NCBI RefSeq assembly: GCF_024707505.1
Contig: NZ_CP102604.1
Coordinates: 992,001-1,056,000 of the forward strand
From: Pantoea sp. SOD02
Lineage (GTDB): Bacteria; Pseudomonadota; Gammaproteobacteria; Enterobacterales; Enterobacteriaceae
Length of the DNA: 64,000 nucleotides
Reading direction: 5' to 3'
Position 1 is the stretch's first letter; each line of letters opens with the position of its first letter. This document shows positions 1-64,000 of this stretch, piece by piece. The position numbers and the translations under genes are program-made. The notes beneath the pieces are model-generated. The model was not told where the DNA came from and did no database searches. It saw only the letters and a list, made by a program, of their open reading frames with translations.

Positions 1-234
1 AAAACGGTGCCCATTTTTTTTGCTTTCGATCCACTCATTCCAAGAGCTTTTTGATTTATTTCTGTCATCTATGGCGGGCTCGCGGCTTTTCACCCATTTT
101 TTCCTTTAGATGCTGGTCTTATAGCTACAGAACAATCCTGAAAACCCCTGTCAGAACAAGCGATATAGCACTGAACACTGGTTTCGGCCTAACCGAAAGG
201 GATAATGATTGTCCAGCTTCATTGATAAAAGCGG

Positions 235-262
235 TTGGGTAGTAAACTGCCGGTAATATAAA
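235..262 (+). promoter_or_regulatory. Candidate promoter and operator of the phage-type repressor
   Basis: A TATAAA box at 257-262 lies 16 bp after TTGGGT at 235-240. Between them, 243-257 reads TAAACTGCCGGTAAT, 10 of 15 positions matching the palindrome at 318-332. This layout would let the downstream repressor control its own synthesis. The -35 box is poor, so the promoter is tentative. The rest of 1-324 is AT-rich; no convincing gene, and no cro-like reading frame on the minus strand, was seen there. Confidence 0.4.
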
Positions 263-317
263 ATGAACTGGTAGCAAAAATGAAAATAACATTCAGTCTT
301 TTACTGAAGGCAGATTA

Positions 318-332
318 TTAACTGATGGTTAA
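318..332. promoter_or_regulatory. Palindromic operator over the repressor start codon
   Basis: TTAACTGATGGTTAA is an inverted repeat with TTAAC/GTTAA arms around a 5-bp centre. The centre contains the ATG start codon of the repressor at 325. Near copies recur at 1108-1122 and 1130-1144 before the N-like gene, as expected for oR- and oL-type operators of one repressor. Binding here should also block the repressor's own transcription. Confidence 0.6.
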
Positions 333-1056
333 AAAAGAGAGTACGAGACAAGCATTCACTGCCAGGCTGATTGCCGCATGCGAAAGCGCGGGAATTGTCG
401 GACATGGACGAAACAAACAGGTTGCGCTTGCGCTGCAAGAGAGGGGATGCAAGATCTCAACGCCGGGGGTGTGGAAATGGTTTAACGGACAATCGATACC
501 TGATGATAATAATTTACTGGCGCTTAGCCAGTTACTCGACGTGCGCGTTGAGTGGCTGCAATTTGGCATGGAAAAACCGGCCGTTTTGCTAACGCAGCGC
601 AGTTTGGTGAATCCACAGCATCTGTTTCGCGTTGAAAGTTTGGATATCGGCCAGCACGGCGTGCGCAGTAGTTCTACGCGCGATGAACTGGTGGAGACCA
701 TTCAAGCCATTGAATATGGGCTGGAAGAGGCGCGGGTGCTGTTTAACGGCCGCCCGGCTGAAAACATTCGCCTCATCGCGCTCAACAGCGATTCGATGGC
801 TGGCACCTTCGCGCCGCGCGATCAGCTGTTTGTCGATATCAGCGTGCATCGCTTCGACGGCGATGGCATTTATCTGTTCACGCTTGACGATCAGCTCTAT
901 CTCAAACGCCTGCAACTTCAGCACAAAAAAGTCGCGGTGATCTCCGATAACAAGCGCTATGAAACCTGGTATCTCACGCTGGAAGAAGCCAGGACGCTGC
1001 AAGTGGTGGCGCGGGTGATCATGAGCCAGGCGCGGGATTATCAAATTCTAGGCTGA
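325..1056 (+). CDS. CI-like phage repressor (HTH plus S24 peptidase-fold domain)
   Basis: A 243-residue regulator with an N-terminal XRE-type helix-turn-helix (about residues 10-80, including the segment GVWKWFNGQSIPDDNNLLAL) and a C-terminal LexA/CI-like S24 domain (about 145-240). The S24 serine-lysine dyad is visible as S157 in SDSM and K194 in LYLKR. No Ala-Gly or Cys-Gly dipeptide occurs in the linker (about 100-150), where lambda CI and LexA are cut. The dyad is therefore present but self-cleavage is uncertain, and induction might need an antirepressor or an atypical site. The gene lies just before a pL-like promoter, nut site and N-like gene on the same strand, the order of lambda's leftward cI-pL-N segment. 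Its likely role is to keep the lysis operon silent. Confidence 0.88.
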   Translation: MVKKESTRQAFTARLIAACESAGIVGHGRNKQVALALQERGCKISTPGVWKWFNGQSIPDDNNLLALSQLLDVRVEWLQFGMEKPAVLLTQRSLVNPQHLFRVESLDIGQHGVRSSSTRDELVETIQAIEYGLEEARVLFNGRPAENIRLIALNSDSMAGTFAPRDQLFVDISVHRFDGDGIYLFTLDDQLYLKRLQLQHKKVAVISDNKRYETWYLTLEEARTLQVVARVIMSQARDYQILG

Positions 1057-1107
1057 TCACAAAACGCCAGATTGCGACAAAAAAATATTTTGGCTGAAAT
1101 CATAAAT

Positions 1108-1144
1108 TTAACTGATGGTAAATAAAAAATTAACCATTGGTGTT
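1108..1144. promoter_or_regulatory. Paired operators next to the pL-like promoter
   Basis: Two copies of the 318-332 palindrome lie 22 bp apart. At 1108-1122, TTAACTGATGGTAAA differs only in the right half-site. At 1130-1144, TTAACCATTGGTGTT matches the motif read on the opposite strand at 11 of 15 positions. The second copy touches the -35 box at 1144-1149, so repressor binding would block the promoter, as at lambda oL. Confidence 0.62.
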
Positions 1145-1172
1145 TGCCAATGCATTAGAACCTGTTAATAAT
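1144..1172 (+). promoter_or_regulatory. pL-like promoter of the N-lysis operon
   Basis: TTGCCA at 1144-1149 and AATAAT at 1167-1172 each match the sigma-70 consensus in five of six positions, with the ideal 17-bp spacer. Transcription should begin near 1179, about 35 nt before boxA, so the nut site would be transcribed immediately. The operators at 1108-1144 abut the -35 box. Confidence 0.65.
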
Positions 1173-1212
1173 TTGAGCATGGATGGACAACATATCTGCT
1201 CACGGATGAGCC

Positions 1213-1245
1213 CGCTCTTAAACAATTGAGGCGCTGCACAAGCGC
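1213..1245 (+). promoter_or_regulatory. nut site (boxA and boxB) for N antitermination
   Basis: CGCTCTTA at 1213-1220 is identical to lambda boxA. After a 10-nt spacer, GCGCTGCACAAGCGC at 1231-1245 forms a 5-bp stem with a 5-nt loop, the geometry of boxB; its stem equals that of P22 boxB as I remember it. It lies between the pL-like promoter and an N-like gene whose arginine-rich segment resembles P22 N. The loop is GCACA rather than a GNRNA-type loop, so it may show altered specificity. Confidence 0.82.
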
Positions 1246-1253
1246 GATACATA

Positions 1254-1282
1254 CCATCCAAAGTTAGTGAACTTTGGGATGG
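1254..1282 (+). promoter_or_regulatory. Long hairpin between nut and the N-like gene
   Basis: CCATCCAAAGTT at 1254-1265 pairs with 1270-1282 through 12 base pairs and one bulged base, around an AGTG loop. No U-run follows, so it is not a standard terminator. In lambda the leader between nutL and N holds an RNase III-sensitive hairpin used in N autoregulation. This structure is in the equivalent place and could act the same way (inference). Confidence 0.5.
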
Positions 1283-1471
1283 GGTGGATACGCACTTTGC
1301 AGCGTTGTCAGTTGCCCTCTGTTTTTCACTCTCCTCTACTTCACCCTGGTCGCGAATGCAGCCGGGCGAGTTGACGTCGAGTATTTTCCAGAGGAACAGC
1401 GAACGCGTCGGCATCAGCCGCATCGCCATGCCTGCCACCCCATCGCCAAAGACTCATTAACAGGAGGAGTT

Positions 1472-1750
1472 ATGGCGATTATTCAGTACGGGAAGTCAGT
1501 ATTTACCGGCAATGCACGCACGCGCCGCCATCGGCGACGCCAGTCCCTCAGCCGCCTTAAGCGCAGCATCGATAGCGCACTTGGCATCGAATACGAAAAT
1601 GTCACCCTGCGTACTGCTGAGCGTATCTGCCAGCGCCAGACGCTGTCGCGCGTTGATTGCGCCGTGTTAGCGCCCGTTCGCGTTCAGCAGGAACAGGCGA
1701 GCGTTGATAACTGCTGTTTGCCCCATGTTTATTTGTACGCCGTGCGCTAA
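1472..1750 (+). CDS. P22-type N antitermination protein
   Basis: A 92-residue basic protein. Its N-terminus (MAIIQYGKSVFTGNARTRRH, then RRRQS) closely parallels the P22 N protein as I recall it, which begins with a YGKS..GNAKTRRHERRR segment; that arginine-rich stretch binds boxB RNA. A C-terminal LPHVYLYA also resembles the P22 N tail. The ATG at 1472 is chosen because AGGAGG sits just upstream at 1462-1467; longer upstream frames lack this. A good boxA/boxB lies 230 bp before it. N proteins modify RNA polymerase at nut so that it reads through downstream terminators; here those would lie before or within the lysis genes. The amino-acid parallel comes from memory, not a search. Confidence 0.82.
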   Translation: MAIIQYGKSVFTGNARTRRHRRRQSLSRLKRSIDSALGIEYENVTLRTAERICQRQTLSRVDCAVLAPVRVQQEQASVDNCCLPHVYLYAVR

Positions 1751-1813
1751 ACCTGCATCACTTTCCCCAGTTTTAAACGGAACGTTTCATTGTTGCTCAC
1801 TGTTTAACCATTC

Positions 1814-1850
1814 TTGAGCGTTTCGCTTATCTGATAACGCGCTCAATGTT
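1814..1850 (+). terminator. Weak terminator-like hairpin before the lysis genes
   Basis: TTGAGCG at 1814-1820 pairs with CGCTCAA at 1840-1846 across a 19-nt loop and is followed by TGTTTTAAA. This lies between the N-like gene and the endolysin, where an N-sensitive terminator would be expected. The long loop and short U-run make it a weak candidate. Confidence 0.35.
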
Positions 1851-1932
1851 TTAAACGATCAGCGGAATTTATGTTTTTTGCCGTTTTGCGCAGCCATTTT
1901 CGGACTGTTGCGCCCGTCAAAGAGGAATTTCT

Positions 1933-2400
1933 ATGAGCCAGATTATTGCCATCCTGAATTTTGAAGAGGGTTACCGCGAAGCGCCTTATCTCGACACGCA
2001 GGGTTTCCCCACGGTCGCGGGCGGCATTCGCATTGGCCCCAAAGGTGCCTCGCTCAGCAACTACATCTTCCAGGTGCCGCGTCCGGTGGGCGATGTGTGG
2101 AAGCAGTGCATTGTCGAGGGCAAGGTGCAGCAGATGCATCAACGTGCGCTGGTGCAGCAGGCGCTGGCCAAATGCAATGAAGCGCGCTGCGATGTGCTGA
2201 TCAGCATGGGCTATCAACTGGGTATCGATGGATTGGCGATGTTTCGCGGCATGCTCACCGCGATTACCCAGGGCGACTTCAACAGCGCGGCGAACGCCAT
2301 GCTCGATAGCCTGTGGGCGCGTCAAACTTCGGGCCGCGCGCGGCGCCATGCCGAAGTGATGCGCAGCGGCACCTATGACATCTATCGGGGGCTGCTATGA
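1933..2400 (+). CDS. T4-lysozyme-type endolysin (glycoside hydrolase family 24)
   Basis: A 155-residue muramidase that cuts the peptidoglycan glycan strand during lysis. The catalytic triad of T4 lysozyme has equivalents in E12 (before Gly), D21 (in LDTQG) and T27, with the exact 9- and 6-residue spacings of T4 E11-D20-T26. The C-terminal segment LWARQTSGRARRHAEVMRSG is also typical of the family. There is no signal peptide or signal-anchor, so it should need the adjacent holin to reach the wall. RBS AGAGGAA at 1920-1926. The stop overlaps the next start (ATGA at 2397), indicating coupled translation with the holin. Confidence 0.9.
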   Translation: MSQIIAILNFEEGYREAPYLDTQGFPTVAGGIRIGPKGASLSNYIFQVPRPVGDVWKQCIVEGKVQQMHQRALVQQALAKCNEARCDVLISMGYQLGIDGLAMFRGMLTAITQGDFNSAANAMLDSLWARQTSGRARRHAEVMRSGTYDIYRGLL

Positions 2401-2747
2401 ATCTGAAATTGCTGATTTTTATCATTGCGGTGCTGCTGGTGATCATTGTGGTGTTGATCATGCAGCGCTTTACCACGCTGGAGTTCGTCAAACATGCGCG
2501 GCTGTTATTCAAAACCTGGTCGGTGTGGCTGGCGTCGCTTGGTTCGATGCTCAGTGCGTGGGTGCAATCGTTTCCCAGCGCTGCGCTTGATGCCTGGAAC
2601 AGCATGCCGCCCGATGTGAAAGAGATTCTGCCGCATAACTATTTGGGGCTGATTGGGGCCTTTATGGTGGCGATGGGCGTGATTGCTCAGTTCGTCCGCC
2701 AGAAAGGCCTTAACCAGCAGAAAATCGCCATGGAGGAAAAAGCATGA
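2397..2747 (+). CDS. Putative holin
   Basis: A 116-residue membrane protein with a hydrophobic N-terminal segment (about residues 4-22), a middle segment with aromatic residues, a second membrane segment near the C-terminus (about 83-100) and a charged tail. The middle part (about 45-80, with a PSAALDAW.SMPPDVKEILP pattern) resembles holins of enterobacterial phages. It sits between the endolysin and the spanin genes with 4-bp overlaps on both sides, the classic holin position. Its expected role is to form the inner-membrane lesion that frees the endolysin. The family call rests on topology and position. Confidence 0.72.
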   Translation: MNLKLLIFIIAVLLVIIVVLIMQRFTTLEFVKHARLLFKTWSVWLASLGSMLSAWVQSFPSAALDAWNSMPPDVKEILPHNYLGLIGAFMVAMGVIAQFVRQKGLNQQKIAMEEKA

Positions 2748-3037
2748 CACTTCTCACCACATTGCTCGGCGGCAGCTGGCATTGGCTGGCCTCGCTGGCG
2801 GGCGTGATTGCCGCGCTGGTCGCCAGCTACTTCGGTGGCAAGAAAATCGGCAAGGTGCAGCAAGCATCCAAATCCGCCGTCGAGCGCGCCGATAAAGCCG
2901 CGGCGCAAGCGGTAGCGGTTAACCAGCAGCAGCAACAGCTGCGCGAGGAGGCCAAACGTGTGGAAGCCAGCAACCTTAATCTTGATGACGCTGCTGCTCG
3001 CGACAAGTTGCAGCAGTCGAAATACCACCAGCCTTGA
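2744..3037 (+). CDS. Inner-membrane spanin (Rz-like)
   Basis: A 97-residue protein with one N-terminal transmembrane segment (about 12-31) followed by an Ala/Gln-rich helical, probably coiled-coil region (about 38-80) that would extend across the periplasm. This is the i-spanin plan. It starts 4 bp inside the holin gene, and the outer-membrane spanin gene begins inside it in another frame. Spanins fuse inner and outer membranes in the last step of Gram-negative lysis. It is shorter than lambda Rz. Confidence 0.8.
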   Translation: MTLLTTLLGGSWHWLASLAGVIAALVASYFGGKKIGKVQQASKSAVERADKAAAQAVAVNQQQQQLREEAKRVEASNLNLDDAAARDKLQQSKYHQP

Positions 3038-3188
3038 AGCTCCCGTCGTAATCGACTCAGCCTGCACCCTTTTTTCCCCGATTTACACCCACGGCAATGA
3101 CGCCGAGCGCATGGACATTCGCACCGTGCGCGCCATCAACAATCACAACGATCTTTGGGATCAGCACTGCGGCCAACCAGCTCACTAA
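2958..3188 (+). CDS. Outer-membrane spanin lipoprotein (Rz1-like)
   Basis: A 76-residue product with a short signal sequence and a lipobox ending ATSC, so the mature protein should begin at a lipidated cysteine. The start is a GTG at 2958 inside the i-spanin gene in a different frame, with GAGGAGG immediately upstream at 2945-2951. Overlapping Rz/Rz1 genes are characteristic of phage spanin pairs. Here the o-spanin extends about 150 bp beyond the end of Rz, so the pair is staggered rather than nested. The mature part is less proline-rich than lambda Rz1. Confidence 0.8.
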   Translation: MWKPATLILMTLLLATSCSSRNTTSLEAPVVIDSACTLFSPIYTHGNDAERMDIRTVRAINNHNDLWDQHCGQPAH

Positions 3189-3239
3189 CGCTGCTCTCTT
3201 GCATTTGCATTACCTACCCGAAAAGCCGAGGAGGCTATA

Positions 3240-4985
3240 ATGATCGAAGTTAACTCTTACGCAGAACTGCGCACCACTGTTCCGGCCAAAAACGGCGATC
3301 TGGCATTCTTACGTCGTTACAACGCGGACTCCACCTTCCACGGTGGCGGTGATTTCACCGGTTTTATCGGCACCACAACGGCGGTCGAAGATGGCGGTAC
3401 GCTGGTGATCGGTAACGGTTTTTACTGGAAACGCGTGATTAACGATCCGTCGGAGATCAACGTGTATCACTTCGGTGCCAAAGGCGATGGTTACGCCAAC
3501 GATACCGATGCCTTTAACCGCATGCTGGCGTGGACGCAAAACTATTCGGGCAATATCACCGCGTTGCCGGTGCGTTTCCCTGGCGGTAAATTCCTGATCA
3601 GCCCAATCGATATCAGCGGCACCGAGCGCGCCTTCTTCGGTTTGCAAGGTGATGATGTGGAGCTGGGTTCGCTGCCGCGTACCACCATTATTTCCGACAA
3701 AAGTGCCAACACGGTGTTCAAGGTGAAGGCGCGTCGTACCTCCATTCGAGGTATCGCGTGGAACGGCCAGGCATCCGCCGATATCACCACCAACAAAAGC
3801 ACCATCACCTCCGATATGTGCAGCAACGTGCAGCCGTTCTTCGAAAACACCTGCATCGAAGGCACCACCGTCAATATCTACTGTTTCCGCGCGCAGAATA
3901 ACGGCGGTACGGTGATCAAAGTGCTGGATACCCTCGACAGTAAATTCGACCAGATTTACACCCTGTATACCTATGCGCGCGTATTTGATGTCGGCTGGTC
4001 AAACTCGCCGAAAGGCGCGTGGGATCACTCCACGGCGATTGAGCTGTGTAACTGTAACTTCCAGACCGGTTACGGCGACGCCACGCTCTACATGCCGCGT
4101 GTGACGCAGGGGATTATTCGCAACGTGTGGATCGAACACACGCGTAATCCGGGCGATCTCTCTGACGGCGGCTGGACGGTGGATACGCTGAACATTGAGG
4201 ATTGCGGCACGCCGTTGAATCTCAACAATGCGCGTGTGGTGATCCGCCAACTCAACCTGCAATCCGGTGCGAAACTCAGTCTGGATGCTGCCGCCGGACG
4301 TTGGTTGTCCACCTTTGAATATGGCTATCGTCGCGACGAAAACTACGGCACCTTCATGACCGGATCGCTGCGCGCCGGCTATTACAGCGGCTACAAAATT
4401 ACCAATAACACCGATACCGATAATTGGTACCGCGTCGGGCAGCTGTTCTTCCCGAACGCCAACCAGCAATGGGTAATGGAGTTTATTGGTAAAGCGGATG
4501 CCACTCAGCCCACCGGCACCGCCGGTTCGCCGGTTAACGTGGCGGCGACCGGTAAAACCTGGGTCAATCTGCAGCGCCTGGAAACGGTGTGGGCCGATGC
4601 CTATCACATGGGGCAACCTGCGGTGCTGGATATTCGCTACAGCCGCGTTGGCACCACCTATGCAGCGGTGTGGGTAAAACTGCGCGCCAACAGTGGCGAT
4701 ACCATGCTCAACCTGAAATGTACCGGTCCAACGCGTTTCGATACCGGTTCCTGCTCGCTGTTCCAGCAGGACTTCTCGGTGGTGACCGATACCACCAAAA
4801 TGGGTGGATTCAAACCGGCGGCACGTTTTGGTCTGCATAACGGATTGGCGGGAATTGGGGCGAATGAGAAAGGGGTGCTAACTGTCGCGACGGCAGCCGG
4901 CACGCCGACCAACGCCACCGCGCCGACGGGCTTTGTGCTGGTCAACATTAACGGTGTCGATCGTAAACTTCCTTATTACGATTGA
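3240..4985 (+). CDS. Tailspike-like beta-helix protein, probable exopolysaccharide depolymerase
   Basis: A 581-residue protein. Near residues 75-95 it carries YHFGAKGDGYANDTDAF, the hallmark start of the pectate-lyase-superfamily right-handed beta-helix found in phage tailspikes and depolymerases. The following region is rich in short Asn/Gly/Thr turns, as expected of stacked coils. There is no signal peptide or membrane segment, so release would require lysis or assembly on a particle. The first 70 residues could be an adaptor domain. It follows the spanin gene by 51 bp with RBS GAGGAGG and ends before a strong terminator, so it is the last gene of the module. Family relatives degrade capsule or EPS; the substrate here is unknown. 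No tail or baseplate gene is present in the window for it to attach to. Confidence 0.75.
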   Translation: MIEVNSYAELRTTVPAKNGDLAFLRRYNADSTFHGGGDFTGFIGTTTAVEDGGTLVIGNGFYWKRVINDPSEINVYHFGAKGDGYANDTDAFNRMLAWTQNYSGNITALPVRFPGGKFLISPIDISGTERAFFGLQGDDVELGSLPRTTIISDKSANTVFKVKARRTSIRGIAWNGQASADITTNKSTITSDMCSNVQPFFENTCIEGTTVNIYCFRAQNNGGTVIKVLDTLDSKFDQIYTLYTYARVFDVGWSNSPKGAWDHSTAIELCNCNFQTGYGDATLYMPRVTQGIIRNVWIEHTRNPGDLSDGGWTVDTLNIEDCGTPLNLNNARVVIRQLNLQSGAKLSLDAAAGRWLSTFEYGYRRDENYGTFMTGSLRAGYYSGYKITNNTDTDNWYRVGQLFFPNANQQWVMEFIGKADATQPTGTAGSPVNVAATGKTWVNLQRLETVWADAYHMGQPAVLDIRYSRVGTTYAAVWVKLRANSGDTMLNLKCTGPTRFDTGSCSLFQQDFSVVTDTTKMGGFKPAARFGLHNGLAGIGANEKGVLTVATAAGTPTNATAPTGFVLVNINGVDRKLPYYD

Positions 4986-5002
4986 GGGCTGGCATCTTTT
5001 TG

Positions 5003-5029
5003 GCGAGGCTTCGGCCTCGCTTTTTTTTT
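5003..5029 (+). terminator. Strong intrinsic terminator of the lysis-tailspike operon
   Basis: GCGAGGC, TTCG tetraloop and GCCTCGC form a 7-bp GC-rich hairpin followed by nine T residues, 18 bp after the tailspike stop codon. Confidence 0.93.
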
Positions 5030-5062
5030 GCAAAAATTTCCTGAATAGTGTGCGGTGATTTA

Positions 5063-5136
5063 CCAGGTCGCCATGAATGGCGACCCTACAAAACCTTGCC
5101 TTATATCCGTAGGGTCGCCATTTATGGCGACCTGGT
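5063..5136. repeat. Pair of GTAGGGT-type intergenic palindromes, inverted
   Basis: Two copies in opposite orientation: CCAGGTCGCCATGAATGGCG at 5063-5082 and its continuation, then GTAGGGTCGCCATTTATGGC at 5109-5128 and its continuation. They lie between two converging operons. See the findings for the genome-wide family. Confidence 0.85.
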
Positions 5137-5142
5137 TGAACA

Positions 5143-6213
5143 TCACCCTTTCGGGAAAATCCACACATGGTTTTCCGGCAGCGCCAGATGGCAGTGCTGT
5201 GGATCGCGCACCTCGGTGCCGTAGGCGCGAATCACAAAATCATCGCCGGAGGTGCGGAACAAATATTCCCAACGATCGCCGAGATACATGCTGGTGAGCA
5301 GCGGCAGTTCCAGCTGGTTTTCGCCCGGCCCCTCAACCAGTTTCACGCGCTCGACGCGGATCACTGCCGTGGCATCCTGGCCGTTTTGCACGCCCGCGCC
5401 CGCTAATCCCCACAACGCCCAGCCTTTGCCCTCGATGCACGCTTTGCCGTCGCGCAGCTCGGTGATTTTGCCGTGCAGCCGATTGTTGCTGCCCATGAAC
5501 TCGGCGGTGAACAGGGTTTTCGGCGAGCCGTACATCTCCTGCGGCGTGCCTTGCTGTTCGATTTTGCCGTTATTGAGCAGCAAAATACGGTCTGAAATCG
5601 CCATCGCCTCATTTTGATCGTGCGTCACCATTAACGCCGACAAGCCCAGTTTGATGATCAACTCGCGCAGGAACACGCGCGCCTCTTCGCGTAGTTTGGC
5701 ATCGAGGTTTGATAACGGTTCATCCAGCAGGATCACCGGCGGGTTGTACACCAGCGCCCGGCCAATCGCCACGCGCTGCTGCTGACCGCCAGAAAGCTGG
5801 TGCGGATGGCGTTTGCCAAGGTGGCCGAGGCCAAGCTGGTTCAACACATCCTGCACGCGTTGGGTGATCTCCGCCGCCGCCACTTTGCGCAGCTTCAGCG
5901 GATAGGCCACGTTCTCAAACACGGTTTTGTGCGGCCACAGCGCGTAGGACTGGAACACCAATCCCAGATTACGTTCTTCCGCTGGGATCTCGCTACGCGG
6001 CGTACCGGCGTAAACCGTATTGTTGCCAATCACAATGGTGCCCTGAGTTGGCTTCTCCAGCCCGGCAACCGCGCGCAGCAGCGTGGTTTTACCGCTGCCA
6101 GACGGCCCAAGCAGGGAAACCACTTCGCCGCGCTGCAAATTCATCGACACGCCTTTCAGCACCGGATTGTCGCCGTACGTTAAGTGCAGGTTCTCGACCG
6201 ATAATTCAATCAT
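5143..6213 (-). CDS. ABC transporter ATP-binding subunit (FbpC/AfuC/PotA-like)
   Basis: A 356-residue ATPase that drives the adjacent permease. Visible are Walker A GPSGSGKTT (K42), the signature LSGGQQQR (about 138), Walker B ILLDEP (about 160), the H-loop VTHDQ and a C-terminal TOBE-like region. The start at 6213 (MIELSV) is chosen over an upstream in-frame ATG because it overlaps the permease stop by 8 bp and has GGAG upstream. It is last in the SBP-permease-ATPase operon. Length and layout fit importers of ferric iron, hexose phosphates, phosphonates or similar anions; the substrate cannot be fixed from the ATPase. Confidence 0.9.
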   Translation of the reverse strand: MIELSVENLHLTYGDNPVLKGVSMNLQRGEVVSLLGPSGSGKTTLLRAVAGLEKPTQGTIVIGNNTVYAGTPRSEIPAEERNLGLVFQSYALWPHKTVFENVAYPLKLRKVAAAEITQRVQDVLNQLGLGHLGKRHPHQLSGGQQQRVAIGRALVYNPPVILLDEPLSNLDAKLREEARVFLRELIIKLGLSALMVTHDQNEAMAISDRILLLNNGKIEQQGTPQEMYGSPKTLFTAEFMGSNNRLHGKITELRDGKACIEGKGWALWGLAGAGVQNGQDATAVIRVERVKLVEGPGENQLELPLLTSMYLGDRWEYLFRTSGDDFVIRAYGTEVRDPQHCHLALPENHVWIFPKG

Positions 6214-7975
6214 GTAATTTGACTCCAAATCGCAGGGCAATACCCAAGCCAACCACTACCAGCAGGATGTTAATAAAGGAGAGCGCGGCAACGATATCAA
6301 TCGCGCCCGCCGCCCACAGGGAAACCAGCATTGAGCCGATGGTTTCCGTGCCGGGTGAAAGCAGATACACGCCGGTGGAATATTCGCGCTCGAAAATCAG
6401 GAACATCAGCAGCCATGAGCCAATCAGGCCGTAGCGTGATAACGGAATGGTGACGTGACGCGTAATCTGTCCGCGCGTAGCGCCGGTGCTGCGCGCCGCT
6501 TCTTCCAGTTCTGGACCCACTTGTAATAGCGTTGAGGAGATCAGGCGCAGGCCATACGCCATCCACACCACGGTGTAGGCCAGCCAGACGCTGAAGATGG
6601 TGCTGCGCAGCGAACGCAGCCAGACGATCAGGTGATCGCGCAGCCACTGCGACCAGACGAAATCCGATAGCCAGCCCGATTTGAGCGAGTTATCCAGCCA
6701 CATTGGCAGGAACAGAAACACCCAGAGAAACGCCAGACCGGCCAGCAAGCCCGGCACCGCACGCGGCACCAGCACGCTGTAATCGAGGAAGCGCGTAGTG
6801 TTATCGGGTTTACGGTGCATGGCGATACCGATAAACAGATAACAACCCACCGCCAGCGCGCCGCCGATCACGCCGATCGCCATTGAGTTGACGATTGCGC
6901 GCAGCAGGTTGGGCTGCGCCCAGATGGTCTGGAAGGTCTTGATCGACAGCTCATCCCAGATCGAAACGCCAACGCCCCAGTTAGAGATAAACGCACGCAG
7001 CACCACGCCCAGCAACGGCACGCCAATGGTCACTGTCAGCCAGAACGCCACAACTGCGCCCGCCACCCAGCGCCATTTTCCCAGCGGCAGCGCTCGCGCC
7101 TGCGAGGCTTTACCTTTCACGGTGACAAAGCGGTTAGCGGTGCGCATCAGGCGGCGTTGCAGCATCACCAGCGGAATGGTGATACAAATCAGCACCACCG
7201 CCACCGCAGCCATCAGGTGATAAGACGGCGTGCCGAGTTTATTGGTCAGCTGATAGAGATAAGTGGCCAGCACCATGTTGCCTTCAGGATCGCCCAGCAC
7301 CAGCATCAAACCGAACACTTCCAGCCCAAGGAAGAACAGCAGCACGATGGCATACAGAATTGACGGGCGTACCATCGGCAAACTCACCGCCGTCATCACC
7401 TGTAACGGCGAAGCACCCGAAATACGCGCGGCTTCTTCCACATCCGATCCCACGCTGCGCAGGGCAGAAGAGATGTAAAGATAGGCGTGCGGGACGTGCG
7501 TCAGGCCAGCGATCACCACGATGCTCGACATGTCGTAGATATTCCACGGCACGAACCCGAGCAGTGATTGCGCCCACAGCGAGAAGAATCCCACCGGGCC
7601 CGCCGCCACCACATAACCAAAGCCCAGCACCATCGGCGAGACAAAAATTGGCACGAGGATCAGCGGCTCAATGATGCGTCTGCCGGGTAAATCGGTACGC
7701 ACCATCAGGAACGCCAGAATACCGCCCAGCGGAATGGCGATGATCACCAGCCCAAAGGCGAGAATAAATCCGCTGCGCAGCGCTTTGTAGAAGTCGGGAT
7801 CGGTGAAAATAAATTCAAACGATTCCAGGCTCCACTCTTTCGACGGCGCAAAGAACGGCGCGGACAAGAAACTTTGTATGACGATAAACGACAGCGGGAT
7901 GTAGATAACCAGCGCGGTTATCAGCACCACAACGCCGCGCGGCAGGCTTTGCCACTTTCTATGCAATGCACGCAT
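6206..7975 (-). CDS. ABC transporter permease, two fused permease domains (FbpB/AfuB type)
   Basis: A 589-residue inner-membrane protein with about 12 membrane segments. It carries two copies of the permease EAA loop (EEAARISGASPLQVM in the first half, EEAARSTGATRGQITRHVTI in the second), so both permease halves are fused in one chain. This is characteristic of the FbpB/AfuB/SfuB group. It lies 74 bp after the binding-protein gene and overlaps the ATPase gene by 8 bp. Confidence 0.9.
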   Translation of the reverse strand: MRALHRKWQSLPRGVVVLITALVIYIPLSFIVIQSFLSAPFFAPSKEWSLESFEFIFTDPDFYKALRSGFILAFGLVIIAIPLGGILAFLMVRTDLPGRRIIEPLILVPIFVSPMVLGFGYVVAAGPVGFFSLWAQSLLGFVPWNIYDMSSIVVIAGLTHVPHAYLYISSALRSVGSDVEEAARISGASPLQVMTAVSLPMVRPSILYAIVLLFFLGLEVFGLMLVLGDPEGNMVLATYLYQLTNKLGTPSYHLMAAVAVVLICITIPLVMLQRRLMRTANRFVTVKGKASQARALPLGKWRWVAGAVVAFWLTVTIGVPLLGVVLRAFISNWGVGVSIWDELSIKTFQTIWAQPNLLRAIVNSMAIGVIGGALAVGCYLFIGIAMHRKPDNTTRFLDYSVLVPRAVPGLLAGLAFLWVFLFLPMWLDNSLKSGWLSDFVWSQWLRDHLIVWLRSLRSTIFSVWLAYTVVWMAYGLRLISSTLLQVGPELEEAARSTGATRGQITRHVTIPLSRYGLIGSWLLMFLIFEREYSTGVYLLSPGTETIGSMLVSLWAAGAIDIVAALSFINILLVVVGLGIALRFGVKLHD

Positions 7976-8049
7976 ATTGAGACCCTGAATGGCGAAATCA
8001 GATAAGAGAAAGCTGAGCGCGGCGCAGTCGCCGCACTTGATAACTGCGG

Positions 8050-9138
8050 TTATTTACCGGCGGCTTCGCGCCACTGTTTGATGTAATCCAGACGTTTTTT
8101 CGGTTGCAGATATTCCAGCAGGCTTTCATCAACCGGGATCGGTTTCAGCGCGTTGCCCAACATTTTGGTCATGCCATCAATGTCGTTTTTGCCTTCAATA
8201 TCGTTGCGCAGGGAAGGGATGTCGGCCTGATTAGCCAGAATGCTTTGTCCTTTCTCAGACAGCACATAATCGAGCCACAGTTTGGCGGCATGGCTGTTTT
8301 GCGCTTGCTGGCTGATGAACGAAACGCGTGATAGCACCAGCGTGTAATCCTTCGGATAAGAGATGCCCAGCGACGGATCGGTTTTAGCGCGCGCTTCAGC
8401 GTAAGAACCGAGGATGTTGAAGCCGATCAGGTTTTCGCCGGATGAGACCCTTTCCATCATGGTGCCGGTGGAGGACTGCACGGCTAAACCGCCTTTCGCC
8501 ACGTCGGCCAGCGTTTTGAAGTAGTTGGGATCGGCTTTGTAATCCTGCACTGAAAGCATGAAACCAAGTCCCGATTTCTCAATATCGTAAGTGGTAACTT
8601 TGCTCTTGAATTTGTCGGTCTGGCTGGCGATCAGCTTGGCCAGCGCGGCGTGTGAATCGGGCACATCACCGGCCGGGATCAGACGCTTGTTATAGATGAA
8701 CACCACCGGTTCGTAGGTGGTGCCGTAGGCTTTGTTGTTCCACACCGCCCACTTCGGCAGCTGCGCCAGTTCAGGTGATTTGTACTCCTGCGCGTAGTCG
8801 GTCGCCAGCTTCAGACCGGTATCCATTGAGGAGCTCCACACCACGTCGCCGCTGGTGCCGCCCGAGGCTTGTTCGCTGATAAAACGGTTGTACAGCTCGG
8901 TGCTGTTCATATCGTTATATTCAACTTTGATGCCGGGATAGGTTTCTTCAAAACCTTTGATCAGCGGCCCCGCAGCTTTGGTGTCGGTGGTGGAGTAAAC
9001 CACCACTTTGCCTTCTTTCGTGGCGGCATCAATCACGCTTTGATAATCCGCTGGATAGCCTTGCGGCGGGGCAGCAACCGCTGACATAGAGACAAAAACA
9101 GTTGCAGCAATCAGAGACAGAGGGAAAGTGTTCGACAT
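8050..9138 (-). CDS. Periplasmic substrate-binding protein of the ABC importer
   Basis: A 362-residue protein with a clear signal peptide (MSNTFPLSLIAATVFVSMSA, cleavage near AVAA) and a type-II binding fold of the SBP_bac_6/ferric-binding group, beginning with a VVYSTTD strand and the motif PGIKVEY. The start at 9138 (MSNT) follows AAGG; the longer frame would put 15 odd residues before the signal peptide. Homologous families bind Fe3+, hexose-6-phosphates (AfuA) or 2-aminoethylphosphonate. I do not see the tandem-Tyr iron motif clearly, and the neighbouring two-component system points to an organic anion, so a non-iron ligand is preferred (inference). Confidence 0.85.
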   Translation of the reverse strand: MSNTFPLSLIAATVFVSMSAVAAPPQGYPADYQSVIDAATKEGKVVVYSTTDTKAAGPLIKGFEETYPGIKVEYNDMNSTELYNRFISEQASGGTSGDVVWSSSMDTGLKLATDYAQEYKSPELAQLPKWAVWNNKAYGTTYEPVVFIYNKRLIPAGDVPDSHAALAKLIASQTDKFKSKVTTYDIEKSGLGFMLSVQDYKADPNYFKTLADVAKGGLAVQSSTGTMMERVSSGENLIGFNILGSYAEARAKTDPSLGISYPKDYTLVLSRVSFISQQAQNSHAAKLWLDYVLSEKGQSILANQADIPSLRNDIEGKNDIDGMTKMLGNALKPIPVDESLLEYLQPKKRLDYIKQWREAAGK

Positions 9139-9308
9139 TATAATTAACCTTTTAGTTACATTTGAGGAACTAAAGGTCAACATAGCCTATCGACTTTTCC
9201 ACACAAGAGGTGACGGATTGTTATCTTCACGAAGTGTGATTGTTGGCGTCGTTTAGGCAATTAACACCATAAAAACCACGACCGGCCGCGCGCGAAATCT
9301 GCGCAAGA

Positions 9309-10001
9309 TCACAGGATTTTGCGGTACAGACGCCGCGGATGGCCGATGTTGCCGTACTGCATTTCGACGCCAATAAAACCGATCTCCACGCAATATTCCA
9401 GGTAACGACGACCGGTGGTTTTACTGATGCCAACGCGCTCAACCACCTGTTCAACTGACCAGCTACTCTCCGGTGCAGCGCTAAAAAAGCTCTTCACCCG
9501 ATCGAGCGTAATGGTTTCAATCCCTTTGGTCGAAGGCGCTGACGGCACATCACTGGTTGGCAAATTAAACAGCTTATCCAGCGCCTGCTGATCAACGTTT
9601 TTCATCTGACGCATGGTCTGCACCTGCAGCATAAAGCGTTCCAGCGATGCGCGCAGGCGATGGAAAAACACCGGTTTCAGCAGGTAGTCGAATGCGCCGC
9701 TGCGCATCGCGTGGCTACAGGTTTGCATGTCGCTGGCGGCGGTGATGAAAATCACCGAGCACTCAAAGCGCTTCAGTAGCGGATCGTCAATCAGCGTAAC
9801 GCCCTGACCATCCGGCAAATAGTTATCGAGCAGCAGCAGCCGTGGCTGATGTAATGTAATCAGCTCGCGCGCCTGTGCCAGCGTAGCGGCAATACCGACC
9901 ACGCGCAGATGAAAGTTCTGCTCAATATATTCACGATGCAGATCGGCCAAATGCGGCTCATCTTCCACAATCACCACATCAAGCGGCTTAGCATTATTCA
10001 T
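9309..10001 (-). CDS. Response regulator, DpiA/CitB/DcuR-like
   Basis: A 230-residue protein with a receiver domain (acidic pair E13/D14, phospho-acceptor D59 in LLLDNYLPDG, very like DpiA) and a C-terminal helix-turn-helix (about 165-215, SVEQVVERVGISKTTGRRYL) of the CitB type. It overlaps the kinase gene by 8 bp and precedes the ABC importer on the same strand, so it probably controls that importer in response to the imported compound. Confidence 0.9.
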   Translation of the reverse strand: MNNAKPLDVVIVEDEPHLADLHREYIEQNFHLRVVGIAATLAQARELITLHQPRLLLLDNYLPDGQGVTLIDDPLLKRFECSVIFITAASDMQTCSHAMRSGAFDYLLKPVFFHRLRASLERFMLQVQTMRQMKNVDQQALDKLFNLPTSDVPSAPSTKGIETITLDRVKSFFSAAPESSWSVEQVVERVGISKTTGRRYLEYCVEIGFIGVEMQYGNIGHPRRLYRKIL

Positions 10002-11634
10002 GAGAAAGTCCTGTTAACGCGGCGGGCTGGAACGGGATAAACACCGAGAAAATGGTGCCCTGCGGTGAGTTGTCGCTGATCTCAATGCTGCCGCCTGCCT
10101 GCTGTACATAACCCGCCGCCAGATAGAGGCCGATGCCGTGTTCTGCACCAAGCATATCGTCGCCGCTGTTGGGTTTACTGGTGACGCCTTGCTCAAACAA
10201 GTGCGGTTTGATGCTGTCATCAATGCCGCAACCCTGATCGGCCACTTCGATTAACAGCTCCTGATTACGACCAGAAATATATAACTCAATCGGTGTCGCG
10301 GGCGTTCTGGCGTTGAGCGTGGCGTCCACCGCGTTATCCAGCAGATTGCCGATCACCGACATCAACGCCGTTTCACTCAGCGCGGCAGGAATGCGATTTA
10401 GCTGACAGGCGGGATCGAATTTTAACTCAACGCCTTTTTCCCGCGCGCTGACATATTTCCCCAGCAGCAACCCACACAGTGCGGGCGAGGTGAAGCGCGC
10501 CGAGACAAAATCCAGCACCTGCTGCGCGCCGGCAGATTGCGCGTGGATGTAGCGCATCGCGTCGTCATAGCGCTGCATCTGCAGCAGGCCGACCAGCGTG
10601 GCGGTCCAGTTCAGCTGTTCATGCCGCATGATGCGTAGATTGTCCGCGTAGCGTTTCACCTGGCTGAGCTGGCTGCTCAATGTGTTGATGTCGTTTTTAT
10701 CGCGGAAGCTGCACACCCAGCCGCCTGGCTCGCCGGGTTCCAGCTCAATCGCTACCCGGTTAACAATCACCTGACGCTGATTGAGCACGGTGATGTGGTC
10801 ATGAGTTTTCACCTCATGCTGGCTTAAAAACGCCGGATGGATTTGCAGCACCTGATCCAGCGGTTTCCCCAGCAGTTCACTCTCACTCTGCTGGATATCC
10901 AGCAACTCGCGTGCAGCGCGGTTAATAAGAATTAGCTGCCGCTCCGCGTTCACCGCAAACACCCCTTCATACATCGCTTCCAGCAGCGCTTTTTGTTGCA
11001 GCACCAGCAGGGCGATATCTTTCGGCTCCAGCCAGAACATCTGTTTTTTCAGGTTGCGGCTAAACATCCACGAAAAGATAAACAGCAGCAGCAACAGCGC
11101 CACACCATACAAGCTGGCCTGCCACAGCAGGCTGACATTGATATTGGCAATATAGGAGGTGAGATAACCCACCGAAACAATGCCGATTACCTGATGATGC
11201 GTATTAAAGATCGGCGCTTTGCTGCGGAGCGATACGCCGATGCCGCCTTTGCGCACCGAGATGATGGTTTTGCCCTGCAGCACTTCGGCATTGTCGCCGC
11301 CAATCATCGGTAAATTGAGGCGCTCCGGTGATTCCGAGTGATAGAGATGCTGTTCCTGCGTGTCGCCAATCACGATGTAGCTGGCATCGCTTTGGTTGCG
11401 CAGCGGCTGGATCAACGCCGCGATGCCGGCGATGTCGCGGCGCGCCACTTTCTCCGCCAGACCGGGCATCAGCGCAATCTCACTGGCCTGCACCCGCGCG
11501 CGCTGTCCCAAATCGTGATGCAGTTGACGATCGATAAAATGAAACAGAATGGCGCCCAGCAAGGCGAGTAGCAGGCAGGAAAACAGCACCAGCGACAGGA
11601 AGAGTTTTACCTGAAAAGATAATCTGCGTTTCAT
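9994..11634 (-). CDS. Sensor histidine kinase, DpiB/CitA/DcuS-like
   Basis: A 546-residue membrane kinase with a transmembrane segment at about 10-30, a periplasmic sensor domain of CitA/DcuS type (about 31-165), a second segment (about 168-190), a cytoplasmic PAS domain (about 210-310), an H-box with H338 in MRHEQLNWTATLVGLLQM, and an ATPase domain with N-box NLLDNAVDA and G-boxes GCGID and HGIGLYL. CitA/DcuS relatives sense citrate or C4-dicarboxylates. The start at 11634 (MKRRLSF) is preferred to an upstream ATG because the membrane anchor then sits near the N-terminus. It is unusual to find this family beside a ferric-type ABC importer instead of a carboxylate carrier. Confidence 0.88.
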   Translation of the reverse strand: MKRRLSFQVKLFLSLVLFSCLLLALLGAILFHFIDRQLHHDLGQRARVQASEIALMPGLAEKVARRDIAGIAALIQPLRNQSDASYIVIGDTQEQHLYHSESPERLNLPMIGGDNAEVLQGKTIISVRKGGIGVSLRSKAPIFNTHHQVIGIVSVGYLTSYIANINVSLLWQASLYGVALLLLLFIFSWMFSRNLKKQMFWLEPKDIALLVLQQKALLEAMYEGVFAVNAERQLILINRAARELLDIQQSESELLGKPLDQVLQIHPAFLSQHEVKTHDHITVLNQRQVIVNRVAIELEPGEPGGWVCSFRDKNDINTLSSQLSQVKRYADNLRIMRHEQLNWTATLVGLLQMQRYDDAMRYIHAQSAGAQQVLDFVSARFTSPALCGLLLGKYVSAREKGVELKFDPACQLNRIPAALSETALMSVIGNLLDNAVDATLNARTPATPIELYISGRNQELLIEVADQGCGIDDSIKPHLFEQGVTSKPNSGDDMLGAEHGIGLYLAAGYVQQAGGSIEISDNSPQGTIFSVFIPFQPAALTGLSHE

Positions 11635-12028
11635 ACAACCTGCAGTAAAGGAAAACTGGAGAGAGGCATGGCTGGAGACTAGCACGCGAAAATGCGCGCT
11701 GTGACAGGCTAACATCAGAGTTGTGAGCTGGCTTCAATCCCGGCGCGGCTTAGGCGCTGGTTTCTGTTGGCACGATGTCAGAGATATTCCCATCTTATTC
11801 CTGGAGATCGCCTGCTGCGACGCTAATCAATGAATAAAAAACCAATTCACCACGGCTAATCTATGCGCCGCTATTTAATCCATCCTTTCTCTGAGTAAAT
11901 TCCGTTTTAACCCGGCAGCCATTGACCTTATAACCCCGAGTGGTGAGAATGCCGGGAAAAGTTTTGAATTAGATCGCAAATTTTGGGCATCAAGCCTCTT
12001 GCAGTGCGGCTGCGATAGCCACACTGAA
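11635..12028. other. Intergenic region without a recognised gene
   Basis: About 390 bp upstream of the kinase gene, of mixed composition. No convincing reading frame, RNA gene or strong hairpin was seen. It should contain the promoter of the kinase/response regulator operon, but no box is good enough to name. Confidence 0.5.
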
Positions 12029-12223
12029 TTAACGCCACTTGCACTTATCGGCGCGCGAATGACGCGCCAGCGTAATTAAAGTGCAGGGCATACAGCAAAT
12101 ATCGTTAATGTCGTGACGTTCGTTGAGAAGGCCCGTCTTTGGATGCACCTTCTCAGCCCCGGTCGGCATTTCTTGTTTTTGGTGATGAGCACGATAAAGA
12201 CGCCAGCGTTTTTTAACGTTCAT
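12029..12223 (-). CDS. Small hypothetical protein, cysteine-containing
   Basis: A 64-residue basic product with a CCMPC cluster near residues 43-47 and a C-terminal CKW. Codon use looks like that of real genes, but the ribosome-binding site is poor. It is transcribed away from the exopolysaccharide operon. I do not recognise it; the cysteine cluster could bind metal. It may be a chance frame. Confidence 0.38.
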   Translation of the reverse strand: MNVKKRWRLYRAHHQKQEMPTGAEKVHPKTGLLNERHDINDICCMPCTLITLARHSRADKCKWR

Positions 12224-12385
12224 TACCAGGCAGATAAAAATTTAATTTAAGTACGTCATGATTGGCGTGGTAATGGCGTTAAGCCAAATTACCAAAAGAA
12301 AAAAACGTAACCGGCTGAAAATTAACTGAACTCTTATGAGCGCAGCGCAGCCTCTTTACGCCAAAAATAGGGGTTTCACTGTGGT

Positions 12386-12424
12386 CAGTATACAGGTAGC
12401 TGCAAGCCTGGGGCGGTAGCCTGC
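12386..12424 (+). promoter_or_regulatory. JUMPstart element with ops site (RfaH recruitment)
   Basis: The segment matches the JUMPstart consensus found before O-antigen and capsule operons: a GGTAGCTG..AAGCC.GGGGCGGTAG pattern. It contains GGCGGTAGCCT at 12412-12422, which fits the ops consensus GGCGGTAGNNT. The ops sequence pauses RNA polymerase and loads RfaH, which suppresses termination and couples translation. It lies 236 bp before the first glycosyltransferase, so the three-gene operon should be RfaH-dependent. Confidence 0.85.
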
Positions 12425-12659
12425 CTGGTTTAGCTGACGAAAACAGAATGAAACTGCACGGTTTATTTGGCGATTATCTTATTTAGTGAACTTTTTAGAG
12501 AGAATTAAAGGCCAGTTTTATTTGACCTGAGGAAACTCTGAAATAGACAAGCAACAAATGTTAAGCCGGGCGCAAGCAACGCGTAGTGTTAATCACTGCA
12601 ATGTTCATAGATTACTTTTTTCGCCCGCAACTTTTACTCCGACAGAGTCCAGAGGTTAT

Positions 12660-13637
12660 ATGCAAAATCCCGTTAACGACGTTTTAATCAGCGTCATCGT
12701 GCCGGTGTATAACGCCGCGGCGTATCTGGAACGATGCATTGATAGCCTGCTTCAGCAGGAAGAGAACCGTTTTGAAGTGATATTTATTAACGACGGCTCC
12801 AGCGATAACTCGCTCGCGATATTACAGAATTACGCCCATTACCCGCATTTTCATATCATCGACCAAGCCAATGGCGGCGTCTCGTCGGCGCGCAATCAGG
12901 GCATTCGTGCCTCGCGCGGCAAACTGCTGTGCTTTTTAGACGCCGATGATTTTCTGCCAGCCAGCGCGTTTGCCACCTATGTGCGGTTGATGCACAACAA
13001 CATCGCGATGGTGGGCGGCGAATCGCAGCACTTCACGCCGCAAGGCGAGCCGCTCGATTTCCCGGCCAACACGACTGACACGCGCCAGCTGAGCGCTTCA
13101 GCGGCGATCAACGATCTGCTCTATTTCAATCCGCGTCACGGTATCTGCGACAAGGTGTTTCGTGGTGATGTGATTCGTCAGCATCAGCTCAGTTTTAACG
13201 AAGAGATTTATAACTTCGAAGATCTGCTGTTCGTGATCAATTACCTGCATCTGCAACAGGATCGTCAGGTGGTCTTCACCCAGCAGGTGGTTTATCACTA
13301 TGTGGAATCCACCAACTCCGCCACGCGATCGGCATTACGGGAAAAGCATTTCTCCTTTGCGCGTTCATTTAATGGCATGCAGGCGTTTTTATCCGCCCAG
13401 CATAGCCGCTGTTATTACCATCTCTATTTAAAAGTCACCTCATCTTATATCTATAAAGCGCTGCACAGCGACGGATTCAGCCGCGCCTTTATTGATGAAT
13501 ATATTTCGCTCTACCGTCGCAGCTTTAAGTCCTATTTCACATCAGGATTGATGTTCAATCCGTGGAGCCTGTACTTTGCGCTGTTTTTTGTCAGTCCACG
13601 ACTGGTATCGCGTCTGCGCCGGCTGGCACAGAAATAA
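12660..13637 (+). CDS. Family 2 glycosyltransferase (exopolysaccharide side chain)
   Basis: A 325-residue GT-A enzyme with the family-2 start LISVIVPVYNAAAYLERCID, then INDGSSDNS and the metal/nucleotide-binding DXD-type FLDADDF (about residues 95-101). It is expected to add a sugar to a lipid-linked polysaccharide repeat unit at the cytoplasmic face. The start at 12660 has AGAGG just upstream; a longer frame from 12558 lacks support. First gene of a JUMPstart operon with a Wzx-type flippase and a second GT2. In gene order the trio recalls the accessory cluster for a stewartan side-branch sugar in Pantoea stewartii, from memory and tentative. Confidence 0.85.
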   Translation: MQNPVNDVLISVIVPVYNAAAYLERCIDSLLQQEENRFEVIFINDGSSDNSLAILQNYAHYPHFHIIDQANGGVSSARNQGIRASRGKLLCFLDADDFLPASAFATYVRLMHNNIAMVGGESQHFTPQGEPLDFPANTTDTRQLSASAAINDLLYFNPRHGICDKVFRGDVIRQHQLSFNEEIYNFEDLLFVINYLHLQQDRQVVFTQQVVYHYVESTNSATRSALREKHFSFARSFNGMQAFLSAQHSRCYYHLYLKVTSSYIYKALHSDGFSRAFIDEYISLYRRSFKSYFTSGLMFNPWSLYFALFFVSPRLVSRLRRLAQK

Positions 13638-13653
13638 ACGCTGAGGTTAAGTT

Positions 13654-14961
13654 GTGAAAGATAAATTAAAAAACTCCATGTGGATGATCGCTGAAAAGCT
13701 GATTGCGGTATTCGGCCTGATATTTGTCACCTCCTATGTGGCGAAATACGTTGGGCCCACCACTTTCGGCATTATCTCGATCTCGATGCTGGTATTTCAG
13801 TTCATCCAGAGCATCGCGTTAATGGGCAGCGATGTGATTCTGCTGAAACGCTTATCGCAAAATCATCACTCTGGCATGCGCTTAATGATGGCGACCTTTC
13901 TGCTGGTGCTGGTGATTTATGGCGTGCTGGCGGCCAGCGGCATGTTGATTATGGGCGAAGAGTGGAGCACTGAAGCGCTGGTGTTTATCTGCGCGGCGGC
14001 GATTGCCTGTCTTTTCTCTTCGCTGGATCTGGTCAATATCTACAACGAGGCGATGCTGAATGCGCGCCTGAATGTGATCGCTAATCTGGCGGGTTTGGCC
14101 ATCAGTTTAACCGTACGTTTCTTTATTTCGTATTACGGTCTGGATCCGCAGTTGTTGTCGATTCCTATCGTGCTGGCGACCTTTATTCCGTTTGCCATCA
14201 AGCTGGCGATATTCCTGAAATATCACCGTCAGGTGCCGATTCCGGCACTGCGCCAGATGAAGAAATATTCACGCTATATGGTGGCGTCGGGTATTTCACT
14301 GGTGTTTTCCGTGATTGCGGTGGCGATTTATACCCGCGTTAATCAAATCAGCGTGTCGTATTTCCTTGGCGTGAAAGAGGCGGGGATTTTTTCCGTTGCG
14401 CTGACGCTCGCCACTGCGTGGGTATTTTTACCCAATGCATTGCTGGCTTCCTTTTTCCCGGCGTTCTTTGCCGAGCGTGACGATCGGCAATCAATTATCA
14501 AAGCACAGAAATTACATCTGCTGGTGATTGGTGTCTCGTCGCTGGTGATTCTGGCGATTTGGTTATTGTCCGGATGGTTTATCCGTGACTTCTACGGTGC
14601 GGAGTATCTCGATGCGGTCGCGCCAACGTTGTTACTCAGCGTCGGCGCGATGTGCGCGGTGCTGAGCAGCGTAATGGATCGTTTCATTATTAAGTACAAC
14701 GGATATCGCTATTTAGTGAAGAAAACCTTCGTGGTGTTATTAATTTGCGTGGCCTCCTCTTTATTATTGGTTCCTTACTTCGGTTTAAATGGCGCGGCCA
14801 TGAGCGTGGTATTAACCGAGTTTTTATCGTTCTCCCTGCTTAATTACTTTTTCCCTGCTCAACCGGTAATGCGTATTCATCAAATATTTATCAACCCCAG
14901 GAAACTATGGCTGTTATTCAACAATATCAAAACCTCAGACAGTAAAGAGAGTTTATCATGA
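13654..14961 (+). CDS. Wzx-like polysaccharide flippase
   Basis: A 435-residue membrane protein with about 12 hydrophobic segments and the N-terminal pattern of polysaccharide transporters (AEKLIAVFGLIFVTSYVAKY, then GPTTFG). Wzx proteins flip undecaprenyl-linked repeat units to the periplasm. The start is GTG at 13654 with GAGG upstream, 16 bp after the first glycosyltransferase. The stop overlaps the next ATG (ATGA at 14958). Placed between two glycosyltransferases, it probably exports the unit they modify. Confidence 0.85.
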   Translation: MKDKLKNSMWMIAEKLIAVFGLIFVTSYVAKYVGPTTFGIISISMLVFQFIQSIALMGSDVILLKRLSQNHHSGMRLMMATFLLVLVIYGVLAASGMLIMGEEWSTEALVFICAAAIACLFSSLDLVNIYNEAMLNARLNVIANLAGLAISLTVRFFISYYGLDPQLLSIPIVLATFIPFAIKLAIFLKYHRQVPIPALRQMKKYSRYMVASGISLVFSVIAVAIYTRVNQISVSYFLGVKEAGIFSVALTLATAWVFLPNALLASFFPAFFAERDDRQSIIKAQKLHLLVIGVSSLVILAIWLLSGWFIRDFYGAEYLDAVAPTLLLSVGAMCAVLSSVMDRFIIKYNGYRYLVKKTFVVLLICVASSLLLVPYFGLNGAAMSVVLTEFLSFSLLNYFFPAQPVMRIHQIFINPRKLWLLFNNIKTSDSKESLS

Positions 14962-15953
14962 ATGAAAAACCACTATTTAGTCTTATCATTCCCGTCTATA
15001 ACTCACAAAAAACCATTAAACGTACCTTGCTGAGCGTGCTTAAACAGACGTTCAGCAGTTACGAAGTGATTGTGGTTAATGATGGTAGCAGCGATACAAC
15101 CGCAAATATTCTGCAGGAGTTCAGCGCATATTCGCAGGTCACGGTAATTCACCAAATTAATGCCGGTGTCAGCGCTGCTCGAAACAGCGGCATGCAGCAG
15201 GCCAGCGGTGAATATGTGTTATTCCTCGATGCGGATGATTGGGTGGACGATAACTTCCTGATGATCTTCAAACAGAATCTCGATGCCTGGCCAGCGGAAT
15301 CAGTTGATTTGATGGTGGGAAACCTCAACGACAATCGCGTAGGGAAAGTGTCGCAGGCGGGCTTCTTCAGCAACGAGGACATTCCTTATGTGCTTGGTGA
15401 GCTGGAGATGAGTGATAACATCGGTTATCTGCATAACAAATGTTATCGCCGTCAGATTATTGAGGAGTTGAACCTGCGCTTTTTGGAGGGTATCTCCATG
15501 AGCGAGGATTTGTTGTTTAACCTTAAATTCTTCAGCTGCATTAGCAATTTCCTGGTCACGCCGGGCGCTGCTTATCATTATGAAGATGTGGAGGGTTCAT
15601 TATCGAAGCGTAAAGTGCAATACAGTGAACTGAAAGTGCGTAAACAGTTTCTCACTGCACTGTATGATTCGATCATCAGTAAATATCAGTCCAGCAATCT
15701 CGATTATTTCCTCAAGGGCATTTCCAAACGTGTGCTCGCGCTGGATATGCAAATCGTGACGGCTATGTATCACTCTTCGTTTTCACCTGCGGATATTGCC
15801 CAGGAAATTAATGAAATAAAGCGGGGTAAATACTCAAAAGGTATTTTCATTCTGCTGAATAAAAATGAAAAATTGAAGTACATGATTATGAATTTGAATA
15901 CACTCACAGCGTACTATTTTCTTTATGCACTCTACAGGATGCGCGCATTCTGA
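14958..15953 (+). CDS. Family 2 glycosyltransferase, last gene of the operon
   Basis: A 331-residue GT2 enzyme with FSLIIPVYNSQKTIKRTLLS at the start, VVNDGSSDTT and a DXD-type FLDADDW (about residues 89-95). It resembles the first glycosyltransferase of the operon over the first 110 residues and differs afterwards, suggesting related chemistry with another acceptor. Translation is coupled to the flippase by a 4-bp overlap. Base composition falls towards the 3' end of the operon compared with its neighbours, as is common for polysaccharide genes gained by transfer. Confidence 0.85.
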   Translation: MNEKPLFSLIIPVYNSQKTIKRTLLSVLKQTFSSYEVIVVNDGSSDTTANILQEFSAYSQVTVIHQINAGVSAARNSGMQQASGEYVLFLDADDWVDDNFLMIFKQNLDAWPAESVDLMVGNLNDNRVGKVSQAGFFSNEDIPYVLGELEMSDNIGYLHNKCYRRQIIEELNLRFLEGISMSEDLLFNLKFFSCISNFLVTPGAAYHYEDVEGSLSKRKVQYSELKVRKQFLTALYDSIISKYQSSNLDYFLKGISKRVLALDMQIVTAMYHSSFSPADIAQEINEIKRGKYSKGIFILLNKNEKLKYMIMNLNTLTAYYFLYALYRMRAF

Positions 15954-15955
15954 TT

Positions 15956-16069
15956 TGAAATTCTCCCGGTGTTAGTCTCTGGACGCATTTGCTGTACAGA
16001 GGCTAGTTGCCGGGGGAGTTTCACCCGATGTTCTCAGCTCTACCCGTGGCAACAGCCCAGCGTTGCCAC
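15956..16069 (+). other. Structured intergenic segment (three stable hairpins)
   Basis: Directly after the last glycosyltransferase, TGAAA and CTCCCGG (15956-15969) pair with CCGGGGGAG and TTTCA (16010-16023). This encloses an inner 8-bp stem, AGTCTCTG at 15974-15981 with CAGAGGCT at 15997-16004. Next, GTGGCAAC at 16046-16053 pairs with GTTGCCAC at 16062-16069. No U-run follows. It could be an operon end, processed RNA or a leader for sdaC. The remaining sequence to 16334 shows only short frames without supporting signals. Confidence 0.4.
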
Positions 16070-16334
16070 ACCTTTCCACTCTCCGCACGTCTTTCTGCAC
16101 ACTCTCGGTTTCTCCTTCTTGCACTCATCCCGCGTCTCATGTCAAATAGCGCCCCATGCAATCGATTGCGCGCATGTTTCGTGCATTTAGTGCGGCGCAA
16201 AACATCAGGATGCGTGAATTTCATCTCATGAAGCGTCATCCTTTGCGTTCCGGCCGGGCGGAGCAGCCTACGCCATGATTAGTAGCCATCCTTGTGGCTG
16301 CGTGTTGATAAAGCTTGAAATTCTGGAGAGACAG

Positions 16335-17624
16335 ATGGACAACTCACAAACCGGTACGCTTGGCACCGTAGAAACGGCGGCTAAGGGCTGGCGTAAGAGT
16401 GATACCGTGTGGATGCTGGGTCTGTACGGTACGGCGATTGGTGCGGGCGTGCTTTTTCTACCGATTAACGCCGGTGCAGGCGGGCTGATTCCGCTGATTA
16501 TCATGGCGATTCTTGCCTTCCCGATGACCTATTACGCGCACCGCGCGTTAACGCGTTTTGTACTCTCCGGTAAAAATCCCGGCGAAGACATCACCGAAGT
16601 GGTGGAAGAGCACTTCGGCGTGGGCGCTGGCAAGGTCATCACTTTGCTCTACTTCTTTGCCATCTATCCGATCCTGCTGATGTACAGCGTGGCGATCACC
16701 AATACTGTTGATAGCTTTATCGTGCATCAGCTGGGGCTGGTTTCGCCGCCGCGTGTGCTGCTGTCGCTAATTCTGATCATTGGCATGATGACGGTGGTGC
16801 GCTTTGGCGAGCAGATGATTGTTAAAGCGATGAGCATTCTGGTGTTCCCGTTTGTGGCGGTGCTGATGCTGCTGGCGGCTTATCTGGTGCCGCACTGGCA
16901 TGGCGCGGCGCTGGAAACGTTATCGTTGAACGCGAATGTAAGCGGCCACGGCATTCTGATGACGCTATGGTTGGCGATACCGGTGATGGTGTTCTCCTTC
17001 AACCATTCGCCGATCATCTCCTCTTTTGCCGTGGCTAAGCGCGATGAGTACGGCGCAGGTGCGGAGAAGAAGTGTTCGCGCATTCTGGCCAACGCCCATC
17101 TACTGATGGTAGTGACGGTGATGTTCTTTGTCTTCAGCTGCGTGCTGAGTCTGTCGCCGGCCGATCTGCAGGCGGCGAAAGATCAGAACATCACTATTCT
17201 GTCTTACTTAGCCAACCACTTTAATGTGCCGATGATTGCGTGGATGGGGCCGATTGTTGCGATGGTAGCGATCACCAAATCGTTCCTCGGGCATTATCTG
17301 GGAGCGCGTGAAGGTTTTAACGGCATGGTGGTGAAGTCACTGCGTAGTCGCGGAAAAACCGTCACGCCGCAGCGCCTGAATCGCCTGACCACCGCGTTTA
17401 TGCTGCTGACCACCTGGCTGGTGGCGACGCTGAACCCCAGTATTCTGGGCATGATTGAAACACTGGGCGGGCCGATCATCGCGATGATTCTGTTCCTGAT
17501 GCCGATGTACGCCATCCAGAAAGTGCCGGCGATGCGTCAGTACAGCGGGAAGATCAGTAACGTGTTTGTGGTGATTGTCGGCGTGCTGGCGATTTCGTCG
17601 ATTGCCTGGTCGCTGGTGAGTTAG
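16335..17624 (+). CDS. sdaC: Serine transporter SdaC (serine/proton symporter)
   Basis: A 429-residue, about 11-segment inner-membrane protein, equal in length to E. coli SdaC and near-identical in many stretches (WMLGLYGTAIGAGVLFLPIN, GKNPGEDITEVVEEHFG, SFNHSPIISSFAVAKR). It imports L-serine with protons. The start at 16335 (MDNSQ) follows GGAGAG and matches the family; upstream residues of the longer frame are not conserved. In E. coli sdaC is followed by the serine deaminase gene sdaB; here it is followed by an intergenic palindrome and a converging chemoreceptor gene, so the deaminase is elsewhere. Confidence 0.95.
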   Translation: MDNSQTGTLGTVETAAKGWRKSDTVWMLGLYGTAIGAGVLFLPINAGAGGLIPLIIMAILAFPMTYYAHRALTRFVLSGKNPGEDITEVVEEHFGVGAGKVITLLYFFAIYPILLMYSVAITNTVDSFIVHQLGLVSPPRVLLSLILIIGMMTVVRFGEQMIVKAMSILVFPFVAVLMLLAAYLVPHWHGAALETLSLNANVSGHGILMTLWLAIPVMVFSFNHSPIISSFAVAKRDEYGAGAEKKCSRILANAHLLMVVTVMFFVFSCVLSLSPADLQAAKDQNITILSYLANHFNVPMIAWMGPIVAMVAITKSFLGHYLGAREGFNGMVVKSLRSRGKTVTPQRLNRLTTAFMLLTTWLVATLNPSILGMIETLGGPIIAMILFLMPMYAIQKVPAMRQYSGKISNVFVVIVGVLAISSIAWSLVS

Positions 17625-17629
17625 CATTG

Positions 17630-17654
17630 TAGGGTCGCCATTCATGGCGACCTG
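17630..17654. repeat. GTAGGGT-type intergenic palindrome
   Basis: One copy with the TCGCCAT/ATGGCGA stem, placed between the converging sdaC and chemoreceptor genes, 5 bp after the sdaC stop. Confidence 0.85.
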
Positions 17655-17661
17655 TTTATCT

Positions 17662-19218
17662 TTACACCGCCGCCGTTTTAAACACACTCATCGACTGCGC
17701 CAGGCGATCGGCCTGTTCCTGCAACGCCTGAGACGCCGCTGAGGCTTCCTGCACCAACGCGGCATTCTGCTGCGTCACCGCTTCCATCTGCGTAATCGCC
17801 GAGTTGATCTCGCTAATCCCGCTGCTCTGCTCGCTGCTGGCAATGGTGATTTCGCTCATGATATCCGCCACGCTTTTCACGCTGTTAACCACTTCACCAA
17901 TGGTTGAACCGGCGTGCGTCACCAGACGGCTACCTTCATCCACCTGCGCCACAGAATCCTCGATCAACACCTTGATCTCTTTGGCCGCAGACGCCGAACG
18001 CGCCGCCAGATTACGCACTTCGGTAGCCACCACGGCGAAACCACGGCCTTGCTCACCGGCGCGTGCGGCTTCGACGGCGGCGTTAAGAGAAAGAATGTTG
18101 GTCTGGAAAGCAATGGAGTCGATCACGCTGATAATATCGACGATCTTCTTCGAAGAGAGCGTAATCGCTTCCATCTTCTCGATCACCTGTTCCATCACCA
18201 CGCCGCCTTGCTTCGCCACGTTGGAGGTATTGGCCACCAGCTGATTGGCTTCACGCGCGTTCTCGGCGTTGTGCTTGACGGTGGCGGTCATCTGCTCCAT
18301 CGCTGAAGCGGTCTCTTCCAGCGAGCTGGCCTGCTGTTCAGTACGCGACGAGAGATCGATGTTGCCACTGGAGATCTGATTTGATGCCACGGCGATGGTA
18401 TCGGAACCGGCGCGTACATCGGAAACGATGGTCAGCAAGTTGTCGTTCATCGCCTGCAGCGCCTGCATCAGCACCGCCGTTTCATCTTTGCCGCTCACTT
18501 CTATATGTGAACTCAGATCGCCTGCCGCCACTTTCCCGGCGATTTCCACCGCTTCATTCAGCGGACGCACAATCGAACGCGTCAGCATAAAACCGAGCAC
18601 GATGGCGGCCGCAATGGCGATGGCGGAGAAGATCAGCGTCATCTCAATGGCTGATGAGCCGTTATCAATAATTCGTGCGCCTTCCTGCTCCAACTGCTGT
18701 GACTGCGAGTTAGCAAATGCCACGGCGCTATCGAGAAAGGCATTCTGCGTGCTGGTAATGGATTTCAGCACATAAGCGCTGGCGGCATCAGCATCGCCCG
18801 CACGTACCAGATCCAGCAGCTCTTTCTTCTCGGCTTCAAACTTGTCGCTGGCGGCTAGCAGACCGGCAATCTTCTTTTTACCCACTTCAGTCACCTGCAC
18901 CGCTTTGATTTTATTCATCGCGCTGTTGGTTTTATCGGTGGCGTCCGCCAACTGCTGGTAGCGTTTTTCGTTGAATTGCGGGCGCGTGGTATCAATTACG
19001 ATGCCGCGCAGGTATTTGATCTGTTCGTTTACGCCGTCACGCACGTCAAAGCCGAGGCGTACTTTCATATAGCGATCTTCAACGATCGAGGTAATGCCGG
19101 TTTTGATGTTATTGATTTTGGTAATCGACGTGACGCCGACGATGACCAACAGTGCCACCACTAAACCAAAGGCGATGCCCAGACGGACGCCGACCTTCAT
19201 ATTTTTTAAGCTCAACAT
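17662..19218 (-). CDS. Methyl-accepting chemotaxis protein
   Basis: A 518-residue receptor with a transmembrane segment at about 11-32, a four-helix-bundle ligand domain (about 33-185), a second segment (about 190-212), a HAMP domain (about 213-265) and the signalling hairpin containing the invariant VDIISVIDSIAFQTNILSLN / AAVEAARAGEQGRGFAVVA. The C-terminus lacks the NWETF-type pentapeptide used to tether CheR/CheB in high-abundance receptors. The start at 19218 (MLSLKNM) has GGGGAG upstream. The ligand is unknown; a cheV gene follows on the same strand beyond an 844-bp gap. Confidence 0.92.
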   Translation of the reverse strand: MLSLKNMKVGVRLGIAFGLVVALLVIVGVTSITKINNIKTGITSIVEDRYMKVRLGFDVRDGVNEQIKYLRGIVIDTTRPQFNEKRYQQLADATDKTNSAMNKIKAVQVTEVGKKKIAGLLAASDKFEAEKKELLDLVRAGDADAASAYVLKSITSTQNAFLDSAVAFANSQSQQLEQEGARIIDNGSSAIEMTLIFSAIAIAAAIVLGFMLTRSIVRPLNEAVEIAGKVAAGDLSSHIEVSGKDETAVLMQALQAMNDNLLTIVSDVRAGSDTIAVASNQISSGNIDLSSRTEQQASSLEETASAMEQMTATVKHNAENAREANQLVANTSNVAKQGGVVMEQVIEKMEAITLSSKKIVDIISVIDSIAFQTNILSLNAAVEAARAGEQGRGFAVVATEVRNLAARSASAAKEIKVLIEDSVAQVDEGSRLVTHAGSTIGEVVNSVKSVADIMSEITIASSEQSSGISEINSAITQMEAVTQQNAALVQEASAASQALQEQADRLAQSMSVFKTAAV

Positions 19219-19467
19219 TGGATCTCCCCGTAATGCCAAAAATTGATGTTTTCAAGACGGACAAGCAGGCAAGGCGCCCGCATCAGGTTGATGTTTTGTA
19301 AGATGAAAATCGTTGCGCAGCGTGACAAAACTGGTATGGCAGCACCGGCGCAAGCGCTATCAGTTATCGGTTGTTAATGTTTTAACTTTAATTTTTTAGA
19401 GGTACGTCACAGTTTGGTTAATGACGTTAACATTGAGATTTGGCTGAACGGGAATGCTGGGGATTTT

Positions 19468-19494
19468 GTAGGGTGCGCATTCATGCGCACCTGG
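19468..19494. repeat. GTAGGGT-type intergenic palindrome, GCGCAT version
   Basis: A copy with the alternative stem GTGCGCAT/ATGCGCAC between the same GTAGG and CTGG flanks. It lies in the gap upstream of the chemoreceptor gene. Confidence 0.85.
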
Positions 19495-19544
19495 TTAACT
19501 GGTTGAGATGAATGGCGTAATACTGAAATCATGTTTCCCTGAAT

Positions 19545-20010
19545 TTGGTGCGGGCTCTGACGCATCTGCTGCGTCACGGGCCGTCCTCGCGCCGCTAACG
19601 CGGTACCTTCGGCTTCCACGTTGTGCCAACGGACCGTTCGCGGATCGGCCGTCCAGGCCGGCCCCGAACTGCCTCACGCATCCATGCGTGAGGCTCCTGG
19701 CCCAACGTAAAAGCCTCAGCGCTGCGAATGCCCTTTTGCCGCAGCAGACGTGCCAGCGCCTCTGGAAATGTGCCCTTTTCAACAACACGCACTGAAGCTT
19801 ACGAGCAGGCCGGGGACACTTTTGGGCAGGCAATCCGCAGCGCTGAACGGAACGAGGAAGCCAGGAGAGCCCGTAGGACGCGGGCGAAAGGCTGAGCCGG
19901 GACATGGAAGTCCCGTCTCAGCCGGTCCGTCAGGCAGACGAGCGAAGTGAAGGCACCGCGATAGCGGCGCGAGGACCGCCAGACCAAAAGTGTCCCGGGC
20001 CAGCGCAAGC
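19545..20010. repeat. Long inverted-repeat intergenic element, possibly a structured RNA or dispersed repeat
   Basis: A GC-rich block with no credible gene, although chance frames exist on both strands. Two 28-bp arms (19583-19610 and the reverse complement of 19949-19976) agree at 26 of 28 positions, and similarity continues weakly outwards. Inside are a perfect 10-bp stem at 19672-19693 (CCTCACGCAT with ATGCGTGAGG) and a two-step stem at 19892-19921 (CTGAG..GGGAC with GTCCC..CTCAG). The arms look like two diverged copies of one element facing each other. It could be a multicopy repeat, a folded RNA or the footprint of a lost mobile element; which one cannot be decided here. Confidence 0.55.
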
Positions 20011-20062
20011 GTCGTTGGCTTAACTGACAAGCATTACGCCATGAATGGTGGCGTTACGGTAA

Positions 20063-21028
20063 TTAACGCGGCTTTTTCAACACGCCATGAATCACATTCG
20101 ACAGCTCGTTGATTTCGAACTTCGCCACGTAACCATCGGCACCGACTTTACGCACGTGATCTTCGTTGGCACTGCCGGAGAGTGACGAGTGGATCACCAC
20201 CGGAATCTGGCGCAGGTTGTTATCGCGCTTGATGTTGCGCGTTAAGGTAAAGCCATCCATTTCAGGCATTTCGAGATCGGTCAGCACCAGCGCGATCTTA
20301 TCGTGGATCGATTCGCCGTTGGCAGCCGCTTCTTTCTGCATCTCATTAATTTTGATCCAGGCTTCCAAACCGGTGTTGTGCATAATCGCCGGGATGCCCA
20401 TGCTTTTCAGGCCTTGCTCCAGCAGCTGACGCGCCACTTTGGAATCTTCCGCCACAATCGCCACCTGACCTGGCTTGAGATTGAAGTCTTTGGCGGTCTC
20501 TGCGCTCGGTTCAACGCCGCGCACCGAAGGAATGATGTCATACAGAATCTGCTCAACGTCCAGCACCATCGCCAAATTGTTGCTCTGACCATCGGTATCC
20601 AGACAAGCGATGCTGGTGATGTTGCGGCTGCCGATGCCCGCTTCAGCGGTATGCACCTGGCTCCAGTCGAGACGCACAATGTTCTCCACCGATTCCACGG
20701 CAAACGCCTGAGTGCTGCGTGCATATTCCGTCACCAGCAGCAGGTTAAGGCCGGTTTCCGGTTTGCAGCCGGTCACGGCAGGCAGATCGATAACCGGAAT
20801 AAACTGGCCGCGAATACTCGCCATGCCGAGCAGCGGCGATTGCATGCCCGCGGCGCGGGTGATGGTTGGCATCGGCACGATTTCACGCAGTTTAAACACG
20901 TTGATGCCGTACAGCTCAGATTTGCCTTTCAGCTGATCGGAACCCAGTCGGAACAACAGCAGTTCGAATTTATTGGAAAGCGCAAGGTTGGCGCGTTCAT
21001 CGATCTCTTTCTGAAAATTATCCATCAT
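20063..21028 (-). CDS. cheV: Chemotaxis coupling protein CheV
   Basis: A 321-residue protein with an N-terminal CheW-like domain (about 18-160, including YGINVFKLREIVPMP and LGMASIRGQFIPVIDL) joined to a C-terminal receiver domain (about 188-318) with VLTDLEMPEMDG for the phospho-acceptor Asp and a conserved Lys near VAKFEI. CheV couples receptors to CheA and is thought to aid adaptation through phosphorylation. Salmonella has it; E. coli does not. It lies as a separate gene near a chemoreceptor. The start could be either of the first two Met codons; GAGG lies upstream. Confidence 0.95.
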   Translation of the reverse strand: MMDNFQKEIDERANLALSNKFELLLFRLGSDQLKGKSELYGINVFKLREIVPMPTITRAAGMQSPLLGMASIRGQFIPVIDLPAVTGCKPETGLNLLLVTEYARSTQAFAVESVENIVRLDWSQVHTAEAGIGSRNITSIACLDTDGQSNNLAMVLDVEQILYDIIPSVRGVEPSAETAKDFNLKPGQVAIVAEDSKVARQLLEQGLKSMGIPAIMHNTGLEAWIKINEMQKEAAANGESIHDKIALVLTDLEMPEMDGFTLTRNIKRDNNLRQIPVVIHSSLSGSANEDHVRKVGADGYVAKFEINELSNVIHGVLKKPR

Positions 21029-21165
21029 GGCCTCGGAGCAGATCTGGGCTGGGTAAAGGGCAGGGCAATATCGCCATGATTAACTTATCGGCAGAAGAGA
21101 AAAAAAATGAAGGGGAGATAACGGAAATTTTAGCGTGAGGGCGATCGCCCTCACGCGGGTACAAC

Positions 21166-22545
21166 TTACTTCAGCAGAATGGCGCGCACGCTTTTGCCTT
21201 TGATCTTGCCCTCTTTCAGCTTGATCAGCGCTTTCTTCGCCTGAGCGGCGTCGATGGCCACATAGGCGTGGGTAGCGGTCATATCGATCTTGCCGATCTG
21301 ATCGCCGCTGAAACCGGCTTCACCGGTCAATGCACCCAGAATATCGCCCGGACGGATTTTGGCTTTGCGGCCGCCATCAATGCACAACGTCATTTTGGTC
21401 GCCGGTAGCGATTTGGCGCTGGTACCTTTCAGCGTGCTGGAGGAAACCCAGTTGAGCTTCTGCTGCAGATACTCTTCCAGCGCATTGGCGCGCACCATTT
21501 CGTCGGGGGCGACAAAGCTCACCGCCAGACCTTTTTCACCGGCGCGACCGGTACGGCCAATACGGTGAATATGCACTTCCGGATCCCACGCCAGCTGGAA
21601 GTTCACTACCAGCGCCAGCGACTTAATATCCAAGCCGCGCGCGGCCACGTCAGTGGCGATCAATACGCGGATGCTGCCGTTGGCGAAGCGAATCAGCACG
21701 CGCTCACGATCGCGCTGTTCCAAATCGCCATGCAGTGCTAACGCACTGATATCACGTTCATTCAGCGCGGCGGCAACGTCGTCACATTCGCGCTTGGTGT
21801 TACAGAACACTACGCAGGAGGCCGGTTGCTGCTGACTGAGCAGCGCGCCGAGCAGGCTATGACGCTCTTTGGCGCTGGCTTCAATAAACTGCTGCTCGAT
21901 GGTCGGCAACTCGGTTTTATCTTCGGTGGCGACCGCCAGCGCATCGCGCTGAAAACGCTGGCTAAGGCTGGCGATGGTGTCCGGCCAAGTGGCAGAGAAC
22001 AGCAGCGTCTGGCGCGTTTCCGGCGTAAAGCCGATGATCGCTTCCATATCGTCGCGGAAACCCATCTCCAGCATGCGATCGGCTTCATCCAGCACCAGCG
22101 TTTGCAGCTGGCTGAGATCGAGGTTGTCGCGCTTCAGATGATCGAGCAAACGACCCGGCGTGCCGACCACAATGTGGGGCGCATGCACTAAGGAATCGCG
22201 CTGCGCGCTCATTGGCTGGCCGCCGCACAGCGTCAGAATTTTGATATTGCGGGTAAAACGCGCCAGCTGGCGCAGCACATTGCTGACCTGATCGGCGAGT
22301 TCACGCGTCGGGCACAGTATCAGCGCCTGGGTGTGGAACTGGCTGTTATCAATGCGGTTCAGCAAACCCACGCCAAAGGCGGCGGTTTTGCCACTGCCGG
22401 TTTTCGCCTGCGCACGCACGTCGCGCCCTTCCAGAATAGCGGGCAGGGAAGCGGCCTGAATCGGCGTCATGGCGTCGAAACCCATCTCGCGCAGGTTATC
22501 GAGTTGGCTGGCGGGCAGTTGCGTCAGGGTAGAAAAAGCAGTCAC
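21166..22545 (-). CDS. dbpA: ATP-dependent RNA helicase DbpA
   Basis: A 459-residue DEAD-box helicase (E. coli 457). Motifs in order: Q-motif MTPIQAASLPAI, I AKTGSGKT, Ia PTRELA, II DEAD, III SAT, V TDVAARGLDI, VI HRIGRTGRAG, and a C-terminal RNA-binding domain (about 380-459) that directs DbpA to hairpin 92 of 23S rRNA for large-subunit maturation. The start is taken as GTG at 22545 because translation from there (TAFSTLTQLP) aligns with the E. coli N-terminus; the upstream 24 codons do not. Confidence 0.95.
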   Translation of the reverse strand: MTAFSTLTQLPASQLDNLREMGFDAMTPIQAASLPAILEGRDVRAQAKTGSGKTAAFGVGLLNRIDNSQFHTQALILCPTRELADQVSNVLRQLARFTRNIKILTLCGGQPMSAQRDSLVHAPHIVVGTPGRLLDHLKRDNLDLSQLQTLVLDEADRMLEMGFRDDMEAIIGFTPETRQTLLFSATWPDTIASLSQRFQRDALAVATEDKTELPTIEQQFIEASAKERHSLLGALLSQQQPASCVVFCNTKRECDDVAAALNERDISALALHGDLEQRDRERVLIRFANGSIRVLIATDVAARGLDIKSLALVVNFQLAWDPEVHIHRIGRTGRAGEKGLAVSFVAPDEMVRANALEEYLQQKLNWVSSSTLKGTSAKSLPATKMTLCIDGGRKAKIRPGDILGALTGEAGFSGDQIGKIDMTATHAYVAIDAAQAKKALIKLKEGKIKGKSVRAILLK

Positions 22546-22943
22546 GGGAAAGTCTCTAATTGCGGGTAGGATTGCGGCGGTCAGTCTGGCAGAAAGGGGC
22601 GTGATCGGCAATGGCAAAAGCGCCGCTGGTTCCCACTTGAAATCAGTAAGCGTTATACCAGACTTGTCTCTTTTTTAGGCATTCAATGGTGCGAAGTTCT
22701 AATGCTTTTAAGGTTGATTTAATCCTGGGAAGTTGCGTTAAAAAAAGACATCTTTAACGAAAAGTGAGAATTAGCGTTATGAAACAACTGTTATCACGTC
22801 TTTTGGCACCCTTTTTAGAGGTGTCTCGCTAATGAATGGCTGCGGTTAGGTAAAATTCTGATTAAAACGAATGGCTGATTTGCTTTATATTTAGCGCGCC
22901 ATTTGGCTAATTATTAAAAACCCATAATATTTCAGAGGTCATT
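22546..22943. other. Intergenic region, AT-rich, no gene seen
   Basis: About 400 bp between diverging genes. It becomes AT-rich from 22680 and should hold the promoters of dbpA and of the small YmgB-like gene. No reading frame, repeat or strong hairpin stands out. Confidence 0.5.
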
Positions 22944-23141
22944 TTGAGTCATTCTGTCCAGGGACAAAACGAAGACATTCTGAAAATCGTCGGCCGCGCC
23001 GTGTTAACGCTGCATGTGCATGGAGAAACCTTATCCTCGGATAAAGTGAGTTCCATGATTGCCTGTTATGCGGAAGAAGAGCCTGTCAGTGACGATGAAA
23101 ACCAGCGGCTGTACGCGCTGGCGATTCAGATGCTTTCGTAA
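22944..23141 (+). CDS. YmgB/AriR-family small regulator
   Basis: A 65-residue protein with TTG start at 22944, preceded by CAGAGG. The helical pattern EDILKIVGRAVLTLHVHGETLSSDKVSSMIACYAE...ALAIQML, with a glycine turn before the second helix, follows the YmgB/AriR family of small biofilm/acid-resistance proteins that act as connectors in the BluF-YcgE-Rcs network of E. coli. It is shorter than AriR (88 residues) at the N-terminus. A strong terminator follows, so it is transcribed alone. The family call is from pattern memory. Confidence 0.62.
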   Translation: MSHSVQGQNEDILKIVGRAVLTLHVHGETLSSDKVSSMIACYAEEEPVSDDENQRLYALAIQMLS

Positions 23142-23194
23142 AATCCAGCACTCATCGGGTGTGCGCATGCCGCCCTGTTTATGTCGTACGTAAA

Positions 23195-23216
23195 GCCTCC
23201 TTGCGGAGGCTTTTTT
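23195..23216 (+). terminator. Intrinsic terminator after the YmgB-like gene
   Basis: GCCTCC, TTGC loop, GGAGGC, then six T residues. It ends the transcript of the small gene at 22944-23141. Confidence 0.93.
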
Positions 23217-23236
23217 GTTGGTGCGGATTTTGAGGC

Positions 23237-23325
23237 GGTCGCCATGTAAACGGTGCGTGCATTGAGATGGTCGCCATGTAAACGGTGCGTGCATTGAGAC
23301 GGTCGCCATGAATGGCGACCCTACG
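23237..23325. repeat. Tandem 32-bp units ending in a GTAGGGT-type palindrome
   Basis: Two 32-bp direct repeats (23237-23268 and 23269-23300) differ only in the last base, and a normal palindrome copy (GGTCGCCATGAATGGCGACC) follows at 23301-23320. Each unit begins with the GGTCGCCAT half-stem but its second half is replaced by an unrelated 23-bp tail, so these are broken copies amplified in tandem. Confidence 0.82.
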
Positions 23326-23333
23326 GGGGAACA

Positions 23334-24695
23334 TCAGGCGCTGAATACGGGCAATCCGCGGTGGAAGGTGGCGCGTACCGGGGAGATGCGGGCGACGGCT
23401 TCGGCGGAGCAGCTGGCATCGACCAGCATCATACTGGCTTCATCGTCGACCTTCGGCCATTGGCGTTCGCCCTGATTCGATAGCGGCAGAATCCCGCCGG
23501 TGGCGATATGCAGCGCGCGGCTCAAGCCGAACTCATCGGAACCGCGATACAGCTGCGCGTACAAGTTGGCTTTCTCCAGCATGCTGCCGGTGCCAAACGG
23601 TGACCAGTGATCGATCACGCTGTCGGTGCCAGTCATCACCGTGATGCCCGCCGCCTGCAACTGCGGCAGCGGCATGGTCAGTTTGCCAATCGGAATGGTC
23701 GAGGCCACGCTCATCTGCTGCTCGGCCATGCCGGCGATCATCTGATCCAGCGCTTTGCCTTCCAGCGTGCCAAGCGCAAATCCGTGGCTCAGCGTCACTT
23801 TGCCCTTGAGCTGCCGATTTTTCGCGATGGTATCGATCATGTACTGAATCGCCGCCACGCCGGATGGCGAGGTTTCATGCAGATGGATATCCACGCCGCG
23901 CTGGAAATCGAGAGCGATCTGGAACATCGCATCCAGCGACGCCTGCATTGCGCCATCCACGTTGGTGGGATCGAGTCCGCCAACAAACTGCACGCCCATC
24001 TGCATCGCTTCGCGCATCAAGCCATCGACCTTCGAGTGCAGCAAACCGTGCTGCGGGAAGGCAACGATTTCACACGGGAATTCCGGATGATTCGCCAGCG
24101 CCAGTTTGAGGTGCTCAAGGCTTTTCAGGCCGCTGACCGGATCGATATTGCAGTGGCTGCGCGCTTCGGTGGTGCCTTTGCTGTGCAGCAAACCAATGAT
24201 CGCTTCGGCACGCGCCTGCGAGGTCGGCAGCAGTTGCGGGATCAATACCTGTTCGCGCGCAATCATATCCATGATGGTTTTACCCTGACGCGGACGCGGC
24301 GCTTCCCACGGGCCACCGTAAAAGGTTTTATCGAGATGGATATGCATGTCGCGGGTGCGCGGCAGCAGCAAGGCGCCGTTGGCGTCCCATTGTGGCAAGG
24401 CGGCGTTACGCGCTTTGCCTGCGGCATCAATCGCCGCAAAAGTGCCGTCTTTGATGGTGATGTCGTACAGCGCGGTGCGCGTGGCAATCACCTCTTTACC
24501 GTCGCGCTCAAAGCCCTCTTCGAGGCGGACATTGAGCAGTTGGTAATGGGCAACACGCGGTGGCGGCGTGTGCGGCTGCGTGCTGTTGGCGAGCAGCGGT
24601 GAAGCGGGCGCAGCATAGCTAATGCCGGCGGCCAGCAGGCTACCGGCGGCGGTCAGGCTAAGGAATTCGCGACGGCTGGGAGAGGTCAGTTGCAT
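23334..24695 (-). CDS. Exported amidohydrolase, cytosine-deaminase-like, with Tat-type signal
   Basis: A 453-residue metal-dependent hydrolase. The N-terminus has the twin-arginine pattern SRREFLSL followed by a hydrophobic stretch and an Ala-rich cleavage region, so a folded enzyme is probably sent to the periplasm. Metal ligands of the amidohydrolase fold are visible: HxH in DMHIHLDK, HLHE, SHGFALG and the Asp in MTGTDSV. Relatives include cytosine and N-isopropylammelide deaminases. The start at 24695 (MQLTSPS) is favoured by spacing to GGAACC. Next to it lie a LysR regulator on the same strand and a divergent CynX-like transporter, which suggests handling of a small nitrogen compound such as a cyclic amide or cyanate relative. 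Confidence 0.78.
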   Translation of the reverse strand: MQLTSPSRREFLSLTAAGSLLAAGISYAAPASPLLANSTQPHTPPPRVAHYQLLNVRLEEGFERDGKEVIATRTALYDITIKDGTFAAIDAAGKARNAALPQWDANGALLLPRTRDMHIHLDKTFYGGPWEAPRPRQGKTIMDMIAREQVLIPQLLPTSQARAEAIIGLLHSKGTTEARSHCNIDPVSGLKSLEHLKLALANHPEFPCEIVAFPQHGLLHSKVDGLMREAMQMGVQFVGGLDPTNVDGAMQASLDAMFQIALDFQRGVDIHLHETSPSGVAAIQYMIDTIAKNRQLKGKVTLSHGFALGTLEGKALDQMIAGMAEQQMSVASTIPIGKLTMPLPQLQAAGITVMTGTDSVIDHWSPFGTGSMLEKANLYAQLYRGSDEFGLSRALHIATGGILPLSNQGERQWPKVDDEASMMLVDASCSAEAVARISPVRATFHRGLPVFSA

Positions 24696-24783
24696 CAGAG
24701 GTTCCATCAAATGAGAAACGCTTAATCTGGCAAAACTCAACGCAGCGCGCTGCGATATTTGCCACTGGTTAGCAGTGGAAAAA

Positions 24784-25644
24784 TCACTGCCATTGCAACT
24801 GACAAAAGGTTACCAGCGCGGCAGCTAACGCCTGCTGCAGATCGTCCTGCGGCGCACGGCAAAACAGCGCCAGTTCGAAATGGTTGATGGTGGGTAAACC
24901 ATCGGCTTCGCCCAATACGCGATGTTCAGGCAAGCGGCAGCTGGCGGGCAGCAGCGTTAAGCCCAATCCGGCAGCGCTGGCGCTGGCGAGCGCCACCAAA
25001 CTGGAGCTGCTGTAGCTTATACGCCAGCTGCGGCCGAGGCTATCCAGCGTCTGCGCCATCTCTTCACGATACAAACCGAGCTGCGGGAACACCACCAGCG
25101 GCACCGGTGTTTGCTCAAAACAGGGATATGCGGCGCTGTCCAGCCACAGCAGCGGTTCAGGGCGCGAAGCTAGCGGACGTTCGCCGCCCGGCTGCTTGAT
25201 CAGCATGATATCCAGCTCCTCGCGCTGCCAGGCGCGATGCAGATCGACATACATGCCGCTCATCACATCGAGGCGCAGTTGTGGATGTTCGCGGCTAAAT
25301 TCGGCCAGCAAACCGGCGGTCGGCGCGGCGAAATCTTCTGGCACGCCGAGGCGCAACACGCCGTCGCGCCATTTGTCGCTCAGCACGTCGTGCGCTTCGC
25401 CATTCAGCGCGATGATGCGGCGCGCATAGCCCAGCAGTTTCTCGCCCTCTTCAGTGAGTGCCACCTGATGCGACGTGCGCTGCAGCAATGGTTTACCGAT
25501 CATCTCTTCCAGCCGACGCACCTGCTGGCTGACGGTGGATTGCGACAGATGCACGCGATCGGCGGCGCGGGTAAAGCTGGCGGTTTCGCACACTGCGACA
25601 AAACTCAGCAGTTGCTGCGGGGTAAACATCGGCTGACGATTCAT
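24784..25644 (-). CDS. LysR-family transcriptional regulator
   Basis: A 286-residue regulator with the N-terminal winged helix-turn-helix (about 8-67, FVAVCETASFTRAADRVHLS then QSTVSQQVRRLEE) and a periplasmic-binding-like effector domain. It lies 87 bp from the divergent CynX-like transporter and upstream of the amidohydrolase on the same strand, so it probably controls one or both. The effector is unknown. Confidence 0.9.
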   Translation of the reverse strand: MNRQPMFTPQQLLSFVAVCETASFTRAADRVHLSQSTVSQQVRRLEEMIGKPLLQRTSHQVALTEEGEKLLGYARRIIALNGEAHDVLSDKWRDGVLRLGVPEDFAAPTAGLLAEFSREHPQLRLDVMSGMYVDLHRAWQREELDIMLIKQPGGERPLASRPEPLLWLDSAAYPCFEQTPVPLVVFPQLGLYREEMAQTLDSLGRSWRISYSSSSLVALASASAAGLGLTLLPASCRLPEHRVLGEADGLPTINHFELALFCRAPQDDLQQALAAALVTFCQLQWQ

Positions 25645-25731
25645 TTTTCCACTGGTCGTTATGGTGTTATTTCATTTCCAAATAGTAACCACTACTGCGA
25701 TGCTGACAATCTCTTTGCAGCAGGATTGTGT

Positions 25732-26904
25732 ATGAATCGACATTATGACGGATTAACGCTCGGCGCTTTGGTGTTGGCTGGGCTGAATATGCGACCGTTA
25801 CTCACTTCTATTAGTCCATTACTCGGCCAGCTTCGCCAGACGATGGGACTCTCTTCACTGGCGGCCTCGCTGCTGCCTGCGGTACCGATGGTGATGATGG
25901 GCGCGGTCGCGCTGCTGAGCGCTTCGCTGATGCAGCGCGTGCCGCTGCAACGCTTACTGTTGGCCGGATTGACGCTGCTGCTGCTGGCGCTGGCGGCGCG
26001 TGGCGTGATCCACAGCGGCAGTTGGCTGGTGGTTAGCGCGCTGTTTGGCGGGCTCGGCGTGGGCGTGGTGCAAATGGCGATGCCGGGCCTGATTCGTCAG
26101 CGCTTTGCGCAGCGCAGCGCGCCAGTCACCGGATTATGGGCCGGCGCGCTAATGGGCGGCGGCGGTTTGGGGGCGGCATTATCGCCGTGGCTGAGCGAGC
26201 ATTTTGGCTGGTCGCTGGCGCTAACCGGCTGGGCGCTGCCGGTACTGCTGGCGATTGGATTGTGGTTGTATGTGCGCGTGCCAACCGCAGCCAGCACGGA
26301 AAACGTTGCGCTGCCGTCATTGTGGCGCACGCCGCGCGCCTGGACGCTGGCGATCAGTTTTGGCCTGGTGAACGGCGGTTACGCCACCTGCGTTGCCTGG
26401 CTGCCGGATGCTTATCATCATCTTGGCTGGTCGGCGCAGGCTGGCGGATCGCTGCTCGGTGCGATGATTATGTGTCAGGTTGCGGGTGCGCTGTTGATGC
26501 CGCTACTGGCGCGTAAGGCGGATCGGCGTCCACAGCTGATTATCAGCCTGGTTTGCCAGCTGATCGGTATGAGCGGCTTTCTGTTTGCTCCGCTGCTTGC
26601 GCCGTGGTTGTGGGCGGCAATTGCCGGATTTGGACTAGGCGCGGCGTTTCCGCTGGCGATGGTGCTGGCGCTCGATCACCTGCCGCATCCGCAGGCCGGT
26701 GCGCGGCTGGTGGCGTTTATGCAGGGCGCAGGTTTTATCATCGCGGGTTGCATGCCGTTTATCGCCGGTCAGCTGCAGGCGTTAACGCACAGTTTCTCGA
26801 GCGTCTGGATGATGCAGACGGCGGTGACTGTCGGACTGATCGTGCTGAATCTGCGCTTTCACCCACGCAGTTATGGTCGGGCCTTTGGTCGGACTACGGC
26901 GTAA
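25732..26904 (+). CDS. CynX/NimT-family MFS transporter
   Basis: A 390-residue, 12-segment major-facilitator protein. It follows E. coli CynX closely in stretches such as LAGLNMRPLLTSISPLLGQL, GLWAGALMGGGGLGAALSPW, LVNGGYA..VAWLPD and VAFMQGAGFIIAG. CynX is linked to cyanate metabolism; the family also exports 2-nitroimidazole. The start at 25732 (MNRHYDG) has AGGA upstream; the frame open from 25237 runs antisense over the LysR gene and is rejected. It is probably controlled by the divergent LysR protein. No cyanase or carbonic anhydrase lies nearby, so the substrate is uncertain. Confidence 0.85.
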   Translation: MNRHYDGLTLGALVLAGLNMRPLLTSISPLLGQLRQTMGLSSLAASLLPAVPMVMMGAVALLSASLMQRVPLQRLLLAGLTLLLLALAARGVIHSGSWLVVSALFGGLGVGVVQMAMPGLIRQRFAQRSAPVTGLWAGALMGGGGLGAALSPWLSEHFGWSLALTGWALPVLLAIGLWLYVRVPTAASTENVALPSLWRTPRAWTLAISFGLVNGGYATCVAWLPDAYHHLGWSAQAGGSLLGAMIMCQVAGALLMPLLARKADRRPQLIISLVCQLIGMSGFLFAPLLAPWLWAAIAGFGLGAAFPLAMVLALDHLPHPQAGARLVAFMQGAGFIIAGCMPFIAGQLQALTHSFSSVWMMQTAVTVGLIVLNLRFHPRSYGRAFGRTTA

Positions 26905-27043
26905 TTGGTCCTACCGCAAGGCGCAATTGTGGCCGCGTCGTCACATAACATGAAAAATCCCACCTGTTTCGTTGCATCGAAATAACAAAGCATTAACCAT
27001 TCTCCTCCACGAAGCCCGCCACGCTGCATTTTGGTCCTACCAA
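26903..27043. promoter_or_regulatory. Two LldR-type operators before lldR-lldD
   Basis: AATTGGTCCTACCGCAA at 26903-26919 and TTGGTCCTACCAA at 27031-27043 share the TGGTCCTACC core of FadR-family LldR sites; the second is a near-perfect palindrome. They are 126 bp apart on either side of the presumed promoter, the two-operator arrangement known for the E. coli lldPRD system. Confidence 0.72.
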
Positions 27044-27080
27044 TTCAGCGTGACGGGCATGCTTCACACAGGATAATGCG

Positions 27081-27824
27081 ATGACGGAAAACACGCTGCG
27101 GGCGCGGCTCTGCGCCTGGATCACAGAACACCAGCTGGAGCCGGGCATGCGGCTGCCGTCCGAACGCGCGCTGGCTGCGGAGTTCGGTTCATCGCGCTCG
27201 TCACTGCGCGAGGCGATCCAGCAACTGATCAGCAGCGGCGTGTTAATCAGTAAACGCGGCGGCGGCACCTGGCTGTGTCAGCCGCAACAGCCGTGGTCGG
27301 AACAGCGCATCGTTGAGCCGATTCGTCAGCTGCTGGCGGAGGATCCCGATTATCGTTATGACATCCTCGAAGCGCGTCACGCAATAGAAGCCAGCACCGC
27401 GTGGCACGCGGCGTTGCGCGCCACCGAATCGGATAAAGAGAAACTGAGCTTCGCTTTTGATGCATTGCTGAAGATTAAGCAAAGTGACGATGCCGATCTC
27501 GCGGCGCAGGCCGACCTGCGTTTTCACCTCGCCATCGCCGAAGCCTCGCACAACGTGGTGCTGCTGCAGACCATGCGCGGCTTTTTCGATCTGCTGCAAT
27601 CCTCGGTGCTGCACAGCCGCCAGCGCATGTATACCCATCCGGTGATTTTCAATCGTCTTAACGAACAGCATCAGGCGATATTTGATGCGGTGATGGCCGG
27701 TGACGCGGAAGCAGCGCGCCAGGCGGCGATGGATCACCTTGGTTTTGTTCACACCACCATGAAAACCCTGCATGAAGATGAGGCGCGCCAGGCGCGCATT
27801 ACGCGTCTGCCGGGCCACCAATGA
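27081..27824 (+). CDS. lldR: LldR, lactate-responsive GntR/FadR-family regulator
   Basis: A 247-residue protein with an N-terminal winged helix (about 5-70, LEPGMRLPSERALAAEFGSS then RSSLREAI) and an FCD effector domain (about 90-225) with metal-ligand-like DLRFHLAIAE and a later His. It represses lactate genes in the absence of L-lactate and can activate when lactate is bound. It is followed 23 bp later by lldD, and two operators precede it. The permease gene lldP, first in the E. coli operon, is missing here. Confidence 0.9.
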   Translation: MTENTLRARLCAWITEHQLEPGMRLPSERALAAEFGSSRSSLREAIQQLISSGVLISKRGGGTWLCQPQQPWSEQRIVEPIRQLLAEDPDYRYDILEARHAIEASTAWHAALRATESDKEKLSFAFDALLKIKQSDDADLAAQADLRFHLAIAEASHNVVLLQTMRGFFDLLQSSVLHSRQRMYTHPVIFNRLNEQHQAIFDAVMAGDAEAARQAAMDHLGFVHTTMKTLHEDEARQARITRLPGHQ

Positions 27825-27847
27825 CCTCAGCACAAGGAAAATAAGGG

Positions 27848-29038
27848 ATGATCATTTCTGCTGCCAGTGACTATCGCGCCGCGGCGCAACGCATCTTGCC
27901 ACCGTTTTTGTTTCACTATCTGGATGGCGGCGCCTACGCCGAGCACACGCTGAAGCGTAATGTAGCCGATCTTTCCGACGTGGCGCTGCGCCAGCGTGTA
28001 TTGAAAAACATGTCGGAACTGAGCCTTGAAACCAAACTGTTCAACGAAACCCTGTCGATGCCGGTGGCATTAGCGCCGGTCGGCTTATGCGGCATGTATG
28101 CGCGACGCGGTGAAGTGCAGGCGGCGCGCGCAGCGGCGCTGAAAGGGATTCCGTTTACGCTCTCCACCGTGTCGGTTTGCCCCATCGAGGAAGTCGCGCC
28201 AGCGATTAATCGTCCGATGTGGTTCCAGCTCTATGTGCTGCGCGATCGCGGTTTTATGCGCAATGCGCTGGAGCGCGCCAAAGCCGCCGGCTGTACCACG
28301 CTGGTGTTCACCGTCGATATGCCGACGCCGGGCGCACGCTATCGTGATGCGCACTCCGGCATGAGCGGCCCAAATGCGGCGCTGCGTCGTTACTGGCAGG
28401 CGGCAACGCATCCGCAATGGGCGTGGGACGTCGGTTTACATGGCCGTCCGCACGATCTCGGCAATATCTCCACTTATCTCGGCAAACCGACCGGGCTGGA
28501 AGATTACATAGGCTGGCTGGCGAACAACTTCGATCCGTCGATTTCCTGGAAAGATCTGGAGTGGATTCGTGAATTCTGGGATGGCCCGATGGTGATCAAA
28601 GGCATTCTTGATGCGGAAGATGCGCGCGATGCGGTGCGTTTTGGTGCCGATGGCATTGTGGTGTCGAATCACGGCGGGCGACAGCTGGATGGCGTGCTGT
28701 CGTCGGCGCGCGCATTACCGGCAATTGCCGATGCGGTAAAAGGTGATATCACGATTCTCGCCGACAGCGGCATTCGCAGCGGGTTGGATGTGGTGCGCAT
28801 GATCGCTCTCGGTGCCGACAGCGTGCTGCTGGGACGCGCGTTTGTCTATGCGCTGGCAACGCACGGTCAGCGTGGCGTCGAAAATCTGCTCAATTTGATT
28901 GAGAAAGAGATGAAAGTGGCGATGACGCTGACCGGCGCGAAATCGATCAAAGAGATTACCCAGGCTTCGCTGGTGCAGGCTAACGCGCTGTTGAGCGAGG
29001 CGGGCTTGAGTCCGGCACGTCCTCGCGCGGTGAGCTAA
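27848..29038 (+). CDS. lldD: L-lactate dehydrogenase (quinone-linked, FMN)
   Basis: A 396-residue FMN enzyme, the same length as E. coli LldD, that oxidises L-lactate to pyruvate and passes electrons to the respiratory chain at the inner membrane. It starts with [20 protein letters not shown], and carries the YLDGGAYAE motif and the catalytic [11 protein letters not shown]. It lies in an operon with lldR. Confidence 0.97.
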
Positions 29039-29100
29039 TCCAGCAGAATGAGTCATGTTGTCTATACTCAGTACCTGTCGAACACAACAGGAGGAATGAC

Positions 29101-29529
29101 ATGACCATTCATAAGAAAGGATCGGCCCATTGGGAAGGCGACATTAAAGGCAAAGGTACGGTAAGTACCGAAAGCGGCGTGTTGAGCAATCAACCCTACG
29201 GTTTCAATACCCGCTTTGAAGGCGAAAAGGGCACCAACCCGGAAGAGCTGATTGGTGCCGCGCATGCCGCTTGCTTCTCCATGGCGTTGTCATTGATGTT
29301 GGGCAATGAAGGACATCCGCCAACAAGCATTGATACCACCGCTGATGTGTCGCTGGATAAAAAGGGCGACGGTTTTGCCATTACTAAAATCGCACTGACC
29401 AGCGCCATCGTGTTACCCGGCATTGATGAGGCGAAGTTTGATGAGATTATCCAGAAAGCCAAAGCGGGCTGCCCGGTATCTCAGGTGTTGAATGCTGAAA
29501 TCACGCTCGACTACACGCTGAATAAATAA
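29101..29529 (+). CDS. osmC: OsmC-type peroxiredoxin
   Basis: A 142-residue thiol peroxidase of the OsmC family, which reduces organic hydroperoxides. The two catalytic cysteines are C58 (AACFSM) and C124 (AGCPVS), and the N-terminal KGSAHWEGDIKGGKGT-like pattern and length fit OsmC itself (E. coli 143 residues). RBS AGGAGG at 29088-29093. In E. coli osmC is induced by osmotic stress through RcsB and RpoS; no such box was identified here. Confidence 0.93.
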   Translation: MTIHKKGSAHWEGDIKGKGTVSTESGVLSNQPYGFNTRFEGEKGTNPEELIGAAHAACFSMALSLMLGNEGHPPTSIDTTADVSLDKKGDGFAITKIALTSAIVLPGIDEAKFDEIIQKAKAGCPVSQVLNAEITLDYTLNK

Positions 29530-29559
29530 TCGCCCAAATGGGTGACCAGCGTTAGAATC

Positions 29560-29585
29560 AACGGTGCGCCTTAGGGCGCATCGTT
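29560..29585 (+). terminator. Hairpin after osmC, possible terminator
   Basis: AACGGTGCGCC, TTAG loop, GGCGCATCGTT: a 10-pair stem with one mismatch, followed by GCTTTC instead of a clean U-run. It lies 30 bp after the osmC stop and just before yniD. Confidence 0.5.
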
Positions 29586-29608
29586 GCTTTCTGTCGTCTG
29601 GAGGATGC

Positions 29609-29716
29609 GTGGCAAAAAAACTGGCTGCAACCAAACATTGGAAAATGATCGTGGTGCTGTTGTGCATCTGCGGGGCGCTGATGCTAATTCGCTGGGCGGC
29701 GATGATATGGGGATGA
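29609..29716 (+). CDS. yniD: Small membrane protein YniD
   Basis: A 35-residue single-span membrane protein. The hydrophobic part and C-terminus (KHWKMIVVLLCICGALMLIR then WAAMIWG) match E. coli YniD, also 35 residues and ending RWAAMIWG, as I remember it. It starts with GTG at 29609, with GGAGG 5 bp upstream. It overlaps the next small gene by 4 bp. The function is unknown. Confidence 0.85.
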   Translation: MAKKLAATKHWKMIVVLLCICGALMLIRWAAMIWG

Positions 29717-29826
29717 AAGAGTGGATCAGCAGTCACAAGCTTGGTGTGTTGGTGATGGTGATTTTGGTACTGGAGTTACTGCATTATCTGCTTACGGCGT
29801 CGTGGTTCCCATGGCAGATTGGCTAA
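29713..29826 (+). CDS. Small membrane protein overlapping yniD
   Basis: A 37-residue product with a charged N-terminus (MKEWISSHK), one membrane span (about 10-30) and an aromatic C-terminus. Its ATG overlaps the yniD stop (ATGA), so translation could be coupled, but it lacks its own strong ribosome-binding site. I do not recognise it. Confidence 0.5.
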   Translation: MKEWISSHKLGVLVMVILVLELLHYLLTASWFPWQIG

Positions 29827-29830
29827 TCAA

Positions 29831-30064
29831 TCAGGCGAATTCACCGTCTGTCTGGCGTACGTTACGCACGCTGCTGCGCGCAATGCGATAGGCCTTGCGT
29901 GGATCGCCCGCCACGAACTCAAAAGTGGGCGAGAAATAGAATGGCAGCCAGCCGCCGAAGCCGCTCTCCCATTCCCAACGTACGGGGCAGGGCCAGAGAA
30001 TGCCATCATACAAAATGTAGTAAACCCAGCGTCCGTTTGGACGACGGGGGCGAGATGTTTTCAT
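29831..30064 (-). CDS. Hypothetical protein rich in aromatic residues
   Basis: A 77-residue product with a basic start (MKTSRPRRPNGRW) and a Trp/Tyr/Phe-rich middle (YYILYDGILWPCPVRWEWES). Codon use resembles neighbouring genes and the frame ends 4 bp after the converging small gene. There is no membrane segment or signal peptide. The ribosome-binding site is weak. I do not recognise the family. Confidence 0.5.
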   Translation of the reverse strand: MKTSRPRRPNGRWVYYILYDGILWPCPVRWEWESGFGGWLPFYFSPTFEFVAGDPRKAYRIARSSVRNVRQTDGEFA

Positions 30065-30175
30065 TGGATTCACAACGGTGATAGTGAAAAGCAGCTTATA
30101 TTTTGAACGCTACAACCCATTCTTGCAATGCCGTTTGGCTAATATTTGCGCGACTGTAATAAAACTGGCACCGAA

Positions 30176-30346
30176 TTAACGGTGCACTTCGCCACAAAGT
30201 AAGACCACGTTTGGCCGCACTTTATGGATGCGATCGGCCATTTGCTCACAGGCCACTTTGGTCGGATAGATACGCTCTGAAACCGGCAAGGCATCACAGG
30301 CATCATGCCCACACGCGCTCACTAACAAAACAAAACCAATCAGCAT
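30176..30346 (-). CDS. Small lipoprotein
   Basis: A 56-residue product with a very short signal sequence MLIGFVLLVSAC; the lipobox VSAC predicts a lipidated mature protein of 45 residues containing three further cysteines. AAGGAG lies 8 bp before the ATG. It is expected at the outer or inner membrane. No family recognised; the even number of mature non-lipid cysteines is not met, so not all can be paired within one chain. Confidence 0.7.
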   Translation of the reverse strand: MLIGFVLLVSACGHDACDALPVSERIYPTKVACEQMADRIHKVRPNVVLLCGEVHR

Positions 30347-30558
30347 AATCAGACTCCTTTAACACCTTCTCGCTGGTACGGAATGTGTGGCTGGTCGTTC
30401 CCTTTTTTTGATCCAGTATAGCTAAACGCCTTGAGAGTCAATTATCACCCTGAGCGGCTTTCGTGTCCGCTTGCAAGATTATACGCATCGCGGCGCGCAA
30501 CCGTAGCTCAATCTGGGCTAAACTATGCGGCCCTGATAAAAACGATGAGTGAGTTAAC

Positions 30559-30726
30559 ATGTCGAACGAAATTGCCCAGCCAGCCAGCAACCCAAAACAA
30601 GCCGCCTTGCAGCTGGTGATTGAACTGGTGCGCGCCGGAAAACTGAGCCCGCTGCAGGGTGATGCTTCTAACATGATTTCGATCTACGAGCAGTTCAAAA
30701 ACCATTTCGAAGCGGAAAAAGAGTAA
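30559..30726 (+). CDS. Small hypothetical protein
   Basis: A 55-residue acidic, helical product (MSNEIAQPASNPKQAALQLV ... NMISIYEQFKNHFEAEKE) without signal or membrane segment. Good codon use and a plausible two-helix amphipathic pattern support a real gene. The stop is followed after 12 bp by a dense block of intergenic palindromes. Function unknown. Confidence 0.65.
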   Translation: MSNEIAQPASNPKQAALQLVIELVRAGKLSPLQGDASNMISIYEQFKNHFEAEKE

Positions 30727-30737
30727 TTTTTTTGCCA

Positions 30738-30902
30738 GCGGTCGCCATTAATGGCGACCCTGCAACACCGCAGCACGATTTTCGTAGGGTGCGCATTAAT
30801 GCGCACCTGGCCGCCATGAATGGCGACCCTACAACACCGCAGCACGATTTTCGTAGGGTGCGCATTCATGCGCACCTGGTCGCCATGAATGGCGACCCTA
30901 CG
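30738..30902. repeat. Composite array of five intergenic palindromes
   Basis: Five GTAGGGT-family palindromes follow one another, alternating stem types: TCGCCAT (30740), GCGCAT (30785), CGCCAT (30810), GCGCAT (30854), TCGCCAT (30879). They are joined by a repeated spacer CTACAACACCGCAGCACGAT, forming a near-identical 70-bp tandem unit. The last copy supplies the stop codon of the HxlR-type gene on the minus strand. Confidence 0.88.
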
Positions 30903-31278
30903 CGGGCTCATCTGCGTGGTTGCGATCGTACTCTTCCTGCGCGCGTTCCAGTGATGGACCATGCTCCAGCGCCCAGTCATACAGCGCGATAAACGGTTGC
31001 TGCAGCGTCTGCGCCAGCGGCGTCAGGCTGTATTCCACACCGATTGGCGCTGTGTTTAACACTTCACGATTCACCAGCCCATTGCGCTCCAGCCGCTTTA
31101 ACGCATCCGCCAACGCTTTATGGGTGATGCCATCCAACCGACGACGAATTTCGTTAAAACGCGACGGCTTAGTACAAAGCACGGTGAGAATTAAAATCGA
31201 CCATTTATTGGTGATGTGCTCCAGCACCGGCCGGGTTTTTCCTACATCTCTCAAGCTGTTACCGTCGATCTCCGCCAT
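30898..31278 (-). CDS. HxlR-family transcriptional regulator
   Basis: A 126-residue winged-helix regulator with the family core TRPVLEHITNKWSILILTVL, then RFNEIRRRLDGITHKALADAL and YSLTPLAQTL. The start at 31278 (MAEIDG) has GGAG upstream; the longer frame begins at a poor TTG. It diverges from an SDR-family gene. In the gap, GGTATA at 31301 and TATACC at 31341 form a spaced inverted repeat that may be its operator. HxlR proteins commonly control an adjacent oxidoreductase in response to reactive electrophiles. The stop codon lies inside an intergenic palindrome. Confidence 0.88.
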   Translation of the reverse strand: MAEIDGNSLRDVGKTRPVLEHITNKWSILILTVLCTKPSRFNEIRRRLDGITHKALADALKRLERNGLVNREVLNTAPIGVEYSLTPLAQTLQQPFIALYDWALEHGPSLERAQEEYDRNHADEPA

Positions 31279-31377
31279 GGCGATATACTCCGCGATATCT
31301 GGTATAAACAAAGTGCGTAATTGTTATTAAGTATAAAATATATACCATCGGCTTTCTACCCAAACAGGAGAGAGCAG

Positions 31378-32109
31378 ATGAGCAGACTGGATAACAAAGT
31401 GGCGGTGGTGCTGGGCGGCGCAAAGGGAATTGGTCTGGCGATCAGCCAGCGTTTCGCCAGTGAGGGCGCGACAACCTGGTTTACTTCGCGCCGCGAAGAA
31501 GAGTTACAGGCCGCCAGCAGCAGCATCACCGGCAACGCGCATCCGCTGCGTGCCGACGTGAGCCAGCAGAGTGAACTAACGCGCATTATCGAGACGATCA
31601 GGCGCGAATCCGGCCAGCTGGATGTGTTGGTAATCAACGCTGGCATGGCGGAGTACGCCACCATTGATGAGATTAGCGCCGGGCATTTTGACCAAATCTT
31701 CGGCCTTAATGTGCGCTCGCCGGTGTTTGCCTTGCAGGCAGCATTGCCACTGCTGAAGCCCGGCGCCAGCGTGGTATTGATGGGTTCGATTGCCGATGTG
31801 ATTGGCACCCAGGGTTACGGCGTTTACAGCGCCAGCAAAGCCGCGCTGCGATCCTTTGCCCGCACCTGGACGCGCGAGCTCTCCGCGCGCGGCATCCGTA
31901 TTAATGTGGTGGCGCCCGGCCCCATCGATACCGATATGATGCAGGCGGCTTCTGAAGAGGTGCGCAACGGCATCACCAGCACTATTCCGCTCAGCAGAAT
32001 GGGCAAACCCGAAGAAGTGGCCAACGTCGCGCTGTTCCTCGCCAGTGACGAGAGCAGCTACATTGCAGGCGCAGAATTCTGTGTGGATGGCGGTTTGACG
32101 CAGGTGTGA
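31378..32109 (+). CDS. Short-chain dehydrogenase/reductase
   Basis: A 243-residue classical SDR with a nucleotide-binding GGAKGIGLA motif at about 13-21, NAG at about 85, and the catalytic Ser (GSIADV), Tyr and Lys in YSASK (about 155-159). It ends with the family's AGAEFCVDGGLTQV. It uses NAD(P)H; Arg residues after the second beta-strand (TSRREE) suggest NADP(H). RBS AGGAGAG. Diverges from an HxlR regulator that probably controls it. Substrate unknown. Confidence 0.9.
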   Translation: MSRLDNKVAVVLGGAKGIGLAISQRFASEGATTWFTSRREEELQAASSSITGNAHPLRADVSQQSELTRIIETIRRESGQLDVLVINAGMAEYATIDEISAGHFDQIFGLNVRSPVFALQAALPLLKPGASVVLMGSIADVIGTQGYGVYSASKAALRSFARTWTRELSARGIRINVVAPGPIDTDMMQAASEEVRNGITSTIPLSRMGKPEEVANVALFLASDESSYIAGAEFCVDGGLTQV

Positions 32110-32150
32110 GGATCATTCACGGCCATCTCAGGATGGCTGTTTTTGCTTGA

Positions 32151-32798
32151 TCAGGCGAAATACCAGGCGGGCAGGATAGCGATCAAATTATTCAGCGTGT
32201 GCAGGAAAATCGGCAGCGCCAGACTGTTACTGCGCAAACGCGCATAACACAGCAGCAGGGAAAACAGCGTTAAGGCGACCAGCGTTTCCCAGTGCACATA
32301 TTGAGTATGCATCACGGCGAACAGCAGGGAAGTGAGCAGCATGCAGGCAAAACGACTTCTCGGCGCCCACAGCAGAAAACCTTGCAGTAAAAATCCGCGG
32401 AACAGCACTTCTTCAAACACCGGCGCCAGCAATACAGCGGTGAGCAGCAGAATCAGCATCGAGCTGCGTCCCTGCTGCGATTGCGCAATCAGCCAGCCTT
32501 CCGGTTGCAGAAACTGCGTCTGCGCCACCATCAATGCAAACAGCAAACCGATAAACAGCAGCGCCTGCATCGGACGCACATACCCCAGCGGAATATCGCT
32601 GCGACGCTGACAGTAAAAACGGTACAGCGGATAGATCACCGCAAACTCCACCAGGCAAAGCACCGGCATCAGCAAGCCGTTGGTGCGCAGCATCCCGTAA
32701 TTGGGAAACAGCGTAACCAACATGGTCACAAGGTAATAGACCACAAAGCTACCAACGTAAAACAGCGTCAACGTAACTTTGTCGGATTGGGTGTCCAT
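32151..32798 (-). CDS. CPBP-family intramembrane metalloprotease
   Basis: A 215-residue protein with about six to seven membrane segments and the CPBP (CAAX protease/Abi) motifs: EEVLFRG (about 131), FAVMHTQ with the second-motif His (about 160), and HTLNN (about 200). Relatives include Rce1-type prenyl proteases and bacteriocin self-immunity proteins. The start at 32798 (MDTQSD) is a choice among three in-frame ATGs. Stand-alone gene, role unknown. Confidence 0.82.
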   Translation of the reverse strand: MDTQSDKVTLTLFYVGSFVVYYLVTMLVTLFPNYGMLRTNGLLMPVLCLVEFAVIYPLYRFYCQRRSDIPLGYVRPMQALLFIGLLFALMVAQTQFLQPEGWLIAQSQQGRSSMLILLLTAVLLAPVFEEVLFRGFLLQGFLLWAPRSRFACMLLTSLLFAVMHTQYVHWETLVALTLFSLLLCYARLRSNSLALPIFLHTLNNLIAILPAWYFA

Positions 32799-33016
32799 AG
32801 GCGACTCAGCGAGCAGAGGAGAGCGCATAGTAGCAACGCCGATCAACGCTGTCGAGGTGGCGTGCTGCACATTTGCGCTGCTCAAATATTCCACCAACAA
32901 GACTAAATCTGCGGCACTCCGGGCCGATAACCTTTCAAACCCTTACAGGGTGGAGATGTGCGCAGTCTGCGTTGTCATCCGCCTTTTTTGCTGCCTGTAT
33001 TTCGCGAGCATTGCGC

Positions 33017-35602
33017 ATGAATTCTGAGTTTCACCGGCACGCGGCACTGGCCGCCAGGGCCAACATGGAAGCACACACGGTACAGGTAACGCGGCGCAGC
33101 CTGCGCACCTTGTCCTCGCTGCTGTTTGGCGTGCTGCTTCTCTCTGTAGTGATGGTGCTGGTTATCGCCCATCGACAAAATATCGACGCCATCCAGCAGG
33201 ATGCCAATTTGCTGCGTCAGGCGTGGCAGCAACAGCAGCAGGAGATGATCGTCGATGCGCGCGATTACGCAAACTGGGGCGAAGGCTGGAAAAACCTGCA
33301 TCTGACGGTCAATAAGGTTTGGGCGTGGGATGAAGAGAACTTTGGTCCGGGGCTCTACAAGGAGTATCACTACGATGGCGTGTTCGTGGTCGATGGCAAG
33401 GGGAAAACCCGTTACGCGGTGATTCGCGGCAAATTATCCGATGTCACGTTAGAAAGCTGGTTAGGCGCACAAAGTGACCTTTTAGTGAGCACGGCACGTA
33501 CGCTGCATGATGCCGTGGCACGCAATGCCAAGGTGGAGAACCATCCGGCCATTCTGGTAGCGGCGCCGATTACGCCGGGCAAAGTGCCGGATTTGCCGAC
33601 TATTCCCGGCCCCGCTTCGGTGATGGTGTTCGTTAACATTTTCAGCCCAGACAAACTGCAAGCGTTGGGCAAATCCCTGAATGTGATTGAACCGCGTATC
33701 GCTAGCGGTTTGAACGATGCGCTGTTTGAACCTCGGCTGGTGGAGCCGGTGCTGCAGGGCGAACCGCTGGTGCTGCGCTGGCAGCCAAAAAATCCGGGTT
33801 TCGGCGTGATCTGGCTGATGATGCCGCTGCTGCTGTTCACCGCGCTGGCGGTGGCGCTGGTGACGCGTCGCGTGCTGCGTCATGCGCTGCATAATGCGGT
33901 GATCTCCGATCGGCGCTTTGAAATGCTGGCGATCAGTCAGCGTGAATTAGCCAACAGCGAAGAGCGTTTTCGCGATTTGGCGGAAGCAGCCTCGGACTGG
34001 ATCTGGGAAATCGACGATCAGGGCCGTCTGTGTTATCTCTCGTCGCGCTTTGCCGCGGTCACCGGCCATGAAGTGAAAAGCTGGATGGGGCGTCCGCTCG
34101 ATCAACTGCTCAGCCATCCCAGCCATTCCCTGGTCTCGTGGCTGATGCGCCAGGGTGAAGAGGTGCAGCACGTGCCGCTGCGCTGCCAGTTTATGTCGGC
34201 GAATGGCGAGCGACGCATTGGACAGTTAATGGCGAAAGCCATTCGGCGTAACGGCCTGCGCTCGGGTTTTCGCGGCACGGTTTCGGATATCACCCACGAA
34301 GTGGATGCCGAAGCGCGCATTCAGTTTCTGTCACGCCATGACATGCTGACCGGCCTCGCCAACCGCATGCAGCTGCAGGAGTATTTAACCGCCTATCTGG
34401 AGAGCGTTAGCGAGGATGATCCGCTGTTTGTTATCAGTTTCGATCTCGATCAGTTCAAACCGATCAACGATACGTGGGGCCACGCGGTCGGCGATGAAGT
34501 ACTGAATGAGATCTCGAAACGGCTGAAAAGCCTGCTGGCGCCGAATGAACTGGCGGCCCGGCTCGGCGGCGATGCCTTTATTTTGTTGCTGCGCGAAAGT
34601 ACGCGCGCTGGCGTTGAATATCGCTGTCGTGCGCTGCAGCGCATGGTGCATCAACCGATTATCAGCGGCTCGCATCAGATCAGCCTTACCGCCAGCATGG
34701 GCATCGTTTCGGCACCGCAGGATGCAGCGCATCCGGAAGCGCTGTTACGCCTGGCCGATATTGCGTTGGCTCAGGCGCGCAGTGCCGGACGCGATCAGTG
34801 GGTGTGGTACTCCAGCGATATGGCGAACCATCTGCAGTCAAAACGCGATATGGTGCAGGCGATTGAAGCTGCGCTGCACAATCACGCCTTCACGCTGCAT
34901 TATCAGCCGCGCTATCAGTTACAAAGTGGGCAACTGGCCGGTGCGGAAGCGCTGATTCGCTGGCAGATAGCCGACGATCAGTGGATCACGCCCGATCGCT
35001 TTATTCCGTTAGCGGAAGAGAACGGCCTGATTGCGGCGATCAGCGATTGGGTGCTGATGCGTGCTTGCGTGGACGCCCGCGACTGGGGCGAGCAGCGCTA
35101 TGTTTCCGTCAACATTTCGCCGGTTGAGTTTCGTAATAACGATCTGGTGCAGCGCGTGGCGCATGCGCTGGAGGTGAGTGGATTACCGGCCACGCGGCTG
35201 GAACTGGAGATCACTGAAAACGTCACTTTTGAAAATCCGGATCGTGCACTGGAGATCATGCAAGGCCTGCGCACGCTTGGCGTGCGGCTGACGGTGGATG
35301 ATTTTGGTACCGGCTATGCGGCGTTGGGTTATCTGAAAACCTTCCCGTTCAACGGTCTGAAGATCGATCGTTCATGGATGAAGGAGTTCCCGGAATCGCA
35401 GCAGGCGCAATCGGTGGTCGCGGGTATTGTCGGTCTGGCACGCGCGTTTGCGCTGACCATTACCGCAGAAGGGATTGAAACCGAAGCACAGCTGAAAGAG
35501 CTAAAAGCGCTGTCGTGCGAGGAAGGGCAGGGATATTTCCTTGGGCGGCCTATGCCGCTGGCGGCGTTTAATGCGCGGTTGCAGGAAGAAGTTACATCGT
35601 AG
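33017..35602 (+). CDS. Membrane c-di-GMP protein: CHASE4-PAS-GGDEF-EAL, probable phosphodiesterase
   Basis: An 861-residue protein with a transmembrane segment at about 33-53, an extracytoplasmic CHASE4-like sensor (about 60-255, with DARDYANWGEGWKNL), a second segment (about 268-290), a PAS domain (about 315-440), a GGDEF domain (about 440-605) and an EAL domain (about 615-860). The GGDEF signature is GGDAF (near residue 517), with the catalytic-site Glu replaced by Ala, so cyclase activity is doubtful. The EAL domain retains AEALIRW, EITEN, DDFGTGY and KIDRSW, so it should hydrolyse c-di-GMP. Two starts are possible, 33017 or 33065. Confidence 0.9.
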   Translation: MNSEFHRHAALAARANMEAHTVQVTRRSLRTLSSLLFGVLLLSVVMVLVIAHRQNIDAIQQDANLLRQAWQQQQQEMIVDARDYANWGEGWKNLHLTVNKVWAWDEENFGPGLYKEYHYDGVFVVDGKGKTRYAVIRGKLSDVTLESWLGAQSDLLVSTARTLHDAVARNAKVENHPAILVAAPITPGKVPDLPTIPGPASVMVFVNIFSPDKLQALGKSLNVIEPRIASGLNDALFEPRLVEPVLQGEPLVLRWQPKNPGFGVIWLMMPLLLFTALAVALVTRRVLRHALHNAVISDRRFEMLAISQRELANSEERFRDLAEAASDWIWEIDDQGRLCYLSSRFAAVTGHEVKSWMGRPLDQLLSHPSHSLVSWLMRQGEEVQHVPLRCQFMSANGERRIGQLMAKAIRRNGLRSGFRGTVSDITHEVDAEARIQFLSRHDMLTGLANRMQLQEYLTAYLESVSEDDPLFVISFDLDQFKPINDTWGHAVGDEVLNEISKRLKSLLAPNELAARLGGDAFILLLRESTRAGVEYRCRALQRMVHQPIISGSHQISLTASMGIVSAPQDAAHPEALLRLADIALAQARSAGRDQWVWYSSDMANHLQSKRDMVQAIEAALHNHAFTLHYQPRYQLQSGQLAGAEALIRWQIADDQWITPDRFIPLAEENGLIAAISDWVLMRACVDARDWGEQRYVSVNISPVEFRNNDLVQRVAHALEVSGLPATRLELEITENVTFENPDRALEIMQGLRTLGVRLTVDDFGTGYAALGYLKTFPFNGLKIDRSWMKEFPESQQAQSVVAGIVGLARAFALTITAEGIETEAQLKELKALSCEEGQGYFLGRPMPLAAFNARLQEEVTS

Positions 35603-35655
35603 GGTGCGCATAAATGCGTCAATCCTTTGTAGGGTCGCCATTTATGGCGACCATC
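35601..35655. repeat. Two GTAGGGT-type elements, one broken
   Basis: GTAGGGTGCGCATAAATGCG begins at 35601 but loses its right arm after ATGCG. GTAGGGTCGCCATTTATGGC begins at 35629 and is intact through GCGACC. They begin at the stop codon of the c-di-GMP gene. Confidence 0.8.
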
Positions 35656-35667
35656 CTTTGAAATCGC

Positions 35668-35733
35668 TTAACGCACTCTGATCGCAACAAACGTCATCAG
35701 CGCCGCGAAGCCAACAAAAATCACCAGTTCCAT
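35668..35733 (-). CDS. Very small membrane protein (21 residues)
   Basis: An ATG preceded by a full AGGAGG (7 bp spacing) opens a 21-codon frame, MELVIFVGFAALMTFVAIRV plus R: one membrane span with a basic end. The excellent ribosome-binding site is the main support. A perfect palindrome at 35743-35764 lies just upstream and may be its operator or leader hairpin. Small proteins of this type often bind and adjust larger membrane proteins, but no partner is evident. Confidence 0.55.
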   Translation of the reverse strand: MELVIFVGFAALMTFVAIRVR

Positions 35734-35742
35734 AACGCCTCC

Positions 35743-35764
35743 TAACTAAGAAAATTCTTAGTTA
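35743..35764. promoter_or_regulatory. Perfect 10-bp palindrome upstream of a tiny membrane-protein gene
   Basis: TAACTAAGAA, AA, TTCTTAGTTA: a perfect AT-rich inverted repeat 10 bp before the start codon at 35733, immediately before the ribosome-binding site. It could be a regulator site or a hairpin affecting translation. Confidence 0.5.
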
Positions 35765-35943
35765 ATTGTAGTGTTCCGACGCGTGATGTTTAGACAGTGC
35801 GTGCGATTAATCCTAACTTTTGAGAGGAAGATCGTGCTTTAGAGCGAATTTATGCGACCAATCTGCTGTAAATATTTCCGCTTCACGGTCACGCTTTGCT
35901 ACTCTCAAAAACCGGTTGTCTATTAATCCAGGAGGAGAAACTT

Positions 35944-36243
35944 GTGACCCATTATGGAAAAGCGCTACTGGTAACGGCCTTATTTGCCCTCAGCGCCTGC
36001 CAGTCCGCCAGCAAACCTGACACCAGCGCTGCTGCCAGCCACGATCCGGAAACCGATCAGTGCGGCGCATCGCAATATCAAAACTACGTTGGTCAGCCAT
36101 TATCAACACTCGACAGCAAACGCTTCGCGGTGCCGGTGCGCGCCATTCCGTGGAATTCAGCGGTAACGATGGATTTCAATCTGCGCCGCATAAATTTCGC
36201 AGCGGATCAAAGCGGTAAGATTTCCCGGGTTTACTGCGGATAA
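35944..36243 (+). CDS. Lipoprotein of the I78 peptidase-inhibitor family
   Basis: A 99-residue lipoprotein with GTG start at 35944, preceded by AGGAGGAG. The signal ends at the lipobox LSAC. The mature part has the I78 pattern: a Cys in DQCGAS, YVGQPLS, VRAIPWNSAVTMDFNLRRIN, then DQSGKI and a terminal YCG whose Cys probably pairs with the first. I78 proteins inhibit elastase/subtilisin-type serine proteases and may shield the envelope. A terminator follows at 36355. Confidence 0.85.
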   Translation: MTHYGKALLVTALFALSACQSASKPDTSAAASHDPETDQCGASQYQNYVGQPLSTLDSKRFAVPVRAIPWNSAVTMDFNLRRINFAADQSGKISRVYCG

Positions 36244-36354
36244 CACCAAAACGACATTGCATTGTCATCTGGCTGTCACAGCGCCGGGCGAGGATAACTG
36301 CGCACTACGGAGATTTCCTCGTCACTCTCGAATATGCAATGCTCGTCTTATTTC

Positions 36355-36379
36355 TTCCCGCTTCGGCGGGAATTTTTTT
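36355..36379 (+). terminator. Intrinsic terminator after the I78 lipoprotein gene
   Basis: TTCCCGC, TTCG loop, GCGGGAA followed by seven T residues. Confidence 0.93.
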
Positions 36380-36411
36380 ATCTTTCGGCCTGTAAGGCTG
36401 ATAGAGGAGTG

Positions 36412-36732
36412 ATGATGAGAAAGAGTGCAAAATTGCTGCTGTTAACGCTGATGTTAAGCCCGCTGGCGCAGGCATCGAGCGAAGCGGCGTGGCAGCAAAA
36501 CGACAAGAACATGCAGCAAAGCTGTCTCAAGGCCAGCGGCCTGAAGTCAGTGAAAGTGGTGGGCAAGCCGATTCAGTATGACGATAGCGTGGGCTTTGAT
36601 GCGCTACTGCTGGAAGGTCGCTATCCGCAGAAGCATATGAAGAACCAGGTCGGGCGCGAACTCTGCCTGTACCAGCGTCAGAGCGGTAAGGCGTTTGTCA
36701 GCGAAGCCGACCATCTGCGTACGGTAAAATAA
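36412..36732 (+). CDS. Small exported protein of unknown function
   Basis: A 106-residue protein with a signal peptide (MMRKSAKLLLLTLMLSPLAQ, cut near ASS) and a mature domain with two cysteines (QQSCLKASG and RELCLYQRQ) that could form a disulfide. GAGGAG lies just before the first of two adjacent ATG codons. Probably periplasmic. I do not recognise the family. Confidence 0.72.
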   Translation: MMRKSAKLLLLTLMLSPLAQASSEAAWQQNDKNMQQSCLKASGLKSVKVVGKPIQYDDSVGFDALLLEGRYPQKHMKNQVGRELCLYQRQSGKAFVSEADHLRTVK

Positions 36733-36744
36733 TGGCGTGGGCCG

Positions 36745-36996
36745 CTATTGCTGCGGCCCCGATTCCAGCAGTTTTGCCAGTAAGTTGCGATAGCTTTGCA
36801 GCTGCTGTTCATCCCCTTCAAATTCCAGCTTATCAATCACGCGCGCAATAATCGCTTTGCTGGTGGCAGGCTGTCCGTCATCCATCAGTTCGCGCATGAT
36901 CGCCGCCAACATGTCGCTCTCATGCGGTGCATGCCAGGCTGGGCTATTGAAGTAGTCGGTAATCGCCCGACTGGCGCTGTTAGGCTGGGTTCTCAT
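36745..36996 (-). CDS. ycgZ: YcgZ-like connector protein
   Basis: An 83-residue helical protein. Segments AITDYFNSPAWHAPHESDML, AAIMRELMDDGQPATSKAII and LLAKLLE parallel E. coli YcgZ (ITRYFAKANLHTQQETL, TEILKDGRNLSRKSL, LIGLLFE). YcgZ belongs with YmgA/AriR to the small proteins controlled by BluR (YcgE) that influence the Rcs phosphorelay, colanic acid and biofilm matrix. The start at 36996 (MRTQPN) has GGAGG upstream; a longer frame from 37017 lacks one. Here it stands alone, 13.8 kb from the YmgB-like gene. Confidence 0.75.
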   Translation of the reverse strand: MRTQPNSASRAITDYFNSPAWHAPHESDMLAAIMRELMDDGQPATSKAIIARVIDKLEFEGDEQQLQSYRNLLAKLLESGPQQ

Positions 36997-37376
36997 AGCT
37001 GACCTCCGCAGAGACAACGATGCCCACCGCCGGATAATGGCAGCATGGGGAAATAAAGGTTAATCATGCGGACTGTCCAGAACAGACAGCGCGTCGCCAG
37101 TGATGACTGGTGGTTTTTTAAACATAGATGCGGTGTGGAATATTGTCAGTAACGTGTAGACATATTTTTTCACGTTTGCCTGCAGTCGCGATGCGCTTAT
37201 CTTGCGGCAAGCATTGTTTCAGCACATAAAGACACTAAAAAACGGCCCTCAGACATGATTTGCTGTGAGCAGAATCACGCTCGACAGTGTAAAACTGCGT
37301 TTTTTCGCCCATGCCATGTTTTGCCGTCCGGTAATGTTATGAGATTGTTAGACTGAACCCTCGTTTCATTCTTCTG
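36997..37376. other. Intergenic region without a recognised gene
   Basis: About 380 bp between diverging genes ycgZ and mdtG. AT-rich around 37100-37260. No frame with a ribosome-binding site, no repeat of the window's families and no strong hairpin was seen; it should hold the promoters of both genes. Confidence 0.5.
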
Positions 37377-41721
<4,345 letters not shown>

Positions 41722-41726
41722 TCATT

Positions 41727-41746
41727 TATTGTAATGCGCTCACATT
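41727..41746 (-). promoter_or_regulatory. lac-operator-like sequence before lacZ
   Basis: On the lacZ strand the sequence is AATGTGAGCGCATTACAATA. It matches E. coli lac O1 (TGTGAGCGGATAACAATT) at 15 of 18 positions over the core. It lies between the presumed promoter and the lacZ start, so a LacI-type repressor encoded elsewhere may still act here. Confidence 0.6.
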
Positions 41747-41965
41747 GCGTGAAATTACACCGGCTGTAAAGTGTTCGACGGCAATTTTGCGCAGCATGTT
41801 GGCACCAATCGACGCCGCCTGTGTGATGTTTTTGCCGCTTTAGTGCCAGTGAATTGTTAAGCGTGGTGAGCAGAGATGAATAGCGCCTTGTTGCGGAGAA
41901 TTCTGTATTGTCGCGCCCGATGCGGCCTCATACACTCAGCCCGATTTCACCATTCCGAGGTAATT

Positions 41966-42109
41966 ATGGTCCGTATTATTAAAATCGCCGCAGTTGTGGC
42001 ACTGGTCACCGCGCTGAGCGGTTGTATTTTCCCACCTCCGGGCGGCGGCGGTTGGGGCGGCGGTCATGGTGGTGGCGGTCCGGGACGCGGATTTATGGGC
42101 CCACATTAA
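41966..42109 (+). CDS. Small glycine-rich lipoprotein
   Basis: A 47-residue product: signal MVRIIKIAAVVALVTALSGC with lipobox LSGC, then a mature tail of Pro and Gly (FPPPGGGGWGGGHGGGGPGR). CGAGG lies 5 bp before the ATG. The tail should be unstructured. Small glycine-rich lipoproteins of this kind are common in enterobacteria but I know of no function. Its stop codon touches an ERIC element. Confidence 0.8.
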   Translation: MVRIIKIAAVVALVTALSGCIFPPPGGGGWGGGHGGGGPGRGFMGPH

Positions 42110-42235
42110 TACCCGTCATACTTCAAGCTGCAGGTGCGTTGGCTGCGTGCATTCACCTTCAGTCACTTACTGAAGTAAGCTCCTGAGGATGATTGCACTT
42201 GCCGCCTTCCTGCAACTCGAATTATTTAGGGTATA
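42110..42235. repeat. ERIC element
   Basis: A 126-bp imperfect palindrome running from TACCCGTCATACTTCAAGCT to AGGGTATA, with the central AAGTAAGCTCCTGAGGAT typical of enterobacterial repetitive intergenic consensus (127 bp). A second copy is at 51731-51857. Confidence 0.92.
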
Positions 42236-42239
42236 GGTA

Positions 42240-42287
42240 AGCGAAACGTTTCAATAAATCTTTAAACGTCCAGTGAAACGTTTCGCT
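42240..42287. promoter_or_regulatory. Two LacI-family operators forming an inverted repeat before iraP
   Basis: AGCGAAACGTTTCA at 42240-42253 and its exact reverse complement TGAAACGTTTCGCT at 42274-42287. Each holds the palindrome GAAACGTTTC, the core of Cra (TGAAACGTTTCA) and RbsR (AGCGAAACGTTTCGCT) sites. The centres are 32 bp apart, about three helical turns, so two dimers would lie on the same face. They are 135 bp before iraP. Confidence 0.7.
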
Positions 42288-42421
42288 ATTACATATTGAA
42301 ATCTAGCCGGTTTTTTTATTCTGCCGTTTGGCTGTTTTTTTCTGAAAACCCTTAAAAATCCTTGTTGTTTTATTCTGCGCAATGCTAACGTCTGTTTTTC
42401 TTCTCTCATTGAGCTTGTCGC

Positions 42422-42676
42422 ATGAAAAACCTGATTGCGGAACTCCTTCTAAAGCTGGCTGAAAAAGAAGAAGAGTCTAAAGAATTAGTGGTTCAGGTTG
42501 AGGCGTTAGAAATCGTGTTAACCGCGATGCTGCGCAAACTGAATCCCGAACAATTCCACGACATTGAGGCCGCTATTAAATTAGCCATGCCGCCCGTCGC
42601 CCCCGCTGCTGAAACGCCCGATACCACCATGTTGCGTAATTACGTAGAGAAGTTGCTGCATCATCCCCGCGTTTAA
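42422..42676 (+). CDS. iraP: Anti-adaptor IraP (RpoS stabiliser)
   Basis: An 84-residue coiled-coil protein starting [20 protein letters not shown], close to E. coli IraP (86 residues), and ending with the conserved [13 protein letters not shown]. IraP binds the adaptor RssB, prevents it from delivering RpoS to ClpXP and so stabilises the stress sigma factor, in E. coli during phosphate starvation. The ribosome-binding site is weak. In E. coli phoA lies between iraP and psiF; here psiF follows after 102 bp and phoA is absent. A double Cra/RbsR-type operator lies upstream. Confidence 0.93.
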
Positions 42677-42778
42677 CGGCTATCGCCTGTTTTTTCAGGC
42701 GAATGTCATTATCGATTTCTCGTATTTGCTTATTCCGTGCCATGCTTAGGTGGCAATAATGCTATGGAGAATCCGGTA

Positions 42779-43081
42779 ATGAAATCGTGTCTTTTGGCAA
42801 TAATGACAGCAGGCTTGCTGATCGCAGGTGGTGCGAGTGCGGCTGAGAAAACCGCACAGCAGGAAAAAATGACCATGTGTAACCAGAGCGCCGGTACACA
42901 AAATCTGAAAGGCGATGCGCGTAAAAGCTTTATGAGTGACTGTCTGAAAAAAGACAGCAAAATGGGCAACATGACGCCGCAACAAATGAAGATGAAAACC
43001 TGTAATGCTGATGCGGGCGATAAAAAGCTCACCGGCGATGCACGTAAAACGTTTATGAGTTCGTGCCTGAAGAAAAGCTGA
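42779..43081 (+). CDS. psiF: PsiF, phosphate-starvation-inducible exported protein
   Basis: A 100-residue protein with a signal peptide (MKSCLLAIMTAGLLIAGGAS, cut near ASA) and two repeats of about 35 residues, each with MK/T.C....A....L.GDARK.FMS.CLKK, giving four conserved cysteines. In E. coli psiF is co-transcribed with phoA; here phoA is missing. GGAGA lies before the ATG at 42779. A terminator follows. Function unknown. Confidence 0.93.
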   Translation: MKSCLLAIMTAGLLIAGGASAAEKTAQQEKMTMCNQSAGTQNLKGDARKSFMSDCLKKDSKMGNMTPQQMKMKTCNADAGDKKLTGDARKTFMSSCLKKS

Positions 43082-43136
43082 TTTAATTAACGGTTAGCCC
43101 CGTTTTATTAAATCAAACCTGCGTGAAAAGTAATAA

Positions 43137-43167
43137 GGGTTCATGTTTAGCGTGAACCCTTTTTTTA
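43137..43167 (+). terminator. Intrinsic terminator after psiF
   Basis: GGGTTCA at 43137-43143 pairs with TGAACCC at 43153-43159 around a 9-nt loop and is followed by eight T residues. Confidence 0.92.
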
Positions 43168-43367
43168 TTGCTGTAAGCTGCAGCGCAGTGGTATTTAATT
43201 TTACTTATCACGTCAGAGGAAAAACTCATATCAGGATCCTCATCACAAAACTGCACCGATAACGCTGCCAGGATGCTTTAGTCCTAAATAATGACTAATT
43301 ATTCTGAACGCCTAATCCCCGCGAAGCCGGACCGTTCGTTGGGCAGCCTTTACCTGTGGAGTCTGCT

Positions 43368-44891
43368 ATGAATGTGCTTGATTATGCTGTGATGGCGCTT
43401 TATGCGCTGATGATTGTGGCTATAACCTTGTGGGCGATGCGCAAGGTGGGCAGCACGCGTGATTTCTTTGCCGCCGGCGGCAAAATGCCGTGGTGGCTGT
43501 CGGGCGTGTCGCATCATATGTCGGGCTACAGCGCGGCGGTGTTTGTCGCCTATGCGGCGGTGGCCTACAACATGGGCATCACCATCTATTTTTGGTGGGC
43601 GTTTCCCATCGCTATCGCGGTGTTGATCGGTTCACGCCTGTTCGCGCCGCGCTGGGCGCGCTTGCGTATCTATATGAACATCGAATCGCCGATGGAATAT
43701 CTCGCCACGCGCTACAACCTGCCCACGCAAATGGTGCTGGCGTGGAGCGGCGTGCTGCTGAAAACCTTTGACGTTGGCGCGAAGTGGGCGGCAATTGCGG
43801 TGATTATTAACGTCTTCACCGGACTCGATCCGCTGATCGGCATCTGTGTTTCCGGCGCGCTGAGTTTGTTTTACACCGTGATGGGCGGATTGTGGGCAGA
43901 TGCCTGCAACGACTTCGGTCAGTTCGTGGTGCAGTTTGTCGCCGCGATTGTGATGGTGATAGCGGTGGCGGTGCATCTCGGCGGTTTTGCTGAGCTGTTC
44001 ACCATCTGGCAGAAGCTGCCGTCAACCCACACGCAGATTATTCAGGAGCCGTACAGCATCGGCTTTATTCTCGCCTATTTTGTCATCTACACGCTGAGCT
44101 ACAACGGTGGCACCTGGAATCTGGCGCAGCGCTTTATTGCCGCGCCCGCTGGCCGCGATGCGCGCAAAGCGGCGCGTCTCTCAGCCGCGCTCTATCTGAT
44201 CTGGCCGCTGATTCTGTTCTGGCCAATGTGGGCGGCGCCGCTTTTGTTCCCAAATCTCAGCGATCCGTCGCGATCCTATTCGATGATGGCGATGGAACTG
44301 CTGCCGAATGGCTTAGTCGGTTTGGTGCTGGTGGCGATGTTTACTCACACGCTATCGATGACCTCTTCGGATGCCAACGCCATTACCGCCGTGGTGACGC
44401 GCGATATCCTGCCTGGCATGCTGCCGAAACGCTTTCAGCGCGGTAAAAGCTCGCTGCTGGTGGCGCGGCTCACCGCTTTCCTCTTCATTATCACCACGCT
44501 GGTGATTGCCATGAACGCCAGCCACTTCGGCGGCGTGCTGTCGCTGCTGATCATCTGGTTTGGCGGCTTAGTGGGGCCGATCTCCATTCCCATGCTGCTG
44601 GGTTTGCTGCCGGCGTTTCGTCGCAGCGGCAGCGCCGCCGCACTGGTGAGTTGGGCGATTGGCGTCGGCACCTTCTTTTGCGTGAAATTCATCTTTACCG
44701 ATGTCAGCACCGCCACCGTGGTGGCCGCGCCAGTGATGTCTTCACTGGTGCTGTTTGTGGTGATGGGCTGGTTGCGCCGCGCGCCGGTTCGTCCGGAAGT
44801 GGATCAGCTGCTGAATGCACTCAATCAGGATCAGGATGCGCCCGCCGCACAGCGCTGGGCGCACAAAAGCAACGTCTCTCAGGAGGGATAA
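43368..44891 (+). CDS. Sodium:solute symporter (SSS family), probable amino-sugar importer
   Basis: A 507-residue, about 13-segment symporter. Early features DFFAAGGKMPWWLSGVSHHM and MGGLWADACNDFGQFVVQF are typical of the SSS family, with SMTSSDANAITAVVTRDI in the sodium-site helix. It is the first gene of an operon with nagB-like and nagA-like genes (1-bp gap, then 8-bp overlap), so it probably imports an N-acetylated or free amino sugar. The start at 43368 (MNVLDY) has GGAG upstream. Confidence 0.85.
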   Translation: MNVLDYAVMALYALMIVAITLWAMRKVGSTRDFFAAGGKMPWWLSGVSHHMSGYSAAVFVAYAAVAYNMGITIYFWWAFPIAIAVLIGSRLFAPRWARLRIYMNIESPMEYLATRYNLPTQMVLAWSGVLLKTFDVGAKWAAIAVIINVFTGLDPLIGICVSGALSLFYTVMGGLWADACNDFGQFVVQFVAAIVMVIAVAVHLGGFAELFTIWQKLPSTHTQIIQEPYSIGFILAYFVIYTLSYNGGTWNLAQRFIAAPAGRDARKAARLSAALYLIWPLILFWPMWAAPLLFPNLSDPSRSYSMMAMELLPNGLVGLVLVAMFTHTLSMTSSDANAITAVVTRDILPGMLPKRFQRGKSSLLVARLTAFLFIITTLVIAMNASHFGGVLSLLIIWFGGLVGPISIPMLLGLLPAFRRSGSAAALVSWAIGVGTFFCVKFIFTDVSTATVVAAPVMSSLVLFVVMGWLRRAPVRPEVDQLLNALNQDQDAPAAQRWAHKSNVSQEG

Positions 44892-44892
44892 C

Positions 44893-45666
44893 ATGACGCT
44901 ATTACAACAGGGAACCCGAGATCGCTTACACATCAAACGCTTCGCCAGCCGCGCGGCGTTGGGTGCGGATGCGGCTCAGGATGTGGCCGCGTTTCTGCGT
45001 CAACGGCTGAGTAAACAGCATGTGGTGCGCATGGTGTTTGCCGCCGCGCCTTCGCAAAATGAGTTTCTCGCCGCGCTGGTTGCGGCGAAAGATATCGACT
45101 GGTCGCGTATTCACGCCTTCCATATGGATGAGTACATCGGGCTGGAGGCGGATGCGCCACAGCGTTTTAGCCACTTTTTACGCCAGAAACTTTTTGATGT
45201 GGTGCAGCCTGGCGAAGTTAATTTGATCCCCTCTTGCGGCGATCCTGCCATGATTTGTGCGGATTACGCTAAAAAACTTAATGCCGCTCCGATTGATGCG
45301 GTATGTCTCGGCATTGGCGAGAACGGCCATTTAGCCTTCAACGATCCGCCGGTGGCCGACTTCAGCGATCCTTTCACTGTGAAAGTAGTGCAGCTGGATG
45401 ATGCCTGCCGCCAGCAGCAGGTCAACGATGGCTGTTTCGCCACTTTCGCTGCGGTGCCTACCCATGCCGTGACGCTAACGATTCCCGCGCTGATGAGCGG
45501 AACGCGGCTGTTCTGCATGGTGCCGGGCGCCACTAAACGCGCGGCGGTGCGGGCAACGCTTGATGATGCGATCTCCACCGCCTGTCCGGCGACGTGTCTG
45601 CGCCAGCATGCCGATTGCACGCTCTATACCGACAGCGATGCCTGCCCGGAGGTGACGTTTGACTAA
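44893..45666 (+). CDS. Glucosamine-6-phosphate deaminase-like isomerase
   Basis: A 257-residue protein of the NagB/SIS-like sugar isomerase family. HMDEYIGL holds the ring-opening Asp and LGIGENGHLAFNDP the catalytic His/Glu cluster. It would convert an amino-sugar 6-phosphate to the keto-sugar phosphate and ammonia. It is shorter than NagB and differs elsewhere, so the exact sugar is open. RBS AGGAGG. Its stop overlaps the next start by 8 bp. Confidence 0.85.
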   Translation: MTLLQQGTRDRLHIKRFASRAALGADAAQDVAAFLRQRLSKQHVVRMVFAAAPSQNEFLAALVAAKDIDWSRIHAFHMDEYIGLEADAPQRFSHFLRQKLFDVVQPGEVNLIPSCGDPAMICADYAKKLNAAPIDAVCLGIGENGHLAFNDPPVADFSDPFTVKVVQLDDACRQQQVNDGCFATFAAVPTHAVTLTIPALMSGTRLFCMVPGATKRAAVRATLDDAISTACPATCLRQHADCTLYTDSDACPEVTFD

Positions 45667-46828
45667 CCTCATTTTGCGCGGCCGTGATTACCGCACGTTG
45701 CAACCGATTGAGCTGGAAATTGAGCACGGCACCATTATCGATGTGCGCGCGCTGAGCGAACTGGAAGAGGAGATTATCCTCGCGCCGGGCTTGGTCGATC
45801 TGCAGGTCAACGGCTTTCAGGGCGTCGATTTCAACCATTTTCCCTTCAGCGAAGAGGATGTGCTGCACGCCACGCGCGCGCTGTGGCAGCAGGGCGTCAC
45901 CAGTTTTTTGCCGACGGTGATCACCGCCATGCCGGAGGAGATTGCGCAGGCGATGCAGCGACTCGCCAGCGCCTGCCAGCATCATCCTGACGTGGCACGC
46001 GCCGTGCCCGGTTTTCATCTGGAAGGACCGTTTCTGTCGCCTGAAGATGGGCCGCGCGGCGCGCATCCGCGCGAGGCGATTCGCGCACCGGATATCGCGC
46101 TGTTCGACAGCTGGCAGCAAGCAGCGCAGCAGCATATTCGCCTGCTGACGCTGTCACCGGAATGGCCGCACAGCGATGCGCTGATCAAGCATTGTGTGGC
46201 GCAGCAGGTGCGCGTCGCCATTGGGCACACTTCCGCTACGCCAGAGCAAATTCATGCGGCGGTTGACGCGGGTGCCACGCTCTCCACTCATCTCGGTAAC
46301 GGCGCGCATCTGCAACTGCCACGCCATCCCAATTACATCTGGCAGCAGCTGGCTGAAGATGCGCTGACGGCTACCTTGATTGCCGATGGCGATCACCTGC
46401 CGGCGGACGTGCTGAAAGTGTTCCTGCGTGCCAAAGGCGAGCAAGCGTTGCTGGTCAGTGACGTCACTTCGTTTGCCGGGCAGCCGCCGGGCATCTATGA
46501 CACGGCGATTGGTGGCCGCGTGCAGCTCAGCGCCAGCGGACGCCTGAGCATCGCCGATGCACCGCAACTGCTGGCGGGATCGGCGCGTGGTTTGCTGGAG
46601 GGCGTGAATTTCCTGCTGCGCCAGCAACTGGCGACGCTGGCGCAGGCGATTGAGATGGCCTCCATACGTCCGGCGCGCCAGCTCAATCTGCCGCAGCAGC
46701 AAGGTTTAGCCTGCGGCGCTCCCGCCGATGTGTTGCTGCTTGCTGCTCAGCCGGATGGCAGCGTGGCGCTGCGCGGCTGTGTGAAGCAAGGCGCTGCGGT
46801 GTGGAGTGAAAACGCAGATTATCTTTAG
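45659..46828 (+). CDS. N-acetyl-amino-sugar-6-phosphate deacetylase-like amidohydrolase
   Basis: A 389-residue NagA-family enzyme: PGLVDLQVNGFQGVDFN, metal-site Glu in FHLEGPFLS, GHTSA, STHLGNGAH and the late Asp in VSDVTSF. The STHLGNGAH version differs from the THLYNAM of E. coli NagA, which points to a separate subgroup. It should deacetylate an N-acetyl amino-sugar phosphate before the NagB-like step. TTG start with GGAGG upstream, translationally coupled to the isomerase gene. No sugar kinase lies in the operon. Confidence 0.85.
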   Translation: MTNLILRGRDYRTLQPIELEIEHGTIIDVRALSELEEEIILAPGLVDLQVNGFQGVDFNHFPFSEEDVLHATRALWQQGVTSFLPTVITAMPEEIAQAMQRLASACQHHPDVARAVPGFHLEGPFLSPEDGPRGAHPREAIRAPDIALFDSWQQAAQQHIRLLTLSPEWPHSDALIKHCVAQQVRVAIGHTSATPEQIHAAVDAGATLSTHLGNGAHLQLPRHPNYIWQQLAEDALTATLIADGDHLPADVLKVFLRAKGEQALLVSDVTSFAGQPPGIYDTAIGGRVQLSASGRLSIADAPQLLAGSARGLLEGVNFLLRQQLATLAQAIEMASIRPARQLNLPQQQGLACGAPADVLLLAAQPDGSVALRGCVKQGAAVWSENADYL

Positions 46829-46953
46829 CGATTAAACAACGACTTACCTCTCGCTGCGCTTTGTTGTTGCGGACAAATCACCACGCTTTGCCAGGCTTAC
46901 TCTTTGTAGGGATTTGCTGTTTACATCAAAAACCAGAAGAAAGGAGGCCTAAC

Positions 46954-48480
46954 GTGAGCTATCAAACTGTCGTGGAACTCAAGTCGCTAGCGCAGCGCAA
47001 ACCCACCAAATTTACCGTCGGCGACACCGATGTGGTGTTGATTCGTGATGATGAGCGTGTGCAGGCGTTTCAGGCCAAATGTCCGCACGCCGGTGCGCCG
47101 TTAGAGCAGGGCGCGGTGTGTGGCGACAAGCTGATCTGTCCGTGGCACAAAGCGGTATTTCAGCTACAGGATGGTCAGATGTGCGAGCCGCTGGCGCTGG
47201 CGAATCTGAAGCGTTATCCGGTGCGCATTGAACAGGGTAAAGTGCTGGTTAGCCCGCAGGCGATGTCGCCCGCCAGTGTGTCTTCCGCACAAGGTGAGTC
47301 GCCGGTTTGCGTGATTCTCGGCTCGGGCGCGGCGGGCAGCGCGGCGATCTGGACGCTGCGCGATGAAGGTTTTAGCGGGCACATCGTGCTGATTGAGCGG
47401 GAATCGGCTGCGCCTTACGATCGCACCGCGCTGAGCAAATTCGTGCCTTCAGGCAAAATGGCGATTGAAGATGTACCGAAGCTGCTGAAGCAGGATGTGC
47501 TGGGCACGGTGGAGCGGATTCAGGGCGATGTCGAGCAGCTCAAAGTACTTGAGCAAACGCTGATCCTTAAAGGCGGCCGGCAGGTGAAGTTTGACCAACT
47601 GTTGATTGCCAGCGGCAGCGTGCCGCAAGCGCTGGATATACCGGGTAAAGATCTCGACGGCGTGCATCTGTTGCGCTCGCTCAATCAGGCCGATGAACTA
47701 CTAAAGGAAGTCGATAAGACCGAGCAACTGGTGATTATCGGCAACAGTTTTATTGGCATGGAGATGGCGGGATCGCTGCGTAATCGTGATGTTGATGTCA
47801 CGGTGATTGCGCGCCATCCGCTGCCGTTTACTAAACAGTTTGGCGAAGAGATTGGCCGCCATTTTTACGATCTACATCGCAGCAACGGCGTGAAGTTTGT
47901 CGAAGGCGATCCGGTGGCGCTGGAAGGCGAGGGCAAAGTGAATGCGGTGCGCCTAAAGAGTGGCAAAAAAGTCGATGCCAGTTTGGTGCTGTTTGGTACA
48001 GGCGTGGTGCCAGCGACAACATTCATCCACGATCTGCCGCTGGAAGAGGATGGCAGTTTGCTTACCGACAGCCAGCTGCGCGTAGCTGATAACATCTGGG
48101 TGGCCGGTGATATCGCCAGCTATCCGTCGGTGCATGGCCCACAACGCATTGAGCACTATCGCGTGGCGCATCAACAAGGACGCATCGCGGCGCTGAATAT
48201 GTTAGGGAAACAGATCCTGTATGATCGCGTGCCGTTCTTCTGGACCGCGCATTACGGGACGCGTTATGAGTATTTGGGGCATGCGGAAGAGTGGGATGAT
48301 TACCGGTTGCTAGGATCGCTGCAGAATAAGCAGTTTATCGCTTTTTATTGTCAGAAAGGGATGATTGCGGCGGTATGTTCTGCCGGGCTGTATACGCTGA
48401 CGGCAGCGCTGGTGCAGGAGATGCAGCAGCCCATGACGCTGGCGCAGGGTATTGCGTTGTATGAGGCGTATCAGGGGTAG
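46954..48480 (+). CDS. Rieske-FAD oxidoreductase (AIF-like / ferredoxin-reductase type)
   Basis: A 508-residue cytoplasmic protein. The N-terminal Rieske domain (about 5-105) has ligands C43 and H45 (CPHAGAPL) and C62 and H65 (CPWHK). It is followed by a pyridine nucleotide-disulfide reductase fold with FAD motif ILGSGAAGSAA (about 114), NAD motif IIGNSFIGMEMAG (about 265) and the second FAD motif IWVAGDIA (about 385). This fusion occurs in AIFL-type proteins and in some dioxygenase reductases. GTG start with AGGAGG upstream. No oxygenase lies nearby, so the electron acceptor is unknown. Confidence 0.88.
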   Translation: MSYQTVVELKSLAQRKPTKFTVGDTDVVLIRDDERVQAFQAKCPHAGAPLEQGAVCGDKLICPWHKAVFQLQDGQMCEPLALANLKRYPVRIEQGKVLVSPQAMSPASVSSAQGESPVCVILGSGAAGSAAIWTLRDEGFSGHIVLIERESAAPYDRTALSKFVPSGKMAIEDVPKLLKQDVLGTVERIQGDVEQLKVLEQTLILKGGRQVKFDQLLIASGSVPQALDIPGKDLDGVHLLRSLNQADELLKEVDKTEQLVIIGNSFIGMEMAGSLRNRDVDVTVIARHPLPFTKQFGEEIGRHFYDLHRSNGVKFVEGDPVALEGEGKVNAVRLKSGKKVDASLVLFGTGVVPATTFIHDLPLEEDGSLLTDSQLRVADNIWVAGDIASYPSVHGPQRIEHYRVAHQQGRIAALNMLGKQILYDRVPFFWTAHYGTRYEYLGHAEEWDDYRLLGSLQNKQFIAFYCQKGMIAAVCSAGLYTLTAALVQEMQQPMTLAQGIALYEAYQG

Positions 48481-48493
48481 AATCGGTGTTCAA

Positions 48494-48520
48494 AGGTCGC
48501 CATGAATGGCGACCCTACAA
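48494..48520. repeat. GTAGGGT-type intergenic palindrome
   Basis: One intact TCGCCAT copy between the converging Rieske-FAD and proC genes, 7 bp before the proC stop. Confidence 0.85.
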
Positions 48521-48526
48521 CTACGA

Positions 48527-49339
48527 TCACTGCTTACTCAACGCCTCTGACTTCGCCATACACTGCTGCATCGCGTTAATCACCGCCGCGCGGAAGCCTT
48601 TCTCTTCCAGCACTTTCACCGCTTCGATGGTGGTGCCGCCTGGCGAGCACACCATATCTTTCAGCTCGCCCGGATGCTTACCGGTTTCCAGCACCATCTG
48701 CGCCGAGCCTTTTACCGCCTGCGCCGCGAACTGATACGCCTGCGCACGCGGCATGCCGCCGAGCACCGCTGCATCGGCCATCGCTTCGATAAACATAAAC
48801 ACATACGCTGGCGCTGAGCCACTGACGCCAACCACCGCGTGAATCAGGTATTCATTCACCACCGCCGCTTTGCCGAAGCTCTCGAAAATCCCCACCACTT
48901 CATCCACCTCATGCGCTTCCACCAGCACGTTTGGCGTCACCGAGGTCATGCCTTCGTTCACCAGCGAGGGCGTATTGGGCATCACGCGGATGATTTTGCG
49001 ATCGTGGCCGAGCACCGACGCCAGAGAATCCAGCGTCACGCCTGCCGCAATCGAGACCACCAGCACATCTTTCTTCAGCTGGCCGGCAAGATCTTTCAGC
49101 ACTTTGAGAATCACATTAGGTTTCACCGCGCCAAACAGGATATCCACTTCGCGCGCCAGACTTTCCACGCTATCTGCGGCGGTGACGCCATATTGCTGCG
49201 CCATCGCCTGATTGGTGGCGGGCTTACGGTCGAATACCCAGATATTGGCGGGGGCGATCTGCCCGCTGTTGACCAGTCCGCTAATAATGGCTTTCGCCAT
49301 ATTGCCGCAGCCGACAAACCCGATTTTCTTCTCCAGCAT
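48527..49339 (-). CDS. proC: Pyrroline-5-carboxylate reductase ProC
   Basis: A 270-residue enzyme for the last step of proline synthesis, reducing pyrroline-5-carboxylate with NAD(P)H. It has the nucleotide site GFVGCGNMAKAI, the MPNTP motif and the C-terminal signature GVSGSAPAYVF...GGMPR...PGELKDMVCSPGGTTIEA. The start at 49339 (MLEKKIG) has GAGGAT upstream; the 36 codons before it are not conserved. Divergent from yaiI, as in E. coli. Confidence 0.96.
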   Translation of the reverse strand: MLEKKIGFVGCGNMAKAIISGLVNSGQIAPANIWVFDRKPATNQAMAQQYGVTAADSVESLAREVDILFGAVKPNVILKVLKDLAGQLKKDVLVVSIAAGVTLDSLASVLGHDRKIIRVMPNTPSLVNEGMTSVTPNVLVEAHEVDEVVGIFESFGKAAVVNEYLIHAVVGVSGSAPAYVFMFIEAMADAAVLGGMPRAQAYQFAAQAVKGSAQMVLETGKHPGELKDMVCSPGGTTIEAVKVLEEKGFRAAVINAMQQCMAKSEALSKQ

Positions 49340-49486
49340 CGCTTTATCCTCTAAGTGGTTCATTTTCTGTGGGGGTAAGCTTACGTCAGCAGGGATTAAT
49401 AACAAGGCGGGCGGCCAGCAAAAACAGTTGCGATTCTGCCGCAGCACGGCAAGATCAGCCTCATTGCCGGTTAAGAAGGATTCATC

Positions 49487-49930
49487 ATGTCGATTTGGGT
49501 TGATGCGGATGCCTGTCCCAATGTCATCAAAGAAGTGCTGTACCGCGCGGCCGAGCGCACCAAAGTTACCGTGACCTTTGTCGCCAACCAGCCGCTGCGC
49601 GTGCCGCCGTCGCCGTGGCTGAAAACGCTACAGGTCGCTGCCGGGTTTGATGTGGCGGATAACGAGATTGTGAAACGGGTGCAGCCTGGCGAGTTGGTGA
49701 TCACCGGCGATATTCCGCTGGCTGCGGAAGTGCTGGAGAAGGGCGCTGCGGCGTTGAATCCGCGCGGAGAACGTTACTCGACTGACACCATTCGTCAGCG
49801 CTTAACCATGCGTGACTTTATGGAGACGATGCGCGCCAGCGGGATTCAGAGTGGCGGCCCGTCGACCTTGAGCCAACGCGACCGCCAACTGTTTGCTAAC
49901 GAACTGGATAAGTGGTTACGTCAGCGCTAA
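49487..49930 (+). CDS. yaiI: UPF0178 (DUF188) protein YaiI
   Basis: A 147-residue protein of the YaiI/YqxD family, with the N-terminal [10 protein letters not shown] (acidic cluster as in PIN-like nucleases) and [13 protein letters not shown]. The biochemical role is unknown. Its stop codon directly abuts the stop of the converging DUF2076 gene, leaving no room for a terminator. Confidence 0.94.
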
Positions 49931-50620
49931 TCAAACGAAGCTGTCATCGTCATCGTAGTCACCGCCAAAATCGCCGAAATCATTGTTATCCGCAACGTTG
50001 TTATCCCAACCCGAATTATCGTTGTTAAGGAACGCGTTGTTGCTGTCGTTGCCGTTAAAGGTGTCGAGGCTGTTATCCACCTGCGGCAGCGCCGGCTCGT
50101 TGATGATGTTAACGATCTCTTCTGGCTGTGAATGGTGGAACATGCTGGTCAGCATATCCGCCATCACCACGCCGCCCGCCACACCAACTGCCGTTTGCAA
50201 TGCGCCGCCGAGGAAGCCGGTGCCGCGTGCCGCCGGAGCATATTGCTGTTGTGGCGCTGGCGCATACTGCTGTTGCGGCTGCGGCGGTGGATTACCCCAC
50301 GCCGGTTGCTGTTGCGCTGCCGGGCGCGATCCGCCGCCAAACAAGCTTGAGAGAAAACCGCCGCTGCTCTGCTGCGGTGCCTGTTGCTGCTGCGCCTGCG
50401 CCAGACGATTTTCCAGATCCGTAACCTGCGCGTTGAGTTTTTTCAACGCCGCTTCCTGAATCAGGATCGCCTGCGACATGTAGTAAGGCGCGCCGGGCTG
50501 ATTCTGTAAATGCTGTTTGATTAACTGCTCTGCGCCAGCATCACGCGGGCCGCTTTGCGTTTCAGCCTGTTTCAGTCGGCTGAACAGATTTTCAATCAGT
50601 TGTTGTTCTTCGCTTTGCAT
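49931..50620 (-). CDS. DUF2076 family protein
   Basis: A 229-residue protein. The N-terminal helical part (about 1-80) begins MQSEEQQLIENLFSRLKQAE and includes GAPYYMSQAILIQEAALKKL. It is followed by a Gln/Pro-rich linker (about 80-140), a Gly-rich segment with one hydrophobic stretch (GGALQTAVGVAGGVVMADML) and an Asn/Asp-rich acidic C-terminus. This is the DUF2076 layout. No function is known; the repeated QQQYAPA units in the linker will vary between strains. RBS AGGAGG. Confidence 0.85.
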   Translation of the reverse strand: MQSEEQQLIENLFSRLKQAETQSGPRDAGAEQLIKQHLQNQPGAPYYMSQAILIQEAALKKLNAQVTDLENRLAQAQQQQAPQQSSGGFLSSLFGGGSRPAAQQQPAWGNPPPQPQQQYAPAPQQQYAPAARGTGFLGGALQTAVGVAGGVVMADMLTSMFHHSQPEEIVNIINEPALPQVDNSLDTFNGNDSNNAFLNNDNSGWDNNVADNNDFGDFGGDYDDDDSFV

Positions 50621-50903
50621 GGGGAACCCTCCTTTAAGGTATGCCTCATATATGAGGGCGCGACTTGAGAAAGTAAATCAGCGGCCTGGTAAGGAAATGT
50701 TGGCCGCTGTTACATTTGGCCCGATGCACGATTCATTCATTGTTTTTCGCTGGCTTTTCAAACGGCTAGCTTAAGATGTGACTGAAATACGCGTAAATCG
50801 TGCCTCGCGGGTGGCTGATAAAATAAAATCCAGGTATTATGCGACGCATTATTGACCTGATGACGTTGCCCGTGCGGCACATTACGGCGGAGGATGAGCC
50901 CGG

Positions 50904-51428
50904 ATGTCATTACCCATCTATCTGATCGGCGCACGCGGTTGCGGTAAAACCACTGTTGGCAAGGCGCTGTCACAAGCGCTGGGCTATGCCTTTAACGATA
51001 CCGATCACTATCTGCAACTCACTACGCAACGCAGCGTGGCGGAGATTGTGGCGTCTGAAGGGTGGGATAGTTTCCGCGCCCGCGAAACGGAATCGCTGCG
51101 TGCGGTCACCGCGCCGAATACGGTCATCGCTACCGGCGGCGGCATGGTGCTGGCTGAAGTGAATTGTCGCTTTATGCGCGAACACGGCCAGGTGATTTGG
51201 CTGAATGCGCCCTCAGAAGTGCTGGCCGATCGTCTGGAACATCAGCCGGAAGCAGCGCAGCGTCCTACGTTAACCGGCCGCCCGATTGCCGAAGAGATGG
51301 GCGATATCCTGCGTGAGCGTGCCCATCTGTATCGTCAAACCGCGCATCATGAAGTCAACGCGATGCAATCGCCCGATCGCGTGGTTGAGCAAATTCTGCA
51401 ATCGCTTTCTCTGGCGCGCGCCAGCTAA
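50904..51428 (+). CDS. aroL: Shikimate kinase II AroL
   Basis: A 174-residue kinase (E. coli 174) that phosphorylates shikimate in aromatic amino-acid synthesis. It has the P-loop [11 protein letters not shown], the shikimate-binding NDTDHYL and [10 protein letters not shown], the GGGMV motif and the lid arginine in RPTLTGRP. A ribosome-binding site (GGAGG) lies upstream. In E. coli it is TyrR/TrpR controlled; no clear TyrR box was seen in the 283-bp gap upstream. Confidence 0.96.
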
Positions 51429-51536
51429 ACCCTCAGATTTCTCTCTGTTTTTTTGCAGCGATCCTCAGTTGTCTATACTTAGCGTTAGGCAGAGGATCAC
51501 CGCTGTCTGTGGACAACTGATAGAAGAGGGAAAACG

Positions 51537-51728
51537 ATGCCAACTAAACCACCCTATCCGCGCGTCGCGCGTATTGTCGCCGTTGAAAAAGGTTCGGCGG
51601 ATCAAACCGTCACCTGGTATGAATTACGTGCCGACCATCCCAAACCCGATACGTTAATTAGCGAACACAAAACTGAAGCCGAAGCGCAAGATGCAAAAGA
51701 GCGCTATGAAGATGCCGATAAAGATTAA
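51537..51728 (+). CDS. yaiA: YaiA family protein
   Basis: A 63-residue soluble protein ([39 protein letters not shown]) matching E. coli YaiA, which follows aroL and is co-transcribed with it. Function unknown. It is followed at once by an ERIC element and then, unlike in E. coli, by an inserted regulator/transporter block before aroM. Confidence 0.94.
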
Positions 51729-51730
51729 CT

Positions 51731-51857
51731 TTACCCGTCATATTTCAAGCTGCCGGTGCGTTGGCTGCATGTGTTCACCCCAGTCACTTACCTAAGTAAG
51801 CTCCTGGGGATTCACACATTTGCCGCCTTCCTGCAGCTTGAACTATTTAGGGTAAAG
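51731..51857. repeat. ERIC element, second copy
   Basis: A 127-bp element containing AAGTAAGCTCCTGGGGATTC, identical in its core to the ERIC1R primer region. It marks the junction where gene order departs from E. coli between yaiA and aroM. Confidence 0.93.
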
Positions 51858-52085
51858 AATCTCAGCCGAAAAACTGCAATATTCCAAAAAAGTTACACAC
51901 TTTCCTGCTGAATATTTAACTCACCTGATTACGTCATTTATTTCCCACTTCACGCCGTATTTTATTCTGCCTTAAATTCCCCCAGAAACGTCCGGCTTAA
52001 AATTTGCGCTTGACCGCAAAAGCGTAGCGCTTTACTTTCTGTTTATTGATAGAGGAACTCAGTTCCATATAGTGAAACCGACACC

Positions 52086-52838
52086 ATGACCACACTCGAA
52101 AATGCCTCCGCCGTACTGAAGCTGTTTCAGCGCTTTGGCGTGACGCAGGGCCATCCCGGCTTAACCTTTACCGAGGTGGTGGATGCGTTGGGCTTGCCGA
52201 AAAGTACGGTATCGCGCCTGCTGGCGACCATGGAAAGTGAAGGCTTACTTGAGCGTGACACCGAAAGTCGCTGCTTCCAAATTGGTCGCGTGCTGCTGTC
52301 GGTGGCGGGTCACTATCTGTCGACGCCGTTAGTGGATAGCGCGTCGGCGCCGATGGCGCGTCTGGCGGCCAGCAGCGGCTGCATGGGCTATATCTCGGTG
52401 CTGGATGGTGACGATGTGCTGGTGATGCGCATGTATCACGGCCGTTTCTTCACCCAACTGGTGACGCCGCCGGGCACGCGAGTTTCATTAACCGGCACCT
52501 CGACCGGACGCGTGCTGCTGGCGCAGCTCAGTGATGAAGAAGTTCGCGATCGTTTTGCCAGCAACTGGCAGGCGGCGTCGATGAATTCGCCACTGAGTGT
52601 GGATGCCTTATGCCAGGAGTTAGCTGTGATTCGCCAGCAAGGCTGGGCACTGGCGCGCAATGAGACGCTGCCAGGCATCAGCTCGTTAGCGGTTGCGGTA
52701 ACCAATAAACATCGCGGTGAAAGTGCCGCGCTTTGTCTCTCGTTTTTATCGCAAGAAGCGGCGCCCGGTTATCCGGAGATGCTGCTCAGCGAACTACGCG
52801 CAACGGCTGCACTGATGGCCGAAAAGTACGGCGCATAA
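52086..52838 (+). CDS. IclR-family transcriptional regulator
   Basis: A 250-residue regulator with an N-terminal winged helix (about 5-65, TFTEVVDALGLPKSTVSRLL) and an IclR effector domain (about 80-248). It precedes an OPT transporter / DUF1177 / aroM operon on the same strand, from which a hairpin at 52905 separates it, and probably controls that operon. The effector is unknown. Weak ribosome-binding site. Confidence 0.9.
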   Translation: MTTLENASAVLKLFQRFGVTQGHPGLTFTEVVDALGLPKSTVSRLLATMESEGLLERDTESRCFQIGRVLLSVAGHYLSTPLVDSASAPMARLAASSGCMGYISVLDGDDVLVMRMYHGRFFTQLVTPPGTRVSLTGTSTGRVLLAQLSDEEVRDRFASNWQAASMNSPLSVDALCQELAVIRQQGWALARNETLPGISSLAVAVTNKHRGESAALCLSFLSQEAAPGYPEMLLSELRATAALMAEKYGA

Positions 52839-52904
52839 TCCTGTCCAAACAGGAAACCCTATTTTAGTTTTGAAGGCGTTTATTCGCGCCACACCAGGGA
52901 AATA

Positions 52905-52928
52905 GCAGGTCTTCGGACCTGCTTATTT
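52905..52928 (+). terminator. Terminator-like hairpin after the IclR gene
   Basis: GCAGGTC, TTCG tetraloop, GACCTGC, then TTATTTC. A strong stem with an imperfect U-tract, 66 bp after the IclR stop and 99 bp before the transporter gene. Confidence 0.65.
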
Positions 52929-53026
52929 CAATAATCAGGGAACGATTAATATAAAAACGTTGATGTCCCGCGTGTCGGGCGCTGCGAATTAACGCGTTTT
53001 CTACAGGGTGAAAATACGGGGATCTT

Positions 53027-54586
53027 ATGCGTCAAAATAATCCAATAAAAAGTGTTGGCGTTGCCTTAATGCTGGTTCTGCTGTCCGTTGCAGGCGCCAT
53101 CATTGGGGTTCAGCTTATTACCACCATTGGGGTGACACCCAATACCTCTATTATCGGCGCGCTGTTTGCCATGCTGCTGGCGCGTATTCCACTGCAATGG
53201 TTTCGTCGCTATCGCTCCATTGAAGTCCAAAACCTCGCGCAAACCGCCATCTCTTCTGCCACCTTCGGTGCCGCCAACAGCCTGCTGATGCCAATCGCGG
53301 TGCCGTGGGCGCTGGGCGAGCCGCAGCTGGTGCTGCCGCTGTTTGTCGGCGTCAGCGCGGCGATGCTGCTCGATGCTTATTTACTCTATCGCCTGTTTGA
53401 TACGCGCGTCTTCCCGGCCAGCAATGCATGGCCGCCGGGCGTGGCGGCAGCCGAAGCGATCAAAGCCGGTGATAAAGGTGGTCGTCAGGCATGGTTGCTG
53501 GTGGTGGGCATTGTCGGCGGCATCGTCGGTTCGATGCTGAAGATCCCCATGTCAGCATTTGGTACCGCGTTTATCGGCAATATCTGGGCGCTGAGCATGC
53601 TCGGTATTGGCTTCCTGTTACGTGCTTACGCGCAACCGGTTGCTGGCATTGATATCAACGCGCTCTATATTCCGCACGGCGTGATGGTTGGTGCAGGTTT
53701 GGTGGCGTTGATTCAGGTGGTGCAGGTGATTCGCAGCCGCCGCAATGATCAGGTCAACGTCAGCCGCAGCGACAACGAAGTGAAACGTTCGCTGGGTTTC
53801 GGCACCGTCGGCTACATCGTCATCTCCACGCTGCTGGCGCTGGCGGGCGGTTTGTGGAGCCAAATGGGCCTGCCGATGCTGGTGCTGTTTATCCTCTACG
53901 CCGCCTTTGCTGCCTTCGTGCATGAATTGATTGTCGGTATTGCCGCCATGCACTCGGGCTGGTTCCCGGCCTTCGCGGTGGCGCTGATTACCCTGATTCT
54001 CGGCATTCTGCTTGGCTTCCCGCCGCTGGCGTTGTGCCTGCTGTGCGGCTTTACTGCCGCCACCGGTCCGGCGTTTGCTGATATGGGTTATGACCTGAAA
54101 GCCGGCTTTATCCTGCGCGGCAACGGTGCCGATGTGCAGCAAGAGCTGTGGGGTCGCCGCATCCAGCTGATCGCCGCGATGATCGCCTTTGTGATCTGTA
54201 TTCCCGTGGTGTGGTATGCGCACACGATTTTCTTTGCCGAGAATCTGCTGCCGCCGGTGGCGCGCGTCTATGCCAAAACCATTCAGGCCGGAGCCGAGCC
54301 GGGTATTGCTGGAAATCTGCTGATGTGGGCGATTCCGGGCGCCATCATTCAGCTGATCGGCGGACCGAAGCGTCAGCTTGGTGTGTTGCTGGCGACCGGT
54401 TTATTGATCAACAACGCCGCTGCGGGTTGGGCGGTGATGGTGGGCATCACGCTGCGCATCATCATCCTGCGCGTGTGGGGCGAGCGTGGACGTTCACCGA
54501 TGGAGGTGATGGCCGCTGGATTTATCGCGGGCGACGCGCTCTACAGCTTCTTCCATTCACTCTTTGCCAGTGGCACCAAGAAATAA
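53027..54586 (+). CDS. OPT-family oligopeptide/metal-chelate transporter
   Basis: A 519-residue membrane protein with about 13-14 hydrophobic segments and OPT-type motifs: an early YRSIEVQNLAQTAISSATFG, NAWPPGVAAAEAIKAGDKGG, and a late RGRSPMEVMAAGFIAGDALY. OPT carriers import peptides, glutathione conjugates or metal chelates with protons. It is first of an operon with DUF1177 (15-bp gap) and aroM (1-bp overlap). The substrate is unknown; the partner genes suggest a peptide-like compound that is then cut and isomerised. Confidence 0.85.
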   Translation: MRQNNPIKSVGVALMLVLLSVAGAIIGVQLITTIGVTPNTSIIGALFAMLLARIPLQWFRRYRSIEVQNLAQTAISSATFGAANSLLMPIAVPWALGEPQLVLPLFVGVSAAMLLDAYLLYRLFDTRVFPASNAWPPGVAAAEAIKAGDKGGRQAWLLVVGIVGGIVGSMLKIPMSAFGTAFIGNIWALSMLGIGFLLRAYAQPVAGIDINALYIPHGVMVGAGLVALIQVVQVIRSRRNDQVNVSRSDNEVKRSLGFGTVGYIVISTLLALAGGLWSQMGLPMLVLFILYAAFAAFVHELIVGIAAMHSGWFPAFAVALITLILGILLGFPPLALCLLCGFTAATGPAFADMGYDLKAGFILRGNGADVQQELWGRRIQLIAAMIAFVICIPVVWYAHTIFFAENLLPPVARVYAKTIQAGAEPGIAGNLLMWAIPGAIIQLIGGPKRQLGVLLATGLLINNAAAGWAVMVGITLRIIILRVWGERGRSPMEVMAAGFIAGDALYSFFHSLFASGTKK

Positions 54587-54601
54587 TCCAGGGAATTCAT
54601 T

Positions 54602-55534
54602 ATGAGTTTACAGCAGACACTGCAGGTCTTTGAGTTACTCGATAGCGCTTACATTGATGGCCAACAGGTAGTTGATTTGTTCGCGGCCTATCCGGGCGTC
54701 ACCGCCAGCACGAAACGCGTCACCGGGCCAAAAGGGCGGACCGATTTCGTTCGTATAGACATTCCCGGTGCGCAGGGAAAAAGCAACGGCGGCAACGCAC
54801 CAACGCTTGGCATCATTGGGCGTCTTGGCGGTATCGGTGCGCGTCCAACGCGTATTGGGATGGTGTCAGACGCCGATGGCGCAGTCGCGGCGGTGAGCAG
54901 TGCCTTGAAACTGGCGCAGATGCAAACCAAAGGCGACGTGCTGGCCGGTGATGTGATCATCACGACCCACATCTGCCCGGATGCGCCAACCCGTCCGCAC
55001 GAACCGGTCGATTTCATGGATTCGCCGTGCGACGACATCACCATGAATGACAACGAAGTGATTGCGGGTGTCGATGCGATTTTGTCGATCGATACCACTA
55101 AAGGTAACCGCATCCTCAATCACAAAGGTTACGCGCTGTCGCCGACGGTGAAAGAGGGTTACATCCTGCGCGTCTCAGAAGATCTGCTGCGCATCATGGA
55201 GATGACCAGCGGCAAACCGGCGGTCACCTTCCCGATCACCACGCAGGACATCACGCCATACGGCAACGGGGTTTATCACCTCAACAGTATTTTGCAGCCT
55301 TCCACCGCGACGGATGTGCCGGTGGTGGGCGTGGCGATCTGCGCTGAATCGGTGGTGCCAGGCTGCGGCACCGGCGCGAGCCACGAAGTGGATATCGCTT
55401 TAGCGGTGAAGTTTGCGGTGGAAGTGGCGAAAGAGTTCGGGCGTGAAACCTGTCACTTTTACGACGCGCAAGAGTACGCTCTGCTGCTCTCTTTGTATGG
55501 TAGTCTCAGCCATCTGCGCACCCGGAAAGCCTGA
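54602..55534 (+). CDS. DUF1177 family protein, possible hydrolase
   Basis: A 310-residue cytoplasmic protein of the DUF1177 family. It has conserved-looking clusters of acidic and His residues: GMVSDADGA, ITTHICPDAPTRPHEPVDFM, LSIDTTKGN, AICAESVVPGCGTGASHEVD and YDAQEYALLLSLYG. The His/Asp/Glu/Cys set could bind metal and suits a peptidase- or amidase-like enzyme, but no reaction is known to me. It is coupled to aroM (its stop overlaps the next ATG). Confidence 0.82.
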   Translation: MSLQQTLQVFELLDSAYIDGQQVVDLFAAYPGVTASTKRVTGPKGRTDFVRIDIPGAQGKSNGGNAPTLGIIGRLGGIGARPTRIGMVSDADGAVAAVSSALKLAQMQTKGDVLAGDVIITTHICPDAPTRPHEPVDFMDSPCDDITMNDNEVIAGVDAILSIDTTKGNRILNHKGYALSPTVKEGYILRVSEDLLRIMEMTSGKPAVTFPITTQDITPYGNGVYHLNSILQPSTATDVPVVGVAICAESVVPGCGTGASHEVDIALAVKFAVEVAKEFGRETCHFYDAQEYALLLSLYGSLSHLRTRKA

Positions 55535-56214
55535 TGATGAATATCTCCCTGGTCACACTGACGATTGGTCAATCACCGCGCAGCGACATTCTGCCGCTGC
55601 TGCTGGAACATCTGCCTGCCGATCAGGTGGCGCATGCCGGTTTACTCGACGGTTTGACGCTGACCGAAGTCGAGCAGCAGTATGCGCCCACGCCGGGCGA
55701 AACGGTGCTGGTGTCGCGTATGCTCAGCGGCGAGCAGGTGCGCCTGTCGGGACCAAAAGTGGAGCAGGGACTGCAACGTAAGATCAACGCGCTGGAAGAG
55801 CAGGGCTACGACACCATTCTGCTGCTGTGCACCGGCGAATTTGGCGCGCTGAAAACCCAATCCGCCTTGCTGCTGGAGCCGGATCGCATCATCCCGCCGC
55901 TGGTTAAGGCGATTGTGCAACAACACAAAGTCGGCATTGTGGTGCCGGTGGCAGAGCAGATTGCCGAGCAGGCCAACAAGTGGCGCAATCTGGATACGCC
56001 GCCGTGCTTTGCCGTCGCCAGTCCCTATCTGGCGGAGCAGGCCGATTTGGTGGAAGCGGGATTGTCGCTGCAGGAGCAGGGCGCGGATGTGGTGGTGCTG
56101 GATTGCATCGGCTATCACCAGAAGCACCGTGATTTCCTGCAGAAAATGCTGGGCATTCCGGTACTGCTGTCGAACGTGCTGGTCGCCAAGCTGGCGGCAG
56201 AATTGATCGTCTAA
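55534..56214 (+). CDS. aroM: AroM family protein, racemase-like
   Basis: A 226-residue protein homologous to E. coli AroM, named for its place in the aroL operon and without a known reaction. C99 in LLLCTGEFG and C191 in VLDCIGYHQ lie in the two positions expected of the catalytic cysteine pair in the Asp/Glu/hydantoin racemase fold, the superfamily to which I believe AroM belongs. Here it is the last gene of an OPT-DUF1177-aroM operon and is cut off from aroL/yaiA by the inserted block. This suggests its substrate belongs to that import pathway rather than to aromatic synthesis (inference). Confidence 0.88.
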   Translation: MMNISLVTLTIGQSPRSDILPLLLEHLPADQVAHAGLLDGLTLTEVEQQYAPTPGETVLVSRMLSGEQVRLSGPKVEQGLQRKINALEEQGYDTILLLCTGEFGALKTQSALLLEPDRIIPPLVKAIVQQHKVGIVVPVAEQIAEQANKWRNLDTPPCFAVASPYLAEQADLVEAGLSLQEQGADVVVLDCIGYHQKHRDFLQKMLGIPVLLSNVLVAKLAAELIV

Positions 56215-56318
56215 TGCGGAGAGATCACAAGTTGCGATCTGTGGCGCTAATTCGCGTGACAGATCAGCGAGTTCCTTAGTAATCTGCCAGTCACGATAAT
56301 GTGCTGTGAGGAAGTAAT

Positions 56319-56603
56319 ATGCTCAATACAAGTGAGTATTTCGACGGAAAAGTGAAATCCATTGGTTTCGACAGCGTGACCATTGGCCGTGCCAGCGTTG
56401 GCGTGATGGCCGAAGGTGAATACACCTTCGGCACCAACCAACCGGAAGAGATGACGGTGGTGAGCGGCGCGCTGAAAGTGCTGCTGCCGGGTGAAACCGA
56501 GTGGAAATGGTATGAAGCCGGCGCTGTGTTCAGCGTGCCAGGCCAGAGCGAATTCCATCTGCAGGTGGCCGAGCCTTCTTCCTATCTCTGCCGCTATCTC
56601 TAA
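56319..56603 (+). CDS. ppnP: Pyrimidine/purine nucleoside phosphorylase PpnP
   Basis: A 94-residue single-cupin protein (formerly YaiE, DUF1255; E. coli 94 residues) that phosphorolyses a broad range of nucleosides. It has [17 protein letters not shown], the turn [12 protein letters not shown] and the terminal SYLCRYL. Position after aroM is conserved with E. coli. A terminator follows. Confidence 0.95.
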
Positions 56604-56626
56604 ACTTAAGATTTAGAACATCTTAA

Positions 56627-56661
56627 ACCTGCGACTTCTGTTGGAAGAGCAGGTTTTTTTA
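56627..56661 (+). terminator. Intrinsic terminator after ppnP
   Basis: AACCTGC at 56627-56633 pairs with GCAGGTT at 56650-56656 across a 16-nt loop and is followed by a T-run. Confidence 0.85.
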
Positions 56662-56674
56662 TTGCTGAGCAATA

Positions 56675-56747
56675 GGTGCGCATGAATGCGCACCCTACGA
56701 AAATCCGCGCAGGTCTGTCGTAGGGTCGCCATTCATGGCGACCTGGT
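56675..56747. repeat. Pair of intergenic palindromes, one of each stem type, inverted
   Basis: A GCGCAT/ATGCGC copy (56675-56700) reads towards the minus strand and a TCGCCAT/ATGGCGA copy (56721-56747) towards the plus strand. The pair separates converging ppnP and rdgC. Confidence 0.86.
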
Positions 56748-56756
56748 TCGAGGGAA

Positions 56757-57668
56757 TTAACGCTTCGCTTCGCCGCCTAGCGCTTCAACCAGGTTGCTGA
56801 TCAGCGCGGCCAGTTCGCTGGTCATCAGAATGAAATCGGCATCGAAACGCTGGGCGAAATCATCGCGGTCGATGTCATCATTCTGCTCACGCAGCGTGTC
56901 GCTGAACTTCAAACGCTTCACTGAAGCATCATCGGCGATAACGAACTGAATACGTTCCTGCCAGTCGAGCGCCAGTTTGGTGACCACTTTACCGGCTTCA
57001 ATGTGCGTGGCGATCTCGTCGGAAATCAGATCCTGCTTCTTACAGCGAATCACACCGCCATCTTCCAGCATCGCTTTCAGTTCGGCTTCATCCATTAAGG
57101 CGAAACCGGCTGGCAGTTCACCTGAGCGCACCCATTCGGTCAGCGTCAGCTCGATCGGATTCTCCAGCGTTAACGGAACCACCGGCAGCGAACCGAGGCT
57201 TTTACGCAGCAGCGCCAGCGTATCTTCGGCTTTCTTGGCGCTGGCGCAATCGACGATGATCAGGTTGTTAACGGTGTCGATCCACATATAAGTCTGGCTG
57301 AAACGGCTAAACGCGCGTGGCAGCAAGCTGTGCAGCACTTCATCTTTCAGCGAATCTTTTTCAGTCTTCTTCAGCTTGCGGCTCTGTTCCGCTTCCAGCT
57401 TGTCGATTTTGGCTTCCAGCGCCTGCTTCACCACCGGCGACGGCAGAATTTTTTGCTCGGTGCGCGCGCAAATCACCATCTGACCGTTGATTTCATGCGT
57501 CAGCGCTTCGCTGCGGTTGCCCATCGGTGAAACCCAGCCGGTTTTCGCCATATCCTGGCTACCGCACGGCGAGAAGGTGAAGGCGTCGAGCTGCTTTTCC
57601 AGATCGTCTGCGGACAGCGGAATGTCACGATTCAGACGATAAACCATCATATTTTTAAACCACAACAT
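56757..57668 (-). CDS. rdgC: Recombination-associated protein RdgC
   Basis: A 303-residue nucleoid-associated DNA-binding protein (E. coli 303) that forms a ring around DNA and limits RecA filament activity. It begins [20 protein letters not shown] with [20 protein letters not shown], and ends in the conserved [19 protein letters not shown] lies before the ATG. Divergent from mak, as in E. coli. Confidence 0.96.
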
Positions 57669-57813
57669 CGGGATTCCTTACCGTGGGTGCGATCGGGCGC
57701 ACAAGTCTCAAAGTCAGCGCGCATGATAGCGAAACATCGGATTGGTTTCATTGCCTTTCCCGATTCAGCCTTCTACTGTATTTGTCACCAGAACGAATAA
57801 TGAGGAATAAATC

Positions 57814-58725
57814 GTGCGTATCGGGATTGATTTAGGCGGTACCAAAATTGAAGTGATTGCACTGTCGGATCAGGGTCAGGAGCTGTTTCGTCATCGCGTT
57901 AACACGCCGCGTGACGACTACGCTGCCACGGTTCAGGCGATTGTCGATTTAGTGCTGCTGGCGGAGGAGAAAACCGGCCAGCAGGGCACGGTCGGCATCG
58001 GCATTCCCGGCACGATTTCGCCCTACACGCAGCGGGTGAAAAACGCCAACTCCACCTGGCTGAACGGTCAGCCGCTGGATAAGGATTTAGCGCAGGCGCT
58101 GAATCGTGACGTGCGCATCGCCAACGACGCGAATTGTCTGGCGGTTTCCGAAGCGGTGGATGGCGCGGGCGCGGGTCAGCCGCTGGTGTTCGCGGTGATC
58201 ATTGGCACCGGATCGGGCGCGGGCGTGGCGATTGGCGGTGAGTCGCGCATTGGTGGTAACGGCAATGCCGGTGAGTGGGGCCACAATCCGCTGCCGTGGA
58301 TGGACGAAGATGAACTGCGCCATCGCGCGGAAGTGCCCTGTTATTGCGGTTTGCAGGGCTGCATTGAGACCTTTGTATCGGGCACCGGTTTCGCTATCGA
58401 TTATCAGCGTCTAAGTGGTAAAGCGCTGAAAGGTGCGGAGATCATCAAGCTGATTGAGCAGCAGGATCCGGTGGCGGAACTGGCGATGAATCGCTACGAA
58501 ATGCGTCTGGCGAAATCGCTGGCGCAGGTGGTGAATCTGCTTGATCCCGATGTGATTGTGCTGGGCGGCGGCATGAGTAATAACGATCGCCTGTATCAAA
58601 CCGTGCCGGCACTGATGAAGCAGTGGGTGTTTGGCCGCGAATGTGAAACACCGGTGCTGAAGGCGGTGCACGGAGATTCGAGCGGTGTGCGTGGGGCAGC
58701 GTGGTTGTGGCCGGTTAAAGCGTGA
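57814..58725 (+). CDS. mak: Fructokinase Mak (ROK family)
   Basis: A 303-residue sugar kinase matching E. coli Mak (formerly YajF), which phosphorylates fructose and, more weakly, mannose. It has the phosphate loop [10 protein letters not shown], catalytic Asp in [12 protein letters not shown], the ATP motif [10 protein letters not shown] and the ROK zinc cluster [20 protein letters not shown] start at 57814 with GAGGAAT upstream. Neighbour rdgC is conserved. Confidence 0.94.
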
Positions 58726-58738
58726 GTTGATGTAAAAA

Positions 58739-58765
58739 GGTCGCCATAAATGGCGACCCTACAAA
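58739..58765. repeat. GTAGGGT-type intergenic palindrome
   Basis: One TCGCCAT copy (GGTCGCCATAAATGGCGACC core) in the 54-bp gap between converging mak and the permease gene. Confidence 0.85.
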
Positions 58766-58779
58766 ACCCCCTGCTAACA

Positions 58780-60144
58780 TTACTCACCCACTAACATCGA
58801 ATCCTGCGGCGCGTTATCGCGCTGAGCTTTGGTTGCCAGGAAGTAGACATATCCCACCGCCATAATCGCCACAAACAGGCCGCCAATCACCGGGTTAAAC
58901 CACAGCATCGCTACGAGACACACCAGCGACAGCACCAGCGCAATGCCGGGCACAATCGGATAGCCCGGCGCACGGAAGCTGCGTTCCATCTCCGGCGCAG
59001 TGCGGCGCAGTTTAAACAGGCTCAGCATACTCATCAGATACATCACAATCGCGCCAAACACCGCCATGGTGATCATCGCGGCGGTCAGCGTCATGCCTTG
59101 CAGATTGATAAAGCCATCGCTGTAGATGGCGGCGATACCAATCAAACCCCCGGCGATAATCGCGCGGTGCGGCGTCTGGAAGCGCGACAGCTTGGCCAAA
59201 CTCTGTGGCAGATAACCGGCGCGGGCGAGGGCGAAGAACTGGCGCGAATAGCCGAGAATAATGCCGTGGAAGCTGGCAATCAGCCCAAACAGACCAATCC
59301 ACACCAGCATGTGCATCCAGTTGGAGTTTTCACCAACGATCATCTTCATCGCCTGCGGCAGCGGATCGTTGATGTCCGACAGCTTGCGCCAGTCGCCAGC
59401 GCCACCGGCCAGCAGCATCACGCCAATCGCCAGCACCACCAGCGTCAGAATGCCGGTGATATAGGCCTTGGGAATGGTGCGCTTCGGATCTTTGGCCTCT
59501 TCGGCCGCCATCGCCGCGCCTTCAATTGCCAGGAAGAACCAGATAGCGAACGGAATCGCGGCGAAGATGCCAGACATCGCCGGCATGCCGAAGTGATCGC
59601 TGCCCGCCCAGCCGTTAGCGGCAAAGTTGGCAATGCTGAAGCCCGGCGAAACCACGCCCATAAACACCAGCAGCTCCAGAACCGCCAGCACCGTGACCAC
59701 CAATTCGAACATCGCCGCCAGCTTGACGCCGAGAATGTTCAGCGTCATGAAGACGATATAGGCGCCGACCGCAGCAGTTTTCGGATTGAGATCGGGATAT
59801 TGCACGTTGAGGTAAGCGCCAATCGCCATGGCAATCGCCGGCGGTGCGAATACGAACTCAATCAGCGTGGCGAGGCCAGCGATCAAGCCGCCGGTTTCAC
59901 CGAACGCGCGGCGGCTATAGGCAAACGGGCCGCCCGCATGCGGAATCGCGGTGGTCAGTTCGGTGAAGCTGAAAATAAAACAGGTATACATGGTGGCGAT
60001 CATCGCGGTGGTGATCAGGAATCCCAGCGTGCCCGCCACGCCCCAGCCGTAACTCCAGCCAAAATATTCACCAGAAATCACCAGTCCAACCGCAATGCCC
60101 CACAAATGCAGGGTGCCCAGCGTGGGTTTGAGCTTATTCGTCAT
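58780..60144 (-). CDS. eat: Ethanolamine-type amino acid/amine permease (EAT family)
   Basis: A 454-residue, 12-segment APC-superfamily transporter. Distinctive stretches LHLWGIAVGLVISGEYFGWS, ELTTAIPHAGGPFAYSRRAF and EGAAMAAEEAKDPKRTIPKA match ethanolamine permeases. It imports ethanolamine or a related amine. Divergent from it are a kinase and an AraC regulator, and three direct repeats in the gap are candidate AraC sites. No ammonia-lyase (eutBC) or aminotransferase lies in the window. Confidence 0.85.
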   Translation of the reverse strand: MTNKLKPTLGTLHLWGIAVGLVISGEYFGWSYGWGVAGTLGFLITTAMIATMYTCFIFSFTELTTAIPHAGGPFAYSRRAFGETGGLIAGLATLIEFVFAPPAIAMAIGAYLNVQYPDLNPKTAAVGAYIVFMTLNILGVKLAAMFELVVTVLAVLELLVFMGVVSPGFSIANFAANGWAGSDHFGMPAMSGIFAAIPFAIWFFLAIEGAAMAAEEAKDPKRTIPKAYITGILTLVVLAIGVMLLAGGAGDWRKLSDINDPLPQAMKMIVGENSNWMHMLVWIGLFGLIASFHGIILGYSRQFFALARAGYLPQSLAKLSRFQTPHRAIIAGGLIGIAAIYSDGFINLQGMTLTAAMITMAVFGAIVMYLMSMLSLFKLRRTAPEMERSFRAPGYPIVPGIALVLSLVCLVAMLWFNPVIGGLFVAIMAVGYVYFLATKAQRDNAPQDSMLVGE

Positions 60145-60275
60145 CGTCTTTTCCCCGTCGTCATTGTTGGTGCGGCAGCTTCACCGCGCTTTTTTATCTT
60201 TGCGCTACAGTGAAGTGATAATGCCGCTGGCTGGCGCGGGAAAACTTGACGCGGGCGCAGTGAGTTTTGTCCTCC

Positions 60276-60348
60276 ACGGTCAACTCTGAGGCAAGAAAAG
60301 TGCCAGATGCACGCTGCGGTCAACTTTGGGTTGTCTGCGGTCAAGCAG
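60276..60348. promoter_or_regulatory. Three direct repeats, candidate AraC-family binding sites
   Basis: ACGGTCAACTCTG at 60276, GCGGTCAACTTTG at 60316 and GCGGTCAAGCAG at 60337. The last two are 21 bp apart and the first two 40 bp, close to whole helical turns, as AraC-type activators require. They lie between the diverging permease and kinase genes. Confidence 0.6.
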
Positions 60349-60403
60349 TCAGGACGACGTCATCCCATGCTGATACCACTTGCTTGATGCTGGAGATTGA
60401 TGA

Positions 60404-61408
60404 ATGAGTGCCGAACAATCCGATACCTTAACCGATGCTGAAATCACCCTGCTGGCGCATCAGGCGCTGGCCAGTTATCCCGCGGCACTGCGCGGCGAAC
60501 TGAAGCTGCTGTGCCGCTCGGAAAATGCCACCTTCCTGTTGCAGGCGGCGGGCAAACGCTATGCGCTGCGTCTGCATCGTCCTAACTATCACAGCAAAGC
60601 GGACATTCAGAGCGAGCTGCTGTGGCTGGATGCGTTACGTGATATCGGCATCATGGTGCCGCAGGCGATCCCGGCCAGCGATGGCGCAACTGTGCTGACG
60701 CTGCAGATGGCAAATGGCGCAGAGCGCTACGCCGTATTGTTCCATTGGATCGACGGTGACATGCCTACCACCGATGTCGATCCCAAAGCGTTTCAGCAGC
60801 TCGGTCACATCACCGCGCGCCTGCATCAGCACAGCCGCAAATGGCAGAAACCGGCCGGTTTCCAGCGCATCATTTGGGATCATCACACCATGGTCAGCGA
60901 TCATAGCCATTGGGGACGCTGGCAGGATGCGCCGAACCTCAATCCGGCCGATCACGGCATCGTCGCCGAAGCGGTGGCGCGCGTCGGGCAAGAGCTGCAA
61001 GGCTTTGGCAAAGGGGCGGATCGTTATGGTTTGATCCACGCCGATCTGCGTCTGACCAATCTACTGCTGCATAAAGGCGAAACGCGGGTGATCGATTTTG
61101 ATGACTGCGGACTCGGCTGGTATCTGCACGATCTGGCGGCGGCGATCAGTTTCGTTGAGCATCATCCGCGCGCCGCCGAATGGGTGGATAACTGGATCCT
61201 CGGTTACGAAAAAGTGGCGCATATCAGCGATGAAGAGATGGCGCTGGTGCCGACGCTGCTGATCCAGCGCCGTATTCAGATGACGGCGTGGATGGGATCG
61301 CACGCGGAAACGGAAATGGCGCTGAGTCTCGGGCCGCGCTGGGCCGATCACTCGGTGCGCCTCTGCCGACGTTATCTGGAAACTAATCAGCTGCCGGTCG
61401 GCGTTTGA
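60404..61408 (+). CDS. APH-family small-molecule kinase (ethanolamine/hydroxylysine-kinase-like)
   Basis: A 334-residue protein of the aminoglycoside phosphotransferase/choline kinase fold. Nucleotide-lobe features YALRLHRPNYHSKADIQSEL, Brenner motif HADLRLTN with catalytic D214 and N219, and metal Asp D231 in VIDFDDCG. Length and W/H-rich middle (IIWDHHTMVSDHSHWGRW) differ from antibiotic-modifying enzymes. With an ethanolamine-type permease and AraC regulator next to it, phosphorylation of ethanolamine or a hydroxylated amine such as hydroxylysine is likely (inference). GGAG upstream. Confidence 0.82.
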   Translation: MSAEQSDTLTDAEITLLAHQALASYPAALRGELKLLCRSENATFLLQAAGKRYALRLHRPNYHSKADIQSELLWLDALRDIGIMVPQAIPASDGATVLTLQMANGAERYAVLFHWIDGDMPTTDVDPKAFQQLGHITARLHQHSRKWQKPAGFQRIIWDHHTMVSDHSHWGRWQDAPNLNPADHGIVAEAVARVGQELQGFGKGADRYGLIHADLRLTNLLLHKGETRVIDFDDCGLGWYLHDLAAAISFVEHHPRAAEWVDNWILGYEKVAHISDEEMALVPTLLIQRRIQMTAWMGSHAETEMALSLGPRWADHSVRLCRRYLETNQLPVGV

Positions 61409-61450
61409 TGCACCAGCAGTGAGCAGCTTTGCGCTGTCGCGGCGCAATTG

Positions 61451-61476
61451 AGGTCGCCATTAATGGCGACCCTACG
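61451..61476. repeat. GTAGGGT-type intergenic palindrome
   Basis: One TCGCCAT copy (AGGTCGCCATTAATGGCGAC core) between the kinase and AraC genes. It does not separate converging genes here, unlike most copies. Confidence 0.85.
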
Positions 61477-61559
61477 ACAAAATCCACGAATGACTCGCCT
61501 GGTACGAAAATTGCTGGAATCCTCCACCTGTTTCACTCGCGCCACACGCAGAGGTTCCG

Positions 61560-62651
61560 ATGCAATCACTCATCACACCCACTGAAGCCTTCAGCGCCTT
61601 GTCCGTCAGCGCCAGCAACCGCGGCGTGTTGGCGGCGGCCGCCACCGGACTGAGCGGATTTATCACTGACAAAGGCGGCGATGTCGATCGCATCTTTGGC
61701 ATCAGCGGCATTAACTCCGAACTGCTGGCGAGCCCCACGCTGAGCCTGGGTTTAGTGAACTACTGTCGCGTGATGGAAGAAGCGGCACGTCATTCCGGTT
61801 TTGATAACTTCGGTTTGCATTACGGCAAGCAGTTCAAACCGCAGTCATTAGGCTTGATTGGGTATATCGGCCTCTGTTCACCGACGCTGGAGCAGGCGCT
61901 GCATAACGTGGTGAATGCGTTTCCGTGGCATCAGCACGACACGCTGACGCGGCTGGTGGACAAAGGCGAGTGCTGGCGGCTCGATTATCAGGTACGCCAC
62001 GGCGCGATCCTGTTACGACGTCAGGATGCGGAACTAACGCTCGGCATGTTCCTTAACTTGATCCGCCACGTCGCCGGCAAAAACTGGGCGCCGCGCGAAG
62101 TGCATTTCGAACATCCGCGCCCGGAGCAGTGGCACGAGCACTGCAAAGTGTTTGATGCGCCGGTGTGGTTTGATCAACCCTTCAACTCATTGCTGATCCC
62201 GAAACGCGATCTGCTGCGCAGCATGCCAGAACAGGATCCGATGCTGCTGATGGTGATGCAGGATGCCATTCGCCGCCTGAACAGCTCTGCCAGCCTGCAG
62301 AGCGTGGTGGAACAGGCGCGATCGCAGGTGAATTTGTCGCTGATGCAGGGCGAACCGGTGCTGGAAGAGATTGCCGAAAAAATGGGCTTGTCGAGCTGGT
62401 CGCTGCAACGGCGGCTACGCGAAGAGGGCATCAGTTTCACCGCGCTGGTGGACAAGGTGCGCTGCGAGATGGCAACGCATTATCTGCAACAGAAGCAGCT
62501 GCCGATATCAGAAATGGCGCTGCTGCTCGGTTACTCCGAAGTCAGCGCCTTCTCCCGCGCCTTCCGCCGCTGGTTTGGCATCAGCCCGCGCCAGTGGCGC
62601 CAGGATGGCTTGGCGTCGCCGGAGCAAAACCGAACCACGCTGGCTGGCTAG
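61560..62651 (+). CDS. AraC-family regulator (OruR/ArgR-like, Arabinose_bd N-domain)
   Basis: A 363-residue regulator with an N-terminal effector domain (about 30-215, with SLGLVNYCRVMEEAARHSGF and GLIGYIGLCSPTLEQAL) of the OruR/FadB-regulator type and a C-terminal AraC double helix-turn-helix (about 245-345, EIAEKMGLSSWSLQRRLREE, LGYSEVSAFSRAFRRWFGIS). It probably activates the permease and kinase genes. AGAGG precedes the ATG. Its 3' end overlaps the converging lipoprotein gene by 71 bp. Confidence 0.9.
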   Translation: MQSLITPTEAFSALSVSASNRGVLAAAATGLSGFITDKGGDVDRIFGISGINSELLASPTLSLGLVNYCRVMEEAARHSGFDNFGLHYGKQFKPQSLGLIGYIGLCSPTLEQALHNVVNAFPWHQHDTLTRLVDKGECWRLDYQVRHGAILLRRQDAELTLGMFLNLIRHVAGKNWAPREVHFEHPRPEQWHEHCKVFDAPVWFDQPFNSLLIPKRDLLRSMPEQDPMLLMVMQDAIRRLNSSASLQSVVEQARSQVNLSLMQGEPVLEEIAEKMGLSSWSLQRRLREEGISFTALVDKVRCEMATHYLQQKQLPISEMALLLGYSEVSAFSRAFRRWFGISPRQWRQDGLASPEQNRTTLAG

Positions 62652-63000
62652 CATCCGGCGGCGGCGGTAAATCTTTGCTTTGACCAATCAACTGCCACGC
62701 GCGCAGACACAGCGTTTCGTCACCTTGTGTCTGCGTCACCGCGTAGCGCCCGCTGTTTTGCCACTCGAGCCGCACCAGACATTGCTGACCGACATAACGC
62801 CGCGCATCGCGGAAATGCTGATTAAGCTGATGCTGCATCTCATCAGCCCATTTGCAGGATGCGCTGCCCGGCGCACTCTGCGGCTGGCACAGATTGATGA
62901 TGCTATCCTGTTGCTTTGGCTGAGAATGCTGACAAGCGCTGAGCGCCACCACAATCATTAACCCGCCCAATAATCCCGCCATTCGATTAATTAAATTCAT
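62581..63000 (-). CDS. Lipoprotein with TolA/TonB C-terminal-like domain
   Basis: A 139-residue lipoprotein: signal MNLINRMAGLLGGLMIVVAL, lipobox LSAC, then a domain resembling TolA domain III (WADEMQHQLNQHF, YVGQQCLVRLEWQNSGRYAV, GDETLCLRAWQLI, LPPPP) with a Cys pair that probably forms a disulfide. TolA-like domains bind envelope partners. It lacks the transmembrane and long helical parts of TolA. The start at 63000 has only a weak ribosome-binding site. The last 24 codons overlap the AraC gene on the other strand. Confidence 0.75.
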   Translation of the reverse strand: MNLINRMAGLLGGLMIVVALSACQHSQPKQQDSIINLCQPQSAPGSASCKWADEMQHQLNQHFRDARRYVGQQCLVRLEWQNSGRYAVTQTQGDETLCLRAWQLIGQSKDLPPPPDASQPAWFGFAPATPSHPGATGAG

Positions 63001-63154
63001 TAATGTGCCTGTGTTTTCACTAAAGATCCTTTCCCTCACTGCCGACAGTCTACAGACCGACTCAACCAATGCTATGGCATTACTCTGACTGTCGGCAGAA
63101 CCAGAATTTGCCGCAGCCTCGCGGCTTTATCCCCTTTTGATTCATGGATTAGAA

Positions 63155-63832
63155 ATGCAGAAAAAATATGCCCTTGCGGCACTCTCCTTGTTAAGCGCCA
63201 CGCTGCTCAGCGGCTGCGCGACCGAATCGTCACGCGCGATTGAAGCACCACAGGTGCGTGCGGCCAGCCAGCCCGCGTATCAGGGCGTGCGCAGCCCGAT
63301 TGCGGTTGGCCAGTTTGATAACCGCTCCTCGTACATGAACGGCATCTTCTCTGATGGCGTTGATCGTCTTGGCAATCAGTCGAAAACCATTTTGGTCACG
63401 CACCTGCAGCAGACCAATCGCTTCAACGTGCTGGATCGCAGCAACCTGAAAGAGTTGCAGCAGGAAGCGGGCTTTAAGAAGAGCGAGCAGAACATCAAAG
63501 GTGCGACTTACATCATCACCGGCGATATCACCGAATTCGGTCGCAAAGAAGTGGGCGATCAGCAGCTGTGGGGCATTTTGGGGCGCGGTAAAAATCAGAT
63601 CGCCTATGCCAAAGTCAACCTGAATGTGGTGGATGTCACCACTTCAGAAGTGGTGTACAGCGCGCAGGGCGCGGGTGAATTCAAGCTGTCAGCGCGTGAG
63701 ATCGTCGGCTTCGGCGGTACCGCCAGCTATGACTCAACCCTCAACGGCAAAGTGATGGATCTGGCGATTCGTGAAGCGGTTGATCATTTAGTGGATGGCA
63801 TTAACAGCGGCGCATGGCGCCCGGCGAAATAA
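63155..63832 (+). CDS. CsgG-family outer-membrane lipoprotein
   Basis: A 225-residue lipoprotein with signal MQKKYALAALSLLSATLLSG and lipobox LSGC. The mature part follows the CsgG/HfaB family: SPIAVGQFDNRSSYMNG, QTNRFNVLDRSNLKELQQE, GATYIITGDITEFGRKEVG, and a late YDSTLNGKVMDLAIREAVD. CsgG itself is the curli secretion channel, but this version is followed by a DUF4810 lipoprotein gene, as in a CsgG/DUF4810/GNA1162 lipoprotein cluster unrelated to curli. The start at 63155 (MQKK) has GGATTAGA upstream. Confidence 0.88.
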   Translation: MQKKYALAALSLLSATLLSGCATESSRAIEAPQVRAASQPAYQGVRSPIAVGQFDNRSSYMNGIFSDGVDRLGNQSKTILVTHLQQTNRFNVLDRSNLKELQQEAGFKKSEQNIKGATYIITGDITEFGRKEVGDQQLWGILGRGKNQIAYAKVNLNVVDVTTSEVVYSAQGAGEFKLSAREIVGFGGTASYDSTLNGKVMDLAIREAVDHLVDGINSGAWRPAK

Positions 63833-63843
63833 GGATATTGAGC

Positions 63844-64000
63844 ATGAAAATGTTGCAACTGAGTGCGGCGCTGATCGCTGCGGGCGTGCTGGCAGGCTGT
63901 GCGCCAAAAGGGCCGGAACCGATCTATTACTGGGGCGATTATCAGCAGCAGATCTACAGCTACTACAAAAAAGATAGCGACCCGCAGAAGCAGATCGAAG
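63844..64000 (+). CDS. DUF4810 lipoprotein, cut by the window end
   Basis: The first 52 codons are visible: signal MKMLQLSAALIAAGVLAGC with lipobox LAGC, then PKGPEPIYYWGDYQQQIYSY typical of the DUF4810 family. It begins 11 bp after the CsgG-like gene with AAGGA upstream, so the two are co-transcribed. A GNA1162 (DUF799) lipoprotein gene is expected next. Confidence 0.85.
   Translation, partial: MKMLQLSAALIAAGVLAGCAPKGPEPIYYWGDYQQQIYSYYKKDSDPQKQIE

Follow-up and report, generated by a model that had tools for sequence, protein, structure and literature searches.

In lambda and P22, the pL region carries cI, pL with its operators, the nut site (boxA and boxB), the N leader stem and N in this order on one strand. 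The leader stem limits N synthesis in lambda, and lysis and depolymerase genes are late genes in phages. A release route for cytoplasmic cargo is the type 10 secretion system (T10SS), described in PMC10847048 and PMC13284979 as a holin and a peptidoglycan hydrolase encoded outside of a phage genome, with Serratia ChiWXYZ, Yersinia YenLC and Salmonella ChiH-ChiP as examples. The EPS hydrolase WceF of Pantoea stewartii (6TGF) is a member of an EPS gene cluster, has a Tat signal and adopts a tailspike-like beta-helix fold, as stated in PMC7949094.

Here, we analysed a stretch of 64,000 nucleotides of Pantoea sp. SOD02 (the window), which has on one strand, in this order, cI, operators, pL, boxA/boxB, a P22-type N gene, a GH24 endolysin, a holin, Rz/Rz1, an EPS depolymerase (DPO) and a terminator. 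All elements named in a preliminary description of this DNA were found by profile searches and motif conservation. From cI over pL/operators, nut and the leader stem to N, the module follows the lambda/P22 immunity region, but it has no cro, no cIII and no recombination genes, and N is followed by lysis and depolymerase genes. It shares with the T10SSs a holin and a peptidoglycan hydrolase outside of a phage genome and, with those of Serratia and Yersinia as they are described in these papers, the Rz/Rz1 spanins, a two-component spanin of the lytic type. In contrast to the T10SSs, which are under ChiR or RoeA, the Pantoea module has a lambdoid set of CI, operators, N and nut as its putative control, and its endolysin is of the GH24 muramidase type. 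The gene that immediately follows its lysis genes encodes an EPS depolymerase, the putative cargo, which would leave the cell via the cassette. With a probability of roughly three in four, we regard the module as a domesticated, mostly vertically inherited prophage-derived operon, in which programmed lysis frees the depolymerase in a T10SS-like manner under lambdoid repressor/antiterminator control. Our literature search found no earlier description of such an operon.

The EPS depolymerase

DPO (positions 3240 to 4985, forward strand) is a beta-helix protein that matches phrog_4250 'EPS depolymerase' (1.4e-170) and the homologous WceF (6tgf, 1.3e-101), the latter over DPO residues 3-580. Residue 3 of DPO aligns at residue 169 of WceF, which has the Tat signal and approximately 168 extra N-terminal residues, whereas DPO has neither; WceF also lies in an EPS gene cluster, whereas DPO is located behind lysis genes. 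A 736-aa WceF-like protein was seen by eye among the EPS genes of the same genome. Hydropathy indicated no signal peptide in DPO and no hydrophobic N terminus in 50 loci; an Arg-Arg pair is present within the first 35 residues of 20 of these 50 proteins, with no hydrophobic stretch after it. An N-terminal virion-binding domain was not found, residue 2 of DPO aligning at position 150 of phrog_4250. The EPS depolymerases of phages phiEaP8 and Yoloswag, with 46% identity to DPO over the full length, are likewise stand-alone proteins without an extra N-terminal domain, but they belong to complete phage genomes. The earlier label of a tailspike, that is of a tail gene, does not suit a protein that has no virion-binding domain and whose phage relatives are stand-alone ORFs. 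DPO has an omega of 0.125. An AlphaFold model with a mean pLDDT of 53.4 was set aside.

Repressor, promoters and probable antitermination elements

The gene cI (325 to 1056, forward strand; omega 0.08) encodes an HK022-like repressor with HTH and S24 peptidase (Peptidase_S24, 1.2e-13; phrog_4 repressor, 1.7e-31) that is 37% identical to HK022 CI over the full length. Its probable promoter (235 to 277, forward strand) was assigned by eye, with -35 TTGGGT at 235-240 and -10 TATAAA at 257-262, and the conserved stretch 251-277 reads GGTAATATAAAATGAACTGG in 52/52 loci. Over the cI start codon lies the palindromic putative operator TTAACTGATGGTTAA (318 to 332), conserved as TTAACTRATGGTTAA in all 52 loci and the sole perfect match of TTAACYRNYRGTTAA in the whole genome. 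Two operator-like sites at pL (1108 to 1144) were assigned with the help of the alignment, the first (1108-1122) as a match with one mismatch and the second (1130-1144) by eye. A host regulon of CI was rejected: at a tolerance of up to one mismatch there are 17 sites, of which the module itself accounts for two, and a control pattern gives 11.

The pL-like promoter TTGCCA-17-AATAAT (1144 to 1172, forward strand) has 10 of 12 consensus matches, and its -10 region reads GTTAATAATTT in 51/51 loci. An intrinsic terminator closing the module (5002 to 5030, forward strand) was detected by the terminator scan at 5002-5021, a hairpin and T-run being present behind DPO in 47/50 loci. Both are conserved across the genus despite scan totals at about chance level (3 promoter-like and 7 terminator-like sequences, with shuffle means of 3.8 and 6.1).

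An Arg-rich N protein as well as boxA and boxB behind a promoter are present, as in lambdoid N/nut systems. BoxA CGCTCTTA (1213 to 1220, forward strand) contains GCTCTTA in 51/51 loci and the first C in 48 of them, and the boxB hairpin GCGCT-GCACA-AGCGC (1231 to 1245, forward strand) is identical in 50/51 loci, differing in L076. The long-range stem of the N leader (1272 to 1451, forward strand; arms 1272-1287 and 1435-1451) forms its 16 pairs in all 15 sequences chosen, two of which have a change on both sides, and the core of both arms is present in 49/51 loci. N (1472 to 1750, forward strand; omega 0.18) is P22-type with an Arg-rich N terminus (Pfam N_peptide, 2.5e-21; phrog_271, 1.9e-13), in which N14, R16, T17, R18, R19, H20, R22 and R23 are invariant in 16/16 chosen sequences; tblastn retrieved no match to N in phage records. 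A conserved intrinsic terminator was not detected in the interval from N to the endolysin gene (weak matches in 22/51 loci, none in the window), and it is for this reason that we can only infer the action of N on the lysis genes that had been proposed.

Derepression of the SOS type had also been suggested. The Ser/Lys pair is present in the window CI, and the orthologues carry Lys in 52/52 and Ser in 49/52 cases, the catalytic serine being lost in three. The linker of the window CI has neither Ala-Gly nor Cys-Gly at the place of Ala-Gly in HK022 CI, and one of these pairs is found in 21/52 orthologues. Judged by the linker, the window CI and the majority of its orthologues appear non-cleavable, and induction by DNA damage is doubtful because the window repressor is devoid of an Ala-Gly cleavage site. 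SOS-type derepression is not supported as a general property of the module.

This seeming uncoupling of CI from SOS self-cleavage, which calls for another inducer, is in line with an alternative in which a lambdoid infection, e.g. through an antirepressor, trips CI and provokes an early burst, and the depolymerase strips from the neighbours the EPS that serves as receptor of EPS-dependent phages. Relatives of DPO in 129 phage records (102 named Erwinia phages, 16 Pantoea phages) speak for this explanation as well. However, phages bearing their own depolymerase would gain rather than suffer from such a putative trigger, and we consider such altruism unlikely.

Lysis genes and proposed mode of release

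The T4-lysozyme-like GH24 endolysin (1933 to 2400, forward strand; omega 0.14) was assigned by phrog_7 (1.3e-10) and by a Pfam match to Phage_lysozyme that, at 1.8e-4, sits exactly at the cut-off; each residue of its triad E12-D21-T27 is kept in 51/52 sequences. The holin (2397 to 2747, forward strand; DUF7940, 1.7e-14; phrog_1356 holin, 5.3e-20; omega 0.16) is hydrophobic at about residues 3-22 and again at about 82-100. It is followed by the i-spanin gene Rz (2744 to 3037, forward strand; phrog_1026, 4.9e-10; omega 0.20) and the o-spanin gene Rz1 (2958 to 3188, forward strand; phrog_1275, 1e-18), which begins with GTG inside Rz. The start inside Rz is seen in 48/48 loci where both frames pass and the GTG start in 49/50; the spanin pair was not found in L081 and L101. 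A lysozyme/holin pair of P. stewartii described as activated by Lrp (PMC12285263) is located on a plasmid and was taken to represent other genes.

Holin and endolysin might also export DPO from a surviving cell, as PMC13284979 reports for non-lytic T10SSs of Salmonella. The spanin pair retained in the 48 loci, together with the lytic action reported for the spanin-bearing T10SSs of Yersinia and Serratia (PMC10847048), makes this mode of release improbable for the Pantoea module; for Serratia, conflicting reports are noted in PMC13284979.

In the programmed lysis that we favour, CI would keep pL closed and probably its own promoter, too. If repression fails in a cell, pL would be transcribed and N be made, which would load at nut and carry RNA polymerase through the entire operon, with the leader stem probably limiting, as it does in lambda, how much N is synthesised. 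The lysis proteins (endolysin, holin and Rz/Rz1) would accumulate together with DPO until the holin triggers and the envelope opens. The signal-less DPO, once freed, would cut stewartan/amylovoran-type slime around sister cells, from which they may benefit by a thinning or dispersal of the matrix.

Chromosomal site, inheritance and related cassettes

Left of position 1, frsA, crl, a PhoE/OmpC-type porin gene, proB and proA are located, and no phage gene was found among the open frames of at least 100 aa in the 12 kb examined, part of which was judged by eye. A prophage immediately to the left, which would have spoken against the proposal of the preliminary description, is rejected on this basis. 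In the window, the module stands between proB-proA and genes of an ABC transporter, and in relatives its neighbours are proA and thrW; integrase, head, tail and packaging genes were not found beside the lysis genes in the window or in the flanks of the relatives. Within the DNA examined, thrW follows DPO at a distance of 153-242 nt in 21/50 loci, and it follows proA at 0.8-1.1 kb in the four genomes without the module. Because the module is upstream of thrW, its origin is not explained by a simple integration at the 3' end of thrW; when the DNA to its left was searched for remains of the thrW att core, nothing stood out above shuffled sequence.

Among 61 genomes of the genus sample, comprising Pantoea with Mixta, 54 carry the module genes or their remains in the same order behind proA, and the module is absent from four; the 54 loci do not include these four, L083 (a second, different locus of G017), L087 (fragments only) and L097 (contig end behind proA). 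The conservation outside of intact prophages, to which the preliminary description had tied its proposal, is hence seen across the genus at a fixed place. Strictly intact modules make up 44/54 loci, and the ten failing the strict test include those of P. stewartii subsp. stewartii (endolysin; boxB also differs), P. ananatis LMG 2665 (DPO and CI) and P. eucrina LMG 5346 (DPO). All seven genes are under purifying selection, with an omega of 0.08-0.29 in comparison to 0.085 for proA, as calculated without saturated pairs and pairs outside a dS of 0.2-1.2. Genes below 90% of the query length were excluded from omega and from the tree of 46 loci; the tree includes L076, in which the endolysin end is shifted, and L044, in which CI is shorter, as both passed this filter. 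The module tree shares 29/43 splits with that of proA, with at most 2 in 200 label shuffles, and 5/38 supported module splits contradict supported proA splits. The module tree thus largely follows proA, which suggests a mostly vertical inheritance.

Erwinia has CI-Q-lysis-DPO cassettes, which occupy the cheV/fliE locus, as well as CI-lysis-DPO cassettes with the repressor as the lone regulator. They follow the same logic in that related lysis genes are paired with the same enzyme, under a Q antiterminator in place of N or the repressor alone; in the Q group, the holin frame overruns its expected end in L241, L246 and L247, so that a gene found is not equivalent to an intact one. These data agree with the proposed likeness to type 10 secretion, in which a depolymerase would be the cargo, the coupling being repeated under other regulators. 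A phage genome with the same combination was not found among the best 80 of the 109 loci with the lysozyme in IMG/VR, with flanks of up to 6 kb and some contigs much shorter: DPO and CI were present only in L257, which carries proA as well, and N only in L257 and in L258, a contig of 1.5 kb. That the module consists of leftovers of a defective lambdoid prophage kept by chance and without host function is very improbable: every part is phage-type, thrW next to proA is named as the attachment site of the P22-like phage L and of SfI (PMC8022706, PMC3636060) and some genomes have broken copies, but every gene is under purifying selection, the control elements are conserved, most genomes of the genus retain the same gene set, and Erwinia has the same pairing under other regulators.

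Beyond the proposed domesticated lysis operon of Pantoea, we see about even odds that suicidal public-good operons form a class of their own in the Erwiniaceae, put together on at least three to four occasions. In these, a phage repressor would work with a phage antiterminator, which is N/nut for Pantoea and Q for Erwinia, as an all-or-none switch that bursts a few cells, and the EPS depolymerase would thin the matrix or strip a phage receptor for kin. The module bears on how a large signal-less EPS depolymerase gets to the matrix and on the means by which plant bacteria that form slime can thin the biofilm they live in, and its genus-wide conservation makes both questions addressable by one deletion. 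If our reading is true, bacteria would have retained an entire lambdoid N/nut set, and in a separate case a Q gene, as their own gene switch, and T10SS-like release would include matrix enzymes in addition to toxins and chitinases.

Parts, place and conservation of the module

The genes proposed in the preliminary description, namely cI, N, endolysin, holin, Rz/Rz1 and the EPS depolymerase gene DPO, were all backed by profile and homologue matches. They lie on one strand, in a module spanning window positions 235-5030, and comprise the repressor gene cI, the antiterminator gene N, a T4-lysozyme-like endolysin, a DUF7940 holin, Rz/Rz1 with the Rz1 start within Rz, and DPO (3240-4985, 581 aa), behind which a terminator closes the module. 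On the left, proA ends approximately 30 bases before the window start (G000:C1:992001-1056000, G000 being the SOD02 genome) and completes a flank of frsA, crl, a PhoE/OmpC-type porin gene, proB and proA; on the right, an ABC transporter follows on the opposite strand. Just past the terminator (5054-5140), a palindromic repeat, GGTCGCCAT..ATGGCGACC, was seen by eye in two inverted copies. A further DPO relative (~30%) lies next to a large gene that looks autotransporter- or esterase-like by eye, at L185 (G000:C2) and at L188.

The DPO search identified uninterrupted, full-length genes with 75-100% identity in 49 of 61 genomes of the genus set (Pantoea with Mixta). These 49 places, four broken copies, one place with fragments and the proA loci of genomes without a good match were compared with the module proteins. 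The order proA-cI-N-endolysin-holin-Rz/Rz1-DPO, or its remains, was present in 54 of the 61 genomes, and 44 of these loci are intact under strict length criteria. Carriers include P. agglomerans, P. eucrina, P. septica, P. conspicua, P. allii, P. ananatis, P. stewartii, Mixta and others; the module is also present in P. dispersa (L143), Erwinia phyllosphaerae (L169) and one genome of another genus (G080, locus L181). Four genomes (G012, G013, G032, G041) have proA and lack the module, the contig of G031 stops behind proA, G042 has DPO as fragments only, and the 1.4-Mb genome G044 gave no match to DPO or proA. DPO was seen to be interrupted in P. ananatis LMG 2665 (L085).

Within the approximately 3 kb fetched behind DPO, thrW, a tRNA-Thr(CGT) gene, was found in 24 of the 54 loci, in 21 of them 153-242 nt from an intact DPO, and was not seen in the remaining loci. 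The proA-to-thrW distance in the four module-less genomes is 0.8-1.1 kb. Wherever thrW is visible, proA and thrW thus form fixed edges of the element, and no additional phage gene was seen between them. ARAGORN detected no tRNA in the window. The thrW gene that follows the module in many relatives was not found there, and in the whole SOD02 genome the thrW copy of locus L100 has a best match of 77%. A transposase-like insertion between proA and thrW was observed in Mixta mediterraneensis (L055/L163), where a stretch of approximately 1.3 kb, bearing transposase-like ORFs that by eye resemble IS3, separates N from the endolysin gene and the other genes are intact.

Control region and repressor

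Control elements were counted in loci with intact flanking genes. The cI promoter region has a 20-base core that is the same in 52/52 loci, and so is the palindromic operator overlapping the start codon of cI, apart from one base being A or G; the only perfect match of the operator pattern in the whole genome is this start. The -10 region of pL and boxA (GCTCTTA) are kept in 51/51 loci and boxB (GCGCT-GCACA-AGCGC) in 50/51, the exception being P. stewartii subsp. stewartii (L076), in which the endolysin frame is shifted as well. Between nut and N, all of the 15 sequences chosen can form a long-range stem of 16 pairs, two of which show changes on both sides; the core of both arms was found in 49/51 loci. 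The position of this stem is reminiscent of the RNase III stem in the leader of lambda N. Since 13 of the 16 pairs never vary, most of the stem speaks neither for nor against pairing. The weak point of the control region is the N-endolysin interval, in which no conserved intrinsic terminator was found (weak matches in 22/51 loci, none in the window).

CI shares 37% full-length identity with HK022 CI, and its best phage match is that of Citrobacter phage Omnitron (45%). Aligned with HK022 CI, the window protein keeps the catalytic Ser and Lys and lacks the linker Ala-Gly. Because such a linker site (Ala-Gly or Cys-Gly) occurs in 21 of 52 orthologues, and the catalytic Ser is replaced by Ala in three of the 52 (L076; L085; L075, P. 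allii) and likewise in L181, self-cleavage after DNA damage is not conserved in this repressor, though it may persist in some species.

Descent, phage relatives and Erwinia cassettes

Pairwise omega values (NG86) were 0.08 for CI, 0.18 for N, 0.14 for the endolysin, 0.16 for the holin, 0.20 and 0.29 for the overlapping frames Rz and Rz1, and 0.125 for DPO, compared with 0.085 for proA. The concatenated module tree (46 loci) has 29 of 43 splits in common with the proA tree, whereas 200 label shuffles yielded at most two; 38 of the module splits are supported, and five of these contradict proA splits that also have support. Descent is mostly vertical, with some exchange or error.

For the P22-like phage L and for SfI, thrW next to proA is described as the attachment site (PMC8022706, PMC3636060). 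This position is compatible with a lambdoid prophage ancestor; no att core was found on the other side of the module. Among endolysin relatives in IMG/VR (best 80 of 109 loci), N was found in two, and CI and DPO in one, which has proA on the same locus. The endolysin was detected at E <= 1e-15 in 29 of 392 genomes of the family. With up to 1.5 kb fetched on each side, five Pantoea genomes and G080 showed the N-type order, two Erwinia genomes (L111, L118) endolysin-holin-DPO, and the rest an endolysin without DPO. By eye, L182 and L183 have the appearance of ordinary prophages. A second locus of P. eucrina LMG 5346 (L083) has CI, replication-like ORFs, a possible Q, endolysin, Rz and a 49% DPO, with no structural genes visible, and is possibly a half-way stage from prophage to cassette.

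In a set of 37 Erwinia genomes, of which G461 is E. phyllosphaerae, DPO matched in 26 and was full-length at an identity of at least 50% in 24. In a group of 21 loci, DPO is always accompanied by a Q-like sequence (Phage_antitermQ, 1.7e-42), in 17 by a divergent repressor and endolysin, and in 16 by holin and both spanins, three of these holin frames being too long. A GGDEF gene borders all 21 loci, and cheV and/or fliE/fliF lie at the other side of 18 within the fetched DNA. At four such cheV/fliE loci (L228, L229, L233, L234; genomes of 3.8-4.1 Mb) only Q and DPO were found, without repressor or lysis genes. Omega in this group was 0.08-0.31, with between 4 and 49 usable pairs for each gene. 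A third cassette type has a divergent CI followed by endolysin, holin and DPO (L179, L239, L240, L243, L244, L245; L242 with the endolysin cut). A fourth, L250, lies behind rnc and its neighbours and carries CI, Q, lysozyme, DPO and Rz; L251 resembles it by its Q, lysozyme and DPO matches. At L237, L238, L249 and L254, DPO is present and the lysis set searched for was not found. Looking over L180 and L220-L254, we noted stand-alone CI-Q-endolysin-holin-Rz/Rz1-DPO at cheV/fliE and CI-endolysin-holin-DPO cassettes elsewhere. The pairing of lysis genes with DPO thus recurs in distinct locations and with distinct switches, and decay alone can hardly account for this.

Cargo and putative release

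The alignments of DPO start at its residue 2 or 3, opposite position 150 in the phage family profile and opposite residue 169 in WceF, the P. stewartii EPS hydrolase, for which a Tat signal and slow stewartan cleavage have been reported (PMC7949094). A hydrophobic N terminus was absent in 50/50 loci; an early Arg-Arg occurs in 20 of the 50 with no hydrophobic stretch after it. Relatives were found in 129 of 50,697 phage records, the best being that of phiEaP8 (46%), whose gene likewise lacks an extra N-terminal domain. DPO therefore looks like a soluble enzyme that would depend on lysis for its exit. No spanins were recognised in L081 or L101. The latter (G049) shows a swap of cargo: it keeps cI, N, endolysin, holin and a short stretch resembling the old DPO start, and has a different depolymerase (653 aa, 34%) beyond thrW.

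Among the open-access papers listed, no title or abstract beginning describes a cassette of this kind for Pantoea or Erwinia. The parts, order, place, conservation and selection of the module were computed here, as was the absence of a signal peptide, judged by hydropathy. By the published definition of type 10 secretion systems, i.e. holin/endolysin/spanin clusters outside phages (PMC10847048), the module qualifies anatomically as such a system, with release itself putative. We propose that CI would keep pL shut and that, once repression is lost, N would be made and take RNA polymerase through the operon, after which the cell would be burst by holin, endolysin and spanins and DPO would cut the slime.
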